A stretch of 35,219 nt of DNA from Bacteroides sp. (GTDB lineage: Bacteria; Bacteroidota; Bacteroidia; Bacteroidales; SM23-62), in assembly GCA_030640625.1 (NCBI GenBank), contig DAOWJB010000335.1, positions 1 to 35,219 of the forward strand. The letters are read 5' to 3'. The stretch's first letter is position 1. Every line of letters starts with the position of its first letter. The position numbers and the translations under genes were made by a program. The notes below the pieces were generated by a model, which ran no database searches, was not told the DNA's origin, and saw only the letters and a list, made by a program, of their open reading frames with translations. Below, in pieces: positions 1 through 35,219 of this stretch.

Positions 1-519
1 GATAACAGAATAAAGAAATACAAGGCTGATCTGACCTGAGTAAAAGACAAGTGCCGCTGCCAGTAAGGCAGATACTGCAGATCCTGCCTGGGACCAGGAA
101 CGGGTGTGGCCATAGTAGCTTACCTTGTGGCCGGTCCAGCCACGCCGGTCAAGGTAATCAAAGATCATGGCCTTGTGGGTACCCGTCCGGAAAGCATCTC
201 CGAGGGCGAAGACAATGGTTGCTGCTGCGAGCATTCCGTAATGCTTGCTCATCGAGTAAATCAGGAAAGAAACAATGTACAGGCTGAACGAAGTGATCAT
301 GGTCCTGCGCCGGCCAAGAACGTCAGCCGCGAGTCCCGCCGGAATTTCAAAAATATTCCTCGTAATTTCCCTGATGGTATAGATTGAACCGATCTGCAGG
401 TATGAGAGGTCCCTTTCCAGAAAAAAAAGGATAAGAAATGGTTCAAAGAAGCGGAGATTCTTCAGGAATCCGTAGGCACAGAATTTATAATATTGAATAT
501 CTTTTCTGAAGCCGGCCAT
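1..519 (-). CDS. MFS transporter, N-terminal part (cut by window edge)
   Basis: The reading frame starts at ATG 519-517 and stays open for 173 codons to the window edge, so the C-terminal half is missing. The translation begins MAGFRKDIQYYKFCAYGFLK and shows alternating hydrophobic helices. A major facilitator motif A between the second and third helices reads GLAADVLGRRRTM (about residues 59-71). The start is 8 bases downstream of the stop of the GT20/HAD fusion gene, so the two are almost certainly co-transcribed. Gene order suggests import or export of the sugar, glucoside or osmolyte handled by that enzyme, but substrate cannot be read from this fragment. Family confidence is high. The substrate link is inference from position only. 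Confidence 0.85.
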   Translation of the reverse strand, partial: MAGFRKDIQYYKFCAYGFLKNLRFFEPFLILFFLERDLSYLQIGSIYTIREITRNIFEIPAGLAADVLGRRRTMITSFSLYIVSFLIYSMSKHYGMLAAATIVFALGDAFRTGTHKAMIFDYLDRRGWTGHKVSYYGHTRSWSQAGSAVSALLAAALVFYSGQISLVFLYSVI

Positions 520-527
520 GTTTCATA

Positions 528-2753
528 TTAATCCCGGGATTTAGCTGTTTGTGCGAGCTCTTTTAAAATGCTTCTGACATCCTGAACGCCTTCCACATAA
601 TAACTCGCCTTGGTTGTTTTGGTCCCCACTTTAATGGTATATGCCTCATCAGGTAGTGCATCGAAAGTATATTCATCGGTCCAGTCATCCCCAATGGCAA
701 GGATGAAATCATAGTTTGTCTCACCGATCTTGATATTGGCAGCCCTTCCCTTATTGATACCGGAGTTTTTAATCTCGATCACCTTGTCACCGTCCATGAT
801 TTCCAGGTTAAGGTTGGTGACAAGCCCCTTCAGTTCGTCTTTGAGTTCCCATGAACGTTGCTCCCCAAGGTCGGGGTCTGCATTCCGGTAATGCCATACA
901 AGGGAGTAATTCTTTGTCTCGATAAATGATCGTGGGGTACGGATAACATTAAATTCCAGTATGGGGCGGATGATCTCCATCCAGTCACTGTCAATTTGTT
1001 CTATCATGCTGAATTCGCTACCGGGTTCCCGGGTCCATACACCATGTTCTGCTACAATATCCAGGTTCCAATCCGGCGGGAACCATCTCCCAAGGGTTTC
1101 CTTATCGCGCCCTGATATGATCACAAGCCTGTTCTGTTTCTTCAGGGATATCTTTTTGAGGATATCATATAATTCTTTGTCGGGATGGACTTTCTGGGGG
1201 TCCTTATCGAATCCCATCAGGGTTCCGTCATAATCCAGGAAAAGGATGCGCCTTGAGGCCTTCCCGTATGATTCACTTATCTCCTTAACAAGCTGGTGTG
1301 TGATCTTCTTGGCCAGTTTGATCTCCTGGATCTTTTTAACCTCATCCAGGCTTTTAATAAATTGATCTGCCCAGGTGCCAATATTATAACTGCGCAATCG
1401 CTGCGTGAGTGACTTGTTCTTACTTATTTGTGTTTCTTCCGGCATTTCCAGGGAATACCGGATGGCCTCACTGATCTCCAGCTGGTTGTTCGGATTAACA
1501 ATGATGGCATCGACCAGTTCTTTGGAAGCCCCGGCCGTTTCACTGATGATCAACACACCGCCCTTGTCAGACCTTGTTGCCAGGAATTCTTTTGCGATCA
1601 GGTTCATCCCGTCCCTGATGGGAGTAATCAGGGCGATATCTGACTGACAATACAGTTCAATCCGTTCTTTGAGACTCAGTGGACGGTAAAAGTACCAGAC
1701 AGGCATCCAGTTCAGGGAACCATAGGTAGAATTGATCCGGCCAACCAGTTCATCCATATCCTTCTTCAGGTTTTTATATAAATCAGCTGATTCTCTTGAA
1801 GGTATTACAAAAAAGAGGAAACTCACTTTCTCATGGTATTCCGGATTGGATTTGAGGAAATGTTCAAAAGCCCTGAGTCTAACTTTGATCCCTTTGGTGT
1901 AATCCAGCCTGTCAATGGAAAGGATGAGCTTTTTTTCATGCCCGAGCAGCTGCTGGTTGACCAGGTCTTTGGTGAAACCTGTGGCTTTTTTAACATCGCA
2001 AATTTCTTTGGCCCCGAGGGCAAACTTGTCAAAGTCAATGCCAATCGGGAAGAAATCCACCCTTACGATCCTTTCTTCCAGATGTATCCGGTTGAATACG
2101 GTATCGTATCCCAGCAAGCGCCTCACACAACTCATGAAATGCCGTTCATAGTCATAGGTATGAAAGCCGACGAGGTCTGATCCCAGAAGTCCTTCCAGTA
2201 TCTCCCTGCGCCAGGGAAGGAGTCGGAAGATCTCATACGAGGGAAAAGGAATATGGAGGAAAAATCCGATGGAGACCCAGGGAAATTTTTCCCTGATCAT
2301 CTGGGGTAAAAGCATCAGGTGGTAATCATGGATCCAGACCTTATCTCCAATGTCCAGTAATGGCATTATCTCGTCTGCATATTTCTTATTGATGTTTACA
2401 TAGGAATCCCAGTATTCTTCTTTGTAAACCGTATTCTCTGTAAAATAGTGAAAAAGGGGCCAGATGGTCAGTATACTGAACCCATCCAGGAATTTGTCAT
2501 GCTCTTTTTTCGAAGTATAAACCGGATAACAATTGTTTTTATGGAACTCCTTTTCCAGCCGGTCGCGTTCAGTGCGTGATACATCCCCCTTGTTCATCCG
2601 TGGCCTGCCAAACCAAATACATTTTTGTTGTTTATAAAATTCATCGAGGCCGCTACCAAAAATGTGAGATTTGGAGATAACTGCATAATGTTGATCGTCA
2701 GTCCACTCAAGAATATAGGGAAGTTCGTGTGCTATAATGACAAGTTTGCTCAT
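528..2753 (-). CDS. GT20 glucosyltransferase fused to HAD phosphatase (OtsA-OtsB type)
   Basis: This 741-residue cytosolic fusion has a GT20 domain (about 1-475) and a trehalose-phosphatase-type HAD domain (about 500-741). The family transfers glucose from a nucleotide sugar to a sugar phosphate, classically glucose 6-phosphate giving trehalose 6-phosphate, then dephosphorylates the product. Visible GT20 signatures are WIHDYHLMLLP, GFFLHIPFPSYEIFRLLP, DRLDYTKG (R282, K287, nucleotide diphosphate contacts) and RDGMNLIAKEF (D381, E389). The HAD domain has LDYDGT (D507, D509), ISGR and GDDWTDEYTF. Oddly, the extreme N-terminus reads VIIAHELPY instead of the usual VSNRLPV, the GGL loop is replaced by FGSGL, and GWxG is FGRP. 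These are acceptor-phosphate positions in E. coli OtsA, so an acceptor other than glucose 6-phosphate is possible. The gene is divergent from the GH65 fusion and is followed by an MFS transporter 8 bases later. Fold assignment is secure; trehalose as product is likely but not certain. Confidence 0.88.
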   Translation of the reverse strand: MSKLVIIAHELPYILEWTDDQHYAVISKSHIFGSGLDEFYKQQKCIWFGRPRMNKGDVSRTERDRLEKEFHKNNCYPVYTSKKEHDKFLDGFSILTIWPLFHYFTENTVYKEEYWDSYVNINKKYADEIMPLLDIGDKVWIHDYHLMLLPQMIREKFPWVSIGFFLHIPFPSYEIFRLLPWRREILEGLLGSDLVGFHTYDYERHFMSCVRRLLGYDTVFNRIHLEERIVRVDFFPIGIDFDKFALGAKEICDVKKATGFTKDLVNQQLLGHEKKLILSIDRLDYTKGIKVRLRAFEHFLKSNPEYHEKVSFLFFVIPSRESADLYKNLKKDMDELVGRINSTYGSLNWMPVWYFYRPLSLKERIELYCQSDIALITPIRDGMNLIAKEFLATRSDKGGVLIISETAGASKELVDAIIVNPNNQLEISEAIRYSLEMPEETQISKNKSLTQRLRSYNIGTWADQFIKSLDEVKKIQEIKLAKKITHQLVKEISESYGKASRRILFLDYDGTLMGFDKDPQKVHPDKELYDILKKISLKKQNRLVIISGRDKETLGRWFPPDWNLDIVAEHGVWTREPGSEFSMIEQIDSDWMEIIRPILEFNVIRTPRSFIETKNYSLVWHYRNADPDLGEQRSWELKDELKGLVTNLNLEIMDGDKVIEIKNSGINKGRAANIKIGETNYDFILAIGDDWTDEYTFDALPDEAYTIKVGTKTTKASYYVEGVQDVRSILKELAQTAKSRD

Positions 2754-2782
2754 ATTTTTTGGAAAGGCTATTGATTACCTGG

Positions 2783-2812
2783 ATTGTCCAGTCATTAATT
2801 TTCCTATTTTTG
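2783..2812 (+). promoter_or_regulatory. Putative promoter of the GH65-HAD gene
   Basis: TATTTTTG at 2805-2812 matches the Bacteroidota -7 consensus TAnnTTTG exactly. ATTG at 2783-2786, 18 bases upstream, is one mismatch from the -33 TTTG box. Transcription would start near 2820, giving a leader of about 50 bases. It lies in the 115-base gap between divergent genes. A weaker minus-strand candidate for the GT20 gene exists in the same gap (TTTG, 19-base spacer, TAGAATTA), but I do not list it separately. Confidence 0.45.
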
Positions 2813-2868
2813 AGATATGTTCAAGTTAATTCTATTCATCCGATAATCAAAATCAAACACTATCATTA

Positions 2869-5800
2869 ATGGCCAAACATCGTTTCACTGCAGTCATATT
2901 TGACCTGGATGGCGTGATCACCCAGACCGCCCTTGTACACTCTTCCGCCTGGAAAGAAATGTTTGACACCTACCTGAAGTTTCGTGAAGAAAATTATGGT
3001 GAACCTTTTCGTGAATTCAGCCATGTAAAGGATTACCTGCCCTATGTAGATGGAAAACCACGATACAAAGGGGTAGCTTCTTTCCTGGAATCACGGAGTA
3101 TTGATATCCCTTTTGGCGATCCCTCAGATTTGCCAGAGGCAGAGACAGCGTGTGGCCTGGGCAACAGGAAAAACCTGGTATTTAATGAGATATTGGACAG
3201 AGACGGTGTTAAGATGTATGATTCCACAGTAGACCTGATTCACCAATTGAAAAAGGAAGGAATCCGTATCGGTGTTGCTTCCTCAAGTAAAAATTGTAAG
3301 CCTGTACTTGAGGCAGCCGGACTGCTGGAACTTTTTGAAACCCGGGTGGACGGAGTGGTATCGGTTGAATTTGGACTCCAGGGCAAGCCGGAGCCGGATA
3401 TTTTTACTACCGCATGTGATAACCTGGGAGTGGAGTATGATGAATCAGTGGTCGTTGAGGATGCTGTCAGCGGTGTGCAGGCTGGACGAAAAGGCAATTT
3501 TGGCCTGGTCCTGGGTGTAGCCAGGGAGGAGAATAGCCATGAACTGTTGATCAATGGTGCGGATATCGTGGTAGAAGATATGGCAGATCTTGGCGGGATA
3601 GAGGGCATTGACAGTTGGTTTGAAACCGGACTGGAGGAAGACAGGTGGTCCATTGTATACCATGACTATGACCCGGAGAAGGAAAAATCCAGGGAAGCAT
3701 TACTGGCTGTCGGGAACGGTTATTTCGGAACCAGGGGAGCGATGGAAGAAACCAGCGCAGGGGAGGCCAATTATCCCGGCACCTATATGGCGGGTATGTT
3801 TAACCGCAGGGTCTCAAAAGTGGCTGACAGGGATATTGAAAATGAAGATTTTGTGAATTGTCCCAACTGGCTCCCGGTTAGTTTCCGGTCCGGGGAAGGG
3901 GACTGGATGGATCCAAACAGGTATAAAGTACTTCAGATCAAGCGGTGCTTATCATTCCGCGACGGATTATTGTCCAGGGAGATGATCGTTGAGGATAACT
4001 CAGGCAAGCAAACGAAAATTACATCACACAGGGTGGCCAGCATGGAAGATCAGCATGTTGCGGTCATGCAATACAATGTGCAACCACTGAACTATGCTGG
4101 AAAGATCAGTGTTCGCTCCGGACTGGATGGTGACCTGATCAATGATGGGGTAGCCAGGTACAGGCAGCTCGACCAGCATCAGCTGGAACCGGTTGAACAG
4201 GGAGGCGATGATCAATCACAGTACCTGCTGGTAAAAACCAATCAGTCTGCCGTGGAGATAGGCATTGCATGCCGGATCCGGATCCTTGTTGATCAGGTTG
4301 AACAGGAACCTGATCTGCATCACAACATTTCACCATGCAAAGTGGATACTGAAACTACAGTGGAGCTCGGACAGGGACAGATACTAAGCATTGAAAGGCT
4401 GGTTAACATCTATACCTCCAGGGAAACAGGGCCCGGAATGACTTTGCAGACGGCCCGGGAACAGGCAAATCAAATCGAAAGTTTTCGTCAGGTGCAGCTT
4501 GGGAGTGCAGGGAAATGGAAAGAGATATGGAAAGAGGCGGATATACAGGTGAGCGGGGACCGGTTTGCACAGAAATTGCTGAGGATGCATACCTATCACT
4601 TGATGGTTACGGCCTCCAAGCACAATGAAAAAATTGATGCCGGTATCCCGGCAAGGGGATTGCACGGTGAAGCTTACAGGGGACATATCTTCTGGGATGA
4701 ACTGTACATCCTTAATTTTTATGCCCTTCATTTTCCGGAAATAGTGAAGTCGGTTCTGATGTATCGCTACCGGAGAATTGATGAGGCAAGGAAATATGCA
4801 AAAGAATATGGCTTTGCGGGTGCCATGTACCCCTGGCAAAGTGGCAGCGATGGCCGGGAAGAAACACAGATCGTCCACCTGAACCCTGTGTCCGGGGAAT
4901 GGGGAGATGATTACAGCTCCCTGCAGCGACACGTCTCCCTGGCAATTGCCTTTAATATCTGGAACTATTACTGGATCACGCTTGATGAAGCATTCATGTC
5001 CTCCGAGGGCGGGGAAATGCTCCTTGAGATATGCCGGTTCTGGGCAAGCAAAGCTGAATGGGATGAGGCATCCGGGAAGTATTCCATCAGGAAGGTGATG
5101 GGGCCTGATGAGTTCCATGAGCATCTGCCGGGATCTGATGAAGGGGGAATTAAAGACAATGCCTACACCAACCTTATGGTGGCCTGGATTTTTGGAAAAG
5201 TAACAGGATACCTGGATACCGTTCCGGAGAAGGAGATCAGTCCCCTGCTAAATAAGATCAAATTGACCGGGGAGGAAATTGACCTGTGGAAGGATATTAA
5301 AAATAAGCTGGCCTTACATATTTCTGAAGAGGGGATCATTGCCCAGTTTGATGGTTATTTTGGATTGCAGGAACTGGACTGGGATCATTATCGTGAAGAG
5401 TACGGAAGTATTTACAGGATGGACAGGATACTGAAGGCCGAGGGGAAGTCCCCCGACGACTACAAAGTAGCCAAGCAGGCAGATACACTTATGACCTGGT
5501 ATAATCTTGGTGCAGATGAGGTATCATCCTTGCTCTCCGGCATGGGATACCAGGCAGAAAAGGCTACCCTGCTGCCCAATTTTGATTATTATTTTCAGCG
5601 TACTTCGCATGGATCAACACTGAGTAGGATCGTACATGCATACCTCGCCAATGAGCTTGGCATAGGCGATATTGCCTGGACATTATATATGGAGGCATTG
5701 TCGAGTGATTATGTTGATATACAGGGTGGTACAACAGCTGAAGGAATCCATGCCGGGGTGATGGGATCCACCCTGCTGTTTGTCATTCAGTCCATTGCCG

Positions 5801-6027
5801 GGATTCGATTCAATAAAGAAAAACTATTTGTGAATCCCTCATTGCCTGCCGGATGGAAAAAAATCACTTTCAATTTTGCATTTAGAAAAAAATATTACAC
5901 CTTTGAAATCTTTCGTGAAATGATTGCGATCAAAGTGGATGCTTCTGATGATCAATCGGTTGAAATTGAGATTGCAGGAAGAGTACATGGGATTGTCCCT
6001 GGTGATAAATTTGAAGTGGATTACTAG
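2869..6027 (+). CDS. HAD beta-phosphoglucomutase-like / GH65 glycoside phosphorylase fusion
   Basis: This 1052-residue protein joins two activities usually encoded by neighbouring genes. Residues 1 to about 245 form a HAD mutase: nucleophile motif FDLDGV (D12, D14), the YVDGKPRYKGVASFL cap segment typical of beta-phosphoglucomutases paired with GH65 enzymes, VASSSKN, GKPEPD and VVEDAVSGVQAG. Residues about 255-1052 form a GH65 enzyme: GNGYFGTRG, RGHIFWDELY, the general acid in GPDEFHE (E748), KQAD (K869-D872), and the phosphate-binding loop TSHGSTLSR (H914-T917). That loop points to phosphorolysis rather than hydrolysis. Together they would split an alpha-glucoside with phosphate to beta-glucose 1-phosphate and convert it to glucose 6-phosphate. 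GH65 specificities include trehalose, maltose, kojibiose, nigerose and glucosylglycerol, which the sequence alone does not separate. The divergent GT20 enzyme is the likely supplier of the glucoside. No signal peptide is seen, so it acts in the cytosol. Confidence 0.88.
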   Translation: MAKHRFTAVIFDLDGVITQTALVHSSAWKEMFDTYLKFREENYGEPFREFSHVKDYLPYVDGKPRYKGVASFLESRSIDIPFGDPSDLPEAETACGLGNRKNLVFNEILDRDGVKMYDSTVDLIHQLKKEGIRIGVASSSKNCKPVLEAAGLLELFETRVDGVVSVEFGLQGKPEPDIFTTACDNLGVEYDESVVVEDAVSGVQAGRKGNFGLVLGVAREENSHELLINGADIVVEDMADLGGIEGIDSWFETGLEEDRWSIVYHDYDPEKEKSREALLAVGNGYFGTRGAMEETSAGEANYPGTYMAGMFNRRVSKVADRDIENEDFVNCPNWLPVSFRSGEGDWMDPNRYKVLQIKRCLSFRDGLLSREMIVEDNSGKQTKITSHRVASMEDQHVAVMQYNVQPLNYAGKISVRSGLDGDLINDGVARYRQLDQHQLEPVEQGGDDQSQYLLVKTNQSAVEIGIACRIRILVDQVEQEPDLHHNISPCKVDTETTVELGQGQILSIERLVNIYTSRETGPGMTLQTAREQANQIESFRQVQLGSAGKWKEIWKEADIQVSGDRFAQKLLRMHTYHLMVTASKHNEKIDAGIPARGLHGEAYRGHIFWDELYILNFYALHFPEIVKSVLMYRYRRIDEARKYAKEYGFAGAMYPWQSGSDGREETQIVHLNPVSGEWGDDYSSLQRHVSLAIAFNIWNYYWITLDEAFMSSEGGEMLLEICRFWASKAEWDEASGKYSIRKVMGPDEFHEHLPGSDEGGIKDNAYTNLMVAWIFGKVTGYLDTVPEKEISPLLNKIKLTGEEIDLWKDIKNKLALHISEEGIIAQFDGYFGLQELDWDHYREEYGSIYRMDRILKAEGKSPDDYKVAKQADTLMTWYNLGADEVSSLLSGMGYQAEKATLLPNFDYYFQRTSHGSTLSRIVHAYLANELGIGDIAWTLYMEALSSDYVDIQGGTTAEGIHAGVMGSTLLFVIQSIAGIRFNKEKLFVNPSLPAGWKKITFNFAFRKKYYTFEIFREMIAIKVDASDDQSVEIEIAGRVHGIVPGDKFEVDY

Positions 6028-6047
6028 ATGTCAGAAAAGTGAGTGTT

Positions 6048-6713
6048 ATGCTAGGTGATATTCTGTTAATTGAGGAGACACATAAAAAAGCAGCCGCTGA
6101 TATAAAGGTGTACATGGTGAAGGATCTCGAATCCAAACCCAAAGGTTATAAATATATCGTGGCCATTTCAGGGGAATCCGGAGCAGGCAAATCAGAACTG
6201 TCCCATTCCCTGGCCAAATTACTGAAGTATGACCAGATCAGGGTAAAAGTATTACATACGGACAATTACTACATTGTACCACCCCTGCTCCGTAACGAAT
6301 GGAGGAAAACGCATGGAATCGAAAGCATAGGTATCGATGAATATGACTGGAACCTGATCCACCAGAACATACGTGAATTCAAGGAAGGCCGTGAGGCCAT
6401 GATGCCTTGTATTGATATTATCCCCGAACAGATCGACAAACTCATCACAGATTTTAAAAAGGTTGACATGCTTGTCGTGGATGGCTTGTATGCCATCAAG
6501 ACAGACCATGTTGACATGCGTGTTTTTATCGACCTGACCTACCATGAGACCAAAATGACCCAGATCATCCGGGGGAAGGAGCCAATGAATGAGTACCGGT
6601 CACAGGTACTGGAACAGGAACATCAGAATGTTGTCTCCCTTAAATCTCTTGCAGACCTGGTCGTCAATAAAAATTATCAGGTTGAAGCCGTCAACGGGCA
6701 ATTCACCAAATAA
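6048..6713 (+). CDS. P-loop kinase, uridine-kinase-like
   Basis: A 221-residue P-loop protein with Walker A GESGAGKS (about residues 42-49) after a beta strand (YIVAIS), a uridine-kinase-style TDNYY segment, and VVDGLYA where uridine kinases carry their acidic second motif. Basic residues near IIRGKE could form the lid. I chose ATG 6048; an in-frame GTG at 6039 would add three residues. It lies about 20 bases after the GH65 fusion stop, so it is probably in the same operon. The fold is that of uridine/phosphoribulokinase-type kinases, but a pyrimidine salvage role does not fit this context. A sugar, glucoside or regulatory substrate is equally possible. The true substrate is unknown. Confidence 0.75.
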   Translation: MLGDILLIEETHKKAAADIKVYMVKDLESKPKGYKYIVAISGESGAGKSELSHSLAKLLKYDQIRVKVLHTDNYYIVPPLLRNEWRKTHGIESIGIDEYDWNLIHQNIREFKEGREAMMPCIDIIPEQIDKLITDFKKVDMLVVDGLYAIKTDHVDMRVFIDLTYHETKMTQIIRGKEPMNEYRSQVLEQEHQNVVSLKSLADLVVNKNYQVEAVNGQFTK

Positions 6714-6865
6714 TCCCTCCTTATTTATATCGGTTCTAATCAATCTGACGCGCCAGGCCGGGGCGGATTACTGTATGCCTTACCAGATGCGGCTTTCATC
6801 ATTTTGTATTGATCATACCTTTTAGCTCATACAGTAAATCCTACCTTATTTTTAAATAAATCTTC

Positions 6866-6873
6866 TAAATTCG
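6866..6873 (+). promoter_or_regulatory. Putative -7 box of the FadL-type gene
   Basis: TAAATTCG differs from TAnnTTTG at one position and ends 27 bases before the ATG at 6901. No clean -33 TTTG is seen at the expected distance. The 187-base gap from 6714 otherwise holds an imperfect GC-rich inverted repeat near 6740-6768 that lacks a following T-run. Confidence 0.3.
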
Positions 6874-6900
6874 AAGCATTGAACTAAACCCAATCAAATC

Positions 6901-8496
6901 ATGAGAAGATCCCTTTTTACCGCGATGGCAGCCTTTTTACTGACAGGCAGCATGTTTGCGGGAGGTATTCTGCATAATACCAACCAAAGTGCAATGTATA
7001 CCAGGATGGGCTGTCGTGATGCCACCCTCGGTATCGATGCAGTTTATTACAATCCAGCCGGACTGACCAAGCTGGCCGATGGATTTCACTTTTCGATCAA
7101 TAACCAGACCATAGGAGAGACCCGGACCATTACCAGCAATTACCAGTACCTGAATGACGGGGTATATCCTGGTGAGGCATCAGCCCCGATTTTTCCTGGT
7201 GTCTATGCTGTTTACAAAACCGGAAAATGGGCTTTTTCAGCAGGTTTCAATCCCATTGGTGGTGGTGGTGAAGCCCAGTACAGCCGGGGTTTGCCATCCT
7301 TTGAATATCCTGTTTCCGATCTTGTTCCTGCACTGGCAGGCCAGGGCCAAAATGTTACAGCATACCGGATGAATGCCTATTTTGAAGGTACTTCCGTATT
7401 TTTCGGTTACCAGGCCAATATTTCTTACGCCATCAACGATATGATCTCAGTGGCTCTCGGCGGCCGCTATGTCACTGCCAAGGAAACCTATAAGGGGCAT
7501 ATTAAAGATATAGAGCTGGAGGTGGAGGGGACTTGGATCCCTGCACCCACAGTATTTTCCAACATTTCCCAGCAACTCACCCAGTACGCAGTGGGCATGG
7601 ATGCCATGGCAGCTGCTTTACAACCTGCTATTGATGGCGGATTTGGGGATGTCGCACTTAGTGATCCTTTGCTTATTGGGACCCTCACCTTACTTGGCCT
7701 GTATCAGGATGGAATGACCAATGCACAGGCGCAGTTAACCTTCCAGGGAGCATCTGCAGGTTTCACACAGCAATCTGCTGAGGCCGCAGTGACAAGTCAA
7801 ATGCTGGGGGACCAGGAAGCAGATGTCGAAAAAACCGGCCGCGGATTCACACCCATCATCAGCGTAAATATACAGCCTAACGATATGTTGAATATCGCCA
7901 TCAAATATGAACACACAACCAAACTTGAGTTAACGAATAAAACCACCAAGGACGTCATCACGGGCATTGATCCTGAAACCGGCGATTATATCACCATGTT
8001 TCCAGATGGTGAGAAATCACGCCTGGATATGCCGGCAATGCTCTCTATAGGAGCAACCCTGAGACCGATTGATCCCCTGCTGATCTCTACAGTATTTCAT
8101 TATTTCTTTGATAAAAGTGCCGACTGGGCTGGCCGGGAAGAACTCCTGTCATCCAATTCCTGGGAATTAGGTATCGGTGCTGAATATTATCTCACCGAAA
8201 AATTCCTGCTCAGTGCAGGATGGATCATGACCAGTGTTGGTGCTACGGATGAGTATCAGACAGACCTGAACCACACACTATCAACCAAGAATGGATGGAG
8301 TATTGGCCTGGGCTGGGATATCCTGCCCTATATGCAACTCAACCTTGGAGGACAGTTTGTTAAGTACGACCAGTATGACAGAAACTTTTCTCATGACTTC
8401 GCCCAATCAGGTCTGATGGTCCCCATTAAGGAAAGTTATGAAAGATCAAATTGGATCGTTGGAGTTGGACTGAATTTCAGTATTGCTTCCAACTGA
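6901..8496 (+). CDS. OmpP1/FadL/TodX-family outer membrane transport protein
   Basis: A 531-residue outer membrane beta-barrel. It starts with a signal peptide (MRRSLFTAMAAFLLTGSMFAGG) followed closely by an N-terminal hatch region. The family hallmark YYNPAGL appears near residues 49-55, and the rest is a series of amphipathic strands with aromatic girdles, ending in VGVGLNFSIASN. FadL-family proteins pass hydrophobic molecules such as long-chain fatty acids or aromatics through the outer membrane by lateral opening. A low-complexity helical insert around residues 200-300 (rich in Ala and Gln) is longer than the E. coli protein's corresponding loops. The gene appears monocistronic, followed by a clear terminator. 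Substrate cannot be predicted. Confidence 0.88.
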   Translation: MRRSLFTAMAAFLLTGSMFAGGILHNTNQSAMYTRMGCRDATLGIDAVYYNPAGLTKLADGFHFSINNQTIGETRTITSNYQYLNDGVYPGEASAPIFPGVYAVYKTGKWAFSAGFNPIGGGGEAQYSRGLPSFEYPVSDLVPALAGQGQNVTAYRMNAYFEGTSVFFGYQANISYAINDMISVALGGRYVTAKETYKGHIKDIELEVEGTWIPAPTVFSNISQQLTQYAVGMDAMAAALQPAIDGGFGDVALSDPLLIGTLTLLGLYQDGMTNAQAQLTFQGASAGFTQQSAEAAVTSQMLGDQEADVEKTGRGFTPIISVNIQPNDMLNIAIKYEHTTKLELTNKTTKDVITGIDPETGDYITMFPDGEKSRLDMPAMLSIGATLRPIDPLLISTVFHYFFDKSADWAGREELLSSNSWELGIGAEYYLTEKFLLSAGWIMTSVGATDEYQTDLNHTLSTKNGWSIGLGWDILPYMQLNLGGQFVKYDQYDRNFSHDFAQSGLMVPIKESYERSNWIVGVGLNFSIASN

Positions 8497-8523
8497 TAAG
8501 ACTGGAACAATATTTGTTTTAAG

Positions 8524-8557
8524 AACCGCAGCAAGCATACATGTTGCGGTTTTTTTT
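8524..8557 (+). terminator. Rho-independent terminator after the FadL-type gene
   Basis: AACCGCA (8524-8530) and TGCGGTT (8545-8551) form a perfect 7-bp stem around a 14-base loop and are followed directly by a run of T. It sits 28 bases after the stop codon at 8496 and just before the next gene at 8564. Confidence 0.8.
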
Positions 8558-8563
8558 AAATAG

Positions 8564-9262
8564 ATGAATAAGATGAAAACCATTTTAACACTATTCTTGA
8601 TTATGGCTGGATTTCAAGTCCAGTTGATGGCGCAGATCTTTGATAAACCCAGTTTCTCCCTTACCAGTCATCCTACCCTTGAAATATCAAGTGTAGAGAA
8701 ATGGGAGGACCAGACGGTGATTAATGTCAGCGTAAAGAATCAACGGATCTCAGGCAGTTTCTGCATTGACGGGGAAACCTTCTTGCTCAATTCACTGGGA
8801 ACCGAGGAATGGAAGATGACCTCCATGGATGGGATCCCTGCCTGTCCGGATGAGTACCGGTTTAAATCCATTGGAGAGGTACTGGAATTCAGCCTTGTCT
8901 TTCCGGCCATCCCGGATGAGGTGAAATACATAGACCTGCTCGAGAAATGTGAAGATGCTTGCGTTTCAGTGAAATATATCCTGCTTGATGAGGAAATGAA
9001 CGATCTTATCACGGAGGGATTCATCCTGTACGAGATAGGAAGACTTTCGGCTTCCCTGCAGGTGTTCGAGGACATTATGGAAGCCGAGTATGATAACTAT
9101 TCGCCCATTTTCGGGACCCTCTATTTATACCTGATGTCCATTCATTACGAATTGGGCCATTCAAAAGAGGGCAAAAGGATCTTCAATGAATTGAAAGAGT
9201 CCAGTATCATCGGAAGGGATGACTTTATAGAAGCAGCCAGAGATTCCGGTATGGCCAGGTAG
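8564..9262 (+). CDS. Secreted protein of unknown function
   Basis: I do not recognise the family. The 232-residue product begins with a signal peptide (MKTILTLFLIMAGFQVQLMAQ), so it is probably periplasmic or surface-exposed. The middle is beta-rich, with two pairs of well-spaced cysteines (in ACPDEY and in KCEDACVSV), suggesting disulfides. The last 80 residues are helical and look like one or two tetratricopeptide-type helical hairpins (FILYEIGRLSASLQVFEDIM; YLYLMSIHYELGHSKEGKRIF). ATG 8564 was used; ATG 8573 (MKTIL) would give the more usual short signal peptide. The gene follows a terminator and converges on the barrel gene downstream, so it is transcribed alone. Confidence 0.7.
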   Translation: MNKMKTILTLFLIMAGFQVQLMAQIFDKPSFSLTSHPTLEISSVEKWEDQTVINVSVKNQRISGSFCIDGETFLLNSLGTEEWKMTSMDGIPACPDEYRFKSIGEVLEFSLVFPAIPDEVKYIDLLEKCEDACVSVKYILLDEEMNDLITEGFILYEIGRLSASLQVFEDIMEAEYDNYSPIFGTLYLYLMSIHYELGHSKEGKRIFNELKESSIIGRDDFIEAARDSGMAR

Positions 9263-9320
9263 CCCATCAGATGGCGGTCCATGTTGTAGATCTGCCAGAG
9301 CTGAGGAACCGGGCTGTACT

Positions 9321-10637
9321 TTAAAACAGAAAATTCAGGTTGATATACAGGGCTCCCTTCGGACCATCCTGTTCATTCAGTGGAAAGCCGTAGTCTACTG
9401 TAATGATGAAGTTCTGGTTCATGGCAAAATGGAAACCCGCCCCTGTACCCATGTGCAGGCTTTCACTCCGGTCAGGGAACAAATACATCCATTCCTGCGG
9501 TACATCTGATAAGTCGATGTCATAATCATCGGTTACGAGTCCGCCGTCAAGAAACCCGGCCAGGGCCAGGTAGACATTTTGTTTCAGAAACTGGAAGTGG
9601 ATAAATTTCCAGCGGAGTTCAAGATTGCCATAAAAGAAATCATCTCCCACCACACGGTTCCTCATGACACCACGGATGTTTTTTGCGCCACCCAATCCGT
9701 TTTTGGTGTCCCAGGGGGGACTGTTAAACACGAACGGCAGCATATAGAAAGGCATGGTTCCGCCAAGCTTGGCCTGGTAACTCAGGCGATAGGCAAAATT
9801 CAGATCACGTGGGATAATGGTGAAATACTGCCGGTGGGTCAGAGCCAGGCGTGTATATCCATAATCCTTGTCACCCAGTCCCTTTGGAGCAAAAAGCAAC
9901 ATGGCTTCCGTCCAGATACCCTTCATGGGATTGGGTTCATTGTCCCTTGTATCATAAATAGCCCCGATCTTCAGCAAGGTCTGCTGTCCCCCGCCTGCCT
10001 GGTCCAGCGGAATAATATTCCATTCCTTGGTATAATATTCATAAAGTGTGGTAGCATCAGGCATACCGAGTTTTTCCTTATCGACAGCTCCCACCTTGTT
10101 GTTGTAATATTCCAATCCCGCAAACCAGTTCAGCCTGTCCTTTATAATATTCCCGACAAAATCTGCCCTGAGCCTCAACATTTTCCTGTCCATTCGGTAG
10201 AATCCGGTAGTAAGGAACCCGGCATCATCCTTATTCATCAAGGGGTAATTGAAATAAGCCTTATACCCGTTGAATCCATAAAAATCCAGGGTCTGTTCGG
10301 TCAGGTAACTGGCTTCAAAGGTGGTCCTGACGTTCCTGATCAGCTTGTCTGTATCCCAGATCAGCTGGTTGATCCCGCTTCCCTTGATGGTCCGGGACCA
10401 CTCCAGGTACAAAGAATGGTCATACAAGGGGTATCGGACCCCATCCCCGTAATGATAAAGGTTGAGTACGATCCCGTATTTGAAGCCGACATCCTGGTCG
10501 TATGCGACCACGGGTACACCTCCGAAATTAAAGCCGGTTTTTACAGAATCTTTCTTTGCTTTTTCTTTTTTCTGGGCTTCTGCAGGTTGGCAGATTACTA
10601 TGGAAATAAAGGAGAGTAACAGGACTACCCTTTTCAT
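9321..10637 (-). CDS. BamA/TamA-like outer membrane beta-barrel protein (Omp85 barrel, no POTRA)
   Basis: A 438-residue outer membrane barrel. I set the start at ATG 10637 because it gives a clean signal peptide (MKRVVLLLSFISIVICQPAEAQ); an upstream in-frame ATG at 10676 would add 13 residues in front of it. After a short Lys-rich linker the chain is a succession of amphipathic strands. The Omp85-type segment GLGGAKNIRGVMRNRVVGDDFF is near residues 315-336, and the protein ends in the outer-membrane signature YINLNFLF. There is no room for POTRA domains, so it is a short surface-antigen/D15-type barrel rather than BamA itself. Function unknown; it is commonly annotated as a DUF or BamA/TamA-family protein. 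It diverges from the YhhN gene and converges with the secreted-protein gene. Confidence 0.82.
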   Translation of the reverse strand: MKRVVLLLSFISIVICQPAEAQKKEKAKKDSVKTGFNFGGVPVVAYDQDVGFKYGIVLNLYHYGDGVRYPLYDHSLYLEWSRTIKGSGINQLIWDTDKLIRNVRTTFEASYLTEQTLDFYGFNGYKAYFNYPLMNKDDAGFLTTGFYRMDRKMLRLRADFVGNIIKDRLNWFAGLEYYNNKVGAVDKEKLGMPDATTLYEYYTKEWNIIPLDQAGGGQQTLLKIGAIYDTRDNEPNPMKGIWTEAMLLFAPKGLGDKDYGYTRLALTHRQYFTIIPRDLNFAYRLSYQAKLGGTMPFYMLPFVFNSPPWDTKNGLGGAKNIRGVMRNRVVGDDFFYGNLELRWKFIHFQFLKQNVYLALAGFLDGGLVTDDYDIDLSDVPQEWMYLFPDRSESLHMGTGAGFHFAMNQNFIITVDYGFPLNEQDGPKGALYINLNFLF

Positions 10638-10728
10638 CAGATATCCAGGTTTTTTTGGTTGATCCAATATAAGCATTATTTTTAATTATAATTTTAAGAC
10701 TAAATAGCCACATCCCTAAACCACGCTT

Positions 10729-11409
10729 ATGAACTTCCGTACTCATTCCACCCTTTATTTTGCCACCGGTATTGCATTTATAGCCCTGGAAACCATCGGG
10801 GCCGTCTGGACTGGAATAGCAGTTAAATCACTGATCATCCCATTGCTGATCTGGTTATACCTGAGATTTATCCGGGGACAAGGAAACAGGTTCCACAGCC
10901 TGATCATAACGGCATTAATTTTCTCCTGGCTGGGGGATGTTACCCTCCAGCTGACACAATTCAAGGAGTCCTATTTCATGATTGGAGTAGGATGCTTTCT
11001 GATTGCCCAGCTGATATATATGCTGGCATTTTTTATTACTGCTGGAAAAAATATCCTGTTCTTCAGAAAGGTATACCTTATTATCCCGGTAATTCTGTAT
11101 GGCTGGGGTATGCTCTGGTTACTCTCTGACGGACTCGGGGACATGAAGCTGCCTGTTACGGTCTATACCGTTATTATCCTGACCATGCTTCTGGCAGCCA
11201 TCAACCGGGAAAAGAAAGTAAACAGGCAAAGTTTTTTACTCGTCCTCGCCGGGGCCATCATTTTTATCTTGTCAGATTCAATTCTCGCCATTAACAAGTT
11301 TGCACAACCCTTTGAACTGGGACGCATTGCCAGTATGAGTTCATATATTACCGCCCAGTACCTGATTGTCATTGGTTGCACAAGGCAATTTAATTTATCC
11401 CTGAAATAA
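10729..11409 (+). CDS. YhhN/TMEM86-family lysoplasmalogenase-like membrane protein
   Basis: A 226-residue integral membrane protein with about eight hydrophobic segments. Family features are the acidic residue in FSWLGDVTLQL (about residues 64-74) and the FILSDSILAINKF segment (about residues 181-193). These two conserved acidic sites are thought to be catalytic in YhhN/TMEM86 enzymes. Characterised members hydrolyse the vinyl-ether bond of lysoplasmalogens or lysoplasmenyl lipids. Plasmalogens occur in some anaerobic bacteria, which would fit the Rnf-bearing background, but activity here is inferred from family. The next gene starts 10 bases downstream, so the two likely form an operon. Confidence 0.85.
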   Translation: MNFRTHSTLYFATGIAFIALETIGAVWTGIAVKSLIIPLLIWLYLRFIRGQGNRFHSLIITALIFSWLGDVTLQLTQFKESYFMIGVGCFLIAQLIYMLAFFITAGKNILFFRKVYLIIPVILYGWGMLWLLSDGLGDMKLPVTVYTVIILTMLLAAINREKKVNRQSFLLVLAGAIIFILSDSILAINKFAQPFELGRIASMSSYITAQYLIVIGCTRQFNLSLK

Positions 11410-11419
11410 ATCCAGACAC

Positions 11420-12469
11420 ATGAAATATCTTAAATATCCCCTGTACCTGGTATTGGCCCTGGTTATCCTGTTCGCCATGTTTGTGCTTTATGGAACCATT
11501 ACCGATTACAGGCCTGAAGACAGGATTATCATGTCTGAGCAACCGGACACACCGGTGCTTACCGACAGTATTTTTGACCTGATGATCTGGAATATCGGGT
11601 ATTGCGGACTGGGCCATGAAATGGATTTCTTTTATGACGGTGGCAAACAGGTACGGAGCAGGGTGGAAAACGTTAAGGCCAACCTGCATCATATTCTGGA
11701 ATATACTGCTACGCTTGATTCATGCGACTTTTTCCTGTTTCAGGAAGTGGATGTGAAATCTAAGAGAAGCTACCGGATCAATGAAATTGATGCCCTGAAA
11801 AACAGGATGGAAGATTGCCATACTGCCTTTGGTAAAAATTACGATGTATTCTGTGTACCCGTGCCGGTGACTTCACCCTACGGCAGGGTTCTGTCAGGAA
11901 TAGCCACGCTGGGCAGGACAGAGCCATTATCGAGTATCCGTCATTCTTTCCCCGGTAATTATGCCTGGCCCAAAGGCACATTTATGCTTGACCGATGCTT
12001 CCTGGTAAACTCTTATCCACTTGCCAATGGCAGGCAATTAATGGTGGTGAACACCCACAATTCAGCCTATGATGACGGTACACTCAGAAAAGGACAGATG
12101 GATTATCTTCATGGATTCCTGACTGCTGAATTTGAGAAGGGAAACTATATCATCGTGGGAGGTGACTGGAACCAGACTCCTGCAGGATTCAAGCCTCAAT
12201 TCGAAAAGAATATATTCGATACCATTCAATTATCAACCATTGAGGCTGATTATCTGCCGTGGGACTGGACCTGGTTTTATGATCCCACCGTTCCAACCAA
12301 CAGGAGGGTAGCTGTACCCTATGATCCTGAGATCTGCCTGACCACGGTGATTGACTATTTTCTGCTTTCACCAAATATAGAACCAGTTGAGATACAGGGG
12401 GTTAATCTTGATTTTGTTGCCTCTGACCATCAGCCGGTCCTGGCTAAAATAAAACTAAAACAGGATTGA
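11420..12469 (+). CDS. Endonuclease/exonuclease/phosphatase (EEP) family protein, membrane-anchored
   Basis: A 349-residue protein with an uncleaved-looking N-terminal hydrophobic helix (about residues 6-27) and an EEP domain facing out of the cytosol. All family catalytic elements are visible: the metal-binding Asn in MIWNIGY, Glu in FQEVD, His in VVNTHN, Asp/Asn in GGDWNQTP, and the terminal Asp-His in ASDHQPV. EEP enzymes cleave phosphodiesters in nucleic acids, inositol phosphates, sphingomyelin or other lipids. An extracytoplasmic member next to a lysoplasmalogenase-like gene suggests a phospholipid or extracellular nucleic acid substrate, but that is only context. The stop is immediately before the IS200/IS605 element, which has not disrupted the frame. 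Confidence 0.85.
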   Translation: MKYLKYPLYLVLALVILFAMFVLYGTITDYRPEDRIIMSEQPDTPVLTDSIFDLMIWNIGYCGLGHEMDFFYDGGKQVRSRVENVKANLHHILEYTATLDSCDFFLFQEVDVKSKRSYRINEIDALKNRMEDCHTAFGKNYDVFCVPVPVTSPYGRVLSGIATLGRTEPLSSIRHSFPGNYAWPKGTFMLDRCFLVNSYPLANGRQLMVVNTHNSAYDDGTLRKGQMDYLHGFLTAEFEKGNYIIVGGDWNQTPAGFKPQFEKNIFDTIQLSTIEADYLPWDWTWFYDPTVPTNRRVAVPYDPEICLTTVIDYFLLSPNIEPVEIQGVNLDFVASDHQPVLAKIKLKQD

Positions 12470-12490
12470 TTATCCAATATGTCTGTAAAA

Positions 12491-12511
12491 CCAGTTCACT
12501 TCAGGGACTGG
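12491..12511. repeat. Left-end hairpin of the IS200/IS605 element
   Basis: A 7-bp imperfect stem (CCAGTTC with GGACTGG) closes a 7-base loop ACTTCAG. It resembles the right-end hairpin in having a T-G wobble at the sixth pair and TTCA in its loop. TnpA recognises such hairpins on one strand. Confidence 0.6.
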
Positions 12512-12525
12512 ATATAAGGACAAAA

Positions 12526-12918
12526 CTACTGTTTTTCAATATATTCTTTTACAATATCCAGAGGTGCTCCGCCGCAGGATGCGATAAAATAACTCGGCGA
12601 CCATAAACCGCCTTTCCAGTAGTACTTTTCCAGTTCGGGAAATTCCTTTCTTAAAAATCTGGATGAGACCCCTTTTAAACTGTTGACAAGTTTTGATGGT
12701 GTTGTGTGTGGCAGAGGTTCAACCAGAAGGTGCACATGGTCTTTCTGCCCGTTGGTTTCAACGAGTTTGCAGGAGAAATCATTACACACCCTTTCAAAAT
12801 AGTAATTTAACCTTTCATACATCTTCTCCGTAAAAATCTTTTTTCTGTATTTCGTAATAAAGACCAAATGCAGGTGCAGTGAATGAACGACATGTCTTTT
12901 TGTTCGTAAATCTTGCAT
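12526..12918 (-). CDS. tnpA: IS200/IS605 family transposase TnpA
   Basis: A 130-residue HUH single-strand transposase. ATG 12918 gives the normal family length; the frame is open further upstream but that part has no family similarity. The HUH metal motif is HVHLLVE, and the catalytic tyrosine is probably the one in WSPSYFIAS. The C-terminal GGAPLDIVKEYIEKQ is typical of the family. No frameshift or stop is seen, so the protein looks functional. It would act on the hairpins at both ends and could mobilise this element or related copies. Confidence 0.92.
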   Translation of the reverse strand: MQDLRTKRHVVHSLHLHLVFITKYRKKIFTEKMYERLNYYFERVCNDFSCKLVETNGQKDHVHLLVEPLPHTTPSKLVNSLKGVSSRFLRKEFPELEKYYWKGGLWSPSYFIASCGGAPLDIVKEYIEKQ

Positions 12919-12949
12919 AATTCGATTGTTTTTTGTATATTTAAGTATA

Positions 12950-13336
12950 ATGCCAAAGATACAAAAAGCATTCAAATTCAGAATAAAGACCAATACTGAA
13001 ATTGAGAATAAGCTGACCCGGTTTTGTGGTTCGGCCCGCTTTCTAATGCAGCTTGAATACAAGCTTTCCTGGAAAGGCGGAATGCTGGTTGATGTCGATT
13101 ACCTGTATACATCACAGACCTGTTCATGTTGTGGTCATACGTCAAAAGAGAACAGGCCGTTACAGGCTGTTTTCAAATGTCTGGCCTGCGGTCATGAAGA
13201 AAATGCAGATATAAATGCAGCCAGGAATATATTAACCGTCGGGCAGACGGGGATGGCCTGTCAAGCGAACCGCGTTGGCGGTCGGCAGCAGGAACCTGCA
13301 AGAAACCGCGAGGAAGTACTGTCCAAGGCTTCGTAG
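12950..13336 (+). pseudogene. tnpB: tnpB remnant with large in-frame internal deletion
   Basis: The frame from ATG 12950 gives 128 residues, against about 370-400 for normal TnpB. Residues 1-32 match the TnpB N-terminus (IQKAFKFRIKTNTEIENKL, FCGSARF). They join directly to the C-terminal part: YKLSWKGGMLVDVDYLYTSQ, the zinc finger CSCCG...CLACG, and NADINAARNI, which holds the last RuvC acidic residue. The RNA-binding body and the first two RuvC catalytic residues are gone, so it cannot be an active RNA-guided nuclease. The frame remains open across the junction. It may be a simple decayed gene or a residual small protein that can bind only through its zinc finger. Confidence 0.85.
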
Positions 13337-13379
13337 AAGCCTGAGGAATCCCTTTCCTTCAGGGAAGGGAGGATGTCAA
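13220..13379 (+). ncRNA. Possible omega-RNA (TnpB guide RNA) region overlapping the tnpB 3' end
   Basis: The last part of tnpB and the right end keep the GC-rich, hairpin-prone character of IS605 guide RNAs. They include the 20-base right-end hairpin and terminate at GGATGTCAA, beyond which the guide would lie. The 5' boundary is a guess. Family knowledge: TnpB guide RNAs derive from the 3' end of tnpB plus the right end. Confidence 0.4.
13350..13369 (+). repeat. Right-end hairpin of the IS200/IS605 element
   Basis: CCCTTTCC and GGGAAGGG form an 8-bp stem with one T-G wobble around loop TTCA. TCAA follows 6 bases later at 13376-13379, the probable TnpA cleavage site. Confidence 0.7.
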
Positions 13380-13395
13380 CATCCGGGGAATTAGG

Positions 13396-13812
13396 CTACA
13401 GGAAGGGAAGATTGCCGCAATCCAGAAAATGATTAATGGCCGCCAGCAGGTCAAATGTATTGATGGGTTTTGAAATATGAGCATCGCATCCTGCCTCAAT
13501 AGCTCGTTCTTTTTCCTCGATGAGTGCATATGCGGATTGAGCAATGATGGGAAGGTCCTCGCGTACCTGTTTGATCAGGGTTGCAGCCTCAAAGCCTGAA
13601 ATCCCGGGGATTTGTAAATCCAGTAACACAACATCAATATCAGGATCTTCCCGGCATTTTTCCACGGCGTCAAGGCCTGAGGTTACTGCTAACACCTCAA
13701 TCCTTGTATGTTGGAGGATCTCCGACAGCAGAAATGCAGCAGTGGGATCATCCTCTACGATCAAGGCTTTTTTCCCTTCCCAGTTATATTTTTTAATGGA
13801 TTCGATGATCAT
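13396..13812 (-). CDS. Stand-alone response regulator receiver domain protein (CheY-like)
   Basis: A 138-residue single receiver domain. The acidic pocket is EDD (E20-D22), the phospho-acceptor is D65 in VVLLDLQIPG, the switch residue is S93 in AQSAYA, and the conserved lysine is K115 in SKPI. There is no output domain. The start is 12 bases after the stop of the HU-CCDC81/SPOR gene, so the two are very probably co-transcribed. No histidine kinase is nearby, so the partner is unknown. The family context suggests a role in signalling to a cellular structure, perhaps through protein contact. Confidence 0.9.
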   Translation of the reverse strand: MIIESIKKYNWEGKKALIVEDDPTAAFLLSEILQHTRIEVLAVTSGLDAVEKCREDPDIDVVLLDLQIPGISGFEAATLIKQVREDLPIIAQSAYALIEEKERAIEAGCDAHISKPINTFDLLAAINHFLDCGNLPFL

Positions 13813-13824
13813 GCAAGCCTGGTC

Positions 13825-15456
13825 TTAGTAGTAGAGTAACCATGCTTTCTGGTCATATTGTTCCCGGATGCGGTTCATTTCCTCAATGGCTGCCGCTTTT
13901 GATTCATGAGAACTGAAAGAAACTGCATGAAGGTTGTTTTTCCTGCCAAACAGTTCAGCACCATAACCTTTTGATTTAAGAGTATTTACATAAGACTCAG
14001 CATTTGCTTTACTGGAAAACATGCCTGCTACAATGTAGTATTTCCTGGTCTGGCTGGCAGGTGGAGTTTCTGTTTCAGGAGCAGTTTCAACTTCTGTTTC
14101 CTGCGGGGTTTTCCCAGCGGGAGTATCAGTAACAGCTTCTGTTTCCTGTTCAGTAATCTCCTCTGGTTCATCCCCGGGAGTAACTGATTCCTGAGTGATT
14201 TCCCCCTGATCTTCGGTGCCGGTTGCTATCTCCTGTCCAGGGCTGGCTACATCGTCACGGGCAGGTTCTTCCACAGTTGTTGTTTCCGGTGTTTGTCTGG
14301 TTAAAATTCGGTTGACCTTATCAGGGAAAAAGAACCAGGCAGCCACCAGCAGAATAATTAAAAAGGCTGCTGCTCCAACTATCCAGGGCCAGGCTCTCCT
14401 TATTTCCCTCTCCCCGGTTCCATAGACAAAGGCAGAAGCCTCTGCAGATGATTCTGATTCCTTTTCCTCTTGTACGGATGCTGCTGCCGCTGCTGCCTCC
14501 AGGCGTGCCTGGCTGGTTTCAGCGGATTGCTCCTGTTTCTTCTGCTCTTCAATTACAAACGGAGGCTCTTCGGGAGGTTCTTTGGCATCAGGTTTCAATA
14601 GTGCATCCTCAGAGGCATCCACATCAATCTCTCCAGTCTGGTCATCCAGGGTAAAGATCCCCTCTTCTGAAGCTTCCTTGGGTGACTCTTCCTCCGCAGC
14701 CACTTCCTCTGAAGGGGTCTCCTCTATGGGAACTTCTTCTTCAGACACTTCCTCTGAAGGGGTTTCTTCAATGGGTGCTTCTTCTTCAGCCACTTCCTCT
14801 GAAGGGGTCTCTTCTATGGGTACTTCTTCATCGGCCAATTCCACTGTAAGGGTCTCCTCTATGGGAACTTCTTCTTTTGTCACTTCTTCTGAAGAGGTTT
14901 CTTCAATGGGAATTTCTTCATCGGCCAATTCTACTGTAAGGGTCTCCTCTATGGGAACTTCTTCTTCGGCAACTTCTTCTGAAGGGGTTTCTTCTGGAGG
15001 GATTTCTGCTGATGTACCTTCCCAGGCTGTTGGGACTTCTGTCGTTTCTTCATCCGCCGGTTCAGGGACTGGTTCTGTGGATTCCTCGACAGTTTCGGGT
15101 TGGCTTATTGAAGCAGATGTTATGACTTCTTTACTTGTCGGGAATCTAGTCACAGAAAACTCAATCTTACTGGAATCATCCATTTTTAGGTAGCCAAGAT
15201 CTTCTAAATGAAAAATATCCCCCTTTGTCAATACTTTTTTCACATGGTCAACAAACTCTTCGATCTTAACTTGTGATTTTGACATAGAAAGACCTTCCTG
15301 TTGCTTGATGTGGGATGTTAGCATACCATCATTGAAAGCAAGCAGGTCGTTAAATACCAGTTCCCGTGGTTCTTGTTGTCTGATGATGAACGCACCCAGG
15401 TCAGGAACAATCACCCGGTTGTTCGTCTCAAGCAATTCGATTAGATACTTTTCCAT
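13825..15456 (-). CDS. HU-CCDC81-type / SPOR transmembrane protein with acidic repeats
   Basis: This 543-residue protein has four parts. Residues 1 to about 105 resemble the HU-like CCDC81 domains of Bacteroidota (LETNNRVIVPDLGAFIIRQQ; HLEDLGYLKMDD). Residues about 130-350 are very acidic and Pro/Thr-rich, with about seven 15-residue repeats of the PIEETPSEEVAEEEV type. A single transmembrane helix (about 352-376: WPWIVGAAAFLIILLVAAW) follows Arg-rich residues. After another low-complexity acidic linker, a SPOR domain (about 470-543: YYIVAGMFSSKANAESYV...) ends the chain. SPOR domains bind denuded septal peptidoglycan, so the topology is cytosolic HU-like head and periplasmic SPOR tail. It may tie the division site or cell wall to the cytosol or nucleoid. 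The receiver gene follows 12 bases later. Confidence 0.85.
   Translation of the reverse strand: MEKYLIELLETNNRVIVPDLGAFIIRQQEPRELVFNDLLAFNDGMLTSHIKQQEGLSMSKSQVKIEEFVDHVKKVLTKGDIFHLEDLGYLKMDDSSKIEFSVTRFPTSKEVITSASISQPETVEESTEPVPEPADEETTEVPTAWEGTSAEIPPEETPSEEVAEEEVPIEETLTVELADEEIPIEETSSEEVTKEEVPIEETLTVELADEEVPIEETPSEEVAEEEAPIEETPSEEVSEEEVPIEETPSEEVAAEEESPKEASEEGIFTLDDQTGEIDVDASEDALLKPDAKEPPEEPPFVIEEQKKQEQSAETSQARLEAAAAAASVQEEKESESSAEASAFVYGTGEREIRRAWPWIVGAAAFLIILLVAAWFFFPDKVNRILTRQTPETTTVEEPARDDVASPGQEIATGTEDQGEITQESVTPGDEPEEITEQETEAVTDTPAGKTPQETEVETAPETETPPASQTRKYYIVAGMFSSKANAESYVNTLKSKGYGAELFGRKNNLHAVSFSSHESKAAAIEEMNRIREQYDQKAWLLYY
14690..15000. repeat. 45-bp coding tandem repeats (about seven units)
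   Basis: Units repeat every 45 bases (for example GAAGGGGT recurs at 14711 and 14756) and encode 15-residue acidic repeats. Two variants appear: PIEETPSEEV... and PIEETLTVELADEE..., and the second occurs twice in alternation, giving a partial 90-base higher-order period. In-frame unit gain or loss would change only linker length. Confidence 0.85.
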
Positions 15457-15464
15457 GGTTTGGG

Positions 15465-15498
15465 TCTAATTTCAATGGTTCAATTTACTGAAATTAGA
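15465..15498. promoter_or_regulatory. 10-bp inverted repeat in the leader of the HU/SPOR gene
   Basis: TCTAATTTCA (15465-15474) and TGAAATTAGA (15489-15498) are perfect inverted repeats 14 bases apart. On the minus strand the 3' arm ends 8 bases before the ATG at 15456, inside the predicted leader. It could be an operator or an mRNA hairpin near the ribosome site. Confidence 0.5.
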
Positions 15499-15542
15499 GG
15501 AGATATGAAATAAAGTAGTGAATTCATAGATATTATCAGGCT

Positions 15543-15550
15543 CAAATTTA
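15543..15550 (-). promoter_or_regulatory. Putative -7 box of the HU/SPOR-receiver operon
   Basis: On the minus strand this reads TAAATTTG, a perfect TAnnTTTG match. Transcription would begin near 15536, leaving a leader of about 80 bases that includes the 10-bp inverted repeat. No TTTG is seen at -33. Confidence 0.4.
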
Positions 15551-15608
15551 TCGCTTTATCGCTGGTGATTATGGCATTTTGAGTAGTCCGATAAGATAAA
15601 AAAAAAAC

Positions 15609-15639
15609 TTTGGATGGTCGGTTAATAATATTATCTTTA
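15609..15639 (+). promoter_or_regulatory. Putative promoter of the polyphosphate-glucokinase-like gene
   Basis: TTTG at 15609-15612 is followed after exactly 19 bases by TATCTTTA at 15632-15639, one mismatch from TAnnTTTG. This is the best two-box match in the window to the Bacteroidota consensus. Transcription would start about 10-15 bases before ATG 15660. Confidence 0.55.
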
Positions 15640-15659
15640 AAGCGTTCTTGACTCTACTT

Positions 15660-16469
15660 ATGAAGTATAATAAGGTATTGGGCATTGATATTGGAGGTTC
15701 GGGGATTAAGGGAGCACCCGTAAATACAGATGATGGTTTGATGCTCGAACCAAGATACCGTATACCCACACCCTCACCTGCAACACCCGATAATGTAGCT
15801 CCATTAATTGCTGAAATGGTCAAACATTTCAAATGGGATGGCCCGGTTGGCTGTGGATTTCCCGGCGTGGTCCAGCATGGTATTGCGAGGACTGCAGCCA
15901 ATATTGATGACTCCTGGATAGATACCAATGTTGATAAGCTGTTTTTAAAAGCAACTGGACTTCCGGTTTCAGTCGTCAATGATGCTGATGCTGCAGGCCT
16001 GGCAGAAATGAAGTTCGGTGCCGGGATCGATGCCATGGGTGTTGTCTTTCTGTGCACTGTTGGGACCGGCATAGGTACTGTCTTATTTGTCGATGGAAAG
16101 CTGGTTCCGAATACTGAGCTTGGTCACATCGAATTGATGGGGATGGATGCAGAAAAGTTCGCTTCTGATGCGGCACGTAAGGCTGAGGAACTGACCTGGG
16201 AAGATTGGGCAAAAAGGTTTAATCAGTACCTGCTCTCCATAGAAAAACTGATCAATCCCGATCTCATCATTGTGGGAGGAGGTGCCAGTAAAAAGGGTGA
16301 GCTATTCCTGCCATATCTCAAACTTAAAACCAGGGTGGTCCCGGCTGAATTACTTAATAATGCTGGTCTGGTAGGTGCTGCACTGGCTGCAAAATACATG
16401 CAGAAACTTGACAAGAAGGACAGGAAGAATAAAAAGGAAAAGAAAGTAAAGAGAGTAAAGAAAAAATAA
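15660..16469 (+). CDS. ppgK: ROK-family kinase, polyphosphate glucokinase-like
   Basis: A 269-residue ROK kinase that would phosphorylate glucose to glucose 6-phosphate with polyphosphate and/or ATP. It shows the N-terminal phosphate loop [11 protein letters not shown], the catalytic-Asp region [12 protein letters not shown], the PpgK-type segment [26 protein letters not shown], and [12 protein letters not shown] near the C-terminus. The Cys-rich zinc motif of other ROK glucokinases is absent, as in PpgK. ATG 15660 is preferred to the upstream TTG at 15648. The protein ends in about 20 mostly lysine/arginine residues, which is not part of the ROK fold and might bind polyphosphate. Its stop is only 3 bases from the convergent rnfA stop. 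PpgK versus ATP-only glucokinase is inferred from motif. Confidence 0.82.
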
Positions 16470-16472
16470 GCC

Positions 16473-17045
16473 TTAGACAATCCCTGAGAAACCCAGAAAT
16501 GCCAGTGCCAGAAGTCCAGCCACAACAAAGGCAATCGGCACACCTTTCATGGCATCCGGAATATTCACCAGCTCCATCTGTTCCCTGATCCCCGCAAATA
16601 CAATGAGTGCAATGCCAAATCCTATGGAATTTCCAACGGCGAAAATGACGCTCTCGAGCAGGTTGTAATTATTCTGGACGGCCAAAACAGCCACGCCAAG
16701 CACCGCGCAATTCGTTGTGATCAGGGGAAGGAAGATACCCAGGGCCTGGTATAGTGAAGGACTGACTTTTTTAAGCATGATCTCAACCATCTGTACCAGG
16801 GAAGCAATTACCAGGATAAAGGTAATTGTACGCATAAAGGTGATGCCCAGTGGGACCAGCACATAGACCTCCAGCAAGTAGGTGACGATGGTGGCGATCA
16901 CCATTACAAATGTCACGGCCCCTGTCATACCTACGGATGTATCTACCTTGTTGGATACACCAATAAAAGGACAGATGCCCAGGAATTTAATCAGCACAAT
17001 ATTGTTTACAAATACGGCTGATACTATGATGAGTATATATTCCAT
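16473..17045 (-). CDS. rnfA: Rnf electron transport complex subunit RnfA
   Basis: A 190-residue membrane protein with six hydrophobic helices, the last gene of the operon. Family signatures include [19 protein letters not shown] near the N-terminus and [14 protein letters not shown], containing the cysteines that with RnfE coordinate an intramembrane iron-sulfur cluster. RnfA is an inverted-topology homologue of RnfE and forms part of the ion-translocating core. It starts 2 bases after the rnfE stop. Confidence 0.95.
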
Positions 17046-17047
17046 GC

Positions 17048-17635
17048 CTAAGCCTCTCGTTTATTTATCATATTAATTAAAACGATCAGGTATCCAAGTG
17101 CGATGAATGCTCCAGGAGCCAGGACAAATACGATCATGCCGTCCCCCTGTATGAATTTTAGTCCAAAAAGGGATCCGCTGCCCAATATTTCGCGTACCGC
17201 ACCCAGCATTACCAGAGCCATGGTAAATCCCAATCCCATGCCGAGCCCGTCAATGGCTGAGGTAATGATGTTATTTTTTGATGCAAATGCTTCCGCACGA
17301 CCCAATACCAGACAGTTTACAACGATCAGTGGGATAAACAACCCCAGGGCGGTAAACAGATCAGGCAGGTAAGCCTGCATCACCAGTTCAACAATTGTTA
17401 CAAAGGAGGCAATGATAACGATAAAAGAAGGGATCCTTACCTTGTCAGGGATGTACCTCTTGATGGTGGAAACCACGATGTTCGACATCAATAAAACAAA
17501 GGTGGTTGCCAGTCCCATTCCCAATCCGTTGAATGCGGAAGTTGTCACACCCAGCGTGGGACAGAGTCCAAGGAGTAATACAAACACTGCATTCTCCTTG
17601 AAAAACCCCCTGCTGAAATTGTTCCATTGGCTCAT
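17048..17635 (-). CDS. rnfE: Rnf electron transport complex subunit RnfE
   Basis: A 195-residue, six-helix membrane subunit. Signatures are [23 protein letters not shown] near the N-terminus and [20 protein letters not shown] in the middle; the two conserved cysteines pair with those of RnfA to hold an intramembrane [2Fe-2S] cluster. A 47-base gap separates it from rnfG, the longest gap inside the operon. The two-base gap to rnfA suggests coupled translation. Confidence 0.95.
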
Positions 17636-17682
17636 ATCTTCTGTTTAAATGATTTCCTAACCTTTATATCCCTTTCTGTTGT

Positions 17683-18330
17683 TCATTCCGGGCTATACTC
17701 TACGGTACTGCCGCTTACGCTGTCCAGATCCAGTTCATCCGTGATTTCCAGCAAACCATCGTATGCCCGCTGGACGGCATCACAGAAGGCACGTGATGTA
17801 ATAGTGGCTGCCGTAATGGCGTCCACATCCCCATCGTCCTGTTTCACCATGAGTGAAAAGCTCGCTGGATCTATCCCTATAAACTGACTGGTCCATGATT
17901 CCCCGGTACGTTTATCAAATGATTTTTCTTTTTCCATTTTATCCCCGAGTCCGGGAGTTTCTATATGTTCCAGGACAGCGACATCATAGAGGGTACCATC
18001 CGGACGAAATCCCACCATGATCCTGATCAAACCACTGAATCCGGTTCGCGTATAGGTTTCCACAGCAAATCCGGTTACTTCGTCTCCTTTCCTGGCCCGG
18101 TAAAAATACAGGGTGTCTCCATCTACAGCTAGTTTTTTCATTTCAGTTCCAGGATCATTATCAAATTCAGGTACAACTTTACCGATGGCAATGGCTCTCT
18201 TAATTCTTTTTACCTCTGCAATTGGTCCCTTGGTTAATTCATATACCAGTGCCAGTGCGGATGATGCAAATAATGTTACCAGGAAAAGGGTAAGCACCAT
18301 ATTTTTAAATGTTGATTCCTTCTTAGCCAT
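17683..18330 (-). CDS. rnfG: Rnf electron transport complex subunit RnfG
   Basis: A 215-residue subunit with one N-terminal membrane anchor (about residues 10-32) and a periplasmic FMN-binding domain. The flavinylation site is in DAITAATITSRAF, a TAAT variant of the usual SGAT motif; FMN is attached to the second Thr by ApbE. I chose ATG 18330, because it has a strong AGGAGG sequence 6 bases upstream, rare for this phylum. The longer frame from 18348 would add six residues and lose that spacing. The start overlaps the end of rnfD by 8 bases, so the ribosome site lies inside rnfD. Confidence 0.93.
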   Translation of the reverse strand: MAKKESTFKNMVLTLFLVTLFASSALALVYELTKGPIAEVKRIKRAIAIGKVVPEFDNDPGTEMKKLAVDGDTLYFYRARKGDEVTGFAVETYTRTGFSGLIRIMVGFRPDGTLYDVAVLEHIETPGLGDKMEKEKSFDKRTGESWTSQFIGIDPASFSLMVKQDDGDVDAITAATITSRAFCDAVQRAYDGLLEITDELDLDSVSGSTVEYSPE

Positions 18331-19321
18331 TTGACACCTCCTCTCCAAACCTTCTGGGCTTTACATATTTATTGATTATCGGGGTAACAGCGTTCATGAT
18401 CAGGATGGCAAATTGCACCCCTTCCGGATAAGCTCCGAAAATACGGATCACTACGGTAATAATCCCTATGCCAACACCATAGATCCACATACCTTTTATA
18501 TTCATTGGGGATGTGACATAATCGGTCGCCATGAAAATGGCGCCTAGCATGAGACCCCCACTTAAAAGATGAAAGAGGGGGTTAGGATTGGATGTGGGTC
18601 CAATCAACCACATAATGCCTGTAAAAATAGTTACTGTCAGTAGAATACTCACCGGTATATGCCAGGTGATGATCTTCCGGATCAGCAGGTATGCGAAGCC
18701 AATGAGAAGGGCTGCTGCTGCAATCTCGCCGGCTGATCCCCCCATGTTGCCCATGAACATATCCTGGTAGAAAGGAATATCCAACAGGATATGACTGATG
18801 CTTTCCCTGTTTTTTAAGCCCTCCTTCATGATACTGAGGGGAGTAGCTCCGGTCGATGCATCGAGATAGGCAAAATGGTTTACTCCTGGTTCCGGCCAGC
18901 TGGTCAGCTGTACCGGGAAGGATATAAACAGGAAAACCCTCCCCACCAGCGCCGGATTAAAGGGATTGTTGCCCAGTCCGCCAAATGACATCTTGCCAAC
19001 CGAAATGGCCACGAAACTACCCAGAATTACAAGCCAGATGGGCAGGTTGGTGGGCAAACAGAAAGCCAGTAACATACCGGTTACCATGGCTGAACCATTT
19101 GATATGGCAGGCTTTTCCTTCATTAAGTATCGCTGGATCAGGAATTCGAAAATGACACAGGAGACCATGGCCGTGACAGTGATGATGACTGTGCTGATGC
19201 CAAAAAAGTACACTGAGGCTAGAAATGCGGGGAGCAATGCAATGATTACACCATACATCAACTTCGGGACCGATTCACTGCTGTGGTCATGGGGAGATGG
19301 TGATATTGTTAACAATCCCAT
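18323..19321 (-). CDS. rnfD: Rnf electron transport complex subunit RnfD
   Basis: A 332-residue polytopic membrane protein of the NqrB/RnfD family. The covalent FMN site is STGATPLS (about residues 155-162), and segments such as SFGGLGNNPFNPALVGRVFLF match the family. It sits in the membrane core and passes electrons between RnfG/RnfC and the ion-translocating helices. It starts 3 bases after the rnfC stop. Confidence 0.95.
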   Translation of the reverse strand: MGLLTISPSPHDHSSESVPKLMYGVIIALLPAFLASVYFFGISTVIITVTAMVSCVIFEFLIQRYLMKEKPAISNGSAMVTGMLLAFCLPTNLPIWLVILGSFVAISVGKMSFGGLGNNPFNPALVGRVFLFISFPVQLTSWPEPGVNHFAYLDASTGATPLSIMKEGLKNRESISHILLDIPFYQDMFMGNMGGSAGEIAAAALLIGFAYLLIRKIITWHIPVSILLTVTIFTGIMWLIGPTSNPNPLFHLLSGGLMLGAIFMATDYVTSPMNIKGMWIYGVGIGIITVVIRIFGAYPEGVQFAILIMNAVTPIINKYVKPRRFGEEVSNG

Positions 19322-19324
19322 ATA

Positions 19325-20656
19325 TTAATTTTTTCTCAATCTTCTGATCTTGTTGATTTCAACCTTGCCCAGCCTGATATAATCAAGCAAGTGTCTGTTG
19401 GCCGGACAGATATAGTTGCATGAACCACATTCCATACAGTCCGTTGCCTTTTCTTCCTCCATCCGTTCGAACAATTCCCGTTCGCCAAAGGCCATGAGCA
19501 GGTAGGGTTCAAGTCCCATTGGACAGACAGTAATGCATTTGGAACAGCGAATACAGTGCTGCATTTCCTTTCTCCTGGATTCCGCCTCAGGCAAGACAAG
19601 CAGGCCGCTGGTTCCTTTTATCACAGGTACTTCCAGGCTGTTAAGGGCCTTGCCCATCATGGTGCCACCTGAAATGATCTTACCAGTATTCTCAGGCAAT
19701 CCCCCGCATGCCTCAATCAATGCAGAAATGGGAGTTCCGATCCGTACCATGAAATTTCCAGGTTTTTCCAGGTTTTTCCCGGTGCTTGTAACAACCCTTT
19801 CAAACAAGGGTTTGTTTTTCTGTATGGCCTGATAGGTAGCAAACAGGGTTCCTACATTGAAAACCACCGCACCCACATCGATCGGGAGTCCACCTGATGG
19901 CACCTCTCTGTTGATGAGTGCTTTGATCAGCTGTTTTTCACCACCCTGGGGATATTTCACCCTCAGGCCCTGGATCTCGATGCCAGGATAATGTTGGGCC
20001 CGGTCTGACATATGATCAATGGCATCCGGCTTATTGTTCTCAATCCCGATGAAGGCTTTTTCAACATCAAGCGCCTTCATGATGATGGTGGCCCCCACAA
20101 GTATTTGATCTGCTTTTTCCATCATCAGGATATGATCGGAAGTCAGGTAGGGTTCGCATTCTGCTCCGTTGACGATCAGGTATTTCACCTTCATTCCCCT
20201 GGGCAGGGATAATTTAACATGTGATGGGAAAGTGGCACCTCCCATTCCGACGATCCCGGATTGATTTATCTTCTGTACAATTTCCTGTCGTTCCAGGGCT
20301 ATTTCGGTAATCAACTCAGGTGAACGGTCGATTTCTTCAACCCATTCATCACCGTCCACTTTAATGCTTATGGCATTTCTTTTATATCCCGACATGTCGA
20401 CAACGGCAGCTATCTTTAAAACTTTTCCGGATACAGATGAGTGTATATTGGCAGAGATAAAACCTTCACCCCGGGCAATCAACTGTCCTACCTTTACCTG
20501 ATCACCTCTCTCAACAAGGACCTTCGGAGCTGCTCCGATATGCTGATTTAGAGGGATACTTACCTGTTCGGGTACAGGGAGTTCCTCGATTGTACTTCCA
20601 GCTGTGAGCTTGTTTTCGGAAGGGTGTATACCGCCAGGTCTGAATGTTTTAAACAC
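19325..20656 (-). CDS. rnfC: Rnf electron transport complex subunit RnfC
   Basis: A 443-residue peripheral subunit that binds NAD(H) and FMN and carries two [4Fe-4S] clusters. It starts with TFRPGGIHPSENKLT and has the NADH/FMN-binding GIVGMGGATFPSHVKL segment (about residues 134-149), NGAECEPYLTSD, and two CxxCxxC motifs: CIRCSKCITVCP (about 366-377) and CMECGSCNYICP (about 407-418). The initiation codon is GTG at 20656-20654; the conserved N-terminus leaves no later ATG, so the GTG is probably real. It begins 5 bases after the rnfB stop. Confidence 0.95.
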   Translation of the reverse strand: MFKTFRPGGIHPSENKLTAGSTIEELPVPEQVSIPLNQHIGAAPKVLVERGDQVKVGQLIARGEGFISANIHSSVSGKVLKIAAVVDMSGYKRNAISIKVDGDEWVEEIDRSPELITEIALERQEIVQKINQSGIVGMGGATFPSHVKLSLPRGMKVKYLIVNGAECEPYLTSDHILMMEKADQILVGATIIMKALDVEKAFIGIENNKPDAIDHMSDRAQHYPGIEIQGLRVKYPQGGEKQLIKALINREVPSGGLPIDVGAVVFNVGTLFATYQAIQKNKPLFERVVTSTGKNLEKPGNFMVRIGTPISALIEACGGLPENTGKIISGGTMMGKALNSLEVPVIKGTSGLLVLPEAESRRKEMQHCIRCSKCITVCPMGLEPYLLMAFGERELFERMEEEKATDCMECGSCNYICPANRHLLDYIRLGKVEINKIRRLRKN

Positions 20657-20661
20657 GTTTT

Positions 20662-21582
20662 CTATTCGCTTTTGGATTCTTCACCAAGTTTATCAGTTTC
20701 AACAGGTTCAACCTTGGTTTCACCGTTGTTATCGGGCTTTGTTTCTTCTTCTTTCTGTTTTTTGGGTGGAAAATTTATTTCCAGGATGGCATCAGTTGGA
20801 CACTCGGGCACACATTTCCTGCATAATTTACATTTTACAGGATCAATATAAGCCAGGAAATTTTCAATGGTGATGGCATCGTGCGGACAGACTTTTTCAC
20901 ATTTTCCGCAGCCAATACAGGCGACAGAACAACTTTTTTTAGCGATGCCTCCTTTGTCCTGGTTGATGCAGCTGACAAATATCTTCCGGTCTCTTTTATT
21001 TTTCTTCCGCAGTTCGATAATATCCTTGGGACAGGCCTCCACACAGGCATTACAAGCTGTACATTTTTCATCGACAACTTCAGGCAGGCCGGTCTCCGGG
21101 TTCATGTGGATGGCATCAAACTCGCATACCCTGACACAGTCACCATGACTCAGGCAGCCATACTGGCAACCCGTATCGCCTGCATACAGGCTGCTGGCAA
21201 TAGCACAGGATGCAGCACCGTCGTATTGATTTACCCTTGCGCGGTGAGCAAATGATCCTGAACAACGCACCACGGCAACCAGCGGATCCTTTTCAACAGC
21301 TTCCTTGCCAAGGATGGTGGCAACCTCCAGCATGGTTTCGTTTCCACCCGGGGGACAAAAAAGTTTGGTAAGTTTATCGGATTTGACACAGGCTTCGGCA
21401 AAGTTCCGGCAACCTGCATATCCACATCCTCCGCAGTTGGCACCCGGCAGGGCTTCTTCTACGAGATCTGTTATCGGGTCCTCAATTACCTTGAATCGCT
21501 GCGCAATGATAAACAGGATGATCGCAGCAGCTATTCCGGTAGCACTGAGTGATATGATGGTATATAATACGATTGGACTCAT
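20662..21582 (-). CDS. rnfB: Rnf electron transport complex subunit RnfB (ferredoxin-accepting)
   Basis: A 306-residue subunit with one N-terminal membrane helix (about residues 4-27). A four-Cys cluster domain follows (C50, C53, C58 in NCGGCGYAGC and C76 in FCPPGG), then several ferredoxin-type clusters: CLSHGDCVRVC, CTACNACVEACP, CIGCGKCEKVCP and CKLCRKCVPECP. This is the entry point for electrons from reduced ferredoxin. The C-terminal 40 residues are charged and low in complexity. It starts 11 bases downstream of rseC. Confidence 0.95.
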   Translation of the reverse strand: MSPIVLYTIISLSATGIAAAIILFIIAQRFKVIEDPITDLVEEALPGANCGGCGYAGCRNFAEACVKSDKLTKLFCPPGGNETMLEVATILGKEAVEKDPLVAVVRCSGSFAHRARVNQYDGAASCAIASSLYAGDTGCQYGCLSHGDCVRVCEFDAIHMNPETGLPEVVDEKCTACNACVEACPKDIIELRKKNKRDRKIFVSCINQDKGGIAKKSCSVACIGCGKCEKVCPHDAITIENFLAYIDPVKCKLCRKCVPECPTDAILEINFPPKKQKEEETKPDNNGETKVEPVETDKLGEESKSE

Positions 21583-21593
21583 GAATTGATCCC

Positions 21594-22013
21594 TCAGGTT
21601 TTCTGTATAAAAAAGGAAAACTGCCGGTCTACTTTTCCCTTCATAAGTTTTAGTCCAACATAATAAGGAACCAGTACTGCCAGCGAAACCAATCCGGTTA
21701 GCAGTTCATTGCTGCCGGCTGCAGTCATGACCAGCAACACTGTTAGGACCAGCAGGAAGGGCAGAACATAGCCGAGGAAAAGGGCCCTGAAACCAAGTGA
21801 CTGAGCCAGGATAACCCTTACCTTTTCTCCGATTCGGAAATTAGGATCGGGGACCGGTATATGAAGCAGTTTCTCTTCTTCCTCTCCTGCCATATTACAG
21901 GCTCCTTTTGCATGACAGCCACTGCAGGCGGCATAACTGGTGATTTTCACTGTGACCCTGTCTTCACTCAAAGATGCTATCACTCCCTCATGTGAAATCC
22001 TTTTTTCTGCCAT
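21594..22013 (-). CDS. rseC: RseC/MucC-family protein (SoxR-reducing system, Rnf-associated)
   Basis: A 139-residue protein with an N-terminal soluble domain containing CSGCHAKGAC (a possible redox or metal site) and two transmembrane helices (about residues 70-90 and 97-115). RseC is often encoded at the head of Rnf operons and associates with Rsx/Rnf. I use ATG 22013. An in-frame upstream ATG at 22043 lies within the predicted -7 box and would add ten non-family residues. It starts the seven-gene Rnf transcription unit, which follows recG. Confidence 0.88.
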   Translation of the reverse strand: MAEKRISHEGVIASLSEDRVTVKITSYAACSGCHAKGACNMAGEEEEKLLHIPVPDPNFRIGEKVRVILAQSLGFRALFLGYVLPFLLVLTVLLVMTAAGSNELLTGLVSLAVLVPYYVGLKLMKGKVDRQFSFFIQKT

Positions 22014-22040
22014 GGAAGAACTAGAGGTTAAAATAAGGTA

Positions 22041-22048
22041 CAAAAATA
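22041..22048 (-). promoter_or_regulatory. Putative -7 box of the Rnf operon
   Basis: On the minus strand this reads TATTTTTG, a perfect TAnnTTTG match. Transcription would start near 22034, about 20 bases before the rseC ATG at 22013, which also argues against the earlier ATG at 22043. The -33 region has no clear TTTG. Confidence 0.42.
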
Positions 22049-22126
22049 GAGATACTCCAAAATGTAAAGATTGCTTTTTGTCAGTTTTTCCAGGGCCCGA
22101 ATAATTTAGAATTAGTATAAATAATC

Positions 22127-24232
22127 TTAACTGATTACGCCCCAGTTGAAAGTACCTTTTGAGAGTTTTTTTAGTTGTTCTAGCAGGACTTCATTTTTTG
22201 GATGGTCAAGCAAGGGATCATCTTCCAATACCTCGATAACAGTCTCTCTGGCATACTGCAGGATTTGTGAATCCTTAGCCAGGTTGGCAATTTTCAATTC
22301 AAAGGGAATACCACTCTGCTGGGTGCCTTCCAGGTCACCTGGACCACGAAGTTTCAGGTCGGCCTCGGCAATTTCAAAACCATCGGTTGTCTTTACCATT
22401 ATACTGATTCGCTGCCTTGCATCATCACTGAGTTTATTGGAGGTCATCAGGATGCAGTAGGACTGGTCCGCCCCACGTCCAACCCGGCCTCTAAGCTGGT
22501 GCAACTGGGAAAGACCAAATCTTTCTGCGCTTTCGATGATCATTACGGAAGCATTGTGGATATCGAGGCCAACCTCAATCACGGTTGTCGCCACCATGAT
22601 CTGGGTCTTCTTTTCGAGAAAGCGGTTCATTTCGAACTCCTTTTCTTCCGTTTTCAGTCTTCCATGAACAATACTTACGGCATAATCAGGTGATGGAAAG
22701 GCTTGTTTAATGCTGAAATATCCGTCCTCCAGGTCTTTATAGTCCATTTTCTCAGACTCACGGATGAGGGGGTATACGATATATATTTGCCTTCCTTCCG
22801 CGATCTGCTTTTTCATAAATCCGTGTACACGAAGTCTTTTTGAATCAGTGTAATGAACTGTTTTGATGGGTTTCCTGCCCGGAGGAAGTTCATCGATGAC
22901 CGATACGTCCAGATCTCCATAAAGGGTCATGGCCAGGGTCCTGGGGATGGGTGTGGCAGTCATAACCAGCACATGGGGTGCTTGTATATTTTTTTTCCAC
23001 AAGCTGGCTCTTTGTGCTACTCCAAAACGGTGTTGTTCATCGATGATTACCAGTCCAAGATTTTGAAACCGCACCGTCTCCTCAAGCAGCGCATGGGTAC
23101 CTGTCAGTATCTGCAGACTGCCATCGAGCAATGATTGGTGGATCTCCTCTCGTCCGGCTTTTTTGGTGGATCCCGTTAGCAGGCTGAATTTTACAGGCAG
23201 CTTACCGAGCATTTTCTGCAAAGTAGCATAATGCTGGTTGGCAAGGACCTCCGTCGGGGCCATAAGACAGGCTTGATAACCATTATCAAGGGCAATGAGC
23301 ATACTCATCAGGGCAACAAGTGTTTTCCCACAGCCAACATCTCCCTGCAACAATCGGTTCATTTGCCGGCCGGAACCAATATCTTTCCTGATCTCCCGGA
23401 TGACCCGCTTCTGAGCAGCAGTGAGTTCAAAAGGAATGCGTTCCCTGTAAAAGGAGTTCAGGTATTCACCCACTTTCGAGAATACCAGTCCCTGGAAATA
23501 TTTTTCCCTGTTCACCTTCTGTTTCAGGATATTCAGCTGAATGAAAAACAATTCCTCAAATTTCAGTCTCAGGGTAGCTTGCTCCAACTCTTTTAGTCCC
23601 CCGGGAAAATGCACGGTAAACAATGCCTTCTCAAGGGATAGAAAATTTAATTTTTCGATCAGGTATGCAGGCAATGTTTCCTGTACTTTGGGTTTATGGC
23701 TTTGGTAAAGGGTGGTTATAAGCTTTTGTATGGTCTTGGATGTCAAAAAGTTTTTCTTTAGTTTTTCTGTTGTGCTATACATGGCCTGGAGTCCGGATGA
23801 AAGCTGCTTCTCATATTTATCGGCCTCCTCCAGTTCCGGATGCACCAGGTTGATCTGCCGTCCATGCAGGCTTGGTTTGCCGAAAGCAACATATTCCCTG
23901 TCTTTTTTCAGTGTCTCCCTGATCCAGGAAACTCCCTGGAACCAGATCAGCTCAATGCTGCCTGTATCATCGCTGAATTTTGCCACAAGCCGTTTTTTAT
24001 ATCTGGGACCGGCTATCTCCAGGGAATTAATTCGACCCCTGATCTGGATGTAGGGAAGCTGGGAATTGATCTCACTGATCTTGTAAAACCGGGACCGGTC
24101 GATATACCGGTATGGGAAATGATGGAGCAGATCCTCAAAGGTGTGAATATTCAGTTCACGGTTAAGCAGATCTGCACGTTTGGGTCCCACACCCGTCAGG
24201 AACTTAATATCTGTTTGAAGGGGGTCAGCCAT
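22127..24232 (-). CDS. recG: ATP-dependent DNA helicase RecG
   Basis: A 701-residue branched-DNA helicase that remodels stalled forks and Holliday junctions. It has the N-terminal wedge/OB domain (about residues 1-260, including GVGPKRADLL and LLHHFPYRYIDRS). Helicase motifs follow: Walker A GDVGCGKT, DEQHRFG, TATPIPRTLAMT, VVATTVIEVGLDI-like, and QLRGRVGRG. Length matches the normal family range. ATG 24232 is used. It diverges from the methyltransferase gene and ends 113 bases before rseC starts. Confidence 0.97.
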   Translation of the reverse strand: MADPLQTDIKFLTGVGPKRADLLNRELNIHTFEDLLHHFPYRYIDRSRFYKISEINSQLPYIQIRGRINSLEIAGPRYKKRLVAKFSDDTGSIELIWFQGVSWIRETLKKDREYVAFGKPSLHGRQINLVHPELEEADKYEKQLSSGLQAMYSTTEKLKKNFLTSKTIQKLITTLYQSHKPKVQETLPAYLIEKLNFLSLEKALFTVHFPGGLKELEQATLRLKFEELFFIQLNILKQKVNREKYFQGLVFSKVGEYLNSFYRERIPFELTAAQKRVIREIRKDIGSGRQMNRLLQGDVGCGKTLVALMSMLIALDNGYQACLMAPTEVLANQHYATLQKMLGKLPVKFSLLTGSTKKAGREEIHQSLLDGSLQILTGTHALLEETVRFQNLGLVIIDEQHRFGVAQRASLWKKNIQAPHVLVMTATPIPRTLAMTLYGDLDVSVIDELPPGRKPIKTVHYTDSKRLRVHGFMKKQIAEGRQIYIVYPLIRESEKMDYKDLEDGYFSIKQAFPSPDYAVSIVHGRLKTEEKEFEMNRFLEKKTQIMVATTVIEVGLDIHNASVMIIESAERFGLSQLHQLRGRVGRGADQSYCILMTSNKLSDDARQRISIMVKTTDGFEIAEADLKLRGPGDLEGTQQSGIPFELKIANLAKDSQILQYARETVIEVLEDDPLLDHPKNEVLLEQLKKLSKGTFNWGVIS

Positions 24233-24275
24233 ATTGAAGTCTGAAATAAATAATAAATATCGGAATTCTAACTTA

Positions 24276-24283
24276 TATATTTG
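24276..24283 (+). promoter_or_regulatory. Putative -7 box upstream of the methyltransferase
   Basis: TATATTTG is a perfect TAnnTTTG match. Transcription would begin just upstream of the ATG at 24294, so the mRNA would have almost no leader. This disfavours the longer frame from 24234. Confidence 0.35.
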
Positions 24284-24293
24284 TGCTTGGTTT

Positions 24294-25067
24294 ATGTTGT
24301 ATTTGAATTACAGGTTACATGCACGTCACAGGAAGGGAAGGGGAATCCATCCTCCTTATGCCTACCAGCTGATCAGTAAGGTGATATATGGGGAAGATCC
24401 CGATATTGAAGGTATTGAACGCATTGAAGAATACAGGAGAGACCTGCTTGGGATGACCGGGACAGTCCGGGTCGATGATTATGGTGCCGGGTCCAGGAGG
24501 AGACTGGACAGTGAAAGGCGGATCTCTGACCTGGTAAAACATACGGCCGTTTCCCGCAAAAGGGGCAGGTTGCTTGCCAGGCTGGTAAACCATCTGAAGC
24601 CGTCCACTATGATTGAACTGGGCACAGGATCAGGCATAGCCAGTTTGTATCTGGCACTGGCAAATCCCGAAGGCAGGGTCCTCACCTGTGAAGGGTCCCC
24701 TGCAATTGCCGGCCTGGCCAGGCAGGGCTTTGGTAAACTAGGTGTTGATAATATCCAGATCCATAAGGGTCTTTTTGCTGAACTTTTACCTGGACTCCTG
24801 AAGCAATCCGGTCAGGAATTGTTTGTTTTTATTGACGGTGATCACAGGGAAGAGAGACTATTTTCTAATTTTGTCCGGATCCAGGATTCAGGCCATCAAA
24901 ATATTGTGATTGTGGTGGACGATATACACTGGTCACGGGGAATGTACCGGGCATGGAAAAGGATCATCAGCCGGCCTGAGATCCGCCTGAGTATTGAATT
25001 ATTCAATACCGGCATCGTTTTCATGGAAAAGAATATCCAAAAGGATCATTTTGTCGTTATTTTTTAA
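24294..25067 (+). CDS. Class I SAM-dependent methyltransferase (O-methyltransferase-like)
   Basis: A 257-residue soluble protein. The start at ATG 24294 follows the conserved-looking N-terminus YRLHARHRKGRGIHPPYAYQLI; the frame can be extended to 24234 but that adds low-similarity residues. The SAM-binding fold shows MIELGTGSGIASLYLAL, ending of strand 2 at VLTCEGSP, and FVFIDGDHREERLFSNF, which resembles O-methyltransferases. The VVDDIHWSRGMYRAWK segment is typical of this Bacteroidota family. Substrate unknown. The gene diverges from recG and precedes an ABC ATPase by about 59 bases. Confidence 0.85.
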   Translation: MLYLNYRLHARHRKGRGIHPPYAYQLISKVIYGEDPDIEGIERIEEYRRDLLGMTGTVRVDDYGAGSRRRLDSERRISDLVKHTAVSRKRGRLLARLVNHLKPSTMIELGTGSGIASLYLALANPEGRVLTCEGSPAIAGLARQGFGKLGVDNIQIHKGLFAELLPGLLKQSGQELFVFIDGDHREERLFSNFVRIQDSGHQNIVIVVDDIHWSRGMYRAWKRIISRPEIRLSIELFNTGIVFMEKNIQKDHFVVIF

Positions 25068-25099
25068 AATTATTGTAACCGCTGTTTCGTTTATATCCT

Positions 25100-25107
25100 T
25101 AAATTCG
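25100..25107 (+). promoter_or_regulatory. Putative -7 box of the ABC ATPase gene
   Basis: TAAATTCG, one mismatch from TAnnTTTG, is 20 bases before ATG 25127. The same octamer precedes the FadL-type gene. No convincing -33 element is seen. Confidence 0.3.
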
Positions 25108-25126
25108 TACATATTTTACACGCCTC

Positions 25127-25840
25127 ATGGAAAAAATGATCAAATTATCAAAGATCGTCAAGAATTATAAGGTGGGAACCATCATTGTACGGGCCCTGAG
25201 ATCAGTCAGCCTTGATATTGACAAAAATGAGTATGTGGCCATCATGGGTCCTTCAGGTTCTGGAAAATCCACCCTGATGAACCTTATAGGTTGCCTTGAT
25301 ACACCTACATCCGGACAGTATATATTGAATGATAATGATGTCAGCAAGCTTGATGATAACGAGCTTGCCGATATCAGGAATAATGAGATAGGGTTTGTAT
25401 TCCAGACTTTCAACCTGCTGCCTCGCTACACTGCCCTTGAGAATGTAACGCTGCCACTGATCTATGCAGGTTTTCCTAAGGCTGAAAGGCTGGAGCGTGC
25501 CAAGGAAGTGCTTGAAAGCGTGAGTCTTACAGACCGTATCACGCATAAGCCAAATGAATTGTCAGGAGGACAAAGACAGCGTGTGGCCATCGCCCGTGCA
25601 CTGGTAAATCATCCCTCCATAATCCTGGCAGATGAGCCGACAGGTAATCTTGATTCCAAAACTTCCATAGATATCATGAACCTTTTAGATGATATACATG
25701 AGTTAGGCAATACCATAATTGTAGTAACGCACGAAGTAGATATTGCAAAAAGGGCAAGGCGTGTGGTTAAGTTAATGGATGGAGAGGTAGAATCGGATGT
25801 GGACAAAGAAGTGCCTGTCAATTCTGAAGAAAAAAGTTAG
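25127..25840 (+). CDS. ABC transporter ATP-binding protein, LolD/MacB-type
   Basis: A 237-residue ATPase. Walker A is GPSGSGKST (about 40-48), the Q-loop region is [20 protein letters not shown], the signature is [15 protein letters not shown], Walker B is [12 protein letters not shown], and the switch His is in VVTHEVDIA. These features match the LolD/MacB/FtsE class, which energises permeases for lipoprotein release, efflux or cell-wall work. No permease gene is adjacent, so it must partner with one elsewhere. It shares an operon with the adenosyltransferase that starts 11 bases downstream, probably by chance of gene order. Confidence 0.92.
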
Positions 25841-25851
25841 ACGGAAAACAA

Positions 25852-26400
25852 ATGAAAATTTATACCAAAGCTGGTGACAGGGGAACCTCTTCCTTGCTGG
25901 GCGGAAATCTTGTACCCAAGGATCATCCCAGGCTGGAGGCTTATGGAACGCTTGATGAATTGAATTCCTGGTTAGGTCTTTTAAGAGATCAGCTGACGGA
26001 TGAGGGTATGCGGAAGGCCCTTTTAAGGATACAGGACAGGATCATGGTGGGTTCAACCATTCTGGCCAGTGAGAAAAAGGAAACATCCGTTCCAATACCT
26101 GAAATCCGAGAGGAGGATATAATCTTTTTGGAAGGGGAGATAGACCGGATGGACCAGGAACTGAAGCCCTTGCAATCATTTATCCTGCCCGGTGGACATA
26201 CAACCGTAAGTTATTGCCACCTTGCAAGAACCACCTGTCGGAGGGCTGAGAGATTTTGCATAAAATTTATCAAGCACTCTGAACAGACCGGTATCCTGGT
26301 CAAATACCTTAACCGCCTGTCTGATTATATATTTATCCTGGCAAGGAAAATGGCCAAGGACCTAAAAATTGAAGAAATTATCTGGCAACCTGAATTCTGA
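25852..26400 (+). CDS. PduO-type cob(I)alamin adenosyltransferase
   Basis: A 182-residue adenosyltransferase that converts cob(I)alamin or cobyrinate to the adenosyl form using ATP. Family signatures are YTKAGDRGTSSLLGG (residues 4-18, ATP site), RLEAYGTLDELNSWLG (about 27-42), FILPGGHTTVSYCHLARTTCRRAERF (about 106-131), and YLNRLSDYIFILAR. Length and motif order are normal. The product would feed B12-dependent enzymes such as methylmalonyl-CoA mutase; none of these is in the window. Confidence 0.92.
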   Translation: MKIYTKAGDRGTSSLLGGNLVPKDHPRLEAYGTLDELNSWLGLLRDQLTDEGMRKALLRIQDRIMVGSTILASEKKETSVPIPEIREEDIIFLEGEIDRMDQELKPLQSFILPGGHTTVSYCHLARTTCRRAERFCIKFIKHSEQTGILVKYLNRLSDYIFILARKMAKDLKIEEIIWQPEF

Positions 26401-26414
26401 TGTTCATTTTTTTC

Positions 26415-26422
26415 TATATTTG
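26415..26422 (+). promoter_or_regulatory. Putative -7 box of the DUF2795 gene
   Basis: TATATTTG matches TAnnTTTG exactly. Transcription would start near 26430, about 40 bases before ATG 26470, suggesting the small gene has its own promoter. Confidence 0.45.
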
Positions 26423-26469
26423 CACGAATTTTAGGATTATCAGATGGTTTTCACCAAAGCACTTGCAAT

Positions 26470-26691
26470 ATGTACTGGACATTAGAGTTAGCTTCAAAGT
26501 TGGAGGATGCTCCCTGGCCAGCAACAAAAGATGAGTTAATAGATTTCGGCATCCGTTCCGGTGCACCGCTCGAAGTAATTGAGAATTTGCAGGAAATTGA
26601 GGATGAAGGAGAGATCTATGAGAGCATTGAGGACATTTGGCCTGACTACCCAAGTAAGGATGATTTCTTTTTTAACGAAGACGAGTACTGA
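26470..26691 (+). CDS. DUF2795-family small acidic protein
   Basis: A 73-residue acidic protein with the DUF2795-like core WPATKDELIDFGIRSGAPLEVIENLQEIED, followed by EIYESIEDIWPDYP and an acidic tail. Homologous small proteins are widespread in Bacteroidota; the function is not established. A perfect -7 box lies upstream and a strong terminator directly follows, so it appears to be an independent transcript. Confidence 0.85.
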   Translation: MYWTLELASKLEDAPWPATKDELIDFGIRSGAPLEVIENLQEIEDEGEIYESIEDIWPDYPSKDDFFFNEDEY

Positions 26692-26695
26692 TAAC

Positions 26696-26726
26696 AAAGG
26701 CTGCCAATAGGGCAGCCTTTTTATTT
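26696..26726 (+). terminator. Rho-independent terminator after the DUF2795 gene
   Basis: AAAGGCTGCC (26696-26705), loop AATAG, and GGCAGCCTTT (26711-26720) form a perfect 10-bp stem followed by TTTATTTAT. It begins 4 bases after the stop codon region. Confidence 0.9.
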
Positions 26727-26749
26727 ATATCCCCTGGATTTTTCTTATT

Positions 26750-26822
26750 GCAGATATTAATTAAAACCTCACTGAATTTTGTGCAAGCACAAAATATAGG
26801 CTCCGTTTTAATTAATATCTGC
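26750..26822. repeat. Nested inverted repeat 1 (18-bp arms with inner 9-bp hairpin)
   Basis: GCAGATATTAATTAAAAC (26750-26767) is the exact reverse complement of 26805-26822. Inside the 37-base spacer sits a second perfect hairpin, ATTTTGTGC-AA-GCACAAAAT (26776-26795). There is no T-run typical of a terminator. The inner end of the arm (TTAAAA), then CTCAC, then the hairpin, parallel the second repeat at 26932-27009. Confidence 0.9.
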
Positions 26823-26840
26823 TAAAAACCAAAGACACAT

Positions 26841-26866
26841 AAAAAGACTGCCCTTTTGACAACCTC
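26841..26866. other. Possible relic of an insertion-sequence terminal repeat
   Basis: Read on the minus strand, 26845-26866 is GAGGTTGTCAAAAGGGCAGT plus two bases. It resembles, in my memory, the GAGG(C/T)TGTC...-type terminal repeats of some Bacteroidota insertion sequences. There is no transposase or opposite end here, so this is only a possible scar. Confidence 0.2.
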
Positions 26867-26931
26867 ATGTATTGCAACGAATGGATTACCCAAGGTAAGC
26901 TGGGAGAATAGTAATGCCCGACCGTACTGCT

Positions 26932-27009
26932 TTTTCAGGGGCGTTAAAAAAGGAGCCTCACGTGTTCCGCGCAGCGGAATATGCAGCGACGTTTTAACGC
27001 CCCTGAAAA
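26932..27009. repeat. Nested inverted repeat 2 (18-bp arms with inner hairpin)
   Basis: TTTTCAGGGGCGTTAAAA (26932-26949) is the exact reverse complement of 26992-27009. The 42-base spacer holds TTCCGC-GCA-GCGGAA (26965-26979). As plus-strand RNA both stems can be extended with G-U pairs: the outer to 26928/27013 and the inner to 26961/26983. These would be A-C mismatches on the other strand. The right arm ends 15 bases before the stop codon of the OstA-like gene. Together with repeat 1 it fills most of the 333-base gap 26692-27024, in which I see no gene. Confidence 0.9.
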
Positions 27010-27024
27010 GGCGCTACCGCCGCT

Positions 27025-28530
27025 TTAATGTTCGATCCAGTGGAAAATGTCTTCTTTGGTTTTGGGTCGGTGTTCTTCCAGCCATATAAAACCACTCAGG
27101 TATAATTCTTCCTTAGGCAGATCACCGGGTGGATGTAATATGGCTGAGGGACTGGAGATCATGTTCACCCGGTCAACTGCCCCTTCTACCAGGTAAATCT
27201 TAATATTACTGCTTTCACCCTTGTTGACGCCGATCATCTCTCCTTCATCCCGGCCAAACCAGATGGTCTGTCCATTCCCGGTAATATCGATATGTGATAA
27301 CTGGTCTTCTTTGAAATGTCCCACCATATTCTTTCCCCGTATCTGGTTAAATTGTATGCTGTCATCCCGGGAAGCAATGAAGGCGGCATTTCTAAGCTCG
27401 ATGTAGTCCGGTTCCTCAAACGCCATGTGGACATCCATCTGTTCAGCGGTCAGCTGATGTATTTGTGACCACAAAACAGGATCGCCATAAAGTTGAAATA
27501 CAGAATCACTTTCAAGGTAGGCCAGGGAATCACATTTGCCCTGCATATCCGGACGATGGAATTTTACCTTATAATAGGCCCGGATGATCTTGTACTGACC
27601 GCTTGAGTCAAGAACAGATTTAAGGGTATCTGCGTGTACGAACAGACTGTCTTCCCCTGAGATCTGGATTAGGACTGCACTGTCGGTCAGCATGGCGTAT
27701 TCCGGATCCTCAAAATAGATGGCATATTTTCCCAGCAGGATTATCTGTTGAGCTGAATCATACAGTTCCACGTTGTCAAATGCCATCCCCATCCCATTAT
27801 CCCTTTCATAGTAGAGACTGTCTCCCCTGAGGTATTGTTCGGATGACTCCAGATAGGCATTTTTGTTGAACTGGGAGATATTTTTCTGGGTGTCATACCA
27901 TCCATTTTCGCAGTAGATGTAGTTTTCCGGACTGATAATCTGGGTCGGACCTACAAAATACGCGATCTCGGTCACTGTATGATATCTCAAGGTGTCGGCA
28001 TAAATGGTATATTCCGGATTAACTATCACGACACTGTCCCTGAAATAAAGCAATTTGCTGCGGCTGTAATAATATCCAGCCCGGCTCTCTAACGTATTAT
28101 CCCCGTTTACAATATGACCATGCCGCTCATAATAGCCAATGTTATTCTCCAGGTCAAAATCCAGGTAATCCGTCGTCAGTGTGGTTTCCTTATCCACCAG
28201 GGTTACATTATTCCTGACCTCGGCTAATTTTTCGTTCCCGTAATACCGCAGTTCATCTCCGTATAGGTTTAAGGTATCTCCCTGAATGATGTGAACATTT
28301 CCATAGGCATGAACGTTGTTTTCCCGGGAGAAATACCAGGCACTGTCGCAATTAAGCAGTATATTCCCCTGTTGAAAGGCTACTTCGCCAACATATTTCA
28401 CTACACCAGTTCCAATACTTGCATCGAATTCCATATATTCAGAATTCAGGATCTCGATCTGCTGCTCTTCCTGGGCACAGAGTAGCGGTCCTGTAAATAA
28501 AATGACAAGCAGAAAGATTGGCCGGGACAT
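27025..28530 (-). CDS. OstA-like (LptA/LptD N-terminal type) LPS transport protein
   Basis: A 501-residue secreted protein with a signal peptide (MSRPIFLLVILFTGPLLCAQ). The remainder is a string of beta-taco/jellyroll repeats, recognisable as alternating lines such as ENNVHAYGNVHIIQGDTL, LTTDYLDFDLENNIGYYE and YIYCENGWYDTQKNISQF. This is typical of the Bacteroidota OstA-like family (PF13100-type). LptA/OstA folds form a hydrophobic groove that carries LPS across the periplasm. A C-terminal extension after about residue 440 differs from LptA. It is the last gene of the envelope operon, 13 bases after the SurA-like gene. Confidence 0.85.
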   Translation of the reverse strand: MSRPIFLLVILFTGPLLCAQEEQQIEILNSEYMEFDASIGTGVVKYVGEVAFQQGNILLNCDSAWYFSRENNVHAYGNVHIIQGDTLNLYGDELRYYGNEKLAEVRNNVTLVDKETTLTTDYLDFDLENNIGYYERHGHIVNGDNTLESRAGYYYSRSKLLYFRDSVVIVNPEYTIYADTLRYHTVTEIAYFVGPTQIISPENYIYCENGWYDTQKNISQFNKNAYLESSEQYLRGDSLYYERDNGMGMAFDNVELYDSAQQIILLGKYAIYFEDPEYAMLTDSAVLIQISGEDSLFVHADTLKSVLDSSGQYKIIRAYYKVKFHRPDMQGKCDSLAYLESDSVFQLYGDPVLWSQIHQLTAEQMDVHMAFEEPDYIELRNAAFIASRDDSIQFNQIRGKNMVGHFKEDQLSHIDITGNGQTIWFGRDEGEMIGVNKGESSNIKIYLVEGAVDRVNMISSPSAILHPPGDLPKEELYLSGFIWLEEHRPKTKEDIFHWIEH

Positions 28531-28543
28531 GACGGACAGTTTA

Positions 28544-29890
28544 TTATTTTACCCACCCACTGCGGGAAAACTGGCATCCGGCAAAAGAGTCATCGATATG
28601 GATGTAGGTCTCCTCAATTTTTTCCAGCAACCATTGCTGAAATACGACTTCCTTTTTCTGGCCCAGAGCCATTTCCTGAAGGACCATATAATCGTCTTTC
28701 AGATTGGCCCGGTGGGGACTGCTGCGAGTCCTCAATCGAACGATCTTATAAACCTCTTTTGCATTTTCATCCTCTGATTTGAATGCTTCCGTGATCTCCC
28801 CAACATTCAGATCACGAAGGGCAATGAATTCAGCGGGCTGTAACTCGTCCATTGCAAAGCTTGTTGAATTGGTGGCTGGATTGACCATGATACCGCCGTT
28901 CACTGCAGTATTTATGTCTTCTGAATAAATTCTTGCCGCAAGATCGAAGCCAACGCTATCTGTACGGATCAGAATCGCGATACTGTCAAGCTTGCGCGTG
29001 GTAGCCAGGATGGCTTCAGGCTTTACCTTGGGTTTCATCAGGATATGCCTGGTATTTACCCTGTCATCACGTCTCTCAATAAGCTGGATAATGTGATACC
29101 CGAAAGAGGATTCCACAATGGTAGATACACCTCCGGTTTTCAAACTGAAGGCAGCTTTGGCATACTCGGCATCCAATTCTCCTTTCCCCATAAAGCCGAT
29201 CTCTCCGCCTTTCCCCGCAGAAGGGCCCTCAGAATACAGCACTGCCAGTGTGGTGAATTTTTCACCATCCAGGATCCTTCTTCTGAGATCCAGTAATGTT
29301 TGTTTAACATCAAAGACGGCAGCTTCGTCTACAGGTGGATAAATAGCAATCTGGCTGAGCTCGACCTTGGAATCAATGTATGGGATACTGTCTCTGGACA
29401 GGTCATTAAAGTAATCCCTGATTTCAGAGGGAGTTACCGTAACATCTCCCGTGATGGTACCCTGCATTTGCCTTGTAATGGAAGCATCCCTGACCGAGGA
29501 TCTCATGTCTTCCTTGATCTCCAGGATGGTCTTACCAAAATATTTTTCAAGGGCTTCGGGTGATCCTATCATGCTGATAAAGTAACTCAGCCTGTTATCA
29601 AGTTCCATTTCCACGGAGCTTTCCGAAACAATAATACTGTCAATCTTGGCCTGGTTCAGAAGCAGTTTTTCGACCAGGAAATTCTCCAGAATAGCGCATT
29701 TTTCATCTCCCGGCATTGACACTCCCTGGGCCTTGTTCTGGAGATGCATGTTTTCAATATCTGACTGTAGGATGGTAAACTCCCCTACAACAGCCAGGAC
29801 CCTGTCAAGGATCAGGGACTGCCCGGCCGCACCGCCAAGCAAAATCACGGCCAGTATCATTGAACTTATTAATCTCTTTCCTGCAGTCAT
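28544..29890 (-). CDS. SurA-like periplasmic peptidyl-prolyl isomerase
   Basis: A 448-residue secreted chaperone: signal peptide (ISSMILAVILLGGAAGQ), a SurA N-terminal helical domain (about residues 25-170, starting LDRVLAVVGEFTILQSDIE), and two parvulin regions. The first is about 175-280 (EKFTTLAVLYSEGPSAGKGGEIGFM... ending SSFGYHIIQLIE). The second begins TRHILMKPK (about 287) and is more divergent. SurA-type proteins escort unfolded outer-membrane proteins. It is 13 bases upstream of the OstA-like gene and 9 bases after the lipoprotein gene, so it shares their transcript. Confidence 0.9.
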   Translation of the reverse strand: MTAGKRLISSMILAVILLGGAAGQSLILDRVLAVVGEFTILQSDIENMHLQNKAQGVSMPGDEKCAILENFLVEKLLLNQAKIDSIIVSESSVEMELDNRLSYFISMIGSPEALEKYFGKTILEIKEDMRSSVRDASITRQMQGTITGDVTVTPSEIRDYFNDLSRDSIPYIDSKVELSQIAIYPPVDEAAVFDVKQTLLDLRRRILDGEKFTTLAVLYSEGPSAGKGGEIGFMGKGELDAEYAKAAFSLKTGGVSTIVESSFGYHIIQLIERRDDRVNTRHILMKPKVKPEAILATTRKLDSIAILIRTDSVGFDLAARIYSEDINTAVNGGIMVNPATNSTSFAMDELQPAEFIALRDLNVGEITEAFKSEDENAKEVYKIVRLRTRSSPHRANLKDDYMVLQEMALGQKKEVVFQQWLLEKIEETYIHIDDSFAGCQFSRSGWVK

Positions 29891-29899
29891 GATGGATAC

Positions 29900-30781
29900 T
29901 TAGTGGATGGTGAAGTTCCCTTTGTTTAACGCGTCCTTATAGATATTATTTTCCAGATCTCTGACAAACTGGACCTTCCTCTTATTCAATATAATGCTTC
30001 TAATTTTTTGCTCTACGTAGGGCAGGGGGGCGACCGTTCCCGCCAGGCTGTTTTCCCGAATATTGACCAGATACCTGTATCCGGAATCCTGTTGCTCGAT
30101 GAACCTGTTCCAGCGGAGAAAACTCTCAGGATTCCTTATTTCGTTAGGCAATGCATTGGTAATAGTGGTAAATGGGATCCATAGATCATCAAAATAATCA
30201 TATTTTACCCCGTACTGGTAGCAATAGCTCTCCAACTCCTGGAAATCCTCCTCCCTTTCTGATCTGTAAAGTTGTCTCACCCTCCAAAGATCCGGCGCGT
30301 CCAGGGGTAGTTTAATAAAAAGGGCTTTTACAATATGCCTGTCAAGGTTGAAATTGGAGGGATTTTCAGCATAGTATGCTTCTATTTCTTCATCACTGAT
30401 CAAGGTATCCAGTTTCTGGATGATCAGGTTTTGTTCATATTTGTAGATCAGCAGCGAGGAACGGTATTCCTCAATTTGCTGTCTTACGTCTTTCTGCTCC
30501 TCCGTCAGGTTCAACTCAGCTTTTTGCAGGATCAGTTGCTTCTTAACCCATTTGTCAATATAATTCTGCAGGATTTGAACACTGTCTTCATGTGATACAT
30601 CGCTCGGAAAGATATACCTGATATCGGAGGCATAGAGATTTTTCTCAAATACCTGCGCCAGGGGTTTTTCCCTGTTCCTGGTCTCCAGTTTGGTACAGGA
30701 AACAGCCAAGGCAAGAATTATCAAGCCGGTGAGAAAGTGCTTACGGCTCAGGCTGAATATCCGTCTGCTGTGTTTGACCAT
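29900..30781 (-). CDS. SurA/PpiC-like lipoprotein with degenerate isomerase domain
   Basis: A 293-residue lipoprotein with lipobox LAVSC (lipid-modified C29). The N-terminal half is helical and SurA-like (VFEKNLYASDIRYIFP; KWVKKQLILQKAELNLTEEQ; SDEEIEAYYAENPSNF). The following region has the shape of a parvulin (HIVKALFIKLP... SGYRYLVNIRE) but lacks the usual GG and F-GYH signatures, so isomerase activity is unlikely. A chaperone or scaffold role in the periplasm fits its place between two PpiC proteins, 9 bases from each neighbour. Confidence 0.8.
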   Translation of the reverse strand: MVKHSRRIFSLSRKHFLTGLIILALAVSCTKLETRNREKPLAQVFEKNLYASDIRYIFPSDVSHEDSVQILQNYIDKWVKKQLILQKAELNLTEEQKDVRQQIEEYRSSLLIYKYEQNLIIQKLDTLISDEEIEAYYAENPSNFNLDRHIVKALFIKLPLDAPDLWRVRQLYRSEREEDFQELESYCYQYGVKYDYFDDLWIPFTTITNALPNEIRNPESFLRWNRFIEQQDSGYRYLVNIRENSLAGTVAPLPYVEQKIRSIILNKRKVQFVRDLENNIYKDALNKGNFTIH

Positions 30782-30790
30782 AAAAACAGT

Positions 30791-32749
30791 TTAATTAATC
30801 TCTGATAACAGCTCCCGTTTAACCTGATAAGGGTATTTGGTCCGAAGGGATTCAATCCATTCCTTTTCAAGGTAGTTCTGGTAATCAGCTGTAACTATAC
30901 CCCTGCAGTCATCAAGCTTTTTTGGTTCAGGTTTCAGGACCTTGTGCTTTGCAAGAAAGATTACTTTTCCATCTTCCTCCATGTTGTCTGACAATGGTTT
31001 GTCCCAATCCATTTTTTCTACGAGGGGATGATCTTCCCTTTCATACTTTTTTGTTTCAAAGCTAAGGCAGGTACTGTCGTTAAATTCTGTGAAGGCGAGG
31101 GACTGAACCTCTTCTGGTGCAGGTCTTTTTCTTTTTTTCTTACCAAGGAGATTCCTTGCGAATTCCGCAACTTCATTATCCCGGCAGGTAATCAGGGTGG
31201 CATCCAGGCGTTTTCCCCACATATAATTGGATTTATTTTCCGCGTAAAAAGCCTCCAGTCCCACACTATCCTCTACCGCCTTTGACCAAACCATTTGATC
31301 CGTCAGGTCAAACAACAGGATGCCATCATGGTATTCCTGAACGAGATATTTAAATTCCGGATATTTTTCCGGCAACTTGTTCTCTTCATACTGCAATACC
31401 TGTTCCTCCACAAATATGTCATAAAGATTGTCGACAAGGACTTCTAAATTCTTTCTGGTACTGGCCTGCCGATCAGCCAGGAAGGCAGCAAAATCTTGCT
31501 GAGTAATCTGTTTGTCACCCACCGTGAATAATAGATCATTCAGGCCTGCAGCCTTGGAAGCATCCCACTTATGAATGAATATCGTAGAATCCACCACCGA
31601 GTAGAAGGGATATAGATTTTCCCGGTTCTCAGAGAAATTATTTTTCTTCTTGATCCTCTCAACCATGGCTTTCTTACTATAGGCATTCCGGTCACTTTTC
31701 GTCACATTGGCTTTAAGATCGGCCTTTGCGTTTTCGAAGTCATCGTATTTTTTTTGTTCGAGGAGTTTGATGATATGCCATCCGAAAGAAGTCTGGACAG
31801 GTTCGGATATATCACCCGGATTGGCCAGGGCAAAGGAAACATTTTCGAATGGCGCCACCATACGGCCAGTGCCGAACCAGGGAAGCTCACCGCCACGGCT
31901 GGCAGATCCCCCGTCTTCTGAATATTTCCTGGCCATTTCTGCGAAATCCTTTCCCGCTTGAATACTGTCATACAGATTGTAGACCTTCTTCTTAGCATCG
32001 GCTTTCTGTTCATCGTTCATGGTTTCCGGTGCCACAACCATAATATGGGCGACCCTGATCTCTCCGCGTGCAGGCCTGACGTCGGTAATATTTATCAGGT
32101 GGTAGCCAAACCTGGTGCGTACGGGCATGGATACCTCCCCCTTCTTGGTATTATAAGCACCATTCTCAAAGGGGTAAACCATCCGGAAAACGGTGAACCA
32201 GCCCAGGACTCCTGCATTTGTTTTGGCTGAGGGATCATCTGAGGTGGCTTTGGCCACTGTCCCAAAATCTTCGCCAGCCAGGATCCGGTTCCGGATCTCA
32301 ATGACTTTATTATAAACCCGCAGTGTATCTTCAGGTGGCGCATCCGGGCTGATCCGAATAAGTATATGCCTCGCGCGGACCTCTTTCTGTGCCCTTTCAA
32401 AAGCCTCCTGTACCATTGCATCCACCTCTTCCTGATCTGACAGATATGGTTTTGCCAGCTGCTTTTTATATCCGTTGAATTCCTTTAAAAAACTTTGGGT
32501 GGTATCCATTCCAAGTTCCTCAGCCTCGATTACCTTCAGCTTGAAATTAATGAATAATTCCAGGTATTCTTCAACGGTTTGTTGTTCCAGCGCAGCGCTG
32601 CTGTTATTCTTTTTATATATCCTTTCAAATTCATCCAGGCTTACTTCCCGGTCATGGATGGTCATTAAGATTTTATCCCCGTTGCTCTGACTATAGACAC
32701 TCATTGAAAAGAGCAGTATCGGAAGGATAAAACGTGTTAATTTGTTCAT
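30791..32749 (-). CDS. Periplasmic peptidyl-prolyl isomerase with two PpiC domains
   Basis: A 652-residue secreted foldase. ATG 32749 is chosen because it gives a clean signal peptide ([21 protein letters not shown]); the frame runs 10 residues further upstream to 32779, which is in the predicted promoter. After a SurA/PpiD-type helical region come two parvulin domains. The first is about residues 125-220 ([13 protein letters not shown]... [11 protein letters not shown]). The second is about 230-330 ([10 protein letters not shown]... GGELPWFG... [12 protein letters not shown]). The C-terminal 320 residues are helical with no clear catalytic motif and may clamp clients. It heads a tight four-gene operon and follows guaB by 52 bases. 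Confidence 0.9.
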
Positions 32750-32782
32750 TGTAAAAATATTTTGATTTGGTAAATACAAAAA

Positions 32783-32790
32783 CGAAATTA
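32783..32790 (-). promoter_or_regulatory. Putative -7 box of the foldase/OstA operon
   Basis: On the minus strand it reads TAATTTCG, one mismatch from TAnnTTTG, 33 bases before ATG 32749. The guaB gene has the identical octamer at the identical distance from its ATG. No clear -33 box. Confidence 0.35.
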
Positions 32791-32801
32791 AGCAAATATT
32801 A

Positions 32802-34271
32802 TTACCGGCTGTAATTTGGTGCCTCTCGTGTGATGGTTACATCATGCGGATGGCTCTCAATAATGCCGGAATGGGTGATCTTTACAAATATTGCTTGCTG
32901 GAGTGCTTCAATGGTTGGTGTACCACAATAACCCATACCGGCCCTGAGTCCACCGATCATCTGGTATACTACCTCCGATAATGTACCCTTGTACGGCACC
33001 CTGGCAGCTATGCCTTCCGGAACAAGTTTGTTAATATCATCTTCCACATCCTGGAAATACCTGTCTTTCGATCCTTTCTGCATGGCCTCGATGGACCCCA
33101 TGCCCCGGTAAGATTTATATTTCCGTCCGTTATAGATAATCGTTTCCCCGGGAGATTCTTCTACCCCTGCAAACAATGATCCTGTCATGATGGAATGAGC
33201 ACCGGCCGCAAGCGCCTTTACAATGTCACCGGAATAGCGAATTCCCCCATCGGCAATGACTGGTCCACCTGAGTCCTTTACTGCCTTTGCCACATCGTAA
33301 ATAGCCGTCAGCTGCGGAATACCAACTCCGGCAATTACCCGTGTGGTACAGATGGAACCCGGACCGACCCCCACCTTGACGGCATCGGCACCTGCCTTTA
33401 CCAGGGCCTTGGCAGCCTCGGCAGTGCCTATGTTGCCAAGCACGATGTCGATATCACCGGCGAGCTTCCTCGCTTTTTTCAGGGTTTCTATAACGGGACC
33501 TGAATGTCCGTGAGCAGTATCAATGATCACTGCATCTGCTCCGGCTTCCACCAGGATCTGGATTCTCTCTGCAGTATCAAATGTTACGCCAACCGCAGCA
33601 GCCACACGCAATCTTCCCTGGGCATCCTTACAGGAATTGGGACGGTCCTTTGATTTGGTAATATCCTTATAGGTGATTAGTCCGATGAGGCGGTTATCCC
33701 CATCCACAACCGGGAGTTTTTCAATCTTATGTTTTTGCAGGATTTCGCCGGCTTTAACCAGGTCCGTTTTTTGTGACGTGGTAATGATATTATCATGGGT
33801 CATTACCTCCCTGATAGGCTTGGCCATGACGGTTTCAAACCTAAGGTCACGATTGGTTACGATCCCTATCAGCCTTTTTTTATCATCCACCACAGGGATC
33901 CCACCGATTTTATACTCCTGCATCAGCATGAGTGCATCTGCGATGGTACCTTCTTTCAGGATGGTTATGGGATCAAGGATCATGATGTTCTCTGCCCGTT
34001 TTACTTTTCTTACCTGCAAGGCCTGATCTTTAATAGGCATATTCTTATGGATCACACCAATACCACCTTCACGGGCAATGGCAATGGCCAGGCTTGCTTC
34101 GGTAACGGTATCCATGGCAGCTGAAATAACAGGGATTTTCATCGGGATGTTCCGGGAGAACCTGGTTTGAAGGTTTACTTCCCTTGGCATTACCTCGGAG
34201 TATGATGGAATGAGCAGAACGTCATCAAAGGTTAAACCTTCTGATTTGATTTTATCTTCCTGGAAAGACAT
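32802..34271 (-). CDS. guaB: Inosine-5'-monophosphate dehydrogenase
   Basis: A 489-residue cytosolic enzyme catalysing IMP + NAD to XMP, the committed step of GMP synthesis. Seen are the N-terminal [19 protein letters not shown], a pair of CBS domains (about residues 95-215), the substrate loop with catalytic cysteine GPGSICTTR (about residues 302-310), [18 protein letters not shown], and the flap GMGSIEAM. Length and motif order are those of normal bacterial enzymes. It diverges from recQ and lies upstream of the foldase operon, with which it may be partly co-transcribed. Confidence 0.97.
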
Positions 34272-34304
34272 ATTTGCAGTGTTTTTGAGGGTTTTAAAAT
34301 TGTG

Positions 34305-34312
34305 CGAAATTA
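34305..34312 (-). promoter_or_regulatory. Putative -7 box of guaB
   Basis: On the minus strand it reads TAATTTCG, one mismatch from TAnnTTTG, 33 bases before the guaB ATG at 34271, within the 75-base gap to the divergent recQ. A T-tract lies just upstream. Confidence 0.38.
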
Positions 34313-34346
34313 CAAAAAAAATGGCGATATTACATACTGGCTATTT

Positions 34347-35219
34347 ATGAACATCTACCAGCAAATATTGATCCGGTACTGGGGGTATCCTGACTTTCGT
34401 CCCCTGCAGGAGGATATCATCAAATCAGTGGCGGCGGGACATGATACCCTTGGGTTGCTCCCCACAGGCGGAGGTAAATCCCTCACCTTCCAGGTCCCAA
34501 CCCTGGCGGGAGACGGTATGTGCCTGGTCATCACACCTTTGATTGCCCTGATGAAGGACCAGGTGGAGAAATTGGTTCAGAAAGGCATCAAGGCCATGGC
34601 CATCCACTCCGGGCTTTCCAGGGATGAGATTGACATTGGACTGAACAATGCCATTTACGGCAATTATAAGTTTTTGTATTGCTCACCGGAACGCCTGTCA
34701 ACTGAGATTTTCCGCATCAGGCTCCCCCAGATGAACATCACCCTGGTTGCTATTGACGAAGCCCATTGTATCTCGCAATGGGGGTATGATTTTCGTCCCT
34801 CATACATGAAGATCGCCATGCTTCGGGAATATATTCCTGAGGTGCCCTTTTTGGCCCTCACTGCCACGGCAACCAGTAAGGTAATTGATGATATTCAGGA
34901 GAAACTGAGATTCCGGAAGAAAAATGTACTACGTGCCAGTTTTGAACGGAAAAACCTGGTATACACAGTCAAACATGTTGAAGACAAGGAGCGATATCTG
35001 CTGGAATTTCTGCATCAAATGAATGGTTCAGGCATCATATATGCCAGGAGCAGGAAGAAAACCAGGGACCTGGCACATTACCTGCTGCAGGGGAAAATAT
35101 CCTGTGATTATTATCATGCCGGATTGCAGCAGGAATCACGCAGCCGGAAGCAATCTGAATGGATGACCGGGCATATCAGGGTGATCATTGCTACCAATGC
35201 CTTTGGCATGGGGATTGAC
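34347..35219 (+). CDS. recQ: ATP-dependent DNA helicase RecQ, N-terminal part (cut by window edge)
   Basis: The frame opens at ATG 34347 (MNIYQQILIRYWGYPDFRPLQ) and runs 291 codons to the edge without a stop. RecQ motifs are visible in order: the Q-motif/motif 0 (YWGYPDFRPLQ), Walker A LLPTGGGKS, motif Ia TPLIALMKDQV, the DEAH box in IDEAHCISQWGYDFRP including the RecQ aromatic loop, TATATSKV, and motif V (VIIATNAFGMGID) at the very end. RecQ unwinds forks and recombination intermediates. RQC and any HRDC domains lie outside the window. The gene diverges from guaB. Confidence 0.95.
   Translation, partial: MNIYQQILIRYWGYPDFRPLQEDIIKSVAAGHDTLGLLPTGGGKSLTFQVPTLAGDGMCLVITPLIALMKDQVEKLVQKGIKAMAIHSGLSRDEIDIGLNNAIYGNYKFLYCSPERLSTEIFRIRLPQMNITLVAIDEAHCISQWGYDFRPSYMKIAMLREYIPEVPFLALTATATSKVIDDIQEKLRFRKKNVLRASFERKNLVYTVKHVEDKERYLLEFLHQMNGSGIIYARSRKKTRDLAHYLLQGKISCDYYHAGLQQESRSRKQSEWMTGHIRVIIATNAFGMGID

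Follow-up and report, generated by a model that had tools for sequence, protein, structure and literature searches.

A trehalose-6-phosphate synthase (TPS) fold joined to a HAD trehalose-phosphatase (TPP) domain has eukaryotic precedents in fungal Tps2 (5dxf, the N-terminal domain of C. albicans Tps2), in plant class II TPS and, among non-catalytic relatives, in yeast Tps3 and Tsl1. In these eukaryotic pseudo-synthases the ligand residues of the TPS half are partly lost (PMC1769515), and the bacterial protein described here has both the same two domains and a comparable loss. However, here the host belongs to Bacteroidota, the decay began among bacterial TPS-TPP fusions, and a linked fusion of beta-phosphoglucomutase (betaPGM) and GH65 domains accompanies it; the clade to which the protein belongs would be a bacterial counterpart to the fungal and plant pseudo-synthase domains. 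The canonical bacterial TPS-TPP fusions (PRK14501) have the domain order of this protein, about 49% identity to it and a full-length match, but in the members compared none of the 12 ligand residues tested is lost and no GH65 gene lies in the flanks examined (up to 10 kb, shorter on small contigs). Glucosylglycerol-phosphate synthases (GgpS, TIGR02398) also have a GT20 domain and an N-terminal H-x-x-PY, combined with the opposite pattern of ligand residues.

Phosphorylases of family GH65 usually act in breakdown in vivo, and the T6P (trehalose 6-phosphate) of L. lactis comes from PTS uptake. Described T6P phosphorylases (L. lactis TrePP, cited in PMC8626586; Caldithrix abyssi CaGP, PMC8537180; PDB 9lb6) have a DQGQ signature and an R-x-D-R-x-L-K-A-E-x-x-S-P-D loop like those of the GH65 domain analysed here, which differs from them by sharing its polypeptide with betaPGM and its locus with a T6P phosphatase gene.

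The window, by which we mean the whole stretch of 35,219 nucleotides analysed, is a Bacteroides sp. contig (DAOWJB010000335.1, assembly GCA_030640625.1). The genes and domains that concern us lie near its start:

528..2753, minus strand: GT20-HAD fusion gene, product 741 aa
1344..2747, minus strand: GT20 (trehalose-6-phosphate-synthase-like) domain, residues 3-470, ligand residues partly gone
591..1241, minus strand: HAD trehalose-phosphatase domain (PF02358), from profile match and motif alignment
2754..2868, no strand: intergenic region of 115 bp between two divergent transcription units
2869..6027, plus strand: betaPGM (HAD-IA)-GH65 fusion of 1052 aa, a putative trehalose-6-phosphate phosphorylase
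6039..6713, plus strand: P-loop kinase of the PRK/uridine-kinase superfamily, 224 aa, from domain match and predicted structure

The 741-aa protein, which begins MSKLVIIAHELPYILEW, matches both PF00982 and PF02358, and PRK14501 over residues 1-736 (908 bits; cut-off 634). Its AlphaFold model (mean pLDDT 85) has the TPS fold, with an uncertain loop at residues 30-33 (pLDDT below 50), and aligns with solved TPS structures at TMt 0.88-0.94; 5dxf is among the structural matches. A profile search of the 4.0 Mb, 90% complete genome found no second GT20 (PF00982) over the cut-off. GT20 genes routinely receive the name trehalose-6-phosphate synthase, for which this protein, too, scores above the curated cut-off, despite a degraded acceptor pocket.

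Avonce et al. (2006; PMC1769515) list Arg9, Trp40, Tyr76, Trp85 and Arg300 as the glucose 6-phosphate (G6P) residues of TPS, and Gly22, Asp130, His154, Arg262, Asp361 and Glu369 as those for UDP-glucose; all are kept in every protein with reported TPS activity. Tyr76 of OtsA both binds the phosphate of the acceptor and holds Arg9 in place (PMC3288074). Residue equivalences were taken from an alignment of the window protein with E. coli OtsA (L108), in which the GWxG tryptophan, Trp40 in the literature, is position 41 when counted without Met. The positions concerned are as follows:

2724..2726, minus strand: Glu10, replacing OtsA Arg9 (acceptor phosphate), from the alignment
2646..2666, minus strand: residues 30-36, HIFGSGL, replacing the GGLxxG loop (FGSGL is 32-36), from alignment and model
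2604..2606, minus strand: Arg50, replacing the GWxG Trp (FGRP is residues 48-51), from the alignment
2487..2489, minus strand: Leu89, replacing OtsA Tyr76, from the alignment
2460..2462, minus strand: Trp98, equivalent to OtsA Trp85, kept in 29 of 29 clade rows
1893..1910, minus strand: Arg282 to Lys287 (OtsA R262 and K267), donor phosphate residues, retained in the window
1794..1796, minus strand: Arg320, equivalent to OtsA Arg300, kept in the window and missing from 16 of 29 clade rows
1587..1613, minus strand: Asp381 to Glu389 (OtsA D361 and E369), donor residues, retained

Four residues of the conserved set are replaced. Three belong to the five G6P residues (Arg9, Trp40/41 and Tyr76; Trp98 and Arg320 are retained), and the fourth is Gly22 of the UDP-glucose set, aligned with Ile31, while the counterparts of Asp130, His154, Arg262, Asp361 and Glu369 are retained. 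This supports a degraded G6P side of the pocket, in which two of three phosphate-contacting residues are gone and an acidic residue stands at the position of Arg9. An earlier note on this DNA, made from its letters alone, had already pointed to Glu10, FGSGL and Arg50 in FGRP and to intact donor residues R282, K287, D381 and E389; the ORF translation and the OtsA alignment bear it out on each, the donor residues corresponding to R262, K267, D361 and E369. The replacement of Tyr76 by Leu89 had been overlooked.

That note had also likened the N-terminus to GgpS, and the H-x-x-PY start is indeed common to both. The likeness goes no further. Two annotated GgpS (on plasmids) read HRQPY in this stretch; Arg9, Trp and Tyr76 are all present in them and Asn replaces Arg300, whereas the window protein has lost the first three and kept Arg300. 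Identity of its GT20 domain is 29-31% with these two and about 49% with canonical Bacteroidota TPS-TPP fusions, and its TIGR02398 score of 324 bits lies below the cut-off of 569. The note had proposed alignment with OtsA, GgpS and the Bacteroidota fusions as a check. In a tree (without a GgpS row) the clade of the window protein is nested among TPS-TPP fusions, and the canonical rows keep all the residues that it has lost. The linked GH65 carries DQGQ and scores only 228 bits with glucosylglycerol phosphorylase, against 575 with a T6P enzyme. Kinship or analogy with GgpS was set aside on the residue pattern, the identity and the sub-threshold score, and it seems to us most improbable that the protein is a relative of glucosylglycerol-phosphate synthase.

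We compared 29 cassette-type rows with 54 canonical ones, the relatives being the best 80 matches of one scan (named genomes) and further genomes of the same order, many of them metagenome bins. Between one and eight of the 12 ligand residues tested are lost in every one of the 29 clade rows and none in any of the 54 canonical rows, so these losses are not chance. In a tree of the HAD domain, which leaves out the GT20 columns (quick search, midpoint root), the 29 rows form one side of a branch (SH-aLRT 99) among canonical Bacteroidota TPS-TPP fusions. On this tree the state changes 12 times at Arg9, 11 times at the Trp, 10 times at Gly22 and eight times at Tyr76, while Trp85, His154 and Glu369 never change and are kept in every clade row. 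The residues found at Arg9 are Glu, Lys, Gln, Leu, Phe, Ile and His, with four retained Arg. In the most decayed member (L050) eight of 12 are lost, including Lys267 and Asp130, and its GT20 is the only one over the cut-off in its genome; the cassette GT20 is the sole GT20 in 23 of 28 clade genomes. Bacteroides sp. SM23_62_1 (L030, L078) has a cassette-type and a canonical TPS-TPP fusion in one genome. Three further loci of the same order (L015, L017, L018) carry another GT20-HAD variant, beginning RLIIAAYRLPFKF, in which Arg and GG are kept and GTAD or GIAD replaces GWxG.

The two halves of these proteins have diverged at different rates. Mean identity within the clade is 53% for GT20 and 69% for HAD, against 61% and 56% in canonical fusions; at a matched HAD identity of 60-70%, GT20 identity is 49% in the clade and 68% in canonical fusions, and the ratio of dN(GT20) to dN(HAD) is 1.82 against 0.91. 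Omega for GT20 is nonetheless about 0.05-0.14 in pairs with measurable dS (synonymous sites being mostly saturated), values which indicate that the clade domain is still maintained under purifying selection and hence has some function. A simple pseudogene is ruled out by this selection and by the intact frame. All four HAD motifs (LDYDGTL, IISGRD, GINKG, GDDWTDE) are intact in the window protein, as the earlier note had said of its phosphatase, and every position examined in them is kept in 29 of 29 clade rows, bar one Thr/Ser. The best reading of the HAD half is that it remains a trehalose-6-phosphate phosphatase.

It has to be asked whether the GT20 half is instead an active glucosyltransferase with a different acceptor, whose phosphoglucoside would be dephosphorylated by the HAD domain and split by GH65. 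The window protein has its donor side intact; Glu10 and Arg50 do not vary inside its genus nor, with Leu89, among its nearest relatives; and acceptors vary across the GH65 family (PMC8537180). Against this, conserved replacements would be expected of a new acceptor site, and we find a mixture across the clade although the linked GH65 keeps one signature, that of T6P phosphorylases; moreover, 14 of 29 clade rows no longer have Arg262 on the donor side. Since the replacements are variable, the rate of GT20 relative to HAD is twice that of canonical fusions and the HAD motifs are intact, we consider relaxation, rather than a new conserved acceptor site, the best reading of the clade pattern, and an altered acceptor to be unlikely. 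The earlier note's suspicion of the acceptor thus survives as a degraded G6P side, while the switch to another phosphoglucoside that it had in mind is disfavoured by the variable replacements and by the GH65 signature.

That signature comes from the fusion gene on the other strand, in which two features matter here:

2887..3498, plus strand: beta-phosphoglucomutase domain, motifs DLDGVIT, ASSSKN, GKPEPD and VVEDAVSG
4825..4938, plus strand: GH65 specificity loop (38 residues), which contains Q, G and Q out of the four aligned signature residues, from the alignment

At the clade loci the PGM-GH65 gene, whole or in part, adjoins GT20 divergently and is split into two ORFs in a few genomes; one GT20 fragment at a contig start (L057) was left outside this neighbourhood count. 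De Beul et al. (2021; PMC8537180) showed that six positions predict GH65 specificity (64, 392, 394, 402, 416 and 585 in CsKP), with DQGQDE marking trehalose-6-phosphate phosphorylase, an assignment confirmed by assay. All clade GH65s have D, Q, G and Q at the four cleanly aligned positions; the alignment is gapped at the remaining two, close to which Asp and Glu are present. For the window GH65 the nearest solved structure is 9lb6, whose name describes a T6P enzyme (575 bits), against 346 bits for kojibiose phosphorylase, and the loop RxDRxLKAExxSPDDY that it has in common with 9lb6 is absent from kojibiose phosphorylase. The catalytic acid is present (VMGPDEFHEH, motif GPDEFHE), as in a phosphorylase rather than a hydrolase, and the phosphate-site hydroxyls read SHGSTLS, where the phosphorylases KP and T6PP have HKSSLS and HGSTTS. 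We propose that the window PGM-GH65 is a trehalose-6-phosphate phosphorylase that can also run synthetically.

In explaining how an intact phosphatase came to be attached to a decaying synthase, our essential contention, to which we give a probability of roughly one half, is that the GT20 half is now a pseudo-synthase or regulatory domain, that the HAD half is a T6P phosphatase and that T6P is handled by PGM-GH65. The PGM domain would interconvert glucose 6-phosphate and beta-glucose 1-phosphate; GH65 would join the latter to a second glucose 6-phosphate to give T6P, or split T6P in reverse; and the HAD domain would pull T6P towards trehalose. The probable role of the kinase is to supply the reverse or salvage direction, with T6P made from trehalose or glucose 6-phosphate from glucose. 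The most economical reading is that PGM-GH65 can make T6P from glucose 6-phosphate and that its supply made the linked GT20 half redundant; the latter would have decayed, with synthase activity lost or nearly lost, whereas selection on the HAD half would have remained strong.

The same locus could be read the other way. GT20 may still be a working T6P synthase, with GH65 and the kinase (a trehalose kinase or glucokinase) forming the breakdown arm of a trehalose cycle. The usual catabolic role of known GH65 phosphorylases favours this and weighs against our proposal, as does the purifying selection on GT20, in which Trp85, His154 and Glu369 persist in every clade row. The window protein itself keeps the equivalents of Arg300, Arg262, Lys267, Asp361, Glu369 and Trp85, so that it may have a residual or altered transferase activity. 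The kinase gene, too, lies behind PGM-GH65 in every clade cassette whose contig reaches far enough, which suggests a role in breakdown that a synthetic reading does not require. Yet the residues lost here are kept by all proteins with reported TPS activity (PMC1769515), a glutamate in place of Arg9 would oppose a phosphate ligand, and Arg262 and/or Arg300 are also gone in half of the clade. We find a working synthase doubtful for these reasons, and prefer the pseudo-synthase with T6P handled by PGM-GH65.

For the kinase itself, the context of its homologues is suggestive of, though not decisive for, a sugar kinase. Structure singles out no substrate: the model resembles several kinases of the superfamily alike, matching uridine-cytidine, pantothenate and phosphoribulokinases about equally. 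Of 83 Chlorobiaceae genomes with PGM-GH65, 25 have homologues of 55-60% identity, located apart from the PGM-GH65 gene. More distant homologues (about 30%; L153-L156) adjoin GH100-like genes, SLC45-like or solute:sodium symporters and LacI regulators, and one of them (L156) also has a trehalase and a GH97 near by. A search of open-licence literature, a weak negative, found no paper on 'trehalose kinase' with 'trehalose 6-phosphate'.

A second setting for PGM-GH65, with an independent tie to T6P phosphatases that favours our reading, is provided by the Chlorobiaceae, whose proteins have 46-52% identity to that of the window. No GT20 was found in 25 Chlorobiaceae genomes checked and no PF02358 in 15, while the FmoA family was present in 15 of 15 tested. 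Directly upstream of their PGM-GH65 lies an unrelated phosphatase, of the T6P phosphatase family T6PP_N/T6PP_C, which takes its name from the nematode (Brugia-type) enzyme. T6PP_C occurs in 82 of 392 sampled genomes of the Bacteroidota phylum, all of them Chlorobiaceae, and in 73 of the 82 the gap between its domain match and that of PGM-GH65 is 63-91 bp, these 73 representing one family and not independent events; the remainder are mostly split matches or contig ends. The operon of T6PP_N/T6PP_C and betaPGM-GH65 is family-wide (L164, L166, L168 and L169; for example L166:5695-10199). In four Chlorobiaceae genomes (G244, G304, G316, G394) the T6PP_C match falls in two pieces within one open frame, perhaps through a domain insertion.

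With no GT20 in these genomes, GH65 would be the obvious source of T6P, and the operon may represent a trehalose route of green sulfur bacteria that has yet to be described; if so, it would explain the use of a T6P phosphatase by Chlorobiaceae without GT20. Trehalose accumulation has been reported for two Chlorobiaceae (PMC7824335). It may have another source, since TreS is also present over the cut-off in the 15 Chlorobiaceae checked, and their GH65 motif is DQAQ or DQAP, not DQGQ; both points count against our explanation. TreS and TreY were dropped as sources of trehalose in the window genome (90% complete), which has no match to either over the cut-off.

A third pattern, also in favour of our reading, is found on a plasmid of Indioceanicola profundi (L201:5902-9995), which has an OtsB-type trehalose-phosphatase domain fused to betaPGM, followed by a separate GH65 with DQGQ. 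On plasmid 2 of Nitrobacter hamburgensis (L202:3900-10136) a glucokinase, a PGM-GH65 (DQGQ), a HAD-IIB phosphatase and a GH130-like gene are followed by a phosphoketolase. We put forward, tentatively and with somewhat less assurance than our reading of the window, a trehalose route without T6P synthase or nucleotide sugar, in which betaPGM-GH65 would turn two glucose 6-phosphate into T6P and phosphate and a linked phosphatase would release trehalose. That phosphatase would be of the Brugia type in Chlorobiaceae, an OtsB-PGM fusion in Indioceanicola and, in the window's Bacteroidota clade, a domain still attached to a decayed GT20 whose role would now be to sense or regulate. Should the cassette operate in the way we suggest, many Bacteroidota and perhaps green sulfur bacteria would owe their T6P to a phosphorylase and a mutase and not to a nucleotide-sugar transferase. 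In open-licence literature, where a negative result is weak, we found no paper combining T6P phosphorylase, T6P phosphatase and beta-phosphoglucomutase.

Elsewhere in the window, RnfC- and RnfD-like genes (18323-20656, minus strand) form an ordinary electron-transport locus of the Rnf/Nqr type, and 13825-15456 (minus strand) encodes a protein with CCDC81-like HU domains and a SPOR domain.
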